From: Rahnella bruchi
Lineage (GTDB): Bacteria; Pseudomonadota; Gammaproteobacteria; Enterobacterales; Enterobacteriaceae
Assembly: GCF_003614975.1 (NCBI RefSeq)
Contig: NZ_QZWI01000002.1
Location: 248,001-312,000 of the forward strand
Length of the DNA stretch: 64,000 nucleotides
Direction: 5' to 3'
Below the pieces are notes generated by a model. That model ran no database searches. It was not told where the DNA came from and saw nothing but the letters and a program-made list of their open reading frames with translations. Of this stretch, positions 1-64,000 are shown in pieces. Each line of letters opens with the position of its first letter. Within the stretch, counting starts at the first letter, position 1. Made by a program: the position numbers and the translations under genes.

Positions 1-127
1 GCTGATTAAAAGGGATCAGGTAGTGATGTTTATCGCCACTGACTTCCACGCCCGCATTAAGCAGACGCACCCGGTTATAAGGATGCTGCGCCAGATGTTT
101 CCCGAATGAGGTCGATTTCAATTCCAT
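1..127 (-). CDS. helD: DNA helicase IV HelD, N-terminal fragment (cut by window edge)
   Basis: Reading the minus strand from the ATG at 127 gives 42 codons beginning MELKSTSFGKHLAQHPYNR and running off the window with the frame open. This closely matches the start of E. coli helicase IV (HelD), a UvrD/Rep-like superfamily 1 helicase; only the N-terminal region is visible and no helicase motif can be seen. It diverges from yccF, as in E. coli. The roughly 190 bp between them should hold both promoters; it also contains a 7-bp inverted repeat (arms 261-267 and 275-281) of unknown role. Identity rests on N-terminal similarity and gene order. Confidence 0.85.
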   Translation of the reverse strand, partial: MELKSTSFGKHLAQHPYNRVRLLNAGVEVSGDKHHYLIPFNQ

Positions 128-320
128 ATCATCACACCGTGTTTTCTCTAAATTCCTGACGGAAAGGTAATGTTTATTATTTTACATGCAAGTGTATTTC
201 AGAGTTTACCTTTGATAAGCGCAGGCGATCCACGTTACAAAACAGAGTAGAATAAGAGGTATGTTTCATTTAGGGAAACATGAAATCTTTTAACTTTTAA
301 TACCTTCGGGAAGATCAGAC

Positions 321-782
321 ATGCGCACAGTTCTTAATATTCTCAACTTTGTTTTAGGTGGTTTCTTTACCACTCTCGCCTGGCTGTTTGCCACGCTGGT
401 GAGCATCGTACTGATTTTCACCCTGCCCCTGACCCGCTCCTGCTGGGAAATCACCCGTCTGTCTTTGATGCCGTTTGGCAACGAAGCCGTTCATGTTGAT
501 GAATTGTATCCTGAAAAACGCAATGCGTTGATGTCCGGTGGTGGTACTCTGTTGAATATATTCTGGTTTATTTTCTTCGGCTGGTGGTTATGCTTGTCCC
601 ACATCATGGCGGGTATCGCTCAATGTATCAGTATTATCGGTATTCCGGTGGGCATCGCGAATTTTAAAATCGCGGTGATTGCACTCTGGCCGGTAGGACG
701 TCGCGTAGTTTCTGTTGAACTCGCCAAACAAGTTCGTGAAGCTAATGCCAGCCGTCTGATGAAAGATGGTCGTATTCGCTGA
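321..782 (+). CDS. yccF: YccF-family inner-membrane protein
   Basis: 153-residue membrane protein of the YccF (DUF307) family; E. coli YccF is 148 residues. Hydrophobic stretches at about residues 5-35, 75-105 and 108-125 indicate several membrane helices. The charged segment between the first two contains a tract (LMPFGNEAV) of the kind repeated in this family. The ATG at 321 has a GGAAG Shine-Dalgarno-like sequence near 309-313. yccS starts 36 bp downstream on the same strand, so the two are probably co-transcribed. The biochemical function is unknown; it has been discussed only as an inner-membrane partner of YccS. Identification is secure, function is not. Confidence 0.9.
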   Translation: MRTVLNILNFVLGGFFTTLAWLFATLVSIVLIFTLPLTRSCWEITRLSLMPFGNEAVHVDELYPEKRNALMSGGGTLLNIFWFIFFGWWLCLSHIMAGIAQCISIIGIPVGIANFKIAVIALWPVGRRVVSVELAKQVREANASRLMKDGRIR

Positions 783-818
783 TTTTCATCATTTTTGATT
801 TTTACGTGGGGTTTTTTA

Positions 819-2960
819 GTGCTTTCGATTGCACCGGGTTTAAGGCGCTATGCCTATAACAGCAATGTTCTTTATCACATCAGAATTTTCATTGCTCTGG
901 CAGGCGCGGCCGCCTTTCCATGGTGGCTGGGTCAGATTACGCTGACTATTCCCCTTACGCTCGGTGTCGTCGCCGCTGCACTGGCTGATCTTGACGACCG
1001 TCTGGCGGGCAGGCTGCGCAACCTACTGATCACCCTGGTGTGTTTTTTCATCGCATCTGCGTCAATCGAACTGCTTTTCCCCTATCCATGGCTGTTTGCC
1101 CCCGGACTGATGCTGTCTACCTGCGGATTTATTCTGCTCGGCGCACTAGGCCAGCGTTATGCCACCATTGCTTTCGGCGCGTTGCTGATTGCCATCTATA
1201 CCATGCTGGGTACCAGCATGTATCACATCTGGTATCAGCAACCGCTGATCCTGCTGGCCGGTGCCATCTGGTACAACCTGCTGACGCTGGCCGGGCATAT
1301 TATCTTTCCCATCCGGCCATTGCAGGATCAGATTTCACGCTGCTTTACGCAACTCGCGGCTTATCTCGAAGCCAAAGCGACGCTGTTCGACCCCGATCAG
1401 GAAGACAATAATCAGCAACTGGTTGAGCTGGCGATGGCCAACGGACAGCTGGTTTCTACGCTCAATCAGACTAAAAATACGCTGCAAACTCGTCTGAAAG
1501 GCGACCGGGGACAGAAAGGAACGCGCCGGACGTTGCATTATTATTTCGTGGTGCAGGATATTCATGAGCGCGCCAGTTCATCGCATGTGAAGTACCTTAA
1601 GCTGAGTGAACAATTCCATCACAGCGATATCTTGTTTCGTTTCCAGCGTTTAATGAGTATGCAGGCACGCGCCTGTTCGCAATTGTCACAATGCATCCTG
1701 TATCGTCAGAAATATCAACATAACAGCCAGTTTGAGCGCGCATTCGCCAGGCTCGACGAGGCGCTGAAACGTCTGGAGTCGCAGGGCGAGCATCGGGAAA
1801 TGTTGCAGGCATTGCGCCATCTTTTACGCAATCTGCACGCCATTGATGCACAACTGGCCAATATTGAATCCGAGCAATCTCTGCCTGAAAATAATGAGAC
1901 AGGCAAAAACACCTTCGCCGAAGACCGCCTTACCGGGCTCGATGATATCTGGTTGCGTATATCTCGCCATTTCACGCCACAATCGGTGTTGTTTCGCCAC
2001 GCGGTGCGAATGTCTGTTGTGCTGTTTGTCGGCTACGTATTTCTTCAGGTCAGCGGTTTGAACCACGGCTACTGGATTTTGCTCACCAGTTTATTTGTCT
2101 GTCAGCCTAACTACAGCGCCACACGACGCCGTCTGGCCCTGAGGATCATCGGCACCCTTGCCGGTATTGCACTGGGTATTCCAATACTGTATTTCGTTCC
2201 TTCTATTGACGGACAAATGATCCTGATCGTTATCAGCGGGTTATTGTTCTTTGCCTTTCGCACGGTGCAATACGCGCAGGCCACGATGTTCATCACCCTC
2301 CTGGTGCTGTTGTGCTTTAACTTACTGGGCGAAGGTTTTGAAATCGCTATTCCCCGTATCATCGATACGCTGATTGGCTGTGGTATTGCCTGGGCGGCGG
2401 TGACCTTTATCTGGCCGGACTGGAAATTCAGGCAAATCGACCGCGTCGTCAGCAAAACCTTCGATGCGAACTGCCGTTACCTTGACGCAATTCTGGTGCA
2501 ATACCATCAGGGGAAAGACAACAGTCTCGATTACCGTCTGGCGCGCCGTGATGCACATAACTGCGATGCGGAGCTGGCGTCCGTTGTCTCGAATATGAGT
2601 TCTGAGAAGAATAACGATACAGCGACACTGGATGCCGCCTTCCGACTGCTTTGCCTGAACCATACGATGTTGAGCTATATCTCTGCGCTGGGCGCACATC
2701 GTGAGAAAATTAACGATGCAGAAACTCTGAGTTTGCTGGATGACGCGGTCTGCTGCGTGGAAGGGGCACTGCACCATCTGCCCTCTGAAGCGGATCGCAT
2801 TCAGCAGGCTCTTGAAAATCTGACTGCCCGTATTCAGATGAGAACCACGGATTCCGACAGTAAAGAACAACTGGTATTGCAGCAAATTGGATTACTGGTG
2901 GCTCATTTACCTGAACTCACCAGTCTTAATAGTAAAATTCTGCCCGTTCAGAGTTCCTGA
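819..2960 (+). CDS. yccS: YccS/YhfK-family putative efflux transporter (FUSC family)
   Basis: About 713-residue inner-membrane protein of the FUSC/YccS family, related to aromatic-acid exporter AaeB. Two clusters of membrane helices (about residues 15-180 and 395-530) are separated by a cytoplasmic, partly coiled region (about 185-390), followed by a soluble C-terminal domain. The GTG at 819 is chosen because the product then starts like E. coli YccS and because a GGGG Shine-Dalgarno-like tract lies just upstream. A TTG at 795 would add eight residues without a clear ribosome site. The substrate is unknown. It follows yccF closely and ends 27 bp from the convergent sxy gene. Confidence 0.9.
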   Translation: MLSIAPGLRRYAYNSNVLYHIRIFIALAGAAAFPWWLGQITLTIPLTLGVVAAALADLDDRLAGRLRNLLITLVCFFIASASIELLFPYPWLFAPGLMLSTCGFILLGALGQRYATIAFGALLIAIYTMLGTSMYHIWYQQPLILLAGAIWYNLLTLAGHIIFPIRPLQDQISRCFTQLAAYLEAKATLFDPDQEDNNQQLVELAMANGQLVSTLNQTKNTLQTRLKGDRGQKGTRRTLHYYFVVQDIHERASSSHVKYLKLSEQFHHSDILFRFQRLMSMQARACSQLSQCILYRQKYQHNSQFERAFARLDEALKRLESQGEHREMLQALRHLLRNLHAIDAQLANIESEQSLPENNETGKNTFAEDRLTGLDDIWLRISRHFTPQSVLFRHAVRMSVVLFVGYVFLQVSGLNHGYWILLTSLFVCQPNYSATRRRLALRIIGTLAGIALGIPILYFVPSIDGQMILIVISGLLFFAFRTVQYAQATMFITLLVLLCFNLLGEGFEIAIPRIIDTLIGCGIAWAAVTFIWPDWKFRQIDRVVSKTFDANCRYLDAILVQYHQGKDNSLDYRLARRDAHNCDAELASVVSNMSSEKNNDTATLDAAFRLLCLNHTMLSYISALGAHREKINDAETLSLLDDAVCCVEGALHHLPSEADRIQQALENLTARIQMRTTDSDSKEQLVLQQIGLLVAHLPELTSLNSKILPVQSS

Positions 2961-2987
2961 CTATCCACAGCCGTCAAACGCTGCGGC

Positions 2988-3620
2988 TTAGTGCATCGTC
3001 AGGGGATATTGATCTTGCTGATGGTTGAACCATTGAGTTAATAACTCTCTGGACGCCACCGGCAAGGCAGCTTCATGAAAACCCAAAATAGCCCCCTCCA
3101 GCGCCATCAGTAAGTTAATGCCCAAATTCTTTTTTTTTATTGCGCACAATTTCAGGTATGCCCTGCGTGCGCCCTGCATCCTAAGGTCACCTGAATTTTC
3201 AATCCCCACCTGCCACAGCATCCGCTCAAGTGCCAACGTGAGATTGGGCAAGTCTTTTAAACGCAGGGCTTCACTATTTTTCTTTGATTCAATTTCACGC
3301 CGCATGCCTTTTAGCGCCACTTTCGCCAGCCTCAGGAGTATCTGAGGATCACTCCATTGGTCATGACTGACTTTGAAATAACGTAAATGCACATCCATCC
3401 CCCGCTTGCGGTAAATCAGTCGCTCCATTTTTTTACGGCAAAAGTGAGCTTCATTGTCATCGTTCGCCCGCAGATATAACTCCCCGTCAGAGACCAGACC
3501 GAACATGGCGCTATCAGCAGATAAACTGAACCCGCCAAACTGCGTACGCGAGCGTATATTGCCCAAAGGGGCAAAAAGTTCCAGACATTCAAGCACTCTT
3601 TTTTTTGATTGATTTATCAT
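2988..3620 (-). CDS. sxy: TfoX/Sxy competence regulator
   Basis: 210-residue protein matching E. coli Sxy (209 residues), the TfoX-type co-activator that works with CRP at CRP-S promoters of DNA-uptake genes. Residues about 1-105 form the TfoX N-terminal domain (FGGFSLSADSAMFGLV near 28-43). Residues about 115-200 form the TfoX C-terminal domain with the conserved LPNLT and GARRAYL segments. It diverges from sulA across a 216-bp interval, as in E. coli. The gene contains a nine-adenine run (coding strand, 3138 to 3130) encoding Lys162-164 and an eight-adenine run near its start, both possible slippage sites. A regulated downstream competence machine is inferred only; comEC lies at 55-57 kb. 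Confidence 0.92.
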   Translation of the reverse strand: MINQSKKRVLECLELFAPLGNIRSRTQFGGFSLSADSAMFGLVSDGELYLRANDDNEAHFCRKKMERLIYRKRGMDVHLRYFKVSHDQWSDPQILLRLAKVALKGMRREIESKKNSEALRLKDLPNLTLALERMLWQVGIENSGDLRMQGARRAYLKLCAIKKKNLGINLLMALEGAILGFHEAALPVASRELLTQWFNHQQDQYPLTMH

Positions 3621-3773
3621 TGCGTTATCCTTTTCACATTCATTCCTTACGACCAGTTTGAATTACCACAACTGCTAAAAGCAAAATACGCAATGTCGTG
3701 TGTGGCAACAAACATAAAATGCAGTTGCAGGGTATTGCCTTCAAAATTTGCGAGATGTCTTGGAAAAATTGGG

Positions 3774-3802
3774 TTGATCTTTGCTCATCGCCAGAGTACT
3801 GT
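3774..3802 (+). promoter_or_regulatory. sulA: sulA sigma-70 promoter
   Basis: -35 TTGATC at 3774-3779 and -10 TACTGT at 3797-3802 are separated by 17 bp. The same hexamers and spacing are known for E. coli sulA. The -10 element is inside the LexA box, so repressor binding would block polymerase. Confidence 0.85.
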
Positions 3803-3816
3803 ACATCCATACAGTA
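3797..3816 (+). promoter_or_regulatory. LexA operator (SOS box) of sulA
   Basis: The 20-bp site TACTGTACATCCATACAGTA carries the perfect LexA consensus CTGT-N8-ACAG (3799-3814) with flanking TA on both sides. It overlaps the -10 element 20 bp before the sulA start codon. By family knowledge LexA binds here until RecA-stimulated cleavage during DNA damage. Confidence 0.95.
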
Positions 3817-3836
3817 ACTCACTGGGGTACATCTCT

Positions 3837-4343
3837 ATGCGAACTCAACACCTTGCAAATCATCATTTTAGTCAGCTTGCTTTGCCCGTTTCCCGTGCAC
3901 AGGTAAATACGTCTGCATCCTTGAATAATGGTCTGATCACCGAGTTCGTCTATAGTGCGAGCCAGCCTGCTTTTGCCCAGTTACTGCTGCCCCTGCTGCA
4001 ACATCTCGGCATGCAATCACGCTGGTTGTTGTGGCTGACACCTCAGCAAAAATTGAGTCGCCACTGGTTATCACAATCAGGTTTACCGGTGGATAAAATG
4101 GTTCAGGTTAATCAGATAACCGCGATGTCGACCGTCGATGCAATGGAGAAAGCATTACAGACCGGTAACTACAGTGTAGTGCTCGGATGGCTGCCAGATT
4201 TGAATGATGCAGAGAGGGAAAGATTGCAAATTGCTGCACGTCAGGGGGGAGCTTACGGCTTCATCATGAAGCCAACAAATGAACAGAATTCAGCTTGTGG
4301 ACATCACTCAACAGTAAAAATTCACTCTTCCGTATACCATTAG
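3837..4343 (+). CDS. sulA: SOS cell-division inhibitor SulA
   Basis: 168-residue SulA, the SOS-induced cytoplasmic inhibitor that binds FtsZ and blocks septation after DNA damage; in E. coli it is removed by Lon. The ATG at 3837 is chosen because it follows a GGGG ribosome site (3824-3827) and the LexA-controlled promoter; the frame is open much further upstream but that part lies across the promoter. The conserved core (about residues 35-125: LITEFVYSA, LLLPLLQHLG, SRWLLWLTP, LGWLPDL) fits the RecA-like fold of the SulA family. ompA follows on the same strand after 357 bp, as in E. coli. Confidence 0.95.
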   Translation: MRTQHLANHHFSQLALPVSRAQVNTSASLNNGLITEFVYSASQPAFAQLLLPLLQHLGMQSRWLLWLTPQQKLSRHWLSQSGLPVDKMVQVNQITAMSTVDAMEKALQTGNYSVVLGWLPDLNDAERERLQIAARQGGAYGFIMKPTNEQNSACGHHSTVKIHSSVYH

Positions 4344-4700
4344 TTCAAAATAGGAATGTTCCTACGAAAATAATGCGGAACTTAGTGATTTGTGCTGAGA
4401 AAGGTTCAGAACCCAGTAAAAATGGGCTTCCTGAATGTAGATTGCCTTCACAAATTGTCAGCAATTAGTCAAAGCCGTTAAGAAATGTGTACGTTTTTCC
4501 CTTTTTTTCCACGGTGTTAACACATCAAGCTTGTAAGTTTCGCGCCACGTTGTAGACTTTACAACGCCAAGGTTGCTCAATAATGCCAACGTAAAGTGGC
4601 AAGTTCTGAAATGAAGCAATAATCTTGGCGTAAGGATTTTAACCAAGGGCTTAAAAAGCATAAAGCTCAATTGCCTATTTGGATGATAACGAGGCGCAAA
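4344..4700 (+). promoter_or_regulatory. sulA-ompA interval: ompA promoter and long 5' leader
   Basis: No gene seen in these 357 bp. A likely ompA promoter is TTGTAA (4531-4536), 16 bp, TAGACT (4553-4558), giving a leader of about 136 nt, close to the 133 nt known for E. coli ompA. The leader contains an inverted repeat TGCCA/TGGCA (4584-4588, 4597-4601) and a CTTGG/CCAAG pair further down, plausible counterparts of the stabilising hairpins of the E. coli leader. The last bases before the start (GGATGATAACGAGGCGC) are almost identical to the E. coli segment bound by sRNA MicA. Upstream dyads are TAGGAATGTTCCTA (4350-4363), GTGTTAACAC (4514-4523), and CGTTGTA/TACAACG (4548-4566) across the -10. 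Confidence 0.65.
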
Positions 4701-5777
4701 ATGAAAAAGACAGCTATCGCATTAGCAGTGGCACTGGCAGGTTTCGCTACCGTAGCGCAAGCCGCCCCTAAAGATAACACCTGGTACACCGGTGCTAAAT
4801 TGGGCTGGTCCCAATACCATGACACTGGTTTCGCAAATGCTTACAACGGTATCGGCAATGGCCCTACCCACGAAAGCCAACTGGGTGCAGGTGCGTTCTT
4901 GGGTTACCAAGCGAACCAATACCTGGGCTTTGAAATGGGATATGACTGGCTTGGCCGTATGCCTTACAAAGGCAGCGTAAACAATGGCGCGTTCAAAGCA
5001 CAAGGCGTTCAGCTGGCTGCTAAATTGAGCTACCCACTGACTGACGATCTGGACATCTACACCCGTCTGGGTGGTATGGTCTGGCGTGCAGATGCCAATG
5101 GTAACTTCAACAACGGTGCTAACGGCCGCGTAAGCGATCACGACACCGGCGTTTCTCCACTGGCAGCAGTTGGTTTTGAATACGCAGTGACCAAAAACTG
5201 GGCTACCCGTCTGGATTACCAGTGGGTTAACAACATTGGTGACGCTGCTACCGTTGGTGCACGTCCTGATAACGCAATGCTGTCTGTAGGTGTTTCTTAC
5301 CGTTTCGGTCAAGATGAAGCAGCTGCACCAGTTGTTGCTCCAGCACCAGCTCCGGCTCCAGTTGTAGAGACTAAGAAATTCACTCTGAAATCTGATGTCC
5401 TCTTCAACTTCAACAAAGCGACTCTGAAACCAGAAGGCCAACAGGCTCTGGATCAGCTGTACAGCCAGTTGAGCTCAATCGATCCTAAAGACGGTTCTGT
5501 TATCGTTCTGGGTTACACCGACCGTATCGGTTCAGAACAATACAACCAGAAACTGTCTGAGCAACGTGCTCAGAGCGTAGTAGATTACCTGGTATCTAAA
5601 GGTATCCCTGCTAACAAAATCTCTGCACAAGGCCAGGGTAAATCTAACCCAGTTACTGGTTCTACCTGTGACTCCGTTAAAGGCCGCGCTGCTCTGATCG
5701 ACTGCCTGGCACCAGACCGTCGTGTAGAAATCGAAGTTAAAGGCTACAAAGATACTGTTACTCAGCCACAGGCTTAA
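4701..5777 (+). CDS. ompA: Outer membrane protein A
   Basis: 358-residue OmpA. Signal peptide at residues 1-21 ([21 protein letters not shown]), followed by the mature start APKDNTWY. Residues about 22-195 form the eight-stranded outer-membrane barrel ending [11 protein letters not shown] Pro-Ala hinge (APAPAPAP) follows. The C-terminal OmpA-like domain binds peptidoglycan and contains [25 protein letters not shown] and the DRRVEIEV end; a cysteine pair (TCDS, IDCL) matches the E. coli disulfide. The ATG at 4701 follows GAGG (4691-4694). The surface-loop sequences differ from E. coli, as expected for phage- and antibody-exposed parts. It ends with tandem TAA stops and a strong terminator. Confidence 0.98.
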
Positions 5778-5806
5778 TAACACTCTTTAGCTTTTGCTAC
5801 AGATAT

Positions 5807-5835
5807 CAAAAACCCCGCCTCGGCGGGGTTTTTTT
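5807..5835 (+). terminator. ompA intrinsic terminator
   Basis: A GC-rich dyad, ACCCCGCC and GGCGGGGT, is followed by seven T residues (5829-5835), 30 bp after the ompA stop codon. Confidence 0.9.
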
Positions 5836-5899
5836 ATGTCTTCTTTAATACCTGCTAAAAGGGAAATCTGAGCATAAACAAAGGAAGGAGAAGAGAGAC

Positions 5900-6358
5900 T
5901 CAGCTCTCTTTTTTACCGAGGATTTGTTCCAGATCTTCTTTGAGTGAAGACATCTGATTTGCGTATTTCTCTTTACGTTCTGCGTCTTCAAGCAACTGAA
6001 TGATCGTGTCAGACAGCGTTGCTTCGCGCCTTTGTGCCAGCCCGGCCAGACGCTGCCAGACAAGAAATTCCAAATCGATCGACTTCTTACGCGTATGTTG
6101 ATGTTCAGCGTTGAAGTGACGCTTACGTCGGGCACGGATCGTTTGTTTCAACCGATTTTCCAGCGACGGATTCATATTATTAACAATCCAATCCGCCACT
6201 TTCACCGGCTCGTTTTCCAGCCTGAGAAGTTGATTCACAGATTCTTCAGCAGCGCTGTTTTCCAAATGGCGAGTGATCCGCTCACCTTCCCGGTGTTTTT
6301 TCACCAGATACTTCCATTTCCAACCGCTTTCGAGATTTTCCAGTTGCTGATATTTCAT
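5900..6358 (-). CDS. matP: Ter macrodomain organiser MatP
   Basis: 152-residue MatP, the DNA-binding protein that recognises matS sites in the terminus macrodomain and links it to the division machinery through ZapB. The start [18 protein letters not shown] is nearly identical to E. coli. The basic tract [16 protein letters not shown] followed by [10 protein letters not shown] is the conserved DNA-contacting ribbon-helix-helix region, and the C-terminal stretch (about residues 120-150) is the coiled coil. The ATG at 6358 fits E. coli; an in-frame ATG 21 nt upstream is less likely. matP is convergent with ompA. Its presence fits a location near the edge of the Ter region, as in E. coli. Confidence 0.97.
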
Positions 6359-6502
6359 CGTGAACTCTTCGGTGACCACGTAACTTTACTAAGCATAACA
6401 GCTTTAATTCAATTTTCACCCCAAATAAACCGGCTTATTTCGCCTGTTTTTTAAGCACCCGTTCAGCAATGTGCGCTAAGACCAATTGTGCTACGACTCT
6501 GA

Positions 6503-6533
6503 TTGTATGCAGCCGGATATATTCTTGTATAAT
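6503..6533 (+). promoter_or_regulatory. Likely ycbZ promoter
   Basis: A perfect -10 TATAAT lies at 6528-6533, with TTGTAT at 6503-6508 as a possible -35 (19-bp spacing, longer than ideal). It is 36 bp before the ycbZ start. No operator is evident. Confidence 0.55.
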
Positions 6534-6568
6534 CGCTCTTTCCCTTTTTATAGAAAACAGCTAACACA

Positions 6569-8335
6569 TTGACCAATAACCGACTTGACTGGCAGCTTTT
6601 ACTGCCCGATACCGCGCCTTACGAGGCAATTTTTGCAACGGCTGCCCAGTTAGCCCCTGTCGATTTCGCAGGCACTCAGCCCCGGCTGGAAAATGGTTTA
6701 ACGCTGTTTTGTCATCCCCGTTCCCGTCCGCGTTTTATGACGCTTAAGGCGCAGGAAAATCGCGAGTACTTGTCACGTATTACTGACGTGGTCAGCAGCC
6801 TGCTGCCGGAACAAACCGAAGTGATCGGCAACCGCTACCATATTGATGGTAATAAGGTGACGCTGCTGGCAGCCAAAACTGCCGAAGATACTTTCGCGGC
6901 AAGCTTTACCTGCCAGTACCGCGAATGGATTGAGCCAGAACAGTTGTTTGGCTGTGTTCGCCTGTACAAAGATCAGATTCAGCTCGAGCCGGGTCTGGTG
7001 CATCAGGTCAATGGCGGCGTGTTAGTGCTGTCAATCCGCACACTCATCGCTCAGCCACTGATGTGGTTGCGCCTCAAGCAGATGATCACTGAAGGCCAGT
7101 ATCACTGGGTTTCCCCCGATGAAACAAAACCTTTACCGGTTACTGTGCCTCCCATGCCGCTTGACCTGCGTCTGATCCTGGTGGGTGACCGCCTTTCGCT
7201 GGGTGACCTCAGCGATATGGAACCTGAACTGATGGATTCTGCTATTTATGGCGAATTCGAAGCAGATCTGCCGCTGACCGAAGAAAGCGACATGGAAACC
7301 TGGTGTGGTTACGTGAACACGCTGGCTGATGAGCTTGAGATCCCACGTCTTGCTGCCGATGCCTGGCCAGAGTTTTTGAAAATAGCCATCCGCCACAGCA
7401 CCGATCAGGGAAGCCTGACTCTCGATCCTGTCTGGTTAAATGCCCAACTTAGCGAAGCCGCACTCTACAACGAAGATGAGTTGCTCAGTGCCAAATCTCT
7501 TGAAGCGGCCGCTAATGCACGCGCCTGGCGCGAAAGCTACCTGCAGGAACGTATGCAGGACGAAATTGAGCTGGGGCAAATCCGTATTGAAACCGAAGGT
7601 GAAGTGGTCGGGCAGATTAACGGCCTTTCGGTTCTGGAATACCCAGGTCATCCACGCGCTTTAGGTGAACCTTCGCGTATTAGTTGTGTCGTACACACCG
7701 GCGACGGTGAATTTACCGACGTTGAACGCAAAGCAGAATTAGGTGGCAATCTGCATGCCAAAGGCATGATGATTATGCAGGCCTTTTTGATTTCCGAGTT
7801 AGAACTCGACCAGCCTCTGCCCTTCTCCGCCTCGATTGTGTTTGAGCAGTCTTACGGAGAAGTGGACGGCGACAGCGCATCCCTCGCTGAACTCTGCGCA
7901 CTGATCAGTGCGTTGTCGATGCAGCCGATTAACCAGCAAATTGCGGTCACCGGCTCTGTCGATCAGTTTGGGAATGTGCAACCTATTGGTGGCGTGAACG
8001 AGAAAATCGAAGGTTTCTTCGAAGTTTGTCAGCGTCGCGGTTTGACCGGTAAGCAAGGGGTCATTCTGCCAACCAGCAACGTGCGTAATCTTTGCCTGCA
8101 TCCGCAGGTTCTGGACGCCGTTCGCGAAGGCCAGTTTCACTTATGGGCAGTTGATAACGCAGCCGAAGCGCTGCCTATCCTGACCGGACTGATTTACACA
8201 AACGAAGAAGAAGCTGAAGAAGAGCGTCCGAGCCTGCTGGGATTGATTCAGCAGCGTATAGCACTGGTCACATCGCAAGGTGGCCCGCGTTATCCGTGGC
8301 CTCTTCGCTGGCTGAACTGGTTCAGCCGCAGCTGA
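6569..8335 (+). CDS. ycbZ: Lon-related putative ATP-dependent protease YcbZ
   Basis: 588-residue Lon-like protein of peptidase family S16. The C-terminal protease domain (about residues 360-560) carries the catalytic dyad Ser436 (GDSASLAE) and Lys479 (GGVNEKIEG). The AAA-like region (about 120-330) is degenerate: no Walker A motif is visible, and the Walker B position (NGGVLVLSIRTL) lacks acidic residues, as in E. coli YcbZ. The start is TTG at 6569, as I recall for E. coli; no strong Shine-Dalgarno precedes it. Its substrate is unknown. It lies upstream of fabA with 68 bp between, and the FadR-like fabA site overlaps its stop codon. Confidence 0.92.
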   Translation: MTNNRLDWQLLLPDTAPYEAIFATAAQLAPVDFAGTQPRLENGLTLFCHPRSRPRFMTLKAQENREYLSRITDVVSSLLPEQTEVIGNRYHIDGNKVTLLAAKTAEDTFAASFTCQYREWIEPEQLFGCVRLYKDQIQLEPGLVHQVNGGVLVLSIRTLIAQPLMWLRLKQMITEGQYHWVSPDETKPLPVTVPPMPLDLRLILVGDRLSLGDLSDMEPELMDSAIYGEFEADLPLTEESDMETWCGYVNTLADELEIPRLAADAWPEFLKIAIRHSTDQGSLTLDPVWLNAQLSEAALYNEDELLSAKSLEAAANARAWRESYLQERMQDEIELGQIRIETEGEVVGQINGLSVLEYPGHPRALGEPSRISCVVHTGDGEFTDVERKAELGGNLHAKGMMIMQAFLISELELDQPLPFSASIVFEQSYGEVDGDSASLAELCALISALSMQPINQQIAVTGSVDQFGNVQPIGGVNEKIEGFFEVCQRRGLTGKQGVILPTSNVRNLCLHPQVLDAVREGQFHLWAVDNAAEALPILTGLIYTNEEEAEEERPSLLGLIQQRIALVTSQGGPRYPWPLRWLNWFSRS

Positions 8336-8346
8336 TCGGAGTTGTT
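8330..8346 (+). promoter_or_regulatory. FadR-like activator site upstream of fabA
   Basis: AGCTGATCGGAGTTGTT agrees with the FadR consensus (ANCTGGTCNGACNNGTT) at all but two defined positions and overlaps the ycbZ stop codon. In E. coli FadR activates fabA from a site in this position. Functional assignment is inferred. Confidence 0.75.
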
Positions 8347-8347
8347 C

Positions 8348-8365
8348 AGCTTACAGCTGTAAGCT
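8348..8365 (+). promoter_or_regulatory. FabR-like operator of fabA
   Basis: AGCTTACAGCTGTAAGCT is a perfect 18-bp palindrome of the FabR type (TACA-N2-TGTA core flanked by AGC/GCT). It begins one base after the FadR-like site. FabR is the TetR-family repressor of fabA and fabB in E. coli. Confidence 0.75.
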
Positions 8366-8403
8366 AAGCTTCGCCCTTCATTAAAATAAGGCTTACATAG
8401 AAC

Positions 8404-8922
8404 ATGGTAGATAAACGCGATTCCTATACGAAAGAAGACCTCGTAGCTTCTGGCCGCAGTGAACTGTTCGGCGCTGGCGGCCCTCCATTACCATCAGGCA
8501 ATATGCTGATGATGGATCGCATCGTTAAGATGCAAGAAGATGGCGGCACCCATGGCAAAGGTTATGTTGAAGCTGAGTTAGATATCAATCCTGACCTATG
8601 GTTCTTTGGCTGTCACTTTATCGGTGATCCGGTGATGCCAGGCTGTCTGGGTCTGGACGCAATGTGGCAGTTAGTCGGTTTCTATCTTGGCTGGCTCGGT
8701 GGCGAAGGCAAAGGCCGCGCGCTGGGTGTGGGTGAAGTTAAATTCACCGGTCAGGTTCTTCCAACCGCAAAAGTGGTTACCTACCGCCTGAATTTCAAAC
8801 GTGTTATCAACCGTAAACTGATCATGGGCGTGGCCGATGGTGAAGTGCTGGTTGATGGTGTGGTGATTTATACCGCAACTGACCTGAAAGTCGGTTTGTT
8901 CAAAGACGCGGCTGCTTTCTAA
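8404..8922 (+). CDS. fabA: 3-hydroxydecanoyl-ACP dehydratase/isomerase FabA
   Basis: 172-residue FabA, which dehydrates 3-hydroxydecanoyl-ACP and isomerises trans-2- to cis-3-decenoyl-ACP, the branch point of anaerobic unsaturated fatty acid synthesis. It is a cytoplasmic hot-dog-fold homodimer. The active-site residues His71 ([13 protein letters not shown]) and Asp85 ([10 protein letters not shown]) are present, matching His70/Asp84 of E. coli counted without the initiator Met. Length equals E. coli. The paired FadR-like and FabR-like sites upstream (8330-8365) indicate the classical dual control by acyl-CoA and by unsaturated fatty-acid supply. A terminator follows the stop codon. Confidence 0.98.
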
Positions 8923-8945
8923 GAAAGCGGATTGCTGAGTCTGAT

Positions 8946-8977
8946 AAAACGGTGAGTCTGATGGCTCGCCGTTTTTT
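8946..8977 (+). terminator. fabA intrinsic terminator
   Basis: Arms AAACGGTGAG and CTCGCCGTTT (one G-T wobble) close an 8-base loop and run into a T tract, 24 bp after the fabA stop codon. Confidence 0.85.
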
Positions 8978-9052
8978 ATGCGCAGTATTCAGCGCACATG
9001 ACAGTTTTTGACGAAGCGTGACACTTTTTAGCGCTGTATGATGACAGTTGCT

Positions 9053-9084
9053 ACAAACAAAAACCTCCGCGCGCAGCGGAGGTT
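9053..9084 (-). terminator. rmf intrinsic terminator
   Basis: On the minus strand AACCTCCGC, a 5-base loop and GCGGAGGTT are followed by TTTGTTTG, 27 bp after the rmf stop codon. Confidence 0.85.
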
Positions 9085-9110
9085 GTTCCTTATTCTGACA
9101 GGGGAGCCGC

Positions 9111-9278
9111 TTAAGCGGTTACAGCCCTGTCCTCCATGGCTTGTCGCCAACCCCCGAGCCAGTGTGATCGGGCATCTAACGATTGGTACGGACAAATCTC
9201 TTTAGAGCGTCCGCCAATACCTGCTTGATATCCACGTGATTGTGCCCGTTCCAGGCGATCGCGTTTTTGTCTCTTCAT
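9111..9278 (-). CDS. rmf: Ribosome modulation factor RMF
   Basis: 55-codon gene read directly from the minus strand: starts MKRQKRDRLERAQSRGYQAG and ends AMEDRAVTA with TAA at 9113-9111. It matches E. coli RMF (55 residues) in length, the basic N-terminus, the GRSKE-CPYQ segment and the WLGGWR motif. RMF binds the 30S subunit near the anti-Shine-Dalgarno region in stationary phase and dimerises 70S ribosomes into inactive 100S particles. It sits between fabA and pqiC, as in E. coli. The upstream 190 bp are AT-rich and would hold its ppGpp/CRP-responsive promoter; I could not place one with confidence. Confidence 0.96.
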   Translation of the reverse strand: MKRQKRDRLERAQSRGYQAGIGGRSKEICPYQSLDARSHWLGGWRQAMEDRAVTA

Positions 9279-9473
9279 GCCTTATATCCCTCATTATTCA
9301 GGTCAGGTGGAAAGAAAACAGTGGCCCGCTTCTGCGTCCACACCTAACAAATAGCTGCAATTGGCAGAGAGGTCAATGCGCAAAATTCACGCCAATGTCA
9401 TATTTGTGAGTTATATTATTCGATTGCGCGCAAGATAATCGTGCCGATAAAAACCTCATCTGGCTGATCGCCA

Positions 9474-9516
9474 TAAAAAAATCCCGGGGTCTGAAAACTA
9501 AGAAACCGGGATTTTT
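9474..9516 (-). terminator. Terminator after pqiC (bidirectional form)
   Basis: Arms AAATCCCGG and CCGGGATTT enclose a 20-base loop, with A and T runs on the two sides, so the element can work on both strands. It lies 40 bp past the pqiC stop codon. Confidence 0.8.
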
Positions 9517-9553
9517 TATGTTTTACTTAAAAAATATTAAGCTTAAAAAAACA

Positions 9554-10123
9554 TCATCTGATTTGTGAAGCTATCTGGCCCGCCTCTTGCTGCCATCCGG
9601 TAGCCAGCGTTTTAACCAGCGCATCGTAACCATCTTCGTTCTGTTTCAGGTTCAGCGTGAAATCACGCTGAAGCATCTGTCCGCTGCGGCTCAGTGTCCA
9701 GCTTCCGCTGATAACCACCGAGCCATCGTAGCGACCGTGGAATCCGGTCACATTGACGTTCAGCACGTCCTGGTCGTCTGCATTGACTGCCTGTGTGGAA
9801 ACCAGAGTCCCCGGCAAATCGCGGCGCAGGTAAGTTACCAGCGATTGCTGAAGTTGTTGATCCAGCGGACTGGCCCAGAGATTATTCTGGGTCAGCGTGT
9901 ACTGCACATCGTTGGTCTGATAAACCAGTCCGTTACCTGACAGATAATCCGCCACACTGACCCTTTCAACCCACAGATGGTGCTGCGATGTCATGCCAGA
10001 TGACATCGCGCTGCCCGTTGCCGGAGCGCTGTTGAGCACCGGCAACTGGTAGTAGGTTTTTTGATCACTGCTGCTACAGGCAGTCAGGAATAATGCTAAG
10101 ACGACAGGTATCCATTTCATCAT
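9554..10123 (-). CDS. pqiC: PqiC outer-membrane-anchored lipoprotein of the Pqi complex
   Basis: 189-residue lipoprotein: the N-terminal signal MMKWIPVVLALFLTAC ends in a lipobox with lipidated Cys16, followed by Ser-Ser-Ser. Residues about 20-185 match the ABC-type transport auxiliary lipoprotein family (YmbA/PqiC). In E. coli PqiC forms an octameric ring in the outer membrane that contacts the PqiB needle, bridging the periplasm for lipid transport. The start codon overlaps the pqiB stop by one base, showing translational coupling. The signal-peptide Asp rule at position +2 is not triggered, consistent with outer-membrane sorting. Confidence 0.95.
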   Translation of the reverse strand: MMKWIPVVLALFLTACSSSDQKTYYQLPVLNSAPATGSAMSSGMTSQHHLWVERVSVADYLSGNGLVYQTNDVQYTLTQNNLWASPLDQQLQQSLVTYLRRDLPGTLVSTQAVNADDQDVLNVNVTGFHGRYDGSVVISGSWTLSRSGQMLQRDFTLNLKQNEDGYDALVKTLATGWQQEAGQIASQIR

Positions 10124-11775
10124 TATTTGGCCTTCTTCGGCTGAGGATCATCTTGCCCTGGGGCGGCGAAAATCAGTGCATTACTTTTCTGGTTCAGCGT
10201 TTTCAGTACAGGTTGCAGTTCACGCAGGGTCTTATCCAGACTTTGCATGTCATTTACCATATGTCCGTAGGCCGGAGAACCTGGCTGGAAACCTTTCAGG
10301 CTGCGGTTAAGCTGAAGCAGAGTTTGCTGCATGTTCTGCGGCAGATCTTTCATTTCCTTGCTGGTAACGATCGCATTCAGGGAATCGATGGTTCTCTGCG
10401 TCGCTTTCATGGTCTTCTGACTTTCCGCCAGCGTGCTGGTGGCTTCACGCATCATCGGTTCGATCGGGAGGTTATTGATCTTATCGAGCGTGGTCATCAG
10501 TTTCTGTTGGATCTGCGCAAAACCGCCACTTACCGTAGGCAACAGTTTATGACCGGCAATTTCAAGAGGACCTTTCCACGGTTTCTCGTTTGGATAGAAG
10601 TCCAGATCGATATACATCGCACCCGTTAACAGATTGGCGGATTTCATCGAGGCCCTCAGGCCATGAGCGATACCGTCACGGATATGATCTTCGATATTGA
10701 AATTACTGCCCAGCAGTTGAGCAAAGCGATCAGGCTCTATGCGGATCAGCACCGGAATGCGGTAATCATCAGAAATCTGCTGCTTGAGGACGTTCAGCGG
10801 ATAAGGCACTTCAGCAACGGTACCCAGACGAATGCCGCGGAATTCAACCGGCGCGCCAGGTTGTAGCCCGCGAACAGAATCCGAGAAGAACATCACGTAA
10901 TCCATATGACGGGTATACAGCGATTCCTGAATACTTTTCTGATCGTCGAAAAGCCTGTAATCGTCGCCGTTTTTAGCAGCATCGCCTTGCGTCCAGCCAT
11001 TAGGAATATCGAAGCTGACGCCACCGCTGAATAACGTGGTCAGTGAGCCCATTTCCACACGCATACCGGCGGCCGACATATCGAAATTCACACCGCTGTC
11101 TTTCCAGAAGCGCACATTATCAGTGACCAGAGTGTCGTAAGGTGCACGGATAAAGAGCTGATATTTGATATTACGGGCTTTTGGATCAAAGTGGCTGGTT
11201 TCCACCGTACCGACCTGGAAGCCGCGGAACAGCACCGGATCGCCTGGGCTTAGCTGGCCAGAACGCTCACTTTCGAGGATCACGCGGATCCCTTTCGCAT
11301 CAGGCGATGCCAGTGGTGGCGAATCGTCCAATGTGTATTGTTCTTTTTCTTCGCCTTTGTTACCCGGCTGCAACTGAATATACGCCCCGGATAATAATGT
11401 GCTCAGGCCGGACACTCCTTCGCGACCGATTTGAGGTTTCACGACCCAGAATACGGAATCACCACGCAGCATTTTTTCCATGCCGGTGTTCAGACGGGCT
11501 TTGATGATAACCTGCTGCAAATTTTCACTGAGCGTAACAGATTCGACCTTACCGACATCAACGTTACGGCTTTTAATAGTGGTCTTCCCACCCTCAATAC
11601 CTTCAGCCGTGGTGGTGATTAATGTCACTTCCGGACCCTGATGGCTGTAGTGGTAGAACAGTATCCATGCGCCGATCAATGCCGTGACAATCGGCACAAT
11701 CCACACTGGCGACCAGCGTTTAATTTTTTCTACTTTGGCAGTTCCGTCTTGCTCTGCCATATTATTTCCCGCCAT
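10123..11775 (-). CDS. pqiB: PqiB MCE-domain lipid transport protein
   Basis: 550-residue MCE protein with one N-terminal membrane helix (about residues 23-45, WSPVWIVPIVTALIGAW) and three MCE domains (about 50-140, 165-235 and 285-390), followed by a long helical C-terminal part. In E. coli PqiB is a hexameric periplasm-spanning tube working with the PqiA membrane protein and the PqiC lipoprotein. The ATG at 11775 has AAGGAG seven bases upstream and overlaps the pqiA stop. A downstream ATG at 11760 would avoid the overlap but has no good ribosome site. The paraquat-inducible name comes from SoxRS control in E. coli; no SoxS box was identified here. Confidence 0.96.
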   Translation of the reverse strand: MAGNNMAEQDGTAKVEKIKRWSPVWIVPIVTALIGAWILFYHYSHQGPEVTLITTTAEGIEGGKTTIKSRNVDVGKVESVTLSENLQQVIIKARLNTGMEKMLRGDSVFWVVKPQIGREGVSGLSTLLSGAYIQLQPGNKGEEKEQYTLDDSPPLASPDAKGIRVILESERSGQLSPGDPVLFRGFQVGTVETSHFDPKARNIKYQLFIRAPYDTLVTDNVRFWKDSGVNFDMSAAGMRVEMGSLTTLFSGGVSFDIPNGWTQGDAAKNGDDYRLFDDQKSIQESLYTRHMDYVMFFSDSVRGLQPGAPVEFRGIRLGTVAEVPYPLNVLKQQISDDYRIPVLIRIEPDRFAQLLGSNFNIEDHIRDGIAHGLRASMKSANLLTGAMYIDLDFYPNEKPWKGPLEIAGHKLLPTVSGGFAQIQQKLMTTLDKINNLPIEPMMREATSTLAESQKTMKATQRTIDSLNAIVTSKEMKDLPQNMQQTLLQLNRSLKGFQPGSPAYGHMVNDMQSLDKTLRELQPVLKTLNQKSNALIFAAPGQDDPQPKKAK

Positions 11776-13063
11776 CTTGTGGCTCCTTTGCAGACTTCAT
11801 TACAGCGCGATCCCAAATGAGCCTTGGGTCAAACGTCATTGCAGCGAACATTGTGAGAATGACAACACTGGCAAAAAGCAGCGCGCCAATGTCCGGATAA
11901 ATACTCATCAGTTGCCCCATCCTTACCAGAGCCGAAAGCACCGCAATCACGAAAACGTCAATCATTGACCAGCGGCCAACGAATTCCACCACTTCGTAAA
12001 TTACGTGCAATCTTTCCCTGTCGATTTGCTTATTACTGTTTGCATCCCAGCAAAGCCAGCCAATCGCAATCATTTTCAGCGTCGGCACCATGATACTGGC
12101 TATCAGAATCACCATGGCAACGGGATAAGAACCTTCACTCCAAAGCAACACAACGCCAGCCATGATGGTGGATGGCATCGGCGAACCCAACACCTGAGTT
12201 ATCATGATTGGCATCAGATTCGCGGGGATATACAAGAATATAGACGTAATGAGCAGTGCCATCGTCCATTGCAAACTGTTTTTGCGGCGTGCATAGCCGG
12301 AAGTCTCACAACGCCCGCACGTTTTCTGATCGACTGGCAAAATCGCCATACAGCAATGGCAGGAACGTAACCCCTGCGACAAGCCACTCTCACCGACACG
12401 GAGCGGTCTTTCCAGTTTCGGCGCGGGGGCAACCTGCTGCCAGATCCAGTAGCGGTCAGTACATTGAAAAGCCCTGAGCTGTAAAATACAAAACAGCACA
12501 AAAGGATAGAAACTGGTGCCAACGCCAACATCACCATATGCCATCAGCTTGACGAAACTGACCAGCACACCCGCCAGGAAAATCTCGACCATGCACCAGG
12601 CTTTCAGGCGAAAATACGTACGGGCGATACTGATTTGCCAGTGACTGGGCATTGATGTGCCCTGACATAGAATGATGATGGACAGCATGCAGATTGCAGG
12701 CATCAGCTGAACCAGAATCATAAATAGTGACGCCATACTGGCGTAATCGTCAGAGACTAAAACCTGGGGAATTTGAATCAGCGTGACTTCACTGCCGAGA
12801 CCGGCAACTTTCATGTTCACGAAAGGGAAAAGATTAGACAACAGCAACATGAATAATGCGCTGACAGCATAGGCAATAGGTCGGCGACGCGGCTCTTTCC
12901 AACGCGACGTCAATGTCGTGTGGCAGCGCGGGCATTTTGCTTTTTGCCCGACAGCAATCTCAGGGATTGCCACCAGCAAATCGCATTGGGGACATAAAAT
13001 GTGCGGATCGTGGACATGAGAACACACAAGCCAACTCCTCAATTGCGGAACGTGCAATAGCAT
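11762..13063 (-). CDS. pqiA: PqiA inner-membrane protein of the Pqi complex
   Basis: About 433-residue integral membrane protein with two related PqiA domains. Each begins with a paired-Cys zinc-ribbon-like motif (CPQCDLLV...CPRCHTTL and CHCCMAIL...CGRCETSG) and continues with four hydrophobic helices (LLSNLFPFVNMKVAG; LYIPANLMPIMIT). It is the inner-membrane partner of PqiB. The frame is open upstream into the end of uup; the ATG at 13063 is preferred because it follows the uup stop and gives a length near that of E. coli PqiA (417). Its ribosome site is weak, so the exact start is uncertain. Co-transcribed with pqiB and pqiC. Confidence 0.93.
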   Translation of the reverse strand: MLLHVPQLRSWLVCSHVHDPHILCPQCDLLVAIPEIAVGQKAKCPRCHTTLTSRWKEPRRRPIAYAVSALFMLLLSNLFPFVNMKVAGLGSEVTLIQIPQVLVSDDYASMASLFMILVQLMPAICMLSIIILCQGTSMPSHWQISIARTYFRLKAWCMVEIFLAGVLVSFVKLMAYGDVGVGTSFYPFVLFCILQLRAFQCTDRYWIWQQVAPAPKLERPLRVGESGLSQGLRSCHCCMAILPVDQKTCGRCETSGYARRKNSLQWTMALLITSIFLYIPANLMPIMITQVLGSPMPSTIMAGVVLLWSEGSYPVAMVILIASIMVPTLKMIAIGWLCWDANSNKQIDRERLHVIYEVVEFVGRWSMIDVFVIAVLSALVRMGQLMSIYPDIGALLFASVVILTMFAAMTFDPRLIWDRAVMKSAKEPQDGGK

Positions 13064-13110
13064 GTGCCGCAGGAACAATCCTTCATTCCGCGGCACATGA
13101 CGGGGCAGTG

Positions 13111-15015
13111 TTAGCCGTTTTTCTGCGCTTCCAGCGCTTCCCAACGTTCAAACGCCTGCTCTAACTCCTGCTCTGCAGCAGCAAGAGCGGTGATAACCTG
13201 CTGAGTTTCTTCATGAGGAAGTGTGAAGAAATTCGCATCACTCATTTGCTTTTGCAAAGCTTCAATTTTTTCTTCCAGTGAGCTGATTTGCGCAGGCAAT
13301 TGTTCCAGCTCACGTTGTTGATTATAGCTGAGCTTATTCGCTGTGCGTTTGGCCGGTTCTGCTTTTGGTTGTGCAGCCGGTTTATCTTCCACGACCGCAG
13401 TCTGGCGGATTGGCCGCTGATTACGGCGCTGATGCTGCGCATCATGGTAACCGCCCACATAGCTGTTGATTACGCCGTTGCCTTCGTAAATCCAGCATTC
13501 AGTAGCTGAATTATCAACAAATTCACGGTCATGGCTCACCAACATCACGGTACCCTGATAGCTGTCGATCATCTCTTCCAGCAGCTCAAGCGTTTCCACA
13601 TCCAGGTCGTTGGTTGGTTCATCGAGGATCAGCAGGTTGCTTGGTCGCAGGAACAGTTTTGCCAGCAGCAGGCGGTTACGTTCCCCGCCAGACAGTGCTT
13701 TGACTGGTGTCATTGCACGTTTTGGATGGAACAGGAAGTCCTGCAGGTAGCCCAGCACGTGACGGGCACGGCCGTTAACCATCACTTCCTGTTTACCTTC
13801 TGCCAGGTTATCCATCACAGTACGTTCAGGATCCAGCTCGGCACGGTGCTGGTCGAAGTAAGCGACTTCCAGCTTGGTACCGCAGTGAACCCGACCACTG
13901 TCTGCCTGAATCTGACTTAACATCAGTTTCAGTAACGTCGTTTTGCCACAACCGTTCGGGCCAATCAGCGCAATTTTGTCGCCGCGCATAACCTGCGAGG
14001 AGAAATTGCTGACCAGTTGTTTACCCGCAATGCTGTAGTAGACGTCTTCCATTTCAAAGACAATCTTGCCGGAGCTTGAGGCTTCAACCACCTGCATTTT
14101 GGCAGTGCCCATCACTTCGCGGCGATCGGAACGTTCTTTACGCAAGGCTTTCAGGGCGCGTACGCGGCCTTCGTTACGGGTACGACGGGCTTTAATACCC
14201 TGACGGATCCACACTTCTTCCTGCGCCAGTTTTTTGTCGAACTCAGCATTTTGCAGTTCTTCAACGCGCAGCGCTTCTTCTTTCGCCAGCAGATACTCTT
14301 CGTAATTGCCCGGATAAGAAACCAGTTTGCCGCGGTCGAGGTCAACAATACGGGTGGCCATATTGCGGATGAAAGAACGGTCATGCGAAATGAAGATAAT
14401 GCTGCCCTGGAACTCTTTCAGGAAATCTTCCAGCCACGCGATACTTTCGATATCCAGGTGGTTCGTCGGTTCATCAAGCAGCAGAATGTGCGGCGCGCTG
14501 ACCAGCGCACGGCCCAGCGCGGCTTTACGCAACCAGCCACCGGACAGAGATTTCAGTTCGGTATCGGCATCCAGACCCAGCTTCAGCAGCACTTCGTTAA
14601 TACGGCTGTCGAGTTGCCATAGACCCTGGTGATCAAGAATTTCCATCACCTGCGCCAGTTTGTTCATATTCTTTTCGCTCGGATCGGTTTCGACCAGATG
14701 CGAAATAGCGTGATACGCCTTCAGATGTTCTGCCTGCTCGAACACGCCTTCAGAAACGAAATCAAACACCGTGCCTTCAACATTACGCGGCGGATCTTGT
14801 TGCAGACGTGCCACAATCAAATCCTGCTCGTACACGATGCGACCGTCATCCAGCGGCACTTCGCGGTTCAGGATTTTCATCAGCGTCGATTTACCGGCGC
14901 CGTTACGGCCAACCAGACAGACGCGCTCATTCGGCTCGATGTGTAATTCGGTGTTATCCAACAGCGGCGAGTCACTGAATGACAGCCAGGCACCTGACAT
15001 ACTAATTAACGACAT
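13111..15015 (-). CDS. uup: ABC-F ATPase Uup
   Basis: 634-residue soluble ABC-F protein with two ATPase domains. Domain 1 has Walker A GRNGAGKST (36-44), signature LSGGW and Walker B LLLDEPTNHLD. Domain 2 has GPNGCGKTT, LSGGERNRL and LILDEPTNDLD. A charged linker (KARRTRNEGRVRALKALRKE) separates them and a C-terminal coiled coil (about residues 560-632) binds DNA in E. coli. Uup mutants raise precise transposon excision, and the protein affects ribosomes and branched DNA. No membrane segments, so it is not a transporter. It starts 5 bp after rlmKL, suggesting one operon with rlmKL and possibly pqiABC. Confidence 0.97.
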   Translation of the reverse strand: MSLISMSGAWLSFSDSPLLDNTELHIEPNERVCLVGRNGAGKSTLMKILNREVPLDDGRIVYEQDLIVARLQQDPPRNVEGTVFDFVSEGVFEQAEHLKAYHAISHLVETDPSEKNMNKLAQVMEILDHQGLWQLDSRINEVLLKLGLDADTELKSLSGGWLRKAALGRALVSAPHILLLDEPTNHLDIESIAWLEDFLKEFQGSIIFISHDRSFIRNMATRIVDLDRGKLVSYPGNYEEYLLAKEEALRVEELQNAEFDKKLAQEEVWIRQGIKARRTRNEGRVRALKALRKERSDRREVMGTAKMQVVEASSSGKIVFEMEDVYYSIAGKQLVSNFSSQVMRGDKIALIGPNGCGKTTLLKLMLSQIQADSGRVHCGTKLEVAYFDQHRAELDPERTVMDNLAEGKQEVMVNGRARHVLGYLQDFLFHPKRAMTPVKALSGGERNRLLLAKLFLRPSNLLILDEPTNDLDVETLELLEEMIDSYQGTVMLVSHDREFVDNSATECWIYEGNGVINSYVGGYHDAQHQRRNQRPIRQTAVVEDKPAAQPKAEPAKRTANKLSYNQQRELEQLPAQISSLEEKIEALQKQMSDANFFTLPHEETQQVITALAAAEQELEQAFERWEALEAQKNG

Positions 15016-15020
15016 AAACT

Positions 15021-17141
15021 TTATTTTTCCTCGCCGGCATGGGACAGCAGCCAGCAGTTATGAATCTGACGATTACGGGCGAAATCCTGTGACAGGGTTT
15101 GGCTGGTGATTTCTTTCGCGCTCAGTCCCAGCTTACTCAATCCTTCGAGATCCATCTGGAAACCGCGCTTGTTATTGGAAAACATAATGGTGCCGTTACG
15201 ACGTAAAATGCGTTTCAGATCTTTCATCAAAGCCAGATGATCACGCTGTACGTCAAAACTTTCGGCCATACGTTTTGAGTTGGAGAACGTCGGCGGATCG
15301 ATAAAGATCACATCGAACTGTTCGTCGCACATCCCCAGATACGACAGGCAATCCGCCTGGATCAGGCGATGCTGGCGGCCGGTCAGACCGTTAGCACGCA
15401 GGTTCTTTTCTGCCCATTCCAGATATGTACGGGACATATCTACTGTAGTGGTGCTGCGCGCGCCGCCCAGACCTGCATGAACACTGGCGGTGCCGGTGTA
15501 TGCAAACAGGTTGAGGAAGTCTTTACCCTTGCTCATTTCACCGAGCATTTTGCGGGCGATACGGTGGTCAAGGAACAAACCGGTATCAAGATAATCCGTC
15601 AGGTTAACCCACAGTTTAGCGTTGAATTCCTCAACCAGCAGGAACTCACCTTTCTGAGCCAGTTTCTCATACTGACTGGTGCCCTTCTGGCGCTCACGGG
15701 TTTTCAGGATCAGCTGGCTGGATGAAATATCCAGCACAGACATGGTGGCGTTTATCACGTCAAACAAGCGCTGACGGGCTTTTTGTGCATCGACGGTTTT
15801 TGGCGGCGCATATTCCTGCACCACTACTTTGCTGCCGTAGCGATCAACCGCGACATTGTAATCGGGCAAATCGGCGTCATACAGGCGATAACATTCAATG
15901 CCCTGCTGTTTGGCCCATTTTTCCAGTTTTTTGACATTCTTACGCAGGCGGTTAGCGTAATCATCCGCCAGTTGCGCACCGGCAGCACCGGTCGGGTTTT
16001 CTGCCAGCTGATAGTTTTTCTGCACACATTCCAGCGGGCCGTTCTTGGCTTTGAACTGGCGCTCAGCGCGCAGTTGCAGACAGCTCAGCAATTCAGGTGA
16101 TGCACTGAAAAGCGACAGCTGCCAGCCGCCAAATTTGGTCTTCATGATGCGGCCAAGCATATTGTGCAGCGCAATCAGAGCCGGTTCGCTTTCCAGACGT
16201 TCACCGTATGGCGGGTTGCTGATAACCGTACCCACCGGGCCTTCCGGCAGCGGATTCACCAGTTTACCGACTTCTGCGGCTTCGAAACTAATCAGCTCCG
16301 CCACACCGGCGCGACGGGCGTTTGCACGCGCCATCTCAATCACGCGACGATCGATATCAGAACCGAAGAAACGGGAAGTGGTTTCCTGCACCGCACGGCG
16401 GGTACGAACCTGTGCTTCTGCGGTCAGTTCGCGCCAGAGTTCAGCATCAAATTTGTTCCAGCCGGTAAAGCCCCAGTGCTGGCGATGTAATCCCGGTGCG
16501 CGATCGGCAGCGATCATTGCCGCTTCAATCAGCAAAGTACCGGAACCACACATCGGATCGACCATCGGCGTGCCTGCCTGCCAGCCGGAACGCATAACAA
16601 TCGCCGCCGCCAGGTTTTCTTTCAGCGGCGCCTGACCGGTCAGATCACGATAGCCACGCTGATGCAGGCCTTCGCCGCTCAGATCCAGCGCGACGCTGGC
16701 GGTATCACGTTGCAGGAAGACGTTTACACGAATATCGGGCTGCTGTTTCGCCACATTCGGACGTTCATCCATTTTGCGGGTAAAGCTGTCGACGATGGCG
16801 TCTTTCACTTTCAGCGCGCCGTACTGGCTGTTACGGATTTCGTCATTCAGGCCGCTGAAATGCACGGCGAAGGTTTTTTCAACGCCAAATACGGATGGCC
16901 AGTCAATCGCCATCACGCCAAGATAAAGATCCAGATCGCTGTGAACTTTAAATTCGTTCAGCGGCAACAGGATGCGCGAAGCCAGGCGGCTCCACAATAA
17001 GCTACGGTACAGCAGGCGATCGTCACCTTCAAAATGCACCCCTCCCTGCACAACTTTGCAGGCTTGCGCGCCCAGCGTTTCCAGTTCGCTTTTTAACAGT
17101 TCTTCCAGTCCACGCGCCGTGCTGGCAAACAAAGAGTTCAT
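15021..17141 (-). CDS. rlmL: Bifunctional 23S rRNA methyltransferase RlmKL
   Basis: 706-residue fusion of two SAM-dependent methyltransferases. The N-terminal half has a THUMP RNA-binding domain (about 43-155), SAM motif [16 protein letters not shown] (from 194) and catalytic NPPY (308-311), making m2G2445 in 23S rRNA (RlmL). The C-terminal half has a PUA-like linker, SAM motif [16 protein letters not shown] and the motif [12 protein letters not shown], making m7G2069 (RlmK). Enzyme specificities come from E. coli knowledge. Full length relative to E. coli (702). It diverges from ycbX across about 110 bp. Confidence 0.97.
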
Positions 17142-17251
17142 ATCGACATATCACCAAAAATAAAATTGTTGCGCATTATAGCTAATCCCCGCCGCTTGTC
17201 ATAAAGTCTCTGGTTCTTCTTAAGACTTTATCCTCTGAGAGGCAGTGTTCA

Positions 17252-18355
17252 GTGCCCATTCTTTCACGTTTATTTGTTCATCCGGTTAAATCAATGCGTG
17301 GCCTGCAGGTTTCTCACTCGCTGGTCACACCTACAGGTCTGGCGTTCGATCGTCAGTTCATGATTACCGATCCGCAAGGCATGTTTATTACTGCCCGTCA
17401 GTATCCGAATCTGGTCCTGTTAACTCCGATTTTATTACCTGATGGCCTGATGATCTCAGCCCCGGAAGGCGAGAATATCAGCGTCAAATTCCGCGATTTC
17501 GCCAGTGATAACGCACCGACAGAAGTCTGGGGGAATCAGTTTACCTCACTCATCGCGCCGGAACCGGTAAATCGCTGGTTAAGTGTGTATTTAAAACGCG
17601 ATGTGCAGCTGCGTTGGGTGGGTGAAGAGCCGACTCGCCGGGTGAAAAAATATCCGGAAGTGCCGTTGTCTTTCGCCGACGGGTTCCCGTATCTGTTGAT
17701 CAACGAAGCGTCGATGCAGGATTTGCAACGCCGTTGTCCGGGCGGCGTCAGGGTTGAGCAGTTCCGGCCCAATATTGTGGTCAGCGGCGCGGACGCTTAC
17801 GCAGAAGACAGCTGGCAGACCATCCGCATCGGGGAAGTCATTTTCGATCTGGTGAAACCCTGCAGTCGCTGCATTTTCACTACGGTCAGCATTGAAAAAG
17901 GCCGCAAGCATCCGGGTGGCGAACCACTGAAAACCTTGCAGAGTTATCGAACTGCCAGCGATGGCGACGTCGATTTCGGTCAGAATATGATTGCCCGCAA
18001 CAGCGGCGTTATCCGCGCCGGCGACGGCGTTCAGGTGCTGGCGACCAAACCACCCCGCCCTTACAGCGCAGGTGAAGTGGTCGAAAATGTCGAAGCGCCA
18101 AAGAACACCGCTCAGGAAGTCCGCATTAATTATCAGGGCACGGAGTTTACCGGCAACAATCAGCAGATTTTGCTCGAACAACTGGAGTTGCAGGGATTAC
18201 GTATCCCCTATTCCTGCCGTGCGGGAATTTGCGGTGCCTGTAAAATGACATTAAAAGAAGGGAACGTCGCGCCACTAAAAGAAAGCGCAGTGGGCAAAGA
18301 CGGAACGATTTTGTCGTGCAGTTGTATTCCAGCAACGGATATCGTACTCGGTTAA
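17252..18355 (+). CDS. ycbX: YcbX: MOSC-domain N-hydroxylated base-analogue reductase with ferredoxin domain
   Basis: 367-residue protein: MOSC N-terminal beta-barrel domain (about 1-90), MOSC domain (about 110-265) with the conserved Cys pair KPCSRC that can ligate the molybdenum cofactor, and a C-terminal plant-type 2Fe-2S ferredoxin domain (about 285-367) with [10 protein letters not shown] and a later CSC. In E. coli YcbX detoxifies 6-hydroxylaminopurine and related N-hydroxylated compounds with electrons from CysJ. The start is GTG at 17252 with GAGAGG upstream at 17237-17242. It diverges from rlmKL and is followed by an ERIC-like repeat. Confidence 0.94.
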
Positions 18356-18377
18356 AGAAAGCTTCCGACAGTTACCC

Positions 18378-18493
18378 AATAATTCAAGTGGCAGGATGGC
18401 GACAAGAGATGGGATCCCGATGAGCTTACACAGGTAAGTGATTCGGGGGACTAAGCGCAGCCAACGCAGGTGCAACGTGAAGTAAGAAGAGTA
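18378..18493. repeat. ERIC-like imperfect palindromic repeat
   Basis: About 115 bp of imperfect palindrome with ERIC/IRU hallmarks: the central GAGCTTACACAGGTAAGTGA, then GCAGCCAACGCA, and complementary ends (TTCAAGTGGCA at 18383-18393 against TGCAACGTGAA at 18471-18481). Such elements are non-coding and scattered between genes in Enterobacterales. This copy lies between ycbX and zapC and would fold into a long hairpin in either transcript. I saw no second copy in the window. Confidence 0.8.
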
Positions 18494-18495
18494 AT

Positions 18496-19041
18496 TTACA
18501 CAGCCTGATCGTACACATCACTATCAACGCGAAAGGCCGCAGGCATTAACCGGTCGTGCATCACTTTGATTGCATCGCCGAGTACCATGCCGCGTCCTGC
18601 TACCGTCAGTCGTTCCTGCGCCAGCAGGCACAGACTGGCGTTATCGCCCGATTCCACCACCAGCAATGTCGCCTGTTCGCCGCTGTCCATCACCTGAACC
18701 TGAGCAAGCTGGCCATTCTCTGGCTGGAAAGGACGCATCTGCTGACTGAAATGCCAGCTCTTAGGCATCAGAGGTTTTAAAAAGCGGAAAGCGACTAAGG
18801 CATTTAAAACTAATTCAGCGCGTTGTTCAGCAGCGAGACGAATATTTTTGCACTGTTCTTCATAATCAAAATACAAAGCAGCATCATCGACGCAAAATGA
18901 CATATTTCCAAAAGCATCAGGAGTTAACATTTTAGCCGGGAAGCGGGAACGAAAAATCATGCCATTGGCGAGATCCAACATAAGCCGGTCATGCTCTGCA
19001 TCAAAATACCAACGCCAATTATCATCTGGTTTGATTTTCAT
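18496..19041 (-). CDS. zapC: FtsZ ring-associated protein ZapC
   Basis: 181-residue ZapC, a cytoplasmic division protein that promotes FtsZ protofilament bundling. The start [14 protein letters not shown] is almost the same as E. coli (180 residues), and [31 protein letters not shown] and PKSWHF are conserved. The ATG at 19041 follows AGGAT; a longer open frame to 19101 has no homology support. It lies downstream of pyrD on the same strand with 184 bp between, in which a weak GC-rich hairpin (about 19170-19210) could attenuate pyrD read-through. Confidence 0.95.
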
Positions 19042-19225
19042 TTCGTCATCCTGTTTGCCCTCATGCCCCTTGCCTGAATGCATTATCCACTCAACTACCA
19101 TAATAGAGTTTTCGATAATGAAACGATATCAGACAAATCCTGAGCCTGAATTATGGTCAGTGGACAAAATATAGACGAGCCGGGTTAATAAATAAACCCC
19201 TGACTCGCCTTAAGGATGAAAAATA

Positions 19226-20236
19226 TTAGATGTGGGTAACAATATCTTTGATCAAACCCGGTCCTTTGAAGATAAAGCCGGAATAGATTTGAATTAAAGA
19301 GGCACCCGCCGCCATTTTTTCACGCGCTGCCGTTAATGAATCAATGCCACCGACGCCAATAATAGGCAGACGTCCCTGTAGTTCATTTGACAACATACGG
19401 ATGATTTCTGTACTGCGCAGCTGCACCGGACGTCCGCTCAGACCACCGACCTGCTCACAATAATTCAGACCCTGAACCAGTTTACGATCGAGCGTGGTAT
19501 TGGTGGCGATAACGCCGTCCATATTATGCCGAACCAGACTGTCGGCTATTTGGATCAATTCTTCCTCAGAAAGATCCGGCGCGATCTTCACAGCAACCGG
19601 CACATATTTCTGATGACGCTGCTGAAGTTCGAGCTGCTTATTCTTAATCGCCGCCAGTAAATCATCCAGCGCTTCACCGTATTGCAGTGAACGTAAACCG
19701 GGGGTATTAGGCGAAGAAATATTCACCGCGATATAACCTGCATACGGATATACCTTTTCCATACAGGTCAGATAATCGTCTGCGCCGTGCTCAACAGGCG
19801 TATCTTTATTCTTGCCAATATTAATCCCCAGAATGCCGCCAAAATGTGATTTTTTGACATTATTCACCAGATTATCCACGCCATGGTTATTAAAGCCCAT
19901 GCGGTTAATCAGGCCTTCTGCTTCAACGATGCGGAATAAACGCGGCTTATCATTACCTGCCTGCGCACGCGGTGTGACTGTGCCGACTTCAATAAAACCA
20001 AAGCCCATTGCACCGAGTGCATCAATACATTCGCCGTTTTTATCCAGGCCTGCGGCCAGTCCCAAAGGGTTCTTAAAGGATAATCCCATGCAGTTTACCG
20101 GTTTAGTTGGCACTGACTGGCGGATCAAGAATTCAAAAGGGGTGCCGGAAATACGGCTCAACTGACGAAAGGTTAACTCGTGGGCGCGCTCTGGGTCGAG
20201 CTGAAACAGTGCTTTCCTGACAAGAGGATAATACAT
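19226..20236 (-). CDS. pyrD: Dihydroorotate dehydrogenase (quinone), class 2
   Basis: 336-residue PyrD, the membrane-associated flavoprotein that oxidises dihydroorotate to orotate with quinone in pyrimidine synthesis. The N-terminal amphipathic region (about 1-40, [20 protein letters not shown]) is the class 2 membrane and quinone tunnel part. The catalytic serine is Ser175 in [11 protein letters not shown], and FMN/phosphate-binding Gly-rich segments ([15 protein letters not shown]) follow. Same length as E. coli. The leader just before the ATG has GC-rich complementary segments like the E. coli pyrD leader, where start-site switching by CTP/GTP controls translation. Confidence 0.98.
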
Positions 20237-20550
20237 GGAGACTCCTGGATTCCCGGTGGCTAGACGGGGCGGTATTATCGACTAAGCGCCGCTTAATTGG
20301 AAATGATAACCGGCATATTGGTCGATTAATTGACTCTGAGCGCAAACGATTACCTTTTCGTTACTTTTAATTCACTTTTCCTTCTTAACCCGCCTGCGCC
20401 TCAACCCGCCGTAAAAAGTGCTTTATCTGATTTGAAACTTTCCATAGCCAAAATTGAGATTTCCGCTGTGCCGCCTCTGCCTGCTAGGTTTACTTCACTT
20501 CGTTAATAAAAATGATAGTTCTATAACAGATTGTTATAAGGAATAAGCAA
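20237..20550. promoter_or_regulatory. pyrD-ssuE divergent control region
   Basis: 314 bp without a gene. On the minus strand GATAAT (20279-20274) could be the pyrD -10, followed by a GC-rich leader (CCGCCCCG and CCACCGGG) and the site AGGAG. GCGCAAACGATTACCT (20340-20355) matches 12 of 16 positions of the PurR operator, which is weak evidence. On the plus strand a perfect 7-3-7 dyad TATAACA-GAT-TGTTATA (20522-20538) ends at the ssuE ribosome site AAGGA (20538-20542). Sulfur control by the LysR-type regulator Cbl is known for E. coli ssu; I could not assign its sites. Confidence 0.45.
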
Positions 20551-21132
20551 ATGCGTGTAGTCACCCTGGCAGGCAGCCCGCGACAACCTTCCCGCTCCTC
20601 TTCCCTGCTGGCGCTCAGCCATCAATGGCTGGCGAGCCGCGGTGTTGAAGTCTTTACCTACAATATTCAGGATTTCTCAGCAGACGATCTGTTGTTCGCT
20701 AATTTCGGCAGCCCGCAATTAAAGCAACTCAATGCCGAACTGGCGAGTGCGGATGGTCTGATTGTCGCCACGCCGGTGTACAAAGCTTCTTTCTCCGGCG
20801 CGCTGAAGACCTTGCTGGATTTGCTGCCTGAGCGCGCGCTCGACCATAAAGTCGTGTTACCACTGGCAACGGCCGGGTCGATCGGGCACATGCTGGCCGT
20901 CGATTATGCGCTGAAACCGGTTCTGGCCTCGCTGAAAGCGCAGGAAGTTTTACAGGGCGTTTTCGCCGATGACAGCCTGATCTCTGATTATCAAACGTTC
21001 CCGGCAAAACTTGATCCGGCACTGGAAGAACGCCTGACTGAATCACTGGAGAACTTTTATCTGGCGCTGAGCCGCCGCCGTCCGCAAATTCCGTCTGTCG
21101 CTTCCCTTTCCGCGCAAGCTTTGCGCGTCTGA
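20551..21132 (+). CDS. ssuE: NADPH-dependent FMN reductase SsuE
   Basis: 193-residue flavodoxin-fold FMN reductase. The start [17 protein letters not shown] holds the FMN phosphate-binding loop, and the family segment [25 protein letters not shown] (about 70-94) is conserved. It supplies reduced FMN to SsuD for desulfonation of alkanesulfonates. First gene of ssuEADCB, the same order as E. coli. The ATG at 20551 follows AAGGA at good spacing. Expected to be expressed under sulfate limitation. Confidence 0.95.
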
Positions 21133-21150
21133 AATTAAAAGGAATTAATC

Positions 21151-22125
21151 ATGCCTGCGTCTTTGTCTTTATTACGCCAGCTACCCGTAATTGCCGGGCT
21201 GGTTACCAGCCTGATATTCAGTGCCACAGCCTCTGCGCAGGAAAAAGATCCTGCGCAATTACGTATCGCTTATCAGAAAGGCTCCGTCGGTCTGGTGCTG
21301 GCGAAATCACATCAGCTGCTGGAAAAGCGGTTCCCGGACACCAAAATCAGCTGGGTGGAATTCCCCGCAGGTCCGCAAATCCTTGAAGCGCTGAACGTCG
21401 GCAGCATTGATTTGGGTGGCACAGGCGATTTGCCACCCCTGTTTGCACAAGCGGCCGGGGCGGATCTTCTTTATATAGGTTCAGAACCGCCGAAACCGAA
21501 AGCGGAAGTCATTCTGGTCGACAGCAACAGTCCCATCAAGACAGTGGCAGACCTTAAAGGTCACAAAGTTGCTTTCCAAAAGGGTTCGAGCTCGCACAAT
21601 TTATTGCTCCGTGCGCTGCAACAGGCAGGCCTTAAATTCAGTGATATCCAGCCGGTTTATCTGACGCCTGCCGATGCGCGCGCCGCGTTTCAACAACATG
21701 ATGTCGACGCCTGGGCTATCTGGGATCCGTACTACTCCGCCGCAGAAGTTCAGGGGGATGTCCGCGTGCTGACTGACGGCTCGACGTTGCATCAGACGGG
21801 TTCCTTCTATCTGGCTCCGAAAAAATATACCGAGGCTAATCCTCAGTTCATCAGTCAGGTTCTGGATGTGTTAACGCAGGCGAATGCGCTGACCAAAACT
21901 GACCGCGAACAGAGCATCAAACTGCTTTCCCAGTCGATGGGATTACCGGAAAAAGTGGTCGCCTCGTATCTGGATCATTTGCCGGATATGCCTATCACCC
22001 CGGTCAATGCCGAAACAGAAAAGCGCCAGCAGCAAACCGCCGACCTGTTCTATCAGAATCATATTTTACCCAAGCCGGTCGAAATCAAAGACCGCATCTG
22101 GAAACCGGCTGTACAAGCCAACTGA
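21151..22125 (+). CDS. ssuA: Aliphatic sulfonate-binding protein SsuA
   Basis: 324-residue periplasmic substrate-binding protein. A signal peptide covers residues about 1-29 (hydrophobic IAGLVTSLIFSATASA, cleavage near Ala29). The mature domain has the family segments RIAYQKGSVGLVLAK, WVEFPAGPQILEALNVGSIDLGGTGD and VAFQKGSSSHNLLL (ligand contacts). It delivers alkanesulfonates to the SsuBC importer. It lies 18 bp after ssuE with its own AAGG ribosome site. Confidence 0.95.
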   Translation: MPASLSLLRQLPVIAGLVTSLIFSATASAQEKDPAQLRIAYQKGSVGLVLAKSHQLLEKRFPDTKISWVEFPAGPQILEALNVGSIDLGGTGDLPPLFAQAAGADLLYIGSEPPKPKAEVILVDSNSPIKTVADLKGHKVAFQKGSSSHNLLLRALQQAGLKFSDIQPVYLTPADARAAFQQHDVDAWAIWDPYYSAAEVQGDVRVLTDGSTLHQTGSFYLAPKKYTEANPQFISQVLDVLTQANALTKTDREQSIKLLSQSMGLPEKVVASYLDHLPDMPITPVNAETEKRQQQTADLFYQNHILPKPVEIKDRIWKPAVQAN

Positions 22126-22184
22126 ACCCTAATTTAGCCGCCGCTGAGCGGTAACGAATCGCAAACTTTGAGAGGAACAATACT

Positions 22185-23339
22185 ATGAGTCTGAACGTAT
22201 TCTGGTTTTTACCCACCCATGGCGATGGCCGTTATTTAGGAACTGAAGAAGGTGCCCGTGTGGTTGACCACGGTTATCTCCAGCAGATTGCTCAGGCCGC
22301 AGATCGCTTAGGTTTCGGTGGCGTATTGCTGCCGACCGGCCGTTCATGCGAAGACTCATGGCTGGTGGCGGCTTCCCTGATTTCTGTGACGCAACGCCTG
22401 AAATTCCTGGTGGCGCTGCGTCCGGGAATTATCTCCCCGACACTGGCCGCCCGTCAGGCGGCGACACTCGACCGGCTTTCCGGTGGTCGTGCCTTGTTTA
22501 ATCTGGTCACCGGTGGCGACCCGTCTGAACTGGCGGCGGAAGGGTTACATCTCAACCATAAAGAACGTTATGAAGCCTCGGCTGAATTTACCCGCATCTG
22601 GCGCCGCGTGCTGGAAGGCGAAACGGTAGATTACGAAGGTAAACATATTCAGGTAAAAGGCGCGAGCCTGATGCATCCGCCGGTTCAGTACCCTCGCCCG
22701 CCACTGTATTTCGGCGGCTCTTCCGACGAAGCGCAGGATCTGGCCGCCGAGCAGGTTGAACTGTATCTGACCTGGGGCGAGCCGCCAGCGTTAGTGAAAG
22801 AGAAAATTGAACAGGTGCGTGCCAAAGCGGCTGCGAAAGGACGTACCGTGCGTTTCGGTATCCGTCTGCACGTGATTGTGCGTGAAACCAACGAAGAAGC
22901 GTGGCGTGCTGCCGACAAACTGATTGCCCACGTGGATGACGAAACTATCCAGCGCGCGCAGGCCGCTTTCGCCAAAACGGATTCCGTGGGCCAGCACCGC
23001 ATGGCGGCATTGCATGGCGGCGACCGTAACAAGCTGGAAATCTATCCGAATCTCTGGGCCGGTATCGGTCTGGTGCGCACCGGGGCCGGAACCGCACTGG
23101 TTGGCGACGGGCCGACCGTTGCTGCACGCATGCAGGAATATGCCGATCTGGGCATCGACACTTTTATCTTCTCCGGCTATCCGCATCTCGAAGAAGCGTA
23201 CCGCGTCAGTGAGTTGTTGTTCCCGCATCTGGATCTGGCCAAACCTGAAGATGACAACATTGTGAAGAAAGCCATTTTGCCACGTGGCGAGCTGGTCGCT
23301 CATGACTTTGTGAACAAACGCACCGCCAGCCAGCATTAA
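22185..23339 (+). CDS. ssuD: FMNH2-dependent alkanesulfonate monooxygenase SsuD
   Basis: 384-residue bacterial-luciferase-like TIM-barrel monooxygenase which uses FMNH2 from SsuE and O2 to release sulfite from C1-C14 alkanesulfonates. Conserved segments include [28 protein letters not shown] (about 45-56, with the family's active-site Cys), [14 protein letters not shown] and YFGGSSDEA. Length is close to E. coli SsuD (381). An AGAGGAAC ribosome site precedes the ATG. The short stretch between ssuA and ssuD holds no other gene. Confidence 0.97.
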
Positions 23340-23350
23340 GGAGAAGACAG

Positions 23351-24142
23351 ATGACAACGACACAACGCTGGCTGAACCGCATTGCCCCATGGGTTGTGCC
23401 GGTGGTACTCATCGGCGGCTGGCAGCTGGCGGTCGAAGCCGGCTGGTTATCCAACCGGATTCTGCCAGCACCGAGCGCCGTGGTAGAAGCCTTCTGGACA
23501 CTGGCAAAAAGCGGCGACCTCTGGCAAAACCTGAAAATCAGTACTTTCCGCGCACTGATTGGTTTTGCCATCGGCGGCAGTCTCGGGTTACTGCTTGGCT
23601 TTATCACCGGGCTTTCCCGCTGGGGCGAGCGCCTGCTGGACAGTTCGCTGCAAATGCTACGTAACATTCCGCACCTGGCGCTGATCCCGCTGGTAATTCT
23701 GTGGTTCGGCATTGATGAATCCGCCAAGATTTTCCTGGTGGCGCTGGGAACGCTGTTCCCGATTTATCTCAATACTTATCACGGCATTCGTAACATTGAC
23801 CGCGGCCTGCTGGAGATGTCGCGCAGCTACGGACTTTCCGGTTTCCCGCTGTTTATTCAGGTGGTGTTACCGGGCGCGTTGCCGTCGATTATGGTCGGCG
23901 TGCGATTTGCGCTGGGATTCATGTGGCTGACGCTGATTGTGGCAGAAACCATTTCCGCCAACTCAGGTATTGGTTATCTGGCGATGAATGCCCGTGAATT
24001 TTTGCAAACTGATGTCGTGGTCGTTGCCATCGTGCTTTACGCCATTCTTGGCAAACTGGCCGATGTTCTCGCCCGCCTGCTGGAAAGTGTCTGGCTGCGC
24101 TGGCACCCTGCTTATCAGAAAAAACAAGGAGATGCCGCATGA
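23351..24142 (+). CDS. ssuC: Aliphatic sulfonate ABC transporter permease SsuC
   Basis: 263-residue inner-membrane permease with about six helices (first near 14-30, [15 protein letters not shown]). The EAA cytoplasmic loop, which contacts the ATPase SsuB, is recognisable as [24 protein letters not shown] (about 155-178). It forms the sulfonate importer with SsuA and SsuB. Its stop overlaps the ssuB start by four bases (ATGA type), so translation is coupled. AAGGAG precedes the ATG. Confidence 0.96.
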
Positions 24143-24921
24143 GCGCACCCGCACGTATCCCGCAAGGCACGCCGGTGACACTCTCCGGCATCACTAAAAA
24201 GTACGGCAACCGCGCCGTGCTGAACGATATCAATCTGCGCATTCCGCCCGGCCAGTTTGTGGCCGTGGTCGGCCGCAGCGGTTGTGGTAAAAGTACCCTG
24301 CTGCGTTTGCTCGCCGGACTGGAAAAAACCACGCAGGGCGAACTGCTCAGCGCCAGCGCGCCGCTGAGTCAGGTGCGAGATGATACACGCCTGATGTTTC
24401 AGGATGACCGCCTTCTGCCATGGAAAAAAGTCATTGATAATGTCGGGCTGGGCCTGAAAGGCAAATGGCGTGAAGCTGCGCTGGCCGCGCTGGAAGAAGT
24501 CGGACTGGCCGACCGCGCCGACGACTGGCCATCCGCATTATCCGGCGGACAAAAACAACGCGTGGCGCTGGCACGCGCATTGATCCATCGTCCCCGTCTG
24601 CTATTGCTCGATGAACCGCTGGGTGCGCTGGATGCCCTGACGCGTATTGAGATGCAAAGCCTGATCGAGCGCTTATGGCAGCAGCATGATTTCACCGTCC
24701 TGCTGGTGACACATGATGTCAGCGAAGCGGTGACCGTGGCTGACCGGGTGATCCTTATTGATCAGGGGCAGATTGGTATGGATTTGACGGTAGATTTGCC
24801 GCGTCCGCGCCGTAAAGGTTCAGCGAGACTGGCGGAACTGGAAGCTGAAGTGCTGGAACGTGTGCTGACGCCGCAGCCATTGCAAAATATCGCGCAGGAA
24901 GCGAAACGCGCGCAAAACTGA
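24139..24921 (+). CDS. ssuB: Aliphatic sulfonate ABC transporter ATPase SsuB
   Basis: 260-residue ABC ATPase: Walker [10 protein letters not shown] (about 44-52), Q-loop FQDDRLLPW, signature [15 protein letters not shown], Walker [13 protein letters not shown] and switch His in VTHDVSEAV. It powers SsuC. Last gene of the operon; a perfect 11-bp-stem terminator follows. Confidence 0.96.
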
Positions 24922-24948
24922 TTGCCGCATTCTGTGTATTCAAAACCT

Positions 24949-24978
24949 AAAAAGGGCGATGTTTCCATCGCCCTTTTG
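24949..24978. terminator. Bidirectional terminator between ssuB and pepN
   Basis: AAAGGGCGATG (24951-24961), a TTTC loop and CATCGCCCTTT (24966-24976) form a perfect stem, placed between the convergent ssuB and pepN stop codons with A/T runs on both sides. Confidence 0.9.
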
Positions 24979-25006
24979 CTTTGCTGCTATTTACTCGCAG
25001 AGGCGA

Positions 25007-27622
25007 TTACGCATCTAACGCTTTAGTAATTTTCTCGAACAAATCACCGGACAGATTTTCCAGCCCTTTCAGCTGTTCAAGGGCCTGACGCATCAGCGCC
25101 TGACGATTCTGGTCGTAGCGTTTCAGGCGGATCAGCGGCTCAATCATACGCGCTGCAACCTGCGGGTTACGGGTGTTAAGATCGGTAAGCATTTCCGTCA
25201 GGAACTGATAACCGCTGCCGTCTGCGGCGTGGAATGCCGAAGGATTAGCAGAGGCGAAGGCACCGACTAATGAACGAACACGGTTCGGGTTGCCCATGCT
25301 GAATGAACGGTGGTTCAGCAGTGAACGGACTTTCTGCAACACATCGGCTGCCGGGCTGGTCGCCTGCTGGATAAACCATTTATCCATGACCAGACCGTCG
25401 TGATGCCAGCGCTCATCGTAAGCCGCCATCAGTGATTCACGGCAAGGCAGCTGTGCGGAAACAGCTGCAGACATCGCCGCCAGAGAATCTGTCATGTTAT
25501 CAGCCTGTTCAAACTGCGCTTTCACCAGCTGGTCAGCCAGAGTCACATCGGCAAAGGCCAGATAATGCAGGCAGGTGTTACGCAGTGAACGTTTACCAAT
25601 GTCTTCATGCACTACACGATAAGCTGGCAGACGGTTAGCGTTGTAAACCGCCAGGAATTCATCGGCCATTTCTATCGCCAGACAGCGGGTAATTGCATCG
25701 TGAACGGCGCTGATCGCTTCAGGATCGATGATTTCAAACAGTTCAGCAATTTCGTTTTCAGACGGCAGGGCCAGGATCTGCGCCGCCAGTGCCGGATCAA
25801 TACTTTCATCCAGCAATACAGCACGGAACGCATCCGCCACATGCAGCGGCAGAGACAGAGGCTGTTTCTGCTGATGACGTGCCACGTTCAGTTTGATGTA
25901 AATCGCCAGCAGGCTTTGCGCCGCATCCCAGCGGGCGAAATCGTTGCGCGCGTATTTCATCAGGAAAGTCAGCTGATGATCGCCCCACTTGTAATCGAGT
26001 TTCACCGGCGCAGAGAATTCACGTAATAGAGAAGGCACCGGCTGATATTCCACGTCGTCGAAGACAAACGTCTGCTCGGCTTCGGTCACATTCAACACGT
26101 TGCTGACTGTCTGACCGTTTTGTTTCAGTGCAATCACGTTGCCCTGCGGATCATACAGTTCGATATCCAGCGGAATATGCAGTGGCAGCTTTTCAGTTTG
26201 ATCAGGCGTCGCCGGCGTTTTCTGGCTGACGGTCAGAGTGTATTGCTGTTTTTCCACGTCATAGTCGTCGCGCACAGTCAGTACCGGCGTACCGGACTGG
26301 CTATACCAGCGGCGGAACAATGACAGGTCAACGTTTGACGCATCTTCCATCGCCTGCACAAAATCGTCACAGGTAGCTGCGCTGCCGTCATGACGCTCAA
26401 AGTACAGCTGCATCCCGGTCTGGAATTTCTCTTCGCCGAGCAAAGTGTGCAGCATACGGATGACTTCTGAACCTTTCTCATACACCGTCAGGGTGTAGAA
26501 GTTGTTCATTTCGATGACTTTTTCCGGACGGATCGGGTGCGCCATCGGGCTGGCATCTTCAGAGAACTGCGCGCCACGCATCACGCGGACATTGTCGATA
26601 CGGTTGACTGAACGCGAACCCAGATCAGAACTGAATTCCTGATCACGGAATACGGTCAGGCCCTCTTTCAGACTCAGCTGGAACCAGTCGCGACAGGTCA
26701 CGCGGTTACCGGTCCAGTTATGGAAATATTCATGGCCGATCACTGCTTCGATACCGAGGTAATCTTTGTCAGTCGCGGTTTCTGCTTTTGCCAGCACGTA
26801 TTTGGAGTTAAAGACGTTCAGTCCTTTATTTTCCATCGCGCCCATGTTGAAGAAATCAACGGCGACAATCATAAAGATGTCGAGATCGTATTCCAGATTG
26901 AAACGGGTTTCGTCCCATTTCATGGATTGCTTCAGGGATTCCATCGCCCAGCCCGCGCGATCCAGATTTCCGCGATCGACAAACAGCTCCAGCGCCACAT
27001 CGCGACCGGAACGGGTTTTGAAGGAATCGCGCAGAACGTCGAAATCGCCCGCGACCAGCGCAAACAGGTAGCAAGGTTTCGGGAACGGATCTTCCCATTT
27101 GATCCAATGTTTACCGCCTTCGAGCTCCCCTTGGTCGATACGGTTACCGTTGGAAAGCAAATAAGGATAACGCGCTTTGTCGGCCACGATGCGGGTCGTG
27201 AAACGCGCCAGGACGTCCGGGCGATCCAGATAATAGGTAATGTGGCGGAAACCTTCAGCTTCACACTGGGTACACAGCGCTTCACCAGAAAGATACAGCC
27301 CTTCCAGCGCAGTATTTTTCGCCGGGTGAATTTCGTTAACAATGGCCAGTTCAAACGCTTCCGGCAGGCCGGTAATTTCCAGCACACCTTCTTTTAACTG
27401 ATATTTCGGCCAGTCCTGACCGTTAATTTTCAGGCTGATCAGGCTCAGATCTTCACCATTCAGCACCAGCGGCGCGCCTTCTGCGCCCTGTCGTTTAATC
27501 TGACTGACGGCAGTCACGATGGTTTTCTGTGCATCAAGCTCGAAATTAAGGTCAATATCCGTGATGGTATAGTCCGGCGCACGATAGTCATGGCGGAACT
27601 TGGCTTGTGGCAGTTGAGTCAT
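25007..27622 (-). CDS. pepN: Aminopeptidase N
   Basis: 871-residue M1 zinc metallopeptidase. The exopeptidase motif GAMEN is at 261-265. The zinc site HEYFH (His297, Glu298, His301) is followed by Glu320 in LKEGLTVFRDQEF. Four-domain length equals E. coli PepN (870). A cytosolic enzyme that removes N-terminal residues from peptides produced by ATP-dependent proteases. It is convergent with ssuB and diverges from the MFS gene. In E. coli its divergent neighbour is pncB, so the MFS gene is an insertion relative to K-12. Confidence 0.98.
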   Translation of the reverse strand: MTQLPQAKFRHDYRAPDYTITDIDLNFELDAQKTIVTAVSQIKRQGAEGAPLVLNGEDLSLISLKINGQDWPKYQLKEGVLEITGLPEAFELAIVNEIHPAKNTALEGLYLSGEALCTQCEAEGFRHITYYLDRPDVLARFTTRIVADKARYPYLLSNGNRIDQGELEGGKHWIKWEDPFPKPCYLFALVAGDFDVLRDSFKTRSGRDVALELFVDRGNLDRAGWAMESLKQSMKWDETRFNLEYDLDIFMIVAVDFFNMGAMENKGLNVFNSKYVLAKAETATDKDYLGIEAVIGHEYFHNWTGNRVTCRDWFQLSLKEGLTVFRDQEFSSDLGSRSVNRIDNVRVMRGAQFSEDASPMAHPIRPEKVIEMNNFYTLTVYEKGSEVIRMLHTLLGEEKFQTGMQLYFERHDGSAATCDDFVQAMEDASNVDLSLFRRWYSQSGTPVLTVRDDYDVEKQQYTLTVSQKTPATPDQTEKLPLHIPLDIELYDPQGNVIALKQNGQTVSNVLNVTEAEQTFVFDDVEYQPVPSLLREFSAPVKLDYKWGDHQLTFLMKYARNDFARWDAAQSLLAIYIKLNVARHQQKQPLSLPLHVADAFRAVLLDESIDPALAAQILALPSENEIAELFEIIDPEAISAVHDAITRCLAIEMADEFLAVYNANRLPAYRVVHEDIGKRSLRNTCLHYLAFADVTLADQLVKAQFEQADNMTDSLAAMSAAVSAQLPCRESLMAAYDERWHHDGLVMDKWFIQQATSPAADVLQKVRSLLNHRSFSMGNPNRVRSLVGAFASANPSAFHAADGSGYQFLTEMLTDLNTRNPQVAARMIEPLIRLKRYDQNRQALMRQALEQLKGLENLSGDLFEKITKALDA

Positions 27623-28032
27623 AAAAAACCTTTTGGCGTTTTCATTGTTTATGGTGATGACGATTCATGGCATTTAAGCGGGCGCTTTTCATCAGCGATT
27701 CGCTGCGCAGAGCCCTGCCGGCCTTCATACTTTTCTCTCTAAACTCTAACACAGGCATCAGAAAATCCCAGATTGTTGCCAGTTTGTGAGTGCGTATGCG
27801 CACCTTTCAACCAAAACACAGAAATTTGTCTTAAAGGGCGTTTCCGGGGTGAAAAGTGGAAGTCAGATCCACGTCACATTCTGAACCGATAAAACTGTAC
27901 TTTTCTCAATGCGTTTTTGCGCAGTTTTTTATGCTCTATTTTCTAATTCGTAACATAAATTCAATATTTAAATCCGATCGGGAGTCATTAGCATGATCAT
28001 GAATACGATGAATCACTAAGGCTAATAATAAA
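27623..28032. other. pepN-MFS divergent interval
   Basis: 410 bp. It should contain the pepN promoter (minus strand) and the promoter of the MFS gene; I could not assign hexamers with confidence. Visible structure: an inverted repeat GTGCG-TATG-CGCAC near 27790-27803, an AT-rich stretch from about 27890 to 27975, and a short leader ORF at 27993-28019 described separately. Confidence 0.5.
27993..28019 (+). CDS. Candidate 8-residue leader peptide upstream of the MFS gene
   Basis: ATG at 27993 opens MIMNTMNH and stops at TAA 28017-28019, 13 bp before the MFS start codon. A GGGAG ribosome site (27980-27984) with ideal spacing serves this mini-ORF, whereas the MFS start itself has only a distant AAGG that overlaps the mini-ORF stop. 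This is the arrangement expected for translational coupling. It may also be chance; there is no homology to support it. Confidence 0.35.
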   Translation: MIMNTMNH

Positions 28033-29445
28033 ATGAGTGACACCTGCGCCCCTGAAATGGGGAGAACTAACAAAAAAACATTAAATAACAAGACATTATC
28101 AGCCCGCATTGACGCGCTTCCAGCCTCCGCCGGACTCTGGCGCTTCATCATATTGTTGTCACTGGGTGGATTCTTCGAACTGTATGATCTTTTCGAAACC
28201 GGATACATTAGTTCAGGTTTACTGGCAGAGAACATATTTCATATCGGCTCTGCGGGTGTTTTTGGCATATCCGATCAGGCTGCCTTCGCTTCCTCCACAT
28301 TTTTAGGTCTTTTTTTCGGCGCGAGCCTGCTGGCACCGAATGCAGACCGCTTTGGCCGCCGTATGACATTTATGTTTGCGTTGGCGTGGTACGGCTGTTT
28401 TTCTCTGCTCATGTCGTTCCAGAACAGCGCTGAAGGCGTCATTGCGTGCCGTTTTCTGGTCGGAATTGGTCTGGGCCTTGAGCTGGTGACTATCGATACC
28501 TATCTGACCGAATGGGTGCCGAGCCATATGCGCAGCCGTGCGTTCGCATTCGCGTTCTTTATCCAGTTTCTTTCCGTACCGGCTGTGGCGCTGATGTCCT
28601 GGTGGCTGGTGCCGCAAACCTTTTTCGGGCTGACAGGCTGGCGTTACGTGGTGATTGCAGGTGCTCTGTGTTCACTGGTGGTGTGGATTGTGCGTAAAAA
28701 TCTGCCGGAATCCGCCCGCTGGCTGGCGCAGCAAGGGCGCCATGAGGATGCGCATAATGTGGTGAGTGCGATGGAAAAACGCTGCGGGGTCGCTAACAGC
28801 CCGGCGTATATCGCGCAAGAAAGCACAGCGGAATTACCGCGAAAAGGTACGTTCAGGGAAATCTGGTCACCGGAATACCGCAAACGTACGCTGATGCTGA
28901 CTGTCATGAACTTTTTCCAGGCCATTGGTTTCTTCGGCTTTGGTAACTGGTTGCCTGCCCTGCTCTCCGGCAAAGGCACGACCGTCACTCACAGTTTGCT
29001 GTATGCCTTCTTTATTACGCTGGCCTACCCGCTGGGATCGCTGATTTGCAGCCGGTATGCCGATAAAATTGAAAACAAATGGCAGATCGTTCTCTCGTCA
29101 TTAATGACGGTGGTATTCGGTACCTTATTCGCCCTGCAAACCAATCCGGTGATGCTGGTGGTTTGCGGATTCCTGATCACCTACTCCAACGCCTGGCTGA
29201 CGTTCAGCTATCATGCCTACCAGACTGAAGTATTCCCGACGCATATCCGCGCCCGCGCCGTCGGCTTTTGCTATTCATTCAGCCGCCTGTCGACTGTCTT
29301 TAGCAGCATTTTGATCGGCCTGATCTTGCAATACGCCGGAACCCAAGGGGTAATTGCTTTCATTGTTGTCAGCATGATTATTGTGATGCTGGTCATCGGT
29401 ATTTTCGGGCCAAAAACGCGGGGCATTAATCTGGAAAACATCTGA
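28033..29445 (+). CDS. MFS transporter, substrate unknown (metabolite:H+ symporter type)
   Basis: 470-residue major facilitator protein with about twelve membrane helices. The first helix carries GGFFELYDLFETGY, acidic residues typical of organic-acid and metabolite symporters. The loop 2-3 motif NADRFGRR is at 103-110, and its second-half equivalent is weaker (SRYADKIENKW). ESARW and EVFPTHIRARAVG resemble the sugar-porter/YaaU-YdjE branch. It is next to pncB on the same strand but separated by a terminator and 336 bp. A nicotinate or aromatic-acid substrate (NiaP-like) is an attractive guess from context, not something the sequence proves. Absent from this position in E. coli K-12. Confidence 0.8.
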   Translation: MSDTCAPEMGRTNKKTLNNKTLSARIDALPASAGLWRFIILLSLGGFFELYDLFETGYISSGLLAENIFHIGSAGVFGISDQAAFASSTFLGLFFGASLLAPNADRFGRRMTFMFALAWYGCFSLLMSFQNSAEGVIACRFLVGIGLGLELVTIDTYLTEWVPSHMRSRAFAFAFFIQFLSVPAVALMSWWLVPQTFFGLTGWRYVVIAGALCSLVVWIVRKNLPESARWLAQQGRHEDAHNVVSAMEKRCGVANSPAYIAQESTAELPRKGTFREIWSPEYRKRTLMLTVMNFFQAIGFFGFGNWLPALLSGKGTTVTHSLLYAFFITLAYPLGSLICSRYADKIENKWQIVLSSLMTVVFGTLFALQTNPVMLVVCGFLITYSNAWLTFSYHAYQTEVFPTHIRARAVGFCYSFSRLSTVFSSILIGLILQYAGTQGVIAFIVVSMIIVMLVIGIFGPKTRGINLENI

Positions 29446-29781
29446 TCGTTTACTATCGTGAACAAACGAAGCGGAATGAACATACAAAAATCGGGGTAAA
29501 ATAGCCCCGATTTTTCTTTTCTGATTGTCAGGTTGATTAAATTTATGTAATCAATTTGTGCTTTTTTTAAGCCGGAAAATCGCCTGTTTGCCCATATTCC
29601 CTATGTTTAAGCACAATTAAGCCTCGACCATTCGCAGACAATTATGATGTGATGTGGGTTCTTTGACAGGATAATACGGTATACTTCACAGACTTTGCTG
29701 TTTTATCCCGAACGTTTTTTTTACGGAACGGTTGTTTGTGTTCAAACACTCAGTTTCTGACGAGGATGCTGTAAACGCGCT
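29446..29781 (+). promoter_or_regulatory. MFS-pncB interval with pncB upstream dyad
   Basis: 336 bp without a gene. After the MFS terminator there is an inverted repeat TTGATTA/TAATCAA (29533-29539, 29548-29554). TTGACA (29663-29668) and TATACT (29680-29685) lie too close together to form one promoter. A perfect dyad TGTTTG-TGTT-CAAACA (29733-29748) sits 33 bp before pncB. It resembles, but does not match, the NadR box TGTTTA-N6-TAAACA. The pncB ribosome site is GAGG at 29762-29765. Confidence 0.45.
29487..29519 (+). terminator. Terminator after the MFS gene
   Basis: AAATCGGGG and CCCCGATTTTT enclose an 8-base loop and end in TTTTTCTTTT, about 40 bp after the MFS stop codon. Confidence 0.85.
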
Positions 29782-30987
29782 ATGACTTCATACGCCTCCC
29801 CGATTTTGACTTCGCTGTTAGATACCGATGCCTACAAGCTTCACATGCAGCAAGCGGTTTACCATCGCTATCGCAATATCAGCGTAGTAGCCGAGTTCCG
29901 TTGCCGCGGCGATGAACTGCTGGGTGAATATGCCAGCGAAATTCGCGAGCAAGTCCGGATGATGAGTCAGCTGGCACTCACGGATGATGAGTTCACATAT
30001 CTTTCCGGCCTGCCCTTCTTCACTCAGGACTACCTGAACTGGCTGAAAGCGTTCCGCTACAATCCTGAACATGTCACTGTTTCCGATCGCAACGGGCATT
30101 TGCACGTACGCATTGAAGGTCCGTGGCGCGAAGTGATTATGTGGGAAGTGCCGCTGCTGGCGGTGATCAGCGAAGTGGTGCATCGTCAGCGCTCGCCTCA
30201 CGTGACCGCGCAAATGGCAGTGGATCAACTGCGTAAAAATCTCGCCAGCTTCAAAGAGCAGGCGGCAGATATTGACCTTTCCGCTTTCCGTCTGATGGAT
30301 TTCGGCACACGACGTCGTTTCTCTGGCGAAGTTCAGGAAGCTATCGTCAGCACGCTTAAAAATGAATTCCCTTATCTGGTCGGTACCAGCAATTACGATT
30401 TAGCACATAAATTGCAGCTGGCGCCGGTCGGGACTCAGGCACACGAATGGTTCCAGGCGCATCAGCAAATCAGTCCAGTTCTGGCCAACAGCCAGCGCGC
30501 GGCATTACAGGCCTGGCTGGATGAATATCCCGACCAGCTCGGGATTGCGCTGACCGACTGTATTACGATGGATGCTTTCCTGCGTGATTTCGGCAGCAAA
30601 TTCGCCAATGCCTATCAGGGGCTGCGCCATGACTCCGGGGATCCATTTGAATGGGGCGAAAAAGCGATCGCGCATTACCACGCGCTGGATATCGATCCGA
30701 TGACTAAAACGCTGGTATTTTCCGATAATCTGGATCTGGATAAAGCACTGCATCTTTATCGTCATTTCCACCAACGGGTAAATCTGGTGTTTGGTATTGG
30801 TACACGCCTGACCTGTAATATTCCCGGTGTAAAACCGCTGAATATTGTGATCAAGCTGGTTCAGTGCAACGGGAAGCCTGTCGCCAAGCTGTCTGATAGT
30901 CCGGGCAAAACTATTTGTCAGGACAAAGCCTTCGTGAAAGCGCTGCGTAAAGCCTTCGATTTGCCGCTGGTAAAAAAAGCGTCCTGA
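29782..30987 (+). CDS. pncB: Nicotinate phosphoribosyltransferase
   Basis: 401-residue PncB, which makes nicotinate mononucleotide from nicotinate and PRPP with ATP hydrolysis in NAD salvage. The phosphorylated histidine is His221 in [26 protein letters not shown] and KLSDSPGKT are the conserved substrate-binding segments. Length equals E. coli (400). NadR control is expected by analogy but an exact NadR box was not found. A terminator follows. Confidence 0.98.
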
Positions 30988-30993
30988 CTGTCC

Positions 30994-31024
30994 ATAAAGC
31001 GCCGGAATGTATTTCGGCGCTTTA
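30994..31024 (+). terminator. pncB intrinsic terminator
   Basis: TAAAGCGCCG and CGGCGCTTTA form a perfect stem around a 9-10-base loop, directly after the pncB stop; the T tract is short. Confidence 0.75.
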
Positions 31025-31263
31025 TCAGAATTTTCTTTCCTTTCCTTACTTTCTTTCCTTTATATACCTGCAATCTGATTCCGCTCGGCTTTTATTCGTT
31101 ATCTCAATGTTTCCTGATAATCCGCGCCTTTGCCTGACAATTCTTCCTCACCAACGGTGATTTCTGCTTGTGTCCTGAGAAAGGCTAAGTAACATAGCAA
31201 AATCCCTTTTTACAGGGTGTCGAATATTTCTTAGCCAACATATATAAAGAAAGAGAGAAATCT

Positions 31264-32664
31264 ATGAGCGTTGTGCCTGTAGTCGACGTACTGCAAGGCC
31301 GTGCTGCGGTTGACAGTGAAGTCACCGTACGCGGTTGGGTACGTACCCGGAGAGATTCTAAAGCTGGTATCTCATTCGTCGCCGTTTATGACGGCTCCTG
31401 CTTTAATCCTTTACAGGCCGTCATCAATAATTCTCTGCCCAATTATCAGGAAGACGTTCTGCGTCTGACGACGGGTTGTTCAGTAGAAGTGACTGGTACT
31501 GTTGTCGCATCTCCTGGCGAAGGTCAGAGTTTCGAATTGCAGGCAACCGCCGTGAACGTTATTGGCTGGGTGGATGACCCTGATACCTACCCGATGGCGG
31601 CAAAACGCCACAGTATCGAATACCTGCGTGAAGTGGCTCACCTTCGCCCGCGCACCAACCTGATAGGTGCCGTTGCCCGTGTGCGCAATACCCTGTCTCA
31701 GGCGATTCACCGCTTCTATCACGAAAACGGCTACTTCTGGGTGTCTACCCCGCTGATCACTGCGTCAGATACCGAAGGTGCCGGCGAAATGTTCCGCGTT
31801 TCAACGCTGGATCTGCAAAACCTGCCGCGTACCGACAAAGGCGACGTTGACTTCAGCGAAGACTTCTTCGGTAAAGAAGCATTCCTTACTGTTTCCGGTC
31901 AGCTTAACGGTGAAGCTTACGCATGTGCGCTGTCTAAGGTTTACACCTTCGGCCCGACGTTCCGTGCGGAAAATTCTAACACCAGCCGTCATCTCGCTGA
32001 GTTCTGGATGGTTGAACCGGAAGTGGCATTTGCTACGCTCGATGATATCGCCTCACTGGCAGAAAACATGCTGAAGTATGTTTTCCAGGCAGTTTTGAAC
32101 GAACGTTCAGACGATATGGCCTTTTTTGCTGAACGCGTAGACAAAGATGCGGTTGCCCGCCTTGAACGTTTTGTAACCTCTGATTTCGCGCAGGTGGATT
32201 ACACTGAAGCAGTAGAAATCCTAATGAATTGCGGCCAGAAATTTGAAAATGCCGTTTCCTGGGGTGTGGATCTCTCTTCAGAGCATGAACGCTATCTTGC
32301 TGAGCAACATTTCAAAGCCCCGGTAGTGGTTAAAAACTATCCCAAAGATATCAAGTCCTTCTACATGCGTTTGAACGACGATGGCAAAACTGTAGCAGCG
32401 ATGGACGTACTGGCACCAGGTATTGGTGAGATTATCGGCGGTTCACAGCGTGAAGAACGTCTGGATGTATTGGATGCAAGAATGGTCGAGATGGGACTTA
32501 AAACTGAAGATTATTGGTGGTATCGCGATCTTCGTCGTTACGGCACAGTACCACACTCCGGCTTCGGGTTGGGCTTTGAACGTTTAGTGGCCTATGTCAC
32601 TGGTGTACAGAACGTTCGCGACGTGATTCCGTTCCCACGCACACCACGTAATGCAACCTTCTAA
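31264..32664 (+). CDS. asnS: Asparaginyl-tRNA synthetase
   Basis: 466-residue class II aminoacyl-tRNA synthetase. An N-terminal OB-fold anticodon-binding domain (about 15-110, [26 protein letters not shown]) precedes the catalytic domain with motif 2 ([21 protein letters not shown]) and motif 3 ([15 protein letters not shown]). Same length as E. coli. The 276 bp upstream hold a pyrimidine-rich stretch (about 31026-31060) and AAAGAGAG as ribosome site; no regulated element was identified. Confidence 0.98.
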
Positions 32665-32703
32665 TTAATTAAACTATTTCTAATTAACAAAATAGTTACA
32701 AAA

Positions 32704-32733
32704 CTAAGGCCAGCATTGCTGGCCTTAGTCATT
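32704..32733 (+). terminator. Perfect palindrome after asnS, probable terminator
   Basis: CTAAGGCCAGCA, one T, and TGCTGGCCTTAG form a 25-bp perfect palindrome (32704-32728), 40 bp after the asnS stop. Only a short T-rich tail (TCATTTTG) follows, so termination may be partial. Confidence 0.65.
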
Positions 32734-32763
32734 TTGAAAGATAGATCCCTGTCACAAAGTTCC

Positions 32764-32863
32764 GTAAAATACACATTTTGTAATACAATTTTTCCAACTG
32801 AAACATATTTAGTAATTTAGTAGCATTTTCGCTATGGATTAAGCTCACCACGGATGGAATAGT
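32764..32863 (+). promoter_or_regulatory. Porin promoter with OmpR-binding region
   Basis: The stretch from GTAAAATACACATTTTGTAATAC (32763 onward) through the GAAACATATTT region is strikingly similar to the E. coli ompF segment holding OmpR boxes F1-F3. A -10-like AATAGT (32858-32863) corresponds in position to the E. coli ompF -10. The leader that follows, including GACACCAAACT, GTTCCGTAAA and GGCAGTGGCAGGTGTC, is almost the same as the E. coli ompF leader targeted by sRNA MicF. Exact OmpR boxes need footprinting. Confidence 0.65.
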
Positions 32864-32963
32864 GCGTTCAGACACAGGAGACACCAAACTTTCACGAATA
32901 GTTCCGTAAAGAATTATTTAAGGCAGTGGCAGGTGTCCAATAAAACCAATGAGGGTAATAATA

Positions 32964-34076
32964 ATGATGAAGCGCAATATTCTTGCAGTGGTAATCCCTG
33001 CTCTGTTAGTTGCTGGTGCAGCTAATGCGGCTGAGATCTATAACAAAGACGGCAACAAACTGGATCTGTACGGTAAAGTTGACGCGCGTCACACCTTCTC
33101 TGACAACGCTGGCGACGATGGCGACCAGACTTACGTTCGTTTCGGCTTCAAAGGCGAAACTCAAATTACTGACCAACTGACCGGTTACGGCCAGTGGGAA
33201 TACAACGTTCAGGCTAACCACGCAGAAAGCGCTGGCGACGAAGGTAACAAAACTCGTCTGGGCTTCGCAGGTCTGAAATTTGGCGATGCAGGTTCATTCG
33301 ACTACGGTCGTAACTACGGCGTAATCTACGACGTAATGTCCTACACTGACCAATTGCCAATCTTCGGCGATGACACTATGTACCAGAACAACGACAACTT
33401 CATGGTTGGTCGTGGTAATGGCATGGCAACTTACCGTAACAGCAACTTCTTCGGTCTGGTTGACGGCCTGAGCTTCGCTGTACAGTACCAGGGCAAAAAC
33501 GACGAAGGTCGTGACAACCGTGGTCCAGTTGATTCCAATGGCGACGGCTGGGGTACTTCTGCCGCTTACGCTATCGGCAACTCCGGTGTTAGCCTGACTG
33601 GTGCTTACTTCTCTTCTAACCGTACCTCTACTCAGAAAGCAGACGGTAACGGCGACAAAGCTGACGCATACGCATTCGGCGCGAAATACGACGCTAACAA
33701 CCTGTACCTGGCAACCTTCTACGGTGAATCACGTAACACCACCGATTACGGCAACCCAGATGCAATTGCTAACAAAACTCAGAACTTCGAAGTGGTTGCT
33801 CAGTACCAGTTCGATTTCGGTCTGCGCCCATCTATCGCATACCTGCAGTCTAAAGGTAAGAGCCTGAACGGTTTCTCCAACAACGGTTCTACCTACGCTG
33901 GCGGCGATGCTGACCTGGTTAAATACGTAGAAGTGGGTACCTACTACTACTTCAACAAAAACATGTCTACCTATGTTGACTATAAAATCAACCTGCTGGA
34001 CGACAACAGCTACACCAAAGCATCTGGCCGTAGCACAGACGACATCGTTGGTGTTGGTCTGCAATACCAGTTCTAA
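32964..34076 (+). CDS. ompF: OmpF/OmpC-type general porin
   Basis: 370-residue trimeric porin. Signal peptide residues 1-22 ([22 protein letters not shown]), mature start [16 protein letters not shown]. The constriction-loop L3 segment includes [17 protein letters not shown]. The barrel ends in the C-terminal Phe of VGVGLQYQF required for outer-membrane insertion. Position between asnS and aspC, the leader and the promoter identify it as ompF; the loops differ from E. coli OmpF and some are OmpC-like. The ATG at 32964 follows GAGGG (32951-32955). Expected regulation: EnvZ/OmpR and MicF. Confidence 0.95.
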
Positions 34077-34120
34077 TATCGCTTAATGATGCGCTTCTGG
34101 GCGCATCAAAGTGGATATCA

Positions 34121-34146
34121 AGGCAGAGCTTCGGCTCTGCTTTTTG
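34121..34146 (+). terminator. Porin gene terminator with UUCG tetraloop
   Basis: GCAGAGC, TTCG loop and GCTCTGC (34123-34140) followed by TTTTT, 45 bp after the porin stop codon. Confidence 0.9.
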
Positions 34147-34247
34147 CATTTAAGCATTTCAAAAACCGAACTTTGCTACCCCCTCCCATAAAAAATTTTA
34201 ATCTCACACGCCTTCTCACAACTCTGCTTTCTTTTTGCCGCAAACGG

Positions 34248-34276
34248 TTGGCAAACGGTAGCGCTGGCGGTACCCT
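34248..34276 (+). promoter_or_regulatory. Probable aspC promoter
   Basis: TTGGCA (34248-34253), 17 bp, TACCCT (34271-34276), 41 bp before the aspC start. A direct repeat GCAAACGGT (34240-34248 and 34251-34259, period 11) overlaps the -35. Confidence 0.5.
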
Positions 34277-34317
34277 GAAGCCCTCTTTCGTCATATCAGG
34301 CTATGGAATTTTCCGAC

Positions 34318-35508
34318 ATGTTTGAAAAAATCACTGCAGCACCTGCTGACCCTATTCTGGGACTTACCGATCTTTTCCGCGCGGATGGTCGCTCGAATAA
34401 AATCAATCTTGGGATTGGTGTTTATAAAGATGAAACGGGTAAAACGCCGGTTTTGGCCAGCGTGAAGAAAGCCGAACAGTTTTTGTTGGAAAATGAAACC
34501 ACTAAAACCTATCTGAGCATCGACGGGTTGCCTGATTTTGCACATTGCACGCAGGAATTGCTGTTCGGTAAAGACAGCGCAGTGATTGCAGACAAACGTG
34601 CCCGCACGGCACAAACTCCGGGCGGCACCGGTGCCCTGCGCATTGCAGCAGATTTTATTGCAAATCAGACCACCGCGACGCGCGTGTGGGTCAGTAATCC
34701 AAGCTGGCCGAACCATAAAGGTGTATTTTCTGCCTCCGGTCTGGAAGTTGCAGAATACAACTATTACGACGCAGCCAGTCACAGCCTGGATTTCGACGGC
34801 ATGCTGAAAAGCCTGAGCGAAGCGAAAGCCGGCGACGTAGTGCTCTTCCACGGTTGCTGCCATAACCCGACGGGTATCGACCCGACGCAGGAACAATGGG
34901 CTAAGCTGGCGGAACTGTCACTGGCAAACGGCTGGTTACCGCTGTTTGATTTTGCTTATCAGGGCTTTGCTAAAGGTCTGGAAGAAGATGCAGCTGGCCT
35001 GCGCCTGTTCGTCGCCAGCCATAAAGAATTACTGGTCGCCAGTTCTTACTCGAAAAACTTCGGTTTATACAATGAACGTGTCGGCGCTTGTACTTTAGTC
35101 ACCGCCGACGCTGAAACTGCCGATCGTGCATTCAGCCAGATAAAATCAGTTATCCGTACAAACTACTCTAACCCACCAGCACACGGCGCAGCAGTTGTAG
35201 CCACCATTCTGGGTAACGAAGCATTGCGCACACTGTGGGAGCAGGAACTGAGCGATATGCGCCAGCGTATCCACCGTATGCGTCAGCTGTTTGTCAGCAC
35301 CCTACAGGAAAAAGGGGCACAGCAGGATTTCAGCTTCATTATCAATCAGAACGGAATGTTTTCATTTAGCGGCCTGACCAAAGATCAGGTACTGCGTCTG
35401 CGAGATGAGTTCGGCGTTTACGCGGTGAATTCTGGCCGTATTAACGTCGCAGGCATTACGCTGGAAAATATGGCTCCGCTGTGTGAAGCGATTGTCGCCG
35501 TGCTGTAA
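34318..35508 (+). CDS. aspC: Aspartate aminotransferase
   Basis: 396-residue class I PLP aminotransferase interconverting aspartate/2-oxoglutarate and oxaloacetate/glutamate. PLP Schiff-base Lys246 lies in [13 protein letters not shown], and HNPTGIDP and SGRINVAG carry the conserved Asn/Asp and substrate-carboxylate Arg regions. Start at ATG 34318 gives exactly the E. coli length; an in-frame ATG at 34303 is less likely. A strong bidirectional terminator separates it from convergent gloC. Confidence 0.98.
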
Positions 35509-35531
35509 AAAGCCAGCGCGGCTGTCGCATT

Positions 35532-35569
35532 AAAAAAGCCCGTCAGGAAACTGACGGGCTTTTTGTTTT
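35532..35569. terminator. Bidirectional terminator between aspC and gloC
   Basis: AAAAAGCCCGTCAG, a GAAA tetraloop and CTGACGGGCTTTTT form a perfect 14-bp stem between two convergent stop codons. Confidence 0.92.
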
Positions 35570-35583
35570 CCGGCAAACAAACA

Positions 35584-36231
35584 TTACCAGACCGGCATTT
35601 CGTCCTGCAGGAAGGGATTGTTTTTACGCTCGTAACCAAAATCAGACATCGGGCCATGGCCTGGAATAAAGACCATGTCATCGCCCAGAGGCAACAGTTT
35701 GGTTTTAATCGAGCTAATAAGCGCCTGATGATCGCCGCGTGGGAAATCACTACGCCCGACGCCGCCTTTGAAAATCACGTCACCGGAAACGGCAATACGT
35801 GCTTTATCATTGATGAAAACGATGTGCCCCGGCGTATGACCCGGACAATGTAATACGGATAAGATTTCTTCGCCCACGTTTACCGTGTCGCCTTCTTCAA
35901 GCCAGGTATCGGGTGTCAGCGGGTCACAATGGTCAAGGCCAAACATCTGACTCTGGGTCGGCAAAGCATCAAGCAGGAATTGATCTTCCTTCTGCGGCCC
36001 GATAACAGGCACCTGATAATGTGCAGCCAGTTCAGCTGCGGCACCCACGTGATCAAGATGACCGTGAGTCAGCAAAATTTGGGTGACCAAAACGCCTTTG
36101 GCAGACACTTCCTGAATGATCCGCGCGGCTTCGCCACCGGGATCAACAATGGCGGCCTGATTGGTCTTGGTACACCAAATCAGAGAGCAGTTTTGGCTGA
36201 AAGCCGTAACGGTAATAAGATGGATTTTCAT
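35584..36231 (-). CDS. gloC: Hydroxyacylglutathione hydrolase GloC (type II glyoxalase)
   Basis: 215-residue metallo-beta-lactamase-fold hydrolase (YcbL). The metal motif THGHLDH gives His56, His58, Asp60 and His61; other ligands lie in [24 protein letters not shown] and FIPGHGP. It hydrolyses S-lactoylglutathione in methylglyoxal detoxification. The ATG at 36231 has GGAG seven bases upstream and matches E. coli length exactly; the open frame to 36255 is not supported. Confidence 0.95.
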
Positions 36232-36280
36232 AAGACTCCACAAAATGGCCTGCACAGCGGCAGGCCATTAATTACACACA

Positions 36281-36832
36281 TCACCAGGTCCGTGCAGGCC
36301 CGGTATCGATGTGCACAAAGTTACTTCGTGGATAATATCCTACACCACCCATCCGCATTTTTAACGCAGCTTTGCGGATATTACTCAACTCGATCCCCTG
36401 AATGTGGAAATCCATTGCCTGTCCGAGCGTGTGATAGCTGTGTTTTGCCACGCCATTTCCCGGTTCACGCATACTGTTATTGGTTGCCAGTGAGCGATAG
36501 CCAGAAATCAGCTGAACAGGTTTACTGGTGCCGCCGAGCATAACTTGCAGACGATAGAGGTGGTCGAACAAGGCAGGATCGATAGATTTTACCTTTTCCG
36601 CCCGATAGTCTCTGAACAAATGATTCAACCGAGCCAACTCATCCTTGTTGTAACGCTTTCCATCAAAGAACTCAGTTTTGAGGGTTTCGCCGGTATTTAA
36701 GTTATTAACGACTAAAACACGCGGACGAGGAGTGGAAAGAGTGGCGAATGCACGACTCGGAAGTAATGCAATCCCCATAGCGGCACTGCCCAGTGCCAGC
36801 CATTTACGGCGATGTTTGTCGATTTCATTCAT
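36281..36832 (-). CDS. mepK: Murein endopeptidase MepK
   Basis: 183-residue YcbK/MepK, a periplasmic peptidase of the DUF882 (M15-like) family that cleaves 3-3 (mDap-mDap) crosslinks made by L,D-transpeptidases. The N-terminus has a twin-arginine-like HRRKWLALGSAAMGIALLPSRAFA export signal. Zinc-ligand candidates are His134 and Asp141 (HTLGQAMDFH) and His174 (NFVHIDTG). It lies just downstream of ldtD, the enzyme making those crosslinks, on the same strand. Start chosen by alignment with E. coli (182 residues). Confidence 0.94.
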   Translation of the reverse strand: MNEIDKHRRKWLALGSAAMGIALLPSRAFATLSTPRPRVLVVNNLNTGETLKTEFFDGKRYNKDELARLNHLFRDYRAEKVKSIDPALFDHLYRLQVMLGGTSKPVQLISGYRSLATNNSMREPGNGVAKHSYHTLGQAMDFHIQGIELSNIRKAALKMRMGGVGYYPRSNFVHIDTGPARTW

Positions 36833-36937
36833 GAACAGTTTACTATCCGATAAGAGAGTCAAAAATATGTGCGATTTATGCACCGTTTCGAACCTTAACT
36901 GCCAACTATCAGCGAGTCAAGAGACCCTGATATGCAA

Positions 36938-36966
36938 AACGAGCGTGCCAGTAGCTCACGCTCGTT
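36938..36966 (-). terminator. Hairpin between ldtD and mepK
   Basis: AACGAGCGTG and CACGCTCGTT form a perfect 10-bp stem, 45 bp after the ldtD stop codon on the minus strand. The T tail is short (TTTGC), so it may attenuate rather than end transcription into mepK. Confidence 0.5.
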
Positions 36967-37011
36967 GTGTGGCCAATTACTCTGACCCTTATCAGATTAG
37001 TTTTACTGCAT

Positions 37012-38862
37012 TTATTGGAGCAAAATTTCTGCCTGAGGCAAAATTTGGGCGCCAGATCTCACTGTTGAATCATAATTGTAAATGTCTGTGCGGAATTGCG
37101 GCTTACCATCATCAGCAACCCACGCCGTCAGATAAAACAGTTTTACCGGTATATGATGCCTTATTGCCACGTAAGTGGTGTTCCCGCCCTGCAACGCTGA
37201 AGAGATACGCGTGTCATTCCAGCCAGCATCCTGCAACAGCATATTCGCCAGTTCAGACGCTTTATTCACCCTCACGCACCCCGAACTTAGCGCGCGAATA
37301 TCCCTGCTGAAAAGATTATGGTTCGGCGTGTCGTGCAGATAAATCGCGTCCGAACTCGGCATATTGAATTTATACCGGCCAAGGGAGTTGCTCACGCCCG
37401 GCGCCTGACGGATACGGTACGGGAAATGGTTAGGTGACACCATTGCCCAGTCGATCATAGAAGGGTCGATGACTTCCGCATCATTGCTCCAGCCTGACAA
37501 GACCTGATAGCCGTGTTGCTGGAAGTAGCCCGGATTATTCATGGCTTTCGGTACGATATCTTCGCGCACTAATGTTGTTGGCACATTCCACGGTGGATTC
37601 ACCACAACATTATTTAGCGCACTGCTCATCAGTGGCGTTTTCCGGCTCGGGCGCCCGACAATGACCCGCGATGACAGCACTTCATTACCATTGAGATAGT
37701 AGGTGAGCTGGTAGTTGGGAATGTTCACCATAATTCCGGTATTCACATTCCCGGGCAGGATCCGCAAACGCTGGATATTCAGCGCCAGAAGTGTCGCACG
37801 CAGCTGCGGCGATGCATTCAACCACTGACGCGTGCGTCCGCCGATGATGCCATCGGCTTCCAGCCCCTGCCATTTCTGGAAGCGTTTCACTGCGTCCACT
37901 AAGTCAGGTGTGTACTGGTTATTCGAAACGGCAACAGGCGCAGCCGGTGCGGGGGTTTCTGCCGACTGAACCGAAGGCAGAACATCCTGAACTGATGTCG
38001 CTGAAGGACTAACCGCTGGCGTCGCGGGCTGAGCTTTATCTGCGCTTTCGTCAACAGACAAGTCATCATTCGCCGCACTCCCCGGAGTATTCGGGGCGAT
38101 GGTTTCATCCGTCGGCTTCGGAGCGGTGGTTTCCTGAGGCGAGGCGATCATCATGCCGGTTCTGGTAAGGATCTCTCGCAGTGCAGGAACATCGTCACTG
38201 ATTTGATCAGGACGCAGACTTGCTGAACCGCGCATTGCGGGCCACGGACGATTGTCCGCCAGCATCGTTTTCAGCGCATCATGCATTTTGGCGTAATAAG
38301 GATGTTGTGGCGTCAGTGTCGACAGATAGCGCGCGGTATCACCCTGTCGCACCGCCAGTTGCCACTGGTTAATCACCGTCAGCGATGGCGTCGTCATCTT
38401 GTAAGGTGTTGTGCTGTAAAGCCACTTATCGCCATTGGCTTCCACGCTGCTGGTAAACTGTAAATATCCCAGCATCGCATCAGACAGCACCACGTCGCGC
38501 GCCATACCGGTCACTTCAGGATCAGTCAGCCATTTCACCCACTGGGTAAACTGGGGCTGGATCCCGGAAATGGCAAGCTCAGCTAGCTGCTGCTGGAATA
38601 TTTGTACCGTTTGCCGATCTTTCCACATCGGCTGCATATGGTTAGCGGCATAAAGCGATGAGAGAGATGACAGATAGAGAGGACGGATACCTCTTGGCAT
38701 TAATTCTGCCTGCAACTGGCTCATGCTCTGCACGCTGGATAGCGTGGTCTTCCCTACCGGCATGGTGGGAACTGCCGCCCAGGCAGCAAACCACGGAGAC
38801 AGACCGCTCGCCAGCAAGCAGCTGGCGACTAAAAACCTGAGAGACCTTTGATTCATTAACAT
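37012..38862 (-). CDS. ldtD: L,D-transpeptidase LdtD
   Basis: 616-residue YcbB/LdtD which forms 3-3 crosslinks in peptidoglycan and gives beta-lactam tolerance. It has a signal peptide (about 1-29), a scaffold domain, a peptidoglycan-binding domain (about 305-350, [20 protein letters not shown]) and a YkuD catalytic domain with [12 protein letters not shown] and the nucleophile Cys529 in [10 protein letters not shown] Pro/Thr/Ala-rich low-complexity insert (about 240-305, [16 protein letters not shown] onward) precedes the binding domain and is longer than in E. coli. Cpx control is known in E. coli; no clear CpxR box was found. Confidence 0.96.
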
Positions 38863-39263
38863 CTTCCCTTGCCTCCCGATAAAGTGCCCAATTCATTCCC
38901 CAAAATTAAGCCAGTAACGTCTGGTTTAAGTATATAAACAGAATTCTTTTTTTGCGCGGTAACTCAATGAAATACAGTCCGCGTGTTACGTGAAGACTCT
39001 AAGCCAGCCGCCAGACGAAATAAAGGTTTGATTGGGTACTTTCCGTTCAATGGCAATCCGTCAGCTCAGATTTCATCCAGTCATTAGGAAAATCTTTATC
39101 TTAAAATTAATAAAGCATGGGATTTTCAGGGAAATATCTGATGAATGAATAAGTGGATAGGGAAGCTGAAAAAGGTGTTAAGAAAAGGAACAACGAAAAT
39201 AACGGGCAAAAAGACAAAAAAAGCCCCGACATAAGCCGGGGCATGATCATATTCTGAAAATAA
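38863..39263 (-). promoter_or_regulatory. ldtD upstream region and mukB downstream region
   Basis: 401 bp without a gene. A -10-like TATACT reads on the minus strand from 38934 to 38929, followed by a 9-6-9 inverted repeat TTAAGCCAG-TAACGT-CTGGTTTAA (38906-38929, one G-T pair) spanning the expected start of transcription. The rest is AT-rich with no credible ORF until the mukB terminator. Confidence 0.45.
39214..39242 (-). terminator. mukB intrinsic terminator
   Basis: On the minus strand GCCCCG, an 8-base loop and CGGGGC run into TTTTTTTGTC, 22 bp after the mukB stop codon. Confidence 0.85.
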
Positions 39264-42200
39264 TCAGGAGACGTCAGCTTCAGTATTGGCCAGTACAGGA
39301 AGTTCTGCGGCAAAACCGCGTAAACCCACCACATGCACATGTTCATTATTGCCAAACACTTTACGCACAAGTTTATACGTCGTCCCTTTTTCCGGGCTGA
39401 TGTTTTCTGGCGCAGCAATGATCAGCTGCATTTCCAGACGGTCACACAGCTCGAACAGCGTGGCGATAGATTTCGCATCCAGGCGCGCGGCTTCATCAAG
39501 GAACAGCAGGCGGCATGGCGAAATATCTTTACCACGCATACGGCTCGACTCGTCTTCCCAGCTCTGAACAACCATCACCAGAATCGACATACCGGTACCG
39601 ATCGCTTCACCGGTCGACAGCGCACCACTTTCCGCACGCAGCCAGCCGTCTGAACCCCGGTTTACTTCGACTTCCATTTCCAGGTAGTTGCGGTAATCCA
39701 GAAGTTCTTCGCCAATCGTTTGTGGCGTACGCTGGCCCATATCAATTTGCGGATTCAGACGCTGGTAGAGTTTCGCCAGCGCTTCCGAGAAGGTCAGGCG
39801 GTTACTGCTGAACAAGTCCTGATGCTGCTCCTGCTGCTCAGACAGCACATCCAGTAAACCTGCGTGGGCTTCACGCACGTTCACGTTCAGACGCACACTT
39901 TTCACCTGACCAAACGCCACAGCCTGCAGCCCCTGGTTCAGCTGACGGATACGGTTCTGTTCGCGCTGAATAGTTTTGCGAATGATATTCGCCACACTTT
40001 TCGAACTGATGGCCAGTTGCTGCTCGCGGGCGGTCAGTTCTTCAGTCAGACGTCCCAGCTCGATTTCCATCTGCTCGATGGCTTCGACCGGATCGTCGGT
40101 GCGGATAATATCCTGACGGATACGTTCGCGCAGATGCTGATAGACGGCGATATAGAACTGGATTTTACGTTCCGGACGTTTCGGATCTTCCGAAAGACGC
40201 AGCACGTCGCGCAGATGTTCGTTATCCGACACCGCAAGGCGCAGCGCACCCAATGCTTTATCCGACATTGAACGCAGTTCGTCGCCATCCATGTAAGCCA
40301 GCTCACGACGGTGCAGACGACGCTCAACGCCATTATCTTTCACCAGACGCATGACCGCACACCAGCCCGCTTTCGAGGACACCACCTGCTCACGACTCTG
40401 GTGGTAATCACGCTCAAGCTTACGCAGTTTTTTCTGCAGATTATCCATTTCTGCTTCGCAGAAGGTGATCTGTTTTTCCAGCTGGTTGCAACGTGCGCGG
40501 TTAGTACTGAGCGCGGAGTGCAACTCATCACGACGGGTCTTGGCACGCGCTTCGGCATTCGGATCAGCCTGAACGCCGATATCCTGCAATTCCTGACTCA
40601 GCTCTTTGAGCATATCGCGTTTGGCATCGAATGAACTTTTCAGCGAGGCCAGAACCTGACTGTATTGAGTCAGCTGAGTCTGATGTTGACGCATCTGCTC
40701 ACGGGCACGCGTACGTTCCGCTTCCGCATGTTCCAGGCGCTGACGCAGTTTGTCATTCAGGTCACTGTTTTCATTCAGCATACCGGCAGAATCGGTATAG
40801 CTGAAGTGCGCACGGCGCTGAACCACTTCGGTCAGCGCAAATGCCTGTTGTTTCGCCAGGCGCTGTGAATGCTGCGCCTGCGCGTAATCTTCTTTAAGCT
40901 GCTCGTGCTGTTCCGGATCGCTTTGCAATACCGACACCAGCGGTTCCAGCTTAGCCAGTGAAATACCGTGTTGCTGAATGAAACGGGCAGAATCCTGCGC
41001 CTCTTCCATTTCTTCGCGGATTTCTTCCACACGGTCAATCAGCGTTTCGTCGCACAACAAACCAACGCGCGGCTGCAATTTATTGAGCATGCCGATCGCA
41101 TCTTTCGCCTGATCGTATTGCTGACGCTGTTGCTGATTCTGGCCTTCGTGCGCATTGATAGCACGTTCCAGTTCGCCACGACGACCACTCAGGGTGCGGA
41201 TTTCCGCTTCCGGATCGGCATCAAATGCAACGGCCAGATGGCTGCCAATGAAACGGCTGAAGGCCTGATGCGCGCGCTGAATTTTCTGCACGTCAAACGA
41301 CAGTGTCGCATAGCGCTCGGAGAGATTTTCGCGCTCTTTATGTAAAGTCTCGAGACGATTTTCACGCGCCGCACGTCCAAACAACGGTACCTGCGGGAAG
41401 TGAGAATAACGCCACTGGCGGTCTCCGGTTTTCACCAGGACAGCGCCCTGCATTTCTTCGACTTCAAACACGTTGTCATCGAATGACTGCGGATCGCCTT
41501 CGATCAGATAGAGATCTTCCGGGCAATCATCCAGTCCGTCGAGCTGGTCGCGGATCAGCGATAAATCAGGCACAACAATCGCGTGGCGCGACGGGCCATA
41601 CAACGCGGAGAAATAAGGCGCATCGTCAATGGTGACGTCATCATAAATTTCTGATAGCAGCACACCGCCGAAGCGTTCCGCCAGGGCGATCAAACGGGAA
41701 TCTTCCGCACCGCTTGGCTGACTCAGACGAGTGATCTGACCTTCAATACGACGCTTGCGTGCAGCCACTTCGTCACGCTCAACCGTGGTTTCACGTTCCG
41801 TTTCCAGCAACTGCTGCATGTATTCTGTGACCTGCTGGCTGCTTTCCAGCGGTTCTTTACTTTGCTCGCTTAACTGGCTGAGTGCTTCCTGTGCGGCCAG
41901 CCAGACTGGCGCACGGGCGGTCAGTTCACGAATGCGCGACTGAACACGCTCCAGCTCCTGACGCATTTCCATGCGACGTTCACCGGCCTGCGACACCACG
42001 CCCTGCAATTCTTCAATCTGCACTTCCAGCTCGCGCTGCATTTCGTCCAGATCTTCCGGATGCACATCCTGACCGGTGCGTTTGCAGAATTCCTGCAACT
42101 GGCGTTCAGCGTCCTGCTGTTCACGCAGTCGCCCTTCCAGCTCCGACAAACGCATACGCAGCGGTTCAACCCGCTCCGCCTGATGTTGCTGCGAAGACCA

Positions 42201-43712
42201 GTCGCGCAATAATTCACGCGCCGTTTGCCAGGCTTCGCTACGGCTCACTTCACCAGCGATTTTCACCACCAGCTGATAAGCATTTTCGAACTGATTATGA
42301 GCCGCAGAAGCCACGCTCATTTTCTGTTCCAGCATCAGCAGGATTTCAGTCGCTTCCTGCTCTTTGCTCTGGAATGTTTCGAGCCATTCTTCACTGTTCT
42401 GAATACTCAGATCAGGGATCTGACACAAGTCACGCGCGCGCTCAATGGCCTGCAAAGCTTGCTGGTACTGGATTGCACGGGTTTGCTGAACATCCAGCGC
42501 CTGCTGATAATCGGCCAGCTGACTTTTCAGTTCATCCACTTCAAGCTCAGCCGCTTCCGCCCGCGCTTCATGCTCTGCGTGCTGTTCGCTGGCTTCCGCT
42601 ACGACTTCGTTCTGCTCTTCCAGACGGTAAGTCAGTTCTTCAAGATCACTTTCGTAACGCTCGATTTTTTCCTGCTGACGCATCGCGGTCTGAACCAGAC
42701 TCAGATGGTCACTGGCAGCCTGATAATCGGTTTCCAGATCACTTTGCGAACTACTTTGCTCAGCCAGTTCACGCGCCATTTCAACATGACGATATTGCTC
42801 GCTGGAAAGCTGTTTGCGGCTGGTCAGCAAATCGTTACGCAGCACCAGCGCGCCATCGAGATGAATGCGGCGCTCGTTGGCGTGGCGCATATAGTCGGCG
42901 GCCACGTAAGACGTCGCTTCAGAAATCAGATGCTTAAACAGATCACGGTCAGATTGTGTAACGCGGATCGCTTCCAGTGTCATACGGTTTTCACGCAGCG
43001 CCGCTTCCATATCCTGGAACGCTTTGCGCACACCGCTGTTTTCCGGCAACAGATAGTCGCGCAGGGAACGGGTGATGGCGCTGGAGATACCGCCGTACAA
43101 CGAGGCTTCAATCAGGCGATAGAACTTACTGCGGTCAGACGCTGAACGCAGACGACGCGGGATAACACCCAGGTCGAACATCAGCGCATGATAATCAGTA
43201 ATCGAGTTGAACTGCTTGAACTGCACGCCTTCCATTGCTTCCACGCGCTCTTTCAGTTCATGCAAAGGCAACACGCGGGCCTGACGCTCGCCGACCGTTT
43301 CTGTCAGCATTTCCGTCGGGTTCACCGCTACCGGTAAGCCCTGAATGGTGAAAGGTTTGATATCGACTTTACGGTCACGACCGGCAACCTGTTGCAGACG
43401 AACACCCACAACGATGCGCTGATGGCGCGAGTTGACGACATCCAGAACCGAGTAACAGACACCTGCGCGCAATTTACCGTGCAGACCTTTGTCGCGTGAG
43501 CCGGACGTCGCACCCGCTTCGGTGGTATTACGAAAATGCAGCAACGTCAGATCGGGGATCAGCGCCGTTACAAAGGCGGCCATGGTGGTGGATTTACCCG
43601 CCCCGTTACCGCCTGACAGCGTGGTGACCAGTGAATCGAGGTCAAATGTCCGGGCGAAAAAGCCGTTCCAGTTAACCAGCGTCAGTGAGCGAAATTTACC
43701 GCGTTCAATCAT
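39264..43712 (-). CDS. mukB: Chromosome partition protein MukB (SMC-like ATPase)
   Basis: 1482-residue SMC-like protein, close to E. coli MukB (1486). The N-terminal head has Walker [10 protein letters not shown] (34-42). Two long coiled coils (about 250-650 and 800-1200, rich in Glu/Gln heptads) flank the hinge (about 660-780, [24 protein letters not shown]). The C-terminal head has the ABC signature [15 protein letters not shown] and Walker [14 protein letters not shown]. It forms the MukBEF condensin that organises the chromosome outside Ter, from which MatP excludes it; matP is in this same window. Overlaps mukE by four bases. Confidence 0.98.
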
Positions 43713-44440
43713 TCCTGTTCATCCTCTGCGCTCTCATGCCCTTGCTGCCCTGCCAGCGGTTCGCCATCTTCAGTTTCGTCGTTCAATGACAACGCGCTGT
43801 CGACGGGCATCGCTTCGCCGTCGCGGATCATGCGCAACTGCGCTTCGCGCGCGTCATCGCCGCTGCGGACATCCGCACCAAAACGAAATACCGCTTCGGT
43901 AATACGGAATTTAGTGCTGTCGACGCCCATGAAATACACCATGCCCAGGCGGCGCAGGCGATTCAGTGACGTGCGGACTTTATCCTGCAACTTCTGGCGA
44001 TCTAAATCCGAGCCGGTTGAGCGCTGGTTGACGTATTTCAGCAATTTGCTTTCGTCGGCCAGACTCAGCAATTCGTCATACAATTCCTGCTGGGTAAAAA
44101 TGCCCTCATGCGCCAGACGTTCCGGACTCAGATACAGATAGCAGAGAATTTTCCCAACCATCATATCCAGCTCAGAAAGCACGGAGCGCGGGATAAGCGT
44201 GGTGGAACGCGGGCGCAGATAGAAGAAGCCTTCCGGCGCCCGGATTAATTCCACGCTGTAGCGGCTGTAAAACAGTTCCATCTCTTCCTGATAATCCATC
44301 AGGAAAGCGTGGTTATCCAGTTCATCAATGCCGATATGACGGCCAGAACGAAGCTGGCTGTCGAGAGCAGGAAACACTGAGTTCGCCAGTGCCTGCGCCA
44401 GCTTAGCTGGCATTATGTGTTCAATATTTGTCGATGACAT
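43709..44440 (-). CDS. mukE: Chromosome partition protein MukE
   Basis: 243-residue MukE, the winged-helix subunit that dimerises and binds the MukF linker and MukB head. The start [20 protein letters not shown] matches E. coli and overlaps the end of mukF by 20 bases, with AAGGTGCAGG upstream; ATG at 44413 is the alternative. Conserved tracts include [20 protein letters not shown] and [10 protein letters not shown]. An acidic C-terminal tail ([20 protein letters not shown]) follows, longer than in E. coli. A longer open frame upstream lies inside mukF and is not real. Confidence 0.96.
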
Positions 44441-45743
44441 GGGCCTGCACCTTGGCTCCGTAATCATTGATTGCCTGCCATTCGGCATGCAACCCTGAAA
44501 AATCTGCTTCAGCCACACCGAGGCGTACCGCCTGGTCGACCACAATTCGCGCGACATCAAAATGTCGGGCACGCGGATACTGCTTAAGGTATTCACGCAT
44601 TACCATGCCCAGATTGAGCGGCGTTTTTTGTTGCTGATAAACTTGTAATGCCTGTTCAATCAATGCCGCAAGTTGTTCGCGGATTTCGTTAAATTCTTCA
44701 AACTCGAGATCTGGCGGAAGTTCGCCGGTCACTTCTTCGCTGCGCAGTGCCAGCTCTTCATCACGCATATCAAGCAGACGGTCGGCATTAGCAAAGGTCA
44801 GCGTCCACGGCTGGTCAAAGTAGTTTTGCACCGACTGACGCAGACGTTGCGCAAACACCCGGTTTTTATCCATGTCGATCGCAGTACGGATAAATTTATG
44901 CACATGGCGGTCATAGCCAATCCACAGGTCAATGGCCTGCTGACCCCAGCTGGTAATGCGGTCGAGTTTGTTCTGTAAGTCGAACACCAGTTTGTCGACG
45001 AAACTCAAGTCGAGTTCAACCATCGTGGCGTCCTGAATGCGCATCAGATGCGCCTGTAACAAGTTGCCCGCGGCTTCGAGCGTATCTTGTAATTCACGCA
45101 GCGTGCCGGAGGTTTCTGACAGAAGGATTTCACAGCTGGAAATGGCCGCGCGCCAGTCTATATTCAGCAGTGCAGCAATATCGTCTTTCACACCCTGCTG
45201 CTGTTCATCCATGATGCGCTGGGTCATGTCGATACTGTCAAAAATCTCAGCAACGGAATATTTGAGGGGTGCGTAAACGTTGCGATGCCAGTGGAAATCA
45301 TCGCCGCCCTCTTCGGCCGCATCAGCCGCACGTTTGAGTTCTTGCGCAACAATCGACAACTGCATAGACAACCGCAACGTGGAAAATTCACGCTGACGGA
45401 TGTAATAATCTGAAATACCGATCGCCAGCGGGGTCAGGCGATAAATGGCATTACCGTCCGCCATTTCACTGACAAAACGGTTGAGCAAGCGCTGACGCAC
45501 CATGTCATTGATGGCGTTATTGGCACGTACGGTGATGGTTTCGTTAGTCTGCTCAAATCCTTTGCTGACATGACGAAACGCATCAACCAGTTCACCCTCA
45601 CTCATTTCCCCGTCAAGGCGCTCGCTGTTTAACGTGGCAATCGCCAGAAGAAAAGCCAGCCGCTCCGTTGGCAGCGAAATTGAGAAATCATTTTTTCGTG
45701 CCCAGGCGACCAGTTCGGGTACAGTCTGGGAAAATTCACTCAT
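44421..45743 (-). CDS. mukF: Chromosome partition protein MukF (kleisin)
   Basis: 440-residue kleisin subunit, same length as E. coli. The N-terminal winged-helix dimerisation domain (about 1-120, [30 protein letters not shown]) is followed by a helical middle that binds the MukB neck, an acidic linker ([18 protein letters not shown]) that binds MukE, and a C-terminal winged helix that contacts the MukB head. It overlaps cmoM by four bases (ATGA), so cmoM-mukF-mukE-mukB are translationally coupled. Confidence 0.98.
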
Positions 45744-46525
45744 AATTCGTCCTTCAGAATGGGTTTGTGCGCCATCACATGGATGTAACGTCCCAAACTA
45801 ACAAAAGGTTCCTGACGGCAATAACGCTGCTCCAGCGCCAAAAGCTCGTCAAAATCCTGCTTATGTTGTTGTCTGTTTCGCAAATAATCGTGGAACACTC
45901 TAACACCGGTCTTGCCGCTTATCTGCATTCCCAGTTCTTCCAGCCACTGATAAACCTGCGCAGGTTCCAGCGGATGATCGGGTAACAGGGAGCTTTTTTT
46001 GATTTTTGGCACACCTGCTTCGACATGACCGAAATTGCCGAGGATCATATGCCGCATGACCAGACCGTGGATATTGTAAAACATCAGCGATAATGCGCCA
46101 CCTGGGGCCAGACAATCGACCAGCGCGGCAAGCGCCTCACGAGGTTCAGCCAGCCATTCAATGACCGCATGGAACAATATCAGATCAACCGGCTGTTCCA
46201 AATGTTCTGCAATGTGCTGAGCCGGACATTGTACAAATTGCATGTTCCCGCTCACACCTTTTTCCACCGCAGCCGCCTCGGCGCGTCGGATCATCTCACC
46301 GGAGAGATCGCACAACAAGACCTGATGTCCTAAAGCGGCAAGTTCACAGGCCATTTGTCCTTCACCACCGCCCGCATCGAGAATACGCAATGGACGCTGA
46401 GGCAGCGTTTGTAGCAATTCCTGCAGATCCTGACCCAGCACCGCCTGACGGATACGTCCCTTAGTTGTGCCGTAGATATTGCGCGAAAACTTTTCCGCCA
46501 TATCGTCGAAGTTACGATCCTGCAT
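45740..46525 (-). CDS. cmoM: tRNA 5-carboxymethoxyuridine methyltransferase CmoM
   Basis: 261-residue class I SAM methyltransferase (formerly SmtA). SAM motif I is [13 protein letters not shown] (48-60). It methylates cmo5U34 to mcmo5U in tRNAs reading NNN family boxes. First gene of the muk operon; the start overlaps no other gene and it diverges from elyC over about 147 bp, which should contain both promoters. Confidence 0.95.
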
Positions 46526-46672
46526 GAAGAGATACCTGTTCCTGATAGTGCAATCTGTTAAAGGGTTTATCTGCGCGACCTGCTATTTTGGCACAGGCTG
46601 GCGTAGAATAAATCATCCTGACGCGGATTCATGCCCGGATGTCGTTTTTTCACCCAAAAGGACCGGTTTCAG

Positions 46673-47452
46673 ATGTTATTTATTCTAAAAAAGACCTTCG
46701 GCGGCCTGTTATTACCGCTGCCCTTTATTCTGGTCATCATGGCGATTGCACTGGTGTTATTGTGGATGACCCGCTGGCAAAAAACCGGAAAAGTGTTTTT
46801 TTTACTGAGTTGGCTGCTGTTACTGCTGCTAAGTGTGCAGCCGGTCGCGGACAGTCTTTTGCGCCCGATAGAATCCGGGTATCCGACTTATCAGATAGCA
46901 GCGCATGCGCCCGTTAAATTCGTGGTGGTTTTGGGGGGGGGTTATACCTTCAACCCGGACTGGGCGCCAAGTTCTAATCTCATCAGCAACAGCCTGCCAC
47001 GGGTGACGGAGGGTATCCGAATTTATCGCGCGAACCCGGGCTCGAAAATGATTTTTACCGGCGCACAGGCGATGACGAATCCGGTCAGCAGTGCTGCGGT
47101 AGCGGGTAAGGTGGCGCAAAGTTTAGGCGTGCCTGAAAGCGATATTATCTTGCTCGATAAACCCAAAGATACGCATCAGGAAGCGCAGGAAGTCAAAGCG
47201 CTGATCGCAGATCAGCCTTTCGTACTGGTAACGTCAGCGAATCATTTGCCGCGTGCAATGGTGTTCTTCCGGCAGCAGGGGTTGCATCCGATCCCGGCAC
47301 CAGCGAATCAGCTGGCGATCGATTCACCGCTGAACCCATGGGAACGAGCCCTGCCTCAGGCCTTGTTCTTATCGCACAGCGAACGGGCATGGTACGAAAC
47401 GCTGGGGCGCTTGTGGCAATGGATGACACTGCCCGCGCCCGTAACGAAGTAA
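46673..47452 (+). CDS. elyC: Envelope biogenesis factor ElyC
   Basis: 259-residue DUF218 protein with two N-terminal membrane helices (about 10-30 and 37-56) and a periplasmic DUF218 domain (VVVLGGGYTFNP, NPGSKMIFTG, SANHLPRAM, PAPANQLAID). In E. coli ElyC is needed for peptidoglycan and undecaprenyl-phosphate metabolism at low temperature. The ATG at 46673 follows AAGGA and gives exactly the E. coli length; the open frame from 46631 has no support. The Gly-Gly-Gly of VLGGGY is encoded in an uninterrupted run of nine G (46933-46941). Confidence 0.94.
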   Translation: MLFILKKTFGGLLLPLPFILVIMAIALVLLWMTRWQKTGKVFFLLSWLLLLLLSVQPVADSLLRPIESGYPTYQIAAHAPVKFVVVLGGGYTFNPDWAPSSNLISNSLPRVTEGIRIYRANPGSKMIFTGAQAMTNPVSSAAVAGKVAQSLGVPESDIILLDKPKDTHQEAQEVKALIADQPFVLVTSANHLPRAMVFFRQQGLHPIPAPANQLAIDSPLNPWERALPQALFLSHSERAWYETLGRLWQWMTLPAPVTK

Positions 47453-47453
47453 A

Positions 47454-48347
47454 TCAGTTCAGCCACGGCAACAACTGTTGCCGTGCAAAATCAAACTGAC
47501 GGCGATCGAGTTTACCCGTGTGGATCATGTGAGCAACGGACTCCCACACCAGATACATCCATCTGCGGGCAAGGAAGCTTTCCGAAACAGGCGCTTTTTG
47601 CAGATAGCCGAACAGCAACTGCTCGCTCATCCCCTTTTCCCAGAGGCGGAACAAATCAAACTCACGTGGTGCCCAAAGTACCGGTCCCGGATTGATCATC
47701 GCCAGCAGTTGATCGCTGCGCGGATCTTTTAACATACTTCGAAGCGACAGATTGCCGTGGACCAGCACCGGCGTATCGTCAAAATCTTCAAACAGCGCCG
47801 CAATGCAGTTACGGGAACGAAAAAGCAGCGTGCGGTCTTCTGGAGTCAGCTCAGGTGCCTGCAAATTCGTTAATGTCGCCCACAGCACTTCTACTCTTTG
47901 CGGATACCAGTTCTGCCAGCTGTTTTCCTGTGTGCTGTCGACGGAACCAACGCAGCCGTGACTGTCGATGCGGTGCCAGGCCAGCATCGCCTCGACAATT
48001 TGCTCCTGCAATATTTTCCATCGTTCCGGCGTGCGTGTCGGCGCTTCCGCTGAAACACCACGAAGACGCTCAATTAACAGGATTTCCTGATAAGGTTTCT
48101 GGTGCGTTGTCACCATGCCATAGACCGTCGGAACCCTTACCACGCCCTCTCTCGCCAGCATCGAGAGTTTATAGGCTTCCTGTCCGGCGATACCCTGACA
48201 AACAAAACTTTTCGCCAGCAAGGGCATGGCATAACCCTGCTCATCATAAAGGGAAAACAGATGGGCATAAGGCTGCTCACTCACACATTCCAGTCGGGAC
48301 AAACGTTCGCCCAACACGATGCTCAATTCGGCTTTTAGCTGTTCCAT
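47454..48347 (-). CDS. ycbJ: YcbJ, aminoglycoside-phosphotransferase-like protein
   Basis: 297-residue protein with the same length as E. coli YcbJ and strong similarity (MEQLKAELS, TRTPERW, STQENSWQNWY, LKDPRSDQLLAMI, LWAPREFDLFRLWEKG). The segment VLVHGNLSLRSML resembles the catalytic HGD-like loop of the aminoglycoside phosphotransferase/choline kinase fold, but the catalytic Asp is replaced by Asn (HGN), as in E. coli YcbJ. Kinase activity is therefore doubtful. Function unknown. Convergent with elyC, the stop codons one base apart. Confidence 0.9.
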   Translation of the reverse strand: MEQLKAELSIVLGERLSRLECVSEQPYAHLFSLYDEQGYAMPLLAKSFVCQGIAGQEAYKLSMLAREGVVRVPTVYGMVTTHQKPYQEILLIERLRGVSAEAPTRTPERWKILQEQIVEAMLAWHRIDSHGCVGSVDSTQENSWQNWYPQRVEVLWATLTNLQAPELTPEDRTLLFRSRNCIAALFEDFDDTPVLVHGNLSLRSMLKDPRSDQLLAMINPGPVLWAPREFDLFRLWEKGMSEQLLFGYLQKAPVSESFLARRWMYLVWESVAHMIHTGKLDRRQFDFARQQLLPWLN

Positions 48348-48539
48348 AACGTATTCGCAGTGACGAAAAAGTTAACGTTTATGATGAAAGCTTCAGTGGC
48401 GGATTACCCCGTTTCAGATCAAACAAAAACCGGATAATGAAGGCAGAAAAAGGAAGATGTCGCGCAAAACGCAGAGAAAGTCTAAAAGTAGAAACGGAAT
48501 GCAGGAGCACCCCGCCTTATTATTTATGGATCAGGATCT

Positions 48540-49292
48540 TTATTTATGGCTCAGTATTGCGCGCACGCGTTCTAAATCTTCTGCCGTATCCACACCCACG
48601 GACGGGATAGCTTTCGCTACATCAACGTGGATTTTTTCACCGTACCACAGTACCCGCAGCTGTTCGAGCAGTTCGATGTGCTCAAGCTGGCTCGGTTCCC
48701 ACTTCACATACTGGCGGATAAATCCTGCGCGGTAAGCATAAATGCCGATGTGGCGAAGGAAAGTATCTCCAACGGTTTCTTTCGAGACGGCGAAACGTTC
48801 ACGTTCCCAGGGAATGGTCGCCCGTGAGAAATACAGGGCGTAGCCCCGTGCATCGCGGACGACTTTTACAGCATTCGGATTGAACGCTTCTTCCGCCGTT
48901 TCGATAGGTACCGCCAGTGTCGCCATACCTGCTTCGCTTTTTGCCAGATTGTCTGCCACCTGACGGATAATCACCGGTGGGATCAACGGCTCGTCACCCT
49001 GCACATTCACGATAATTTCGTCATCGGCAAACTGACATAATTCAATCACTTCAGCCAGACGCTCTGTACCGGACTCATGATCAGGACGGGTGAGGCAGAC
49101 TTCACCACCGGCTGCTTCGACGGCTTTAGCCACATCGGGATGATCGGTCGCAACAATCACTCTTTTCGCCCCGGACTCAAGGGCGCGATCCATTACATGC
49201 ACAACCATCGGTTTACCGTTGATATCCGCCAGCGGCTTGCCGGGTAAACGGCTTGACCCATAACGGGCCGGAATAATCGCAATAAAACTCAT
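48540..49292 (-). CDS. kdsB: CMP-KDO synthetase (3-deoxy-manno-octulosonate cytidylyltransferase)
   Basis: 250-residue cytidylyltransferase activating KDO for the lipopolysaccharide inner core. The N-terminal nucleotide-binding motif [16 protein letters not shown] is followed by [10 protein letters not shown] with the metal-binding Asp, then [11 protein letters not shown]. The start overlaps ycaR by four bases. Its neighbours lpxK and msbA (53-55 kb) serve the same lipid A/LPS pathway. Confidence 0.97.
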
Positions 49293-49471
49293 GGATGCGT
49301 CTCATCAACAGAAAGCGGACGGGCTTCATTTTCTAATAATACCGGGATACCGTCACGAACCGGATAAGCCAGGCTGTCCGCCTTACATACCAGTTCCTGT
49401 GATTCTTTATTAAAGTAGAGCTTACCGTTGCAGACAGGGCACGCAACGATTTCAAGTAAACGATGATCCAT
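49289..49471 (-). CDS. ycaR: YcaR, Trm112-like small zinc-ribbon-type protein
   Basis: 60-residue UPF0434/Trm112-family protein, same length as E. coli YcaR. CPVCNGKL (Cys11, Cys14) and Cys29 form the partial metal-binding knuckle, and RDGIPVLL is the family signature. Function unknown. The ATG at 49471 is preceded by a near-perfect GGGAGGAA. The frame is open upstream to 49540 but without homology. Coupled to kdsB by an ATGA overlap. Confidence 0.95.
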
Positions 49472-49655
49472 AAGTTCCTCCCGGAGGCGAATACACCGCG
49501 TTTTCAGTAAGGTGTAACGCAAAAAAACATTGGAAAACACGAGACAGCGGCCTGACAGGATAACATAACGCCTGTCACCCGTTAATCCTCAGTTCGCCTG
49601 CGGCGGCTTCAAAAAAGTTAATTCAATGTGACTAAAAAATTTCATCAGCGAGTGA

Positions 49656-49684
49656 TTGCGTTGGAGATTTAGTGGGAGTACAAT
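49656..49684 (+). promoter_or_regulatory. Promoter-like hexamers of the small unit
   Basis: TTGCGT (49656-49661), 17 bp, TACAAT (49679-49684). Transcription would begin near 49691, on top of the CRP box, giving a leader of about 42 nt before the 16-codon ORF. A second candidate -10, TAAAAT (49729-49734), lies downstream of the CRP box. Confidence 0.4.
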
Positions 49685-49689
49685 TTTTT

Positions 49690-49705
49690 TGTGATGCAAG
49701 TCACA
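49690..49705 (+). promoter_or_regulatory. Perfect CRP-binding site
   Basis: TGTGATGCAAGTCACA is the exact CRP consensus TGTGA-N6-TCACA. Its centre is about 42-43 bp before the start expected from TAAAAT (49729-49734), which is class II activation geometry. Alternatively it covers the start site of the TTGCGT/TACAAT promoter and would repress it. Binding is inferred. Confidence 0.8.
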
Positions 49706-49732
49706 TTATCAACCCCACAGAAGAGCACTAAA

Positions 49733-49783
49733 ATGAAAACCATTAACAAAATTATCGCAATGCTCGCTAACTTCAGTCACTAA
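49733..49783 (+). CDS. Candidate 16-residue small protein or sRNA body
   Basis: ATG at 49733 opens MKTINKIIAMLANFSH with TAA at 49781-49783. AGAAGAG (49719-49725) is a moderate ribosome site. The peptide is basic at the start with a short hydrophobic core, amphipathic if helical. An 8-bp inverted repeat ACTTCAGT/ACTGAAGT (about 49770-49792) spans the stop codon and a terminator follows. If transcription starts from TAAAAT (49729-49734), the start codon would be lost and the product would be an sRNA of roughly 100 nt. I recognise no homologue. Confidence 0.4.
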   Translation: MKTINKIIAMLANFSH

Positions 49784-49810
49784 TACTGAAGTCACACCTG
49801 CAATCATCGT

Positions 49811-49845
49811 GAAATAACGGCTGCCTGACGCAGCCGTTTCATTTT
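49811..49845 (+). terminator. Terminator of the small CRP-box unit
   Basis: AACGGCTGC, a CTGAC loop and GCAGCCGTT (49816-49838) followed by TCATTTT; outer GAAA/TTTC pairs extend the stem past a one-base bulge. Confidence 0.75.
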
Positions 49846-49879
49846 ACGGGATCCCACTTACAGAAGGGTATTTACGGCA

Positions 49880-51115
49880 TCAGACCTGCCAGTCAGTCCC
49901 CCATAGCGCCATAAGTGTTTCAGGCACATTTCCCGTCAATACCCTTTCAGCCCCCTGCCACTGCGCAAACCGCGTAATCGCACTGTGAACATCTTGCGCG
50001 CGACGAGCTGTCATAGCGACCTGTGGTTCAAGATGCAAACTTTTCACTTCCAGGATTTTCTCTTTGCGATGCATTTTGGCATCGACCCGGCCAATCAGTT
50101 CACCACGCTGTAATACCGGAAGCGTGAAATACCCGTACTGGCGTTTTGCTTCCGGCGTATAACATTCAATCCGGTATTCAAAATTAAACAGCACCGACGC
50201 GCGTTTGCGATCCCACACTACCGGATCAAAAGGTGAAAGCAGCGTGGTGACGGTTGATCTTATTCTTGATTCAGTCGCTTGTTGTAACAAAGAAAACTGT
50301 CGCTGATGAACGTAAAAAACACCTTCAAGCCCTGTCACTTCGACCGGTGTGATTTCCTCATCTGCCAGTAATTGTGCAATAACGGCGTTGATATTCACAC
50401 GCTTAAGGCGGTAATAGTCCGCCAGCCATTCCGGTTTGAAAATGCCGAGATACTGCGCCGAGCGTCGCAGCATCTGGAATTGTGCCACATCTTGTTTAAG
50501 AGTCTGACGGGCATCATCCCAACCTGGCATCACCCGTTCGGCCAGGTCGTAAACCCGGTGGAAATTGCGCCGTTCAGACACCATCAGTTTTCCCGAGGTG
50601 AACAACGTTTCCAGATGTTTTTTATGAGGTTTCCAGTCCCACCAGCCACTGGCAGATTTTTTATCTGCGGTGAAATCGGCAGAACGTACAGGACCGTTCT
50701 CTGCAATATGCCCCAGCAGCGCCTGAATATCGGATTCATGCTCATCAAACCAGGCCTGGGAAAACTTCCAGCCCATTCCTTGTGGATTCAGCATCCGGTG
50801 TCGCAGCAGTCCATAATCTTCGCTGGGAATAAAGCAGGCTTCATGCGCCCAGTACTCAAAAATTTTGCCAGCAGAGAGTGCTTCTTCGAGCCATTGTGGA
50901 GAATAACTACCCAGGCGACTGAACAAAACCAGATAAGGGCTGCGGGCCACCACGCTGATGGTATCGATTTGCAGCAATCCCATGTCACGGATGGTATCTA
51001 CCACATCAGCAGCAGACGGTTTTCGGGTAAGGGGTTTTAAGAGATTTTGCGCAGATAAATGCAGAGTGCGGGCTGAAGCGAGAGATATAACCGGGTGAGA
51101 CATATCGGTATCCAT
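49880..51115 (-). CDS. ycaQ: YcaQ interstrand-crosslink DNA glycosylase
   Basis: 411-residue member of the HTH_42 (AlkX/YcaQ) family. The catalytic QxD motif is Gln49-x-Asp51 in LLQIDTISVVARSPYLVLFSR, followed by three winged-helix units and the conserved LSPFDPVVWDRKRA. E. coli YcaQ (AlkX) unhooks nitrogen-mustard interstrand crosslinks. The start is either MDTDM (51115) or the internal Met at 51103; no ribosome site clearly decides. Conserved order with ycaR and kdsB, but separated from lpxK by two cold-shock genes not found here in E. coli K-12. Confidence 0.93.
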   Translation of the reverse strand: MDTDMSHPVISLASARTLHLSAQNLLKPLTRKPSAADVVDTIRDMGLLQIDTISVVARSPYLVLFSRLGSYSPQWLEEALSAGKIFEYWAHEACFIPSEDYGLLRHRMLNPQGMGWKFSQAWFDEHESDIQALLGHIAENGPVRSADFTADKKSASGWWDWKPHKKHLETLFTSGKLMVSERRNFHRVYDLAERVMPGWDDARQTLKQDVAQFQMLRRSAQYLGIFKPEWLADYYRLKRVNINAVIAQLLADEEITPVEVTGLEGVFYVHQRQFSLLQQATESRIRSTVTTLLSPFDPVVWDRKRASVLFNFEYRIECYTPEAKRQYGYFTLPVLQRGELIGRVDAKMHRKEKILEVKSLHLEPQVAMTARRAQDVHSAITRFAQWQGAERVLTGNVPETLMALWGTDWQV

Positions 51116-51198
51116 GGCAGCGAGTAAACTGTGGATACCGATAGCATATTTTTTCCGGAGCGTAAAATTCAGCTCAACGGTGAACGACTAAATCAGAT

Positions 51199-51411
51199 TC
51201 AGAATGCAATCACATCTGCCGCTGAGGGGCCATGTGCCACGCTGCGATAGGTTGTAAACTCTACTTTCTGACCCGCGCTGAGTGATTTATTTTTGGTATT
51301 GGCGATGGCAGTACGCTGAACATAAATTTCAGAAGTACCATCAAGCGGGCAAATAAAACCATAGCCTTTAGCCTGGTTGTACCATTTAACTAAACCCATT
51401 TTTAACATCAT
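51199..51411 (-). CDS. Divergent cold-shock-domain protein
   Basis: 70-residue single cold-shock domain: MMLKMGLVKWYNQAKGYGFI has the CspA-type start and an RNP1 variant (KGYGFI instead of KGFGFI). The RNP2 position reads IYVQRTAI, lacking the Phe/His of the usual VFVHFSAI. The C-terminus GPSAADVIAF is family-like. It resembles the divergent CspF/CspH group, so nucleic-acid binding may be altered. AAAGGA precedes the ATG at 51411. It lies downstream of a canonical csp gene on the same strand, separated by a terminator and about 250 bp. Confidence 0.85.
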   Translation of the reverse strand: MMLKMGLVKWYNQAKGYGFICPLDGTSEIYVQRTAIANTKNKSLSAGQKVEFTTYRSVAHGPSAADVIAF

Positions 51412-51577
51412 AATTTCTATCCTTTCTTTTGGGCATCCATGAACACACTTTTTTATTATTGTTCGGATGCGTTTGCCCATTTCTAAGTTATTTTTTTATA
51501 AAAAACCTCTAATGAGCGAATTATTTAACGATTATTTTTACTTTTTAAATTTTAAAACTTAACTGACTTCTTCACAC

Positions 51578-51603
51578 TAAAAACCCGCCTTAGGGCGGGC
51601 TTT
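51578..51603 (-). terminator. Terminator between the two cold-shock genes
   Basis: CCCGCC, TTAG and GGCGGG (51584-51599) with TTTTTAG on the minus-strand downstream side, about 58 bp after the canonical csp stop codon. Confidence 0.8.
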
Positions 51604-51660
51604 ATTCTGCTGATATAAATCACGATTCACGTTATTTTATATCACCACGTTAGTCTCTTA

Positions 51661-51870
51661 TCAGAGAGCGATAACGTTGGCAGCAGCCGGACCGCGCGGG
51701 CTGTCCTGAATGGTGTATTCTACACTCTGGCCTTCAGCCAGAGTTTTGAAGCCATCAGTTGCGATTGCAGAAAAATGTACGAATACATCTTTACCGCCAT
51801 CAGCTTGCTCAATAAAACCAAAACCTTTGCTTTCATTGAACCACTTAACCTGACCATTTTTCTTAGACAT
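51661..51870 (-). CDS. Canonical CspC/CspE-type cold-shock protein
   Basis: 69-residue cold-shock domain closest to E. coli CspE/Csp[21 protein letters not shown] (RNP1), [10 protein letters not shown] (RNP2), [12 protein letters not shown] and a [10 protein letters not shown] end. It acts as an RNA chaperone and transcription antiterminator by family knowledge. The ATG at 51870 follows AAGG at longer spacing; the open frame to 51936 is leader sequence. Its genomic position differs from cspC and cspE of E. coli, so no symbol is given. Confidence 0.93.
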
Positions 51871-52220
51871 ATTTATAACCTTATTACGAAATATAAAATC
51901 CTGCCATTCGGCAATGTTGGCCAATAGTTCAGACAATTACTTATGGGGAGGACTTAGAAGGTTCGTCTTGGAAGCGGAATCATCGGGAAAGAGATAACGT
52001 CTGGGAGGAACTGCTTTACTCTACACTCATACATAAATAGCGCTGCAACACAGGCTGCACGCATTTACTCATAAGTACTGCCTGATAGCAAGCCACCTTA
52101 CGCGATTATTTTCAATAAAAGGGTGATTTTTTAATTTAAACCTTTAAAATCAATCACCTTGAAATTATATATTTACGTAAACTTTAAATCAGAATGTGAA
52201 TTTAATCTGAAAACTTGGGT
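51871..52220 (-). other. Long leader region of the csp gene and lpxK downstream region
   Basis: 350 bp without a gene. Directly before the csp start lies a long, structured leader candidate on the minus strand, typical of cold-shock genes; I did not find a clear cold box or promoter. Nearer lpxK, GGTGATT and AATCACC (about 52116-52160) can pair around an AT-rich loop and may end lpxK transcription. Confidence 0.4.
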
Positions 52221-53210
52221 TCAGCGTATATTTTTTAGTATCAGATCGCTGATTTCTTGCAGTAATTTCTCTGCAAGAACCCCTTCGATTTTTGCATCTA
52301 CCGGTAAATACCACCAGTCAGGCTGAGCAAACGAGCGGCATTTTACTGCGTCTTTTTCAGTCATCAGAAGAACTTGTCCGGATTGTGCAACGTCTGAAAG
52401 CGTATCGGGTGTGTAAGGCTGGTGATCAGAGAATGCGACTTCTTTTTGCACGTTCACATTCAGCTGTTTCAGCGTGGCAAAAAAGCGTGGCGGATGTCCA
52501 ATCCCTGCCATTGCAACCACATTCGATAATTTTGCAGGATCACGCTGCTCACCGGTCAGCAGATTGACGGCTTTTCCAGGCTGGAGAATCATTGCTAATT
52601 CGCCTGGGTGTGCCGTGCCGCCATTAGTTATCACAGCATCAACTGAGCGCAAACGTGAACGACGTTCCCGCATCGGTCCCGCCGGCAACCAGTGCCCGTT
52701 GCCGAAGCGCCTGATGCCATCTACCACAACAATTTCAACATCACGCGCGAGTGCGTAATGTTGCAAACCATCGTCGGTGATAATCACATCCAGCTCATGC
52801 GAGGCTAGAAGTGCTTTTACTGCATCAGAGCGAACCGGTGACACCGCAACCGGTGCCCCCGTTCTCTGAAAAATCAACACGGGTTCATCACCCGCTTGTG
52901 CGGTTGAAGTATCTTCACAAAGCAGCAGCGGATAGCTTTGCGCTTTTCCTCCATACCCGCGTGAAACCACGCCGACACGAAAACCATGTTGTTGCAGTGT
53001 TTCAACCAGCCAGATGACCACCGGCGTTTTACCATTACCTCCGGCAGTCAGATTTCCGACTACCACGACAGGCACCGGGGCCCGCCAGCTTTTTTTCACC
53101 CCATGTTGATAACTGTAACGGATCAGAGTCGAGACGAGTCCGTAAAGCCAAGCCAGAGGCAGAAGTAACAGATATAACGGTGATTTCCCTGACCAGATGC
53201 GATCAATCAT
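52221..53210 (-). CDS. lpxK: Tetraacyldisaccharide 4'-kinase LpxK
   Basis: 329-residue inner-membrane-associated kinase that phosphorylates the lipid A precursor (DSMP) to lipid IVA. An N-terminal hydrophobic helix (about 10-30) precedes the P-loop [12 protein letters not shown] (52-63), then [16 protein letters not shown] and [12 protein letters not shown]. The ATG at 53210 overlaps the msbA stop by four bases, the same coupling as E. coli; a longer open frame to 53294 is not real. Part of comEC-msbA-lpxK. Confidence 0.97.
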
Positions 53211-54955
53211 TGCCCGAATTGCATCCGGTAAAGTTGGGAGTAAACACCGCGCTCTTCGAGCAGTTTCACGTGAGAACCACGTTCCACAATACAACCATCC
53301 TCAATAACCAGGATTTCATCCGCTTTTTCGATAGTCGATAAACGGTGGGCGATAACCAGAGAGGTACGGTTTTTTTGCAATTCATCCAGCGCGGCCTGAA
53401 TAGCACGCTCAGACTCTGTATCCAGCGCGGATGTTGCTTCATCGAGGATCAGAACCGGCGAATCACGTAACAAGGCCCGCGCAATGGCTATACGCTGACG
53501 CTGGCCGCCTGAAAGCAGAACGCCATTCTCACCAATGACCGTATCCAGCCCTTTATCCATTTTGCTGATGAAGTCCATCGCATACGCCATGGTGGCCGCT
53601 TTTTCGATTTCTTCGCGGGAATACATATCAGTACGGGCGTAAGCGATGTTGTTGGCGATGGTATCGTTGAACAAGTGAACGTTCTGAGAAACCAGCGCAA
53701 CCTGGTCACGCAGTGACGACAGGGTATATTCACGCAAATCATGCCCATCCATCAGGATTTTACCTTCCTGAATGTCATAGAAACGTGTCAGCAAATTCGC
53801 GATGGTCGATTTACCTGAACCGGAGCGTCCAACCAGTGCAACGGTTTTCCCTTCAGGCAGGTCGAAAGAGATATTACGCAGTGCCGGAATATCACGACCA
53901 GGATAAGTGAAAGTCACATTTTTGAATTCCACATCACCTTTCACACGTTTCACTTCCAGTTTGCCTTCATCTTTTTCCTGTTCCATATCCAGAATGGAGA
54001 ACAGAGTCTGACAGGCAGCCATACCGCGCTGGAACTGAGAGTTAACGTTAGTCAGGGATTTTAGCGGACGCATCAGGGCAATCATGGAAGAGAACACGAC
54101 GGTAATAGTACCTGCGCTGAGCGTTTCCATAACAGACGGGAAGCTTGCCGCATACAACACGAAAGCCAGTGCCAGAGAAGCAATCAGCTGGATGATCGGG
54201 TCTGAAATTGAAGATGCAGAAACCATCCGCATACCCTGCTGGCGCATACGGTTACTGACTTTATCAAAACGCGCGGTTTCAACTTTCTGACCACCGAAGA
54301 TCAACACTTCTTTATGGCCTTTCAGCATCTGCTCAGCGCTGGTTGTCACCTGCCCCATGGTGTTTTGCATCGACTTACTGATGTTACGAAAGCGTTTAGA
54401 CACAACACGGATAACCACCGAGACAATCGGCGCAATCACCACGAGGATCACCGACAGCTGCCAGCTGTAATAGAACATCATGGCAAACAGTCCAATGATC
54501 GACGCGCCTTCACGTACGACTGTCACCAGTGCACTGGAAGAGGAAGAGGCGACCTGTTCTGAATCGTAGGTTATGCGCGAAAGCAAGGTACCGGTAGATT
54601 GCTGGTCAAAGAAGGCGACGGGCATTCTCATCATGTGACCGAACAGACGGCGGCGCATATGCATCACCACTTTGCCCGAAACCCATGAAATGCAGTAGCT
54701 GGAAATGTAACCACTGACACCACGAACAACCATCAGGCCGATAACGACCAGTGGCATCCAGAGAAGAATTGAGCGGTCAGCTTTGCCAAAACCGTCATCC
54801 AGCAGTGGCTTCAGCAAAGACAGCATGAAGGTATCACTGGCGGCGTTAGCGACCAGCGCAATAGCCGCAGCGATAAGCCCGGCTTTAAAAGGTGTGATCA
54901 TCGGCCACAAGCGGCGGAATGTCTGCCATGTGGAGAGATCTTTATCGTTCATCAT
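53207..54955 (-). CDS. msbA: Lipid A/LPS-core flippase MsbA
   Basis: 582-residue ABC exporter half-transporter, same length as E. coli MsbA. Six membrane helices occupy about 20-310. The ATPase domain carries Walker [10 protein letters not shown] (near 376-384), signature [15 protein letters not shown], Walker [13 protein letters not shown] and switch His in [13 protein letters not shown]. It flips core-lipid A across the inner membrane as a homodimer. Forms a unit with lpxK downstream and comEC upstream (38 bp). Confidence 0.98.
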
Positions 54956-54993
54956 GCAATATCAACCAGCATCGAAAGAAATAGCGGTCTATT

Positions 54994-57240
54994 CTACTCA
55001 TTATCTTCAGATACTCCAAACTGGCGGTGATACCAACGGGGGTTTAATTGCTCGCGTAAGCCATTAATTGTCCAATAATCGTCATAAATGAACAGACTCA
55101 ACTGGCCCGATTCAGAGGTAGAATGCCAGTCATAGCGCGCTTTGTTGTATCTGCTAACAACTTTATGCGCGGGCAGATGCCATTTATTGAAACGTGAAGC
55201 AGAAGCGAGTGCAGTAACAGGTTTGACCGTTCTCAGGAAAGGCGGCGTGGAAGACGTATTACTCCCGTGATGGGGGACCTGTAGCACCGTCGCCTGTAAA
55301 TCCTGACGCCACTTCATAATGAGAGCCTTTTCTGTTTCTGCTTCAATATCACCGGTCAGCAGTAAACTAAACGCCCCTTCACTGACGCGAATGACACAAC
55401 TTTCATTGTTTCCCGCATCTGCGACCAGCTGCTCAGGCCACAGCACTTTAAACGTCAGGCCTTGCCATCGCCATTGCTCACCACCGGTACATGCTAAGTG
55501 AATCTGCGGAGATATTGAGCTTTGCCGAAGCGTAGCTTCAGGATATCGGGCTTGTAATATTTCTAATCCACCACGATGATCCATATCATTGTGACTGATA
55601 ATTATCTGCTCCAGTTGGATATTCCGCCAATTCAGGAACGGAATAATATTCTGTTCAGCCGCCGAACTGCCTTCCCACCGGTTGCCGGTGTCATAAAGAA
55701 CCCCCTTCCCGTTTTTGCTGATGAGAACTGAAAGACCGTGGCCGACGTCCAGCATATCAACCCGCCACCTTTCCGCCGGGATCCTGATAAACGAGGCGAC
55801 AGAGAGAGCACACAAAGAGAGCAGCAAAGAAAAAGAGTGTCTAAAGGGAAGGAGGCGCCAGCAAATAATCATCGGCCATCCCAAGAGGCTTATTACCCCA
55901 AACGACTCACCGAGCGGAGTCCAGCCAGCAGCAAAAGGCTTTATCCCCCACATAGCCAGACTCAACGTAGTATCAGCGAGCTTCCAGACAATAATTTTCG
56001 CGCTAACCACCCAGCCCGCTGGCAGTAAATTAGCAAGTAAGGACAACAATACCAAAGGAACGGTGATCAGTGAAACAACCGGTACCGCCCACATATTAGC
56101 CAGGAAAGAAAAGATATTAACCCCGTGGAAAATCCCAATTTGTATGGGCAACAGCAGAAAAGTCATGCCAGCCTGTAGATGCCCCCAGCGTAAAAATGAC
56201 CAATACCAAGCATGCTGAAAACGGGCCGGGAGTGGCGCCCACTGAAACCAAAACACCAGAGATGCCACCGCAAAACAGGACAACCAAAAACTGTCCGATA
56301 GCAGATTCATAGGATCTAAAAGCAGCAACAGCGCCACTCCCCACAACCAGATTTGCCACGGATGACAACGGATACGGAAAAAACGGAGAATTAGCCACAT
56401 TGACACCGCCAGTGCCGCGCGCAAAGCTGGCGCATTTCCGCCCGACAGCCAGGCATACGTCAGCAAGAATATGCCACTGACTAATATCGGAAAGCGGTAG
56501 TTAATCATTCTTTCCGGCATAAAAAATTGCAGTCCACGCGCCAGCCACCAGCCGAATAAAGCCGCAATACCGATATGCAGTCCTGATATCGCCACCAGAT
56601 GTGCTATCCCTGTTCTCTGCAAAAGAAGTTTTTCCGGTCCCTGAATTAGCCCTTTCTCACCAAATGCCAACGCCACCAGCACCGGCGTATTTATCAGCTG
56701 TGGCATCCCCTGCTGTACCCGGTGGATAAATTGCTGACGGAGGGTTCTGCTATTATCAAGCAACTCAGCGTTTCGGATTGTAGCGGTCAGAGGCGCATGC
56801 TGAGACAGAGCCCAGCGCTGCGCGTCAAAGCCGCCTTCGTTGAGCAGGCTATGAACAGGTCGTAAGCTGACTTTCATTTGCCATCGCTGACCGGCCTGAA
56901 GGCTTTCTCCTTCCTCACGCCACTTTGTTCTGAACATAACCGGTGGAAAGACCCTCTTGCCTTCAAGACTTTCAATTTTGAAGAGCTGGGATTGTTCACC
57001 GGCATTTCCCAGATTAATGGTTTGCAAAGTTGCAGTAACATTTCTGGAGGTTCCCTGAAATGTATTTATCTGGTGTATCTGAATTCCCCCCTGAAAAGCC
57101 CCCCAGCTGAAACTTAGCAAAACGATCGCTAACACCCTGAATAGTTTTTGCTGCCTCGCGGCCAGTGCCCAGGCGATAGCACATAATGCCGCCAGAAAAC
57201 CTGCTGACGGAATATGAGGAAGAAATATCAGTGGCACCAT
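54994..57240 (-). CDS. comEC: ComEC/Rec2-family DNA-uptake channel (YcaI)
   Basis: At least 748 residues. The order is an N-terminal OB-fold region, a multi-helix competence domain (about 200-470, LVAISGLHIGIAALFGWWLA), and a C-terminal metallo-beta-lactamase-like nuclease domain with SHNDMDHRGG (His-x-Asp-x-Asp-His) and VPHHGSNTSSTP. ComEC carries single-stranded DNA across the inner membrane; in enterics its use is unclear, though sxy lies in this window. The first ATG, at 57240, has no ribosome site and misses about 15 residues that align with E. coli YcaI; a GGGAG 6 bases before an ATA codon at 57285-57283 may be the true start. Confidence 0.9.
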   Translation of the reverse strand: MVPLIFLPHIPSAGFLAALCAIAWALAARQQKLFRVLAIVLLSFSWGAFQGGIQIHQINTFQGTSRNVTATLQTINLGNAGEQSQLFKIESLEGKRVFPPVMFRTKWREEGESLQAGQRWQMKVSLRPVHSLLNEGGFDAQRWALSQHAPLTATIRNAELLDNSRTLRQQFIHRVQQGMPQLINTPVLVALAFGEKGLIQGPEKLLLQRTGIAHLVAISGLHIGIAALFGWWLARGLQFFMPERMINYRFPILVSGIFLLTYAWLSGGNAPALRAALAVSMWLILRFFRIRCHPWQIWLWGVALLLLLDPMNLLSDSFWLSCFAVASLVFWFQWAPLPARFQHAWYWSFLRWGHLQAGMTFLLLPIQIGIFHGVNIFSFLANMWAVPVVSLITVPLVLLSLLANLLPAGWVVSAKIIVWKLADTTLSLAMWGIKPFAAGWTPLGESFGVISLLGWPMIICWRLLPFRHSFSLLLSLCALSVASFIRIPAERWRVDMLDVGHGLSVLISKNGKGVLYDTGNRWEGSSAAEQNIIPFLNWRNIQLEQIIISHNDMDHRGGLEILQARYPEATLRQSSISPQIHLACTGGEQWRWQGLTFKVLWPEQLVADAGNNESCVIRVSEGAFSLLLTGDIEAETEKALIMKWRQDLQATVLQVPHHGSNTSSTPPFLRTVKPVTALASASRFNKWHLPAHKVVSRYNKARYDWHSTSESGQLSLFIYDDYWTINGLREQLNPRWYHRQFGVSEDNE

Positions 57241-57451
57241 GCCAGTTATGACGACAGCTGCGGCCTCATCCGTTGAGATTTTTATTTTTTGCTCCCTGAC
57301 GTTTAACCACCAATCCCTTCGGTAGCTTTCCGTTGCGGAGTATGATTTTCAGGCAAAAAAGGGACAAGCAGAAGAGAGAGTCAATACGAGACATTACGCA
57401 AAATATCGAAAGGAGACCGGATTTTAGGGGGTAAGAATTGACATAAAAGGC

Positions 57452-57482
57452 AAAAAAAAACGGCACCCCGAAAGGTACCGTT
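57452..57482 (-). terminator. ihfB intrinsic terminator
   Basis: On the minus strand AACGGTACC, a 6-base loop and GGTGCCGTT (one wobble) run into a nine-base T tract, 42 bp after the ihfB stop codon. Confidence 0.88.
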
Positions 57483-57523
57483 TACGTTCGCTATAGGCAG
57501 ACATTTATGTTCAGGCTAAAGCC

Positions 57524-57808
57524 TTAGCCATAAATGTTCGCGCGATCACGCAACTCTTTGCCTGGCTTAAAGTGAGGGACATACTTGCCGTCCAGCTCAA
57601 CTTTATCACCTGTTTTAGGGTTGCGCCCAACACGCGGAGCACGGTAGTGAAGAGAAAAACTGCCAAACCCACGGATTTCGATGCGTTCACCATCAGCCAA
57701 GGTTGCAGCCATATGCTCAAGCATCTCTTTCACTGCATCCTCAACAGCTTTCGCCGGGATATGAGAGTGCTGGCCAGCAAGTCTTTCAATAAGTTCAGAC
57801 TTGGTCAT
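57524..57808 (-). CDS. ihfB: Integration host factor subunit beta
   Basis: 94-residue HU/IHF-family protein, same length as E. coli Ihf[14 protein letters not shown] start, [29 protein letters not shown]-binding arm with the intercalating Pro in RNPKTG, and [12 protein letters not shown] end. With IHF-alpha it bends DNA by about 160 degrees at specific sites. It lies downstream of rpsA (60 bp), as in E. coli. Confidence 0.98.
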
Positions 57809-57868
57809 AGTACCTCCAAGCTTTGCAGCTAAACTACCGTTTCGGGGCGACAGAGCCGCCCCCCGTCA

Positions 57869-59542
57869 TTACTCGCCTTTTGCCGCTTTGAACGCTTCAG
57901 CCATAGCGTTAGAGAAGTTGCTTTCGTCTGGTTTGTTGTTAACAACAGCGATTGCATCTTTCTCGTCTGCTTCGTCCTTAGCACGGACGGACAGGCTTAC
58001 TACGCGGTTCTTACGATCAACACCGGTGAATTTAGCTTCTACTTCATCACCAACGCTCAGAACCAGAGTTGCGTCTTCAATACGGTCGCGAGAAGCTTCT
58101 GAAGCGCGCAGGTAACCTTCTACGCCACCAGCTAATTCAACTGTAGCACCTTTGGCGTCAACTGCTGTGACTTTACCAGTAACAATAGTACCTTTCTTGT
58201 TAACAGACAGGTAGTTATTGAATGGATCTTCAGCCAGTTGTTTCACGCCCAGGGAGATGCGCTCACGTTCTGCGTCAACTTGCAGGACCACAGCTGCGAT
58301 TTCGTCGCCTTTCTTGTATTCACGTACTGCTTCTTCACCTGCAACGTTCCAAGAGATGTCAGACAGGTGAACCAGGCCGTCGATGCCGCCGTCCAGACCA
58401 ATGAAGATACCGAAGTCAGTGATTGACTTGATTTTACCTTCAACACGGTCGTTCTTGTTGTGGGTTTCTGCAAATTGCTGCCATGGGTTGTTTTTGCATT
58501 GTTTCAGGCCCAGGGAGATACGACGACGTTCTTCGTCGATATCCAGAACCATAACTTCAACAACATCGCCCACGTTAACAACTTTAGATGGGTGGATGTT
58601 TTTGTTAGTCCAATCCATTTCAGAAACGTGAACCAGACCTTCAACGCCTTCTTCGATCTCTACGAAGCAGCCGTAATCAGTCAGGTTAGTAACGCGACCA
58701 GTCAGTTTAGTACCTTCTGGGTAACGTTTAGCGATAGCGACCCAAGGATCTTCGCCCAGCTGTTTCAGACCCAGTGACACACGGGTACGTTCGCGGTCGA
58801 ACTTAAGGACTTTAACAGTGATTTCATCGCCAACATTAACGATTTCGCTTGGGTGTTTAACACGTTTCCAAGCCATGTCAGTGATGTGCAGCAGGCCGTC
58901 AACGCCGCCCAGATCAACGAATGCACCGTAGTCAGTGAGGTTCTTAACGATACCTTTAACTTCCATGCCTTCCTGCAGGTTTTCCAGCAGTTGATCGCGC
59001 TCTGCGCTGTTCTCAGACTCAATTACTGCACGACGGGAAACAACAACGTTGTTGCGTTTCTGGTCCAGTTTGATGACTTTGAACTCAAGATCTTTGCCTT
59101 CGAGATGCAGCGTGTCGCGAACAGGACGAACGTCTACCAGTGAACCTGGCAGGAACGCACGGATACCGTTCAGCTCTACAGTGAAACCGCCTTTAACTTT
59201 ACCGTTGATAACACCGGTAACAGTTGCAGATTCTTCGTAAGCTTTTTCCAGCGTGATCCAAGCTTCATGACGTTTAGCTTTTTCACGGGACAGCAGAGTT
59301 TCACCGAAGCCGTCTTCAACAGCGTCCAGCGCAACATCAACTTCGTCGCCAACCTGGATTTCCAGTTCGCCCTGTGCGTTTTTGAATTGTTCTGCCGGGA
59401 TTGCAGACTCAGATTTCAGACCGGCGTCAACCAGTACGATATCTTTGTCGATTGACACAACAACACCACGAACGATGGAACCAGGACGGGTTTCGATTGT
59501 TTTTAAGGATTCTTCAAAGAGTTGAGCAAAAGATTCAGTCAT
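57869..59542 (-). CDS. rpsA: 30S ribosomal protein S1
   Basis: 557-residue S1 with six S1 RNA-binding repeats; repeats 3-6 are obvious through the recurring [20 protein letters not shown]-type starts ([57 protein letters not shown]). S1 recruits mRNAs to the 30S subunit. The ATG at 59542 lacks a strong Shine-Dalgarno (AAGATTATCAACATG), as in E. coli where S1 represses its own translation through this leader. Start chosen by exact E. coli length. Confidence 0.98.
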
Positions 59543-59698
59543 GTTGATAATCTTTAGGTTCTTAAGTTTAACGTCCATCTGGCTTCCTGCTGGATGGGGT
59601 TGTTTCAAATGCCCCGCTACAGATCCTTGCGGCGAGGTTAAAAAAAACTATAGCCAAAACTGGCACTGAATATTCTTCAGCACCAGATTACGGCTCGA

Positions 59699-60397
59699 TT
59701 ACCGGGTTTGTTTTTGCGGCAATCCTAGAATTTCTGTGGCATAAGCCAGCGCTTTTTCGATGACTTCGTCGATGGACATACTGGTTGAATCCAGTAATAA
59801 CGCATCAGAAGCAGCCACTAAAGGCGCAATAGATCTGTTACGATCACGATCATCGCGTTCTTTGATCTCGGCTAAAAGCCGTTCAAAGTTAACACTAAAG
59901 CCTTTTTCCTGCAACTGTAGCATTCTTCTGTTTGCACGCTCTTCGGAACTGGCATCCAGAAATATCTTTACAGGTGCATCAGGGAATACCACCGTGCCCA
60001 TGTCACGTCCATCTGCAATCAGGCCCGGCGTATCGCGGAATGCGCGCTGCCGGCGAAGTAGTGCTTCACGAACGCGGGGAAATGCCGCCGCCTGAGACGC
60101 AGTATTCCCTACCGTTTCAGTGCGGATTTCGTTGGTAACATCCTCACCTTCTAAAATAACGTGTAACTGCCCGTCCTGTGCCACAAAGCGAACATCGAGA
60201 TGTGCGGCAAGCGGAACGAGCGCCTCTTCTGAGACAATATCAACCTGGTGATGTAAAGCCGCCAGCGCCAGGACGCGGTAAATCGCGCCGGAATCGAGCA
60301 GATGCCAGTTAAAGGCTTCTGCCAGCGCTTTACACAACGTACCTTTACCTGCACCACTTGGCCCATCAACGGTGATTACCGGGGCTAAAGCCGTCAT
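59699..60397 (-). CDS. cmk: Cytidylate kinase
   Basis: 232-residue (d)CMP kinase. P-loop [13 protein letters not shown] (about 8-20), CMP-binding insert region [21 protein letters not shown] (about 68-88), [12 protein letters not shown] and the lid [13 protein letters not shown]. It phosphorylates CMP and dCMP in nucleotide salvage and RNA turnover. Upstream of rpsA in the same direction with 156 bp between; the aroA-cmk gap of about 197 bp has a terminator and probably a cmk promoter. Confidence 0.97.
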
Positions 60398-60538
60398 TTT
60401 TGTCTCCTTTCGGTGGGGTATACCCGCTTCATTAGTCTTCGATGACTAATTCAGGAGCGGCATTATACGCTGCCTTTAGGACAACTGTTACCCCACATTT
60501 TTCAGTTGCCTAAAAAGCGGACGGTTCTGAGCCTTAAA

Positions 60539-60569
60539 ACAAAAAACGGACATCTTGTGATGTCCGTTC
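60539..60569 (-). terminator. serC-aroA operon terminator
   Basis: On the minus strand AACGGACATC, an ACAA loop and GATGTCCGTT (60545-60568) followed by TTTTG, about 26 bp after the aroA stop codon. Confidence 0.9.
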
Positions 60570-60594
60570 GTTCTGTGTCATTCACAGTCAAAGA

Positions 60595-61878
60595 CTATGC
60601 CAGAGTGCTGATTCCCGCCAGACGGTCAAAATAGTCGGGGAATGTTTTCGCCGTGCATTTCGGATCAAGGATAGTCACTGGAGTATCTGACAATGCGACC
60701 AGCGAGAAACACATCGCCATGCGGTGATCATTATAAGTTCCGATCTCGGCAAACTTCAGAGCCTTTGGCGGTTCAACGCGAATATAATCTTCGCCCTCTT
60801 CCACTGTCGCACCGATTTTACGCAGTTCAGTCGCCATCGCCGCCAGACGATCAGTTTCTTTGACACGCCAGTTATAAATATTTCGCAGGGTCGTCGGGCC
60901 TTCGGCAAACAATGCAGCCGTCGCAATGGTCATCGCAGCATCAGGAATATGGTTCATGTCCATATCGATACCTTTCAGCTCGCCACGGGTACACTCAATG
61001 TAATCGTCCGCCCAGTGAATGGTTGCACCCATTTTTTCCAGCACGTCTGCAAAACGAATATCGCCCTGCATGCTGTTTTTGCCAATACCCGTCACACGAA
61101 CGGTGCCGCCTTTGATCGCCGCAGCAGCGAGGAAATAAGATGCAGAAGATGCATCGCCTTCGACCAGATAAGAACCTGGGGAGACATAGTGCTGACGCCC
61201 TTTGATGCTGAATTTTTGATACTGGTGGTTCTCCACTTCAATACCAAAAGTTTTCATCAGGTTCAGGGTGATATCGATATAGGGTTTAGAAACCAGATCA
61301 CCTTTTATCTGAATGGTGGTGTCGTTGTCTGCCAGCGGAGCTGTCATTAACAGCGCAGTCAGGAACTGGCTGGAAACGCTGCCATCCACACTGACGTCAC
61401 CCCCGTTAAATCCACCACGTAAACGCAGTGGCGGATAATTTTCCTGTTCCAGATAATCAATCTGCGCACCGCCCTGACGAAGTGCATCAACCAGATGGCC
61501 AATCGGACGCTCTTTCATACGCGGCTCGCCAGTCAGCACGACATCCTGTTCACCCAGACATAGTGCAGCGGCCAGCGGACGCATTGCGGTGCCAGCGTTA
61601 CCCAGGAACAGTTCCAGACCTTTAGCATTGGAAAAAGCCGTGCCCAGACCATCAATTTCGCATTCAGTGCGGTTTGCCGATAAGCGGTGCGTTACACCCA
61701 GCTGAGTCAGTGCATTAAGCATATGACGCACGTCGTCGCTGTCGAGCAGATTAGTCAGGCGGGTAGTGCCCTGTGCAAAAGCAGCCAGCAAAAGCGCGCG
61801 GTTAGAAACACTTTTTGAGCCGGGTAAATTGATGCTGCCGTTAACCAGCGCAACAGGTTGTAATGTCAGGGATTCCAC
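60595..61878 (-). CDS. aroA: 5-enolpyruvylshikimate-3-phosphate synthase
   Basis: 427-residue EPSP synthase of the shikimate pathway, class I (glyphosate-sensitive type): [16 protein letters not shown] (about 15-30), [19 protein letters not shown] with the unchanged Gly/Thr/Pro residues of sensitive enzymes, [10 protein letters not shown], and the catalytic region NHIPDAAMT. The GTG at 61878 is chosen: GGAG stands six bases upstream and the length equals E. coli. An in-frame ATG at 61902 would add eight residues and lie inside the intercistronic hairpin. Downstream of serC in one operon. Confidence 0.97.
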
Positions 61879-61902
61879 TCTTTCTCCAATTCTTCTTTTC
61901 AT

Positions 61903-61936
61903 AAAATGACCCCGGACATTGAGCCGGGGTCATTTT
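61903..61936 (-). terminator. serC-aroA intercistronic hairpin (attenuator-like)
   Basis: AAAATGACCCCGG, an 8-base loop and CCGGGGTCATTTT form a perfect 13-bp stem with a T run, between the serC stop and the aroA start. A partial terminator at this place is known in the enteric serC-aroA operon. It ends 24 bp before the aroA GTG. Confidence 0.8.
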
Positions 61937-61982
61937 TAAGGCTACTTACTTAAGCATTCTGCGGGCCCGAAAGCCAGCACGC

Positions 61983-63068
61983 TTAGCCGTGGCGTTTTTC
62001 GAACTCCGCCATGAAGTCGGTCAGTGCTTTAACGCCTTCAATCGGCATCGCATTATAAATAGATGCGCGCATACCACCAGCCACACGGTGACCTTTTAAT
62101 GCATGCAGACCGGCTTCCTGCGCCTGATCGAGGAACATTTTGTCCAGAGAAGCATCGGCCATCTGGAAAGGAACGTTCATCCACGAACGGTTCGCCGCCG
62201 CTACCGGGTTACGATAAAAACCGGTGTGGTCGATGGCACCATACAGGAGTTCGGCTTTCGCGCGATTGCGTTTTTCCATTTCACGCAACCCACCCTGCTC
62301 TTTCAGCCATTTGAATACCATGCCAGATAAATACCATGCGAAGGTCGGCGGGGTATTGAACATGGAGTCGTTCTCAGCCAGAACGGTATAGTCGAGAATA
62401 GAAGGCAATTCAGTACGCGCTTTACCCAGCAAGTCTTCACGAACGATAACCAGGGTCAGGCCAGCAGGACCAATGTTTTTCTGTGCGCCGGCATAAATCA
62501 CGCCAAAGCGGCTGACATCAATCGGACGGGAAAGAATGCAGGATGAATAATCCGCCACGACGATTTTGTCTCCAAAATCAGGCATTTCATCGATAGCGAC
62601 ACCATCGATGGTTTCATTCGGGCAGTAATGAACGTAGGCGGAATCTGCATTCAGCTTCCATTCATTCATTGGCAGAATTCCACGCTTACCGTCGACGGTA
62701 GTCGTGACATCAATGACATTCGGAGTGCAATATTTTTTCGCTTCGTTGACTGCGCTGTGAGCCCAGTAACCGCCATCAATATAATCGGCGGATGACTTAT
62801 CACCCAGCAGGTTCATGGGCACCGCAGCAAATTGCGCGCGTGCGCCGCCGTGGCAAAAGAGCACTTTATAGTTAGAGGGAATGTTCAGCAGATCACGGAT
62901 ATCCTTTTCGGACTCTTCAGCAACCTGGATAAACTCCTTACTGCGGTGACTGATTTCCATCACCGAGGTACCCAGTCCGTGCCAGTTACAAAGTTCCTGT
63001 TCCGCACGACGCAACACTTCAGCCGGGATCATTGCCGGACCTGCACTAAAATTATAAACCTGAGTCAT
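61983..63068 (-). CDS. serC: Phosphoserine aminotransferase
   Basis: 361-residue PLP enzyme making 3-phosphoserine, and 4-phosphohydroxythreonine for pyridoxal synthesis. FSAGPAMIP start, HGGARAQF phosphate-binding loop, and Schiff-base Lys197 in [13 protein letters not shown]. First gene of serC-aroA, which explains the shared supply of serine and chorismate for enterobactin noted in E. coli. The start is 172 bp from the ycaP stop on the same strand. Confidence 0.98.
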
Positions 63069-63240
63069 TTCCCCTCACCACTTCTCTGAGACAGCCACAT
63101 AGTTAGCTTTAATTTACCGGTTTTATCATTCGAAACAAGCCATCTGCAACGGTTATTCCTCACGACCTGATAAAGCGCGTTGAGATCTGCGTCACAAGGT
63201 TCTTTCCTCCCTGGAAAGCTGATTTAACAGGATTATCTGT

Positions 63241-63930
63241 TCACACCCGCAGTGTACTCAGTGCCCGCACCCAGGTGATATTCTGGCATCGCGGGCAGGT
63301 CGGTTTTTCACCGACTTTGAAGGACTTAATCAGGCTACACCGATGGCAGGCATAGAGTCCGCTGGTCATCATCAGGGTTTCAATATCAATATAATCTTCG
63401 GGTAAAACTGGCAGCCCTGGCTCGACGTTTTCATCCTGACGGAAGTAGACGCTCAGGCCTCCATTGGCTTCAAGGAATGCGAGCCGGACCTGCCCGAGGT
63501 GTTCGACACCTTTTTGCCGCAGCTCCATGTAAAACTCGCCTTTGGTGATATTTTCCTTCGCCATGGTTTCCCATTCGAACATACCGTCGCGAATGATAAT
63601 CAGCGGTTTTCCTTCCATCCAGTTCTGGAAATGACGGCTTTTATCCATCAGCCAGGTGGAAAGACGGTAAAGCAAAAGGATGGAGAAGAAGACCGCGAAC
63701 ACTGGCAGCAGGGGCACATCATCGTAAAAAGTAACGTCACCGGCCGCAGAACCCAGCGTCAGAATAATCACCACTTCAAACAAAGAAAGCTGATTGACCC
63801 CGCGCCGTCCGGTCAGTTTCAGAAATATAAACACCACCACAAAGATGAAAAAACAACGGAATGTCACCTCTCCCAGATACTCCAGAGGAAACTTATCCAG
63901 TGTCATACGTTTTATATCAAAAGCCTGCAT
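63241..63930 (-). CDS. ycaP: YcaP, DUF421/YetF-family membrane protein
   Basis: 229-residue protein with three N-terminal membrane helices (about 22-40, 47-65 and 72-92), a cytoplasmic DUF421 domain (GKPLIIIRDG, ELRQKGVEHLGQVRLAFLEANG) and a C-terminal rubredoxin-like zinc ribbon (CHRC near 194-197, CPRC near 213-216). E. coli YcaP is 230 residues; function unknown. The family occurs in stress and sporulation contexts in other bacteria. The 70 bp beyond its start contain no other feature I can name. Confidence 0.92.
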   Translation of the reverse strand: MQAFDIKRMTLDKFPLEYLGEVTFRCFFIFVVVFIFLKLTGRRGVNQLSLFEVVIILTLGSAAGDVTFYDDVPLLPVFAVFFSILLLYRLSTWLMDKSRHFQNWMEGKPLIIIRDGMFEWETMAKENITKGEFYMELRQKGVEHLGQVRLAFLEANGGLSVYFRQDENVEPGLPVLPEDYIDIETLMMTSGLYACHRCSLIKSFKVGEKPTCPRCQNITWVRALSTLRV

Positions 63931-64000
63931 AGATGCCTCACGGGAAGTGAAAACAGCGGCTTACGAACCGCGGATTTACAGACAAGCTTAGCGCGTTACA

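Follow-up and report, generated by a model that had tools for sequence, protein, structure and literature searches.

A conserved CRP-box-linked microprotein gene between ycaR and ycaQ of Rahnella and its predicted repression by CRP

Introduction

Between ycaR and ycaQ of Rahnella bruchi lies a gap of 408 bp, and the question raised by this locus is whether the gap encodes a small protein, a regulatory RNA, or both, and in which direction CRP would control it. A first-pass annotation of the window, the 64-kb stretch of DNA analyzed here, had placed in this gap a compact transcription unit with a promoter, a perfect CRP box, a ribosome site, a 16-codon ORF, a hairpin over the stop codon, and a terminator. 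The product was described as an unrecognised cAMP-responsive regulator or small protein, and was left as either a peptide or a CRP-activated sRNA.

Results

Layout of the unit

Direct reading of the window placed the gap at 49472-49879, in agreement with the annotated size, and located the promoter hexamers, CRP box, ribosome site, ORF, stop hairpin, and terminator at their annotated positions. The features are:

49656-49661, + strand: -35 element TTGCGT (direct reading); TTGCGT or TTGCGC in 13 aligned Rahnella sequences.
49679-49684, + strand: -10 element TACAAT, with a 17-bp spacer to the -35 (direct reading).
49690-49705, + strand: CRP box TGTGATGCAAGTCACA, a perfect TGTGA-N6-TCACA over the predicted start (about +1 to +16).
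49719-49725, + strand: Shine-Dalgarno-like AGAAGAG (direct reading); similar words in all 14 Rahnella members.
49729-49734, + strand: TAAAAT, a second -10 candidate at class II distance from the CRP box (direct reading).
49733-49783, + strand: 16-codon ORF MKTINKIIAMLANFSH, stop included (direct reading, conservation, pN/pS).
49770-49792, + strand: stop-codon hairpin with 8-bp arms, 49770-49777 and 49785-49792 (direct reading, folding).
49796-49813, + strand: 3′ UTR segment ACCTGCAATCATCGTGAA; 17 of its 18 columns do not vary among 13 Rahnella sequences.
49816-49845, + strand: intrinsic terminator, stem 49816-49838 followed by a T-rich tail (terminator scan).

The perfect TGTGA-N6-TCACA motif occurs once in the 64-kb window, versus 0.08 occurrences expected from shuffles. 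Folded whole, the RNA from 49690 to 49845 had a z-score of -3.7, and equal folding was reached in 1 of 200 shuffles. The TTGCGT/TACAAT pair was absent from the output of a promoter scan whose cut-off was 9 of 12, and a search of Rfam with 49300-50100 returned 0 matches up to an E value of 10. Outside the gap, two adjacent minus-strand genes at 51199-51480 and 51661-51936, listed with 93 and 91 codons from starts that may be set too far upstream, were read as cold-shock-like.

Conservation in Rahnella and the nearest genus

Conservation in close relatives had been set as a test of the annotated unit. BLAST of the gap against 59 genomes gave matches in 16, made up of 14 Rahnella genomes, one further genus, and a genome (G014) whose match was confined to the ycaQ part. 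The box and the 16-codon ORF were kept in all 14 Rahnella genomes, the commonest form of the ORF being MKTINKIIAMFANFSH. The sequence from the other genus is syntenic, and kept the box, an ORF (MKRINKIIALFANFSA), an inverted repeat recognized by reading, and little else. Both half sites of the CRP box were invariant in all 15 of these sequences. Within Rahnella the terminator stem was nearly invariant (13 sequences), and more variation was found in the leader between the box and the ribosome site and in the DNA past the terminator.

A microprotein family at four loci

A DNA model, R1, was built from 15 sequences running from promoter to stop codon, the -10 region included. R1 matched 101 of 392 genomes of the taxonomic family at E ≤ 1e-5 and 186 of 392 at E ≤ 0.05, where the weak matches are partly chance. 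Of the loci fetched after this search (L028-L111), 74 of 84 had both box and peptide as judged by script. The ten failing this rule were two with a box and a GTG start (L066, L071), one with an imperfect box (L107), one with a peptide and no box (L086), two azuC homologues (L108, L111), and four with neither box nor peptide (L087, L101, L102, L110).

An independent scan of named genomes employed the coding pattern alone, without CRP box or promoter, and yielded at least 119 stretches. Among the matches listed, 111 of 119 carried a CRP box 38-58 nt upstream of the ATG (one mismatch allowed), and 91 of these boxes were perfect; shuffled leaders carried a box at that spacing in 3 of 2220 cases. 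The box-bearing ORFs among these listed matches had either 16 codons (52) or 23 codons (59). The eight listed matches without a box (L127, L132, L137, L182, L190, L205, L212, L226) were six longer ORFs of 54 to at least 133 codons and two of 27 and 22 codons, and the five with a known source came from Polaribacter (four) and Bacteroidales (one). Genera represented among the 80 named matches listed include Rahnella, Yersinia, Serratia, Hafnia, Pectobacterium, Dickeya, Brenneria, Sodalis, Citrobacter, Enterobacter, Kosakonia, Kluyvera, Raoultella, and Leclercia. A narrow coding pattern run on 394 genomes of the order, most of them outside the family, gave only two matches, both in Rahnella.

Pooling of the DNA-model and coding-scan sets gave at least 199 loci with box and peptide, at least 153 of them unique. 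The 153 unique members analyzed below were selected by box plus peptide (126 perfect boxes, 27 with one mismatch), so the presence of the box in them is not itself evidence; 88 were obtained via DNA, most by the model that includes the -10 region, and 65 via the coding-pattern scan. These microproteins are mostly 16 or 23 aa long with the core MKx-h-[NH]-KIIA-[ML]-F, and are encoded at the following sites, where many of the neighboring gene names (for example ychJ and purU) are readings of translations rather than annotation:

Locus A: ycaR/ycaQ; 56 unique members.
Locus B: downstream of atpC, followed by glmU or a pectate-lyase-like gene; 71 unique members.
Locus C: beside a GhxP-like permease gene, usually with an LpxL-like gene; 20 unique members.
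Other members: 6 unique, including a Yersinia site beside purU/ychJ.

The GTG-start loci L066 and L071 are locus A members, encoding VIKRLHKIIALFANFSH and VIKRLHKIIALFANYSQ, respectively, with the box intact. Four Yersinia loci (L083, L084, L092, L178) carry an additional copy (such as MKLINKVIAMFEKMSVSFGTING), and the neighbors of the L092 and L178 copies were read as ychJ and purU. Two genomes (G406 and G286) have both the Yersinia-type further copy and a ycaR/ycaQ copy. A record assigned to Chryseobacterium sp. 18061 (L189, CACSKA010000004.1) also contains an atpD/atpC/glmU locus of enterobacterial type that encodes the microprotein and carries two CRP boxes; the record is probably contaminated or mislabelled.

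In E. coli K-12 the ycaQ-ycaR gap measures 51 bp, and reading of the atpC-glmU gap revealed no such ORF. Single representatives of loci A, B, and C gave no match in an E. coli collection, and the locus A representative gave none among plasmids. The members run against NCBIfam and Pfam matched no family. A literature search found no such family: four peptide strings occurred in none of the papers searched, and four others only in four papers that are unrelated by title (on termites, trees, wasps, and orchids). A microprotein catalogue (PMC11188072) may hold some members. The family is apparently undescribed and its gene of a known kind. What had been annotated as an unrecognised regulator or small protein can now be specified as a conserved, CRP-box-linked peptide that is absent from the family libraries searched.

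The ORF is under coding selection

In Rahnella, pN/pS of the ORF was 0.10 (11 unique ORFs), and variable sites at the first, second, and third codon positions numbered 2, 1, and 8 of 15 each. The first-pass annotation had proposed asking whether substitutions preserve codons or base pairs, and it is codons that are preserved. Pairwise counts, which are non-independent, gave pN/pS values of 0.18 for locus A, 0.20 for the 23-mers of locus B, and 0.32 both for the 16-mers of locus B and for locus C; with DNA-found loci alone the values were 0.18, 0.20, 0.31, and 0.37, respectively. The two wrong frames of locus A and of the locus B 23-mers gave 1.28-1.53. One shifted frame of the locus B 16-mers and of locus C gave 0.73 and 0.82, all shifted frames together spanning 0.73-2.57. 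These patterns strongly support the peptide as the conserved, coding product of the unit, and we regard the microprotein family as almost certainly real and coding.

For residues 1-14 of the window peptide the hydrophobic moment is 0.56, a value reached by 15 of 2000 shuffles, and the peptide is predicted to form a short, positively charged amphipathic helix. The window copy has L at position 11, where F is found in 52 of 53 locus A 16-mers.

Promoter and box geometry suggest repression

We scored as a sigma-70-like promoter any TAnnnT ending 1-8 nt before the box, with a -35 matching at least 3 of 6 positions at a spacing of 16-18 bp. By this rule a promoter was present in 153 of the 153 unique members listed, versus 21 expected from shuffles, and 65 of these members were obtained by the coding-pattern scan, in which no promoter is specified. 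Box-aligned logos, read by eye, placed TTGATC-17-TAGACT in locus B and TTGACC-17-TATTCT in locus C at the same coordinates. The start predicted from the consensus, some 7 nt downstream of the -10, lies within the box or at its edge. Immediately upstream of the -35, a second box was found in locus B (53/71), locus C (20/20), and the other members (6/6), and in none of the 56 locus A members.

A CRP site over the transcription start usually represses. Since the box begins within 1-8 nt of the promoter's end and thereby overlies the predicted start, the most likely action of CRP-cAMP here is repression. On this geometry we consider repression of the unit by CRP to be probable; the gene and its repression taken jointly are likely as well, a shade less so.

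RNA features and a possible second function

Some features of the predicted transcript bear on whether it has a function beyond encoding the peptide. It is conceivable, and would leave CRP repression unchanged, that the RNA has a dual function like AzuCR or VcdRP, making the peptide and also pairing with mRNAs through ACCTGCAATCATCGTGAA; we hold this to be a credible minority reading. In keeping with it, the segment is nearly invariant in Rahnella and largely free of pairing in the centroid fold (some of it is paired in the minimum-energy fold), CACCTGC follows the stop by no more than 80 nt in 24 of 56 locus A members, and the E. coli azuC leader has AACACCTG. However, CACCTGC is not common to loci B (1/71) and C (0/20). 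A search of the window's own genome with the complement of 49795-49813 returned the segment itself and four matches with three mismatches, versus one for the control, and no clear pairing target emerged. Of the two annotated alternatives, peptide or sRNA, coding has stood, and an additional RNA role in Rahnella is possible.

The shorter word CACCTG recurs in azuC leaders (L112, 3486-3493, reverse strand; L108 and L111), in Rahnella (window 49795-49801), and in some Yersinia 3′ UTRs, which could reflect a shared pairing word or chance.

Terminator-like structures within 140 nt after the stop were found in 40 of 55 locus A members, versus 0.4 expected from shuffles, and in 37 of 70 at locus B, 0 of 20 at locus C, and 1 of 6 of the others. 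Not all members are thus compact units. A stem of at least 6 bp at the stop codon occurred in 8 of 14 Rahnella members versus 4 of 42 other locus A members, and in 21 of 71 at locus B, where the mean stem length was close to that of shuffles. The stop-codon hairpin was rejected as a general element and is a feature of Rahnella only.

Alternatives to repression at the box

Activation by CRP would require the box, or in loci B and C the box further upstream, to recruit RNA polymerase. The first-pass annotation had put forward one form of this, a class II start just inside the ORF giving a non-coding sRNA of about 100 nt, and the TAAAAT on which it relied is indeed present at 49729-49734 at class II distance from the box. 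TAnnnT is kept at that position in just 5 of the 14 Rahnella members and, among the remaining unique members, in 6 of 139, whereas the promoter upstream of the box is present in 153 of 153 and the ORF is under coding selection, and the class II sRNA was abandoned. The upstream boxes of loci B and C could in principle activate, but locus A has none. Activation overall appears improbable.

Another reading has the CRP-like palindrome act not as a DNA site but as an RNA hairpin that affects mRNA stability. The palindrome would form the extreme 5′ end of the RNA and does fold as a stem. The half-site letters are, however, invariant in 15 of 15 sequences with no covariation; a C opens the box in all 20 unique locus C members and breaks the outermost pair; and the second copy that loci B and C carry ahead of the promoter lies outside the RNA. 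We judge this reading very unlikely. That a chance ORF happens to lie beside a stray CRP site is suggested by the shortness of sixteen codons and the lack of a match in the annotation libraries searched, but is refuted by conservation across many genera and four loci, the coding signature, and the narrow box-to-ATG spacing, and deserves practically no weight.

Discussion

The preferred reading is a microprotein gene repressed by CRP. In this model the sigma-70 promoter at 49656-49684 would produce a transcript of about 155 nt, running from the CRP box to the terminator at 49816-49845, and translation from 49733 would yield MKTINKIIAMLANFSH. CRP-cAMP bound to 49690-49705 would cover the start and block transcription. 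At low cAMP, on a rich or preferred carbon source, the peptide would be made, and rising cAMP would turn it off. The peptide may then sit at the inner membrane or bind a peripheral enzyme and tune carbon metabolism, like AzuC in E. coli. By analogy, such an AzuC-like role is tentatively put at somewhat under an even chance.

More speculatively, and in our estimate unlikely, the family and AzuC could belong to one enterobacterial superfamily of 16-29-aa amphipathic microproteins at five or more sites, each behind a CRP repressor site, with falling cAMP releasing related helices onto a single membrane-bound metabolic target such as GlpD. If true, this superfamily would constitute a peptide arm of catabolite control. 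A family spanning four syntenic sites and many genera, under coding selection and with a nearly fixed arrangement of CRP box and promoter, would make glucose-responsive microproteins an old and widespread level of carbon control, one missed because genes of 16-23 codons are rarely annotated. The comparative sets are now at hand for finding the binding partner of an AzuC-type helix.

To our knowledge, few CRP-controlled RNAs encoding small proteins are known, and each has been described as a separate case. Two features of such RNAs, a conserved putative CRP site at the promoter and a short ORF under coding selection, are present here. AzuCR, Spot 42, and VcdRP are described as CRP-repressed RNAs coding for small proteins (PMC8672173). 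Spot 42, reported as a CRP-repressed RNA (PMC8672173), encodes SpfP, a 15-aa protein reported to bind CRP (PMC11188072). It is a different RNA from the one considered here, and the 49300-50100 region has no Rfam match. As far as we know, the SpfP peptide is unrelated to the family peptide.

The small protein VcdP of the CRP-repressed VcdRP RNA of Vibrio cholerae is reported to act on central metabolism, and the CRP site of VcdRP lies upstream of the -35 and also represses (PMC8672173). VcdRP is likened to the present unit by control and role rather than peptide sequence; VcdP has 29 aa, is from Vibrio, and has its CRP site upstream of the -35. Ysr206 of Yersinia pseudotuberculosis, with more than one predicted CRP site, was reportedly detected only in a crp mutant (Nuss 2015, PMC4376681). 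This is the behavior predicted for the Yersinia purU/ychJ member, and the likeness is one of behavior rather than position.

The closest comparison is with AzuC, encoded by AzuCR (IsrB), which is reported as CRP-repressed and dual-function, with AzuC acting on GlpD (PMC8672173). AzuC shares with the family a short basic N-terminal helix, an MKL start, and the words KI[IL] and MF.N, and two CRP-like sites precede the E. coli azuC ATG. Relative to the ATG these sites lie 98 and 68 nt upstream and the annotated RNA start lies at -42, so the sites do not cover the start. AzuC is also longer, at 28 aa, with a C-terminal half that is absent from the family, and its locus is ftnB-yecJ-azuC-yecR, whereas the classified family members lie at four other sites. 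The NCBIfam AzuC model NF033642, which scores AzuC itself at 75.9 bits, returned 0 families for two 23-aa members and the 30-aa extended window ORF. R1 did not find E. coli azuC as a unit, giving 14.3 bits on the wrong strand and 8.7 on the right one. The PSSM score of AzuC was far below that of members and was reached by 97 of 5000 shuffles and by 1 of 1381 window ATG starts, this one scoring 39.4, which is member-like and was taken to be the window ORF itself. Profile-profile comparison of AzuC with the family gave an E value of 0.0028 and a probability of 11%, and R1, though built without AzuC, found the azuC homologues L108 and L111 in two other genomes. The similarity to AzuC is weak, though higher than the background used. 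AzuC is the known protein nearest in kind to the microproteins described here, and homology between them is suggestive only.
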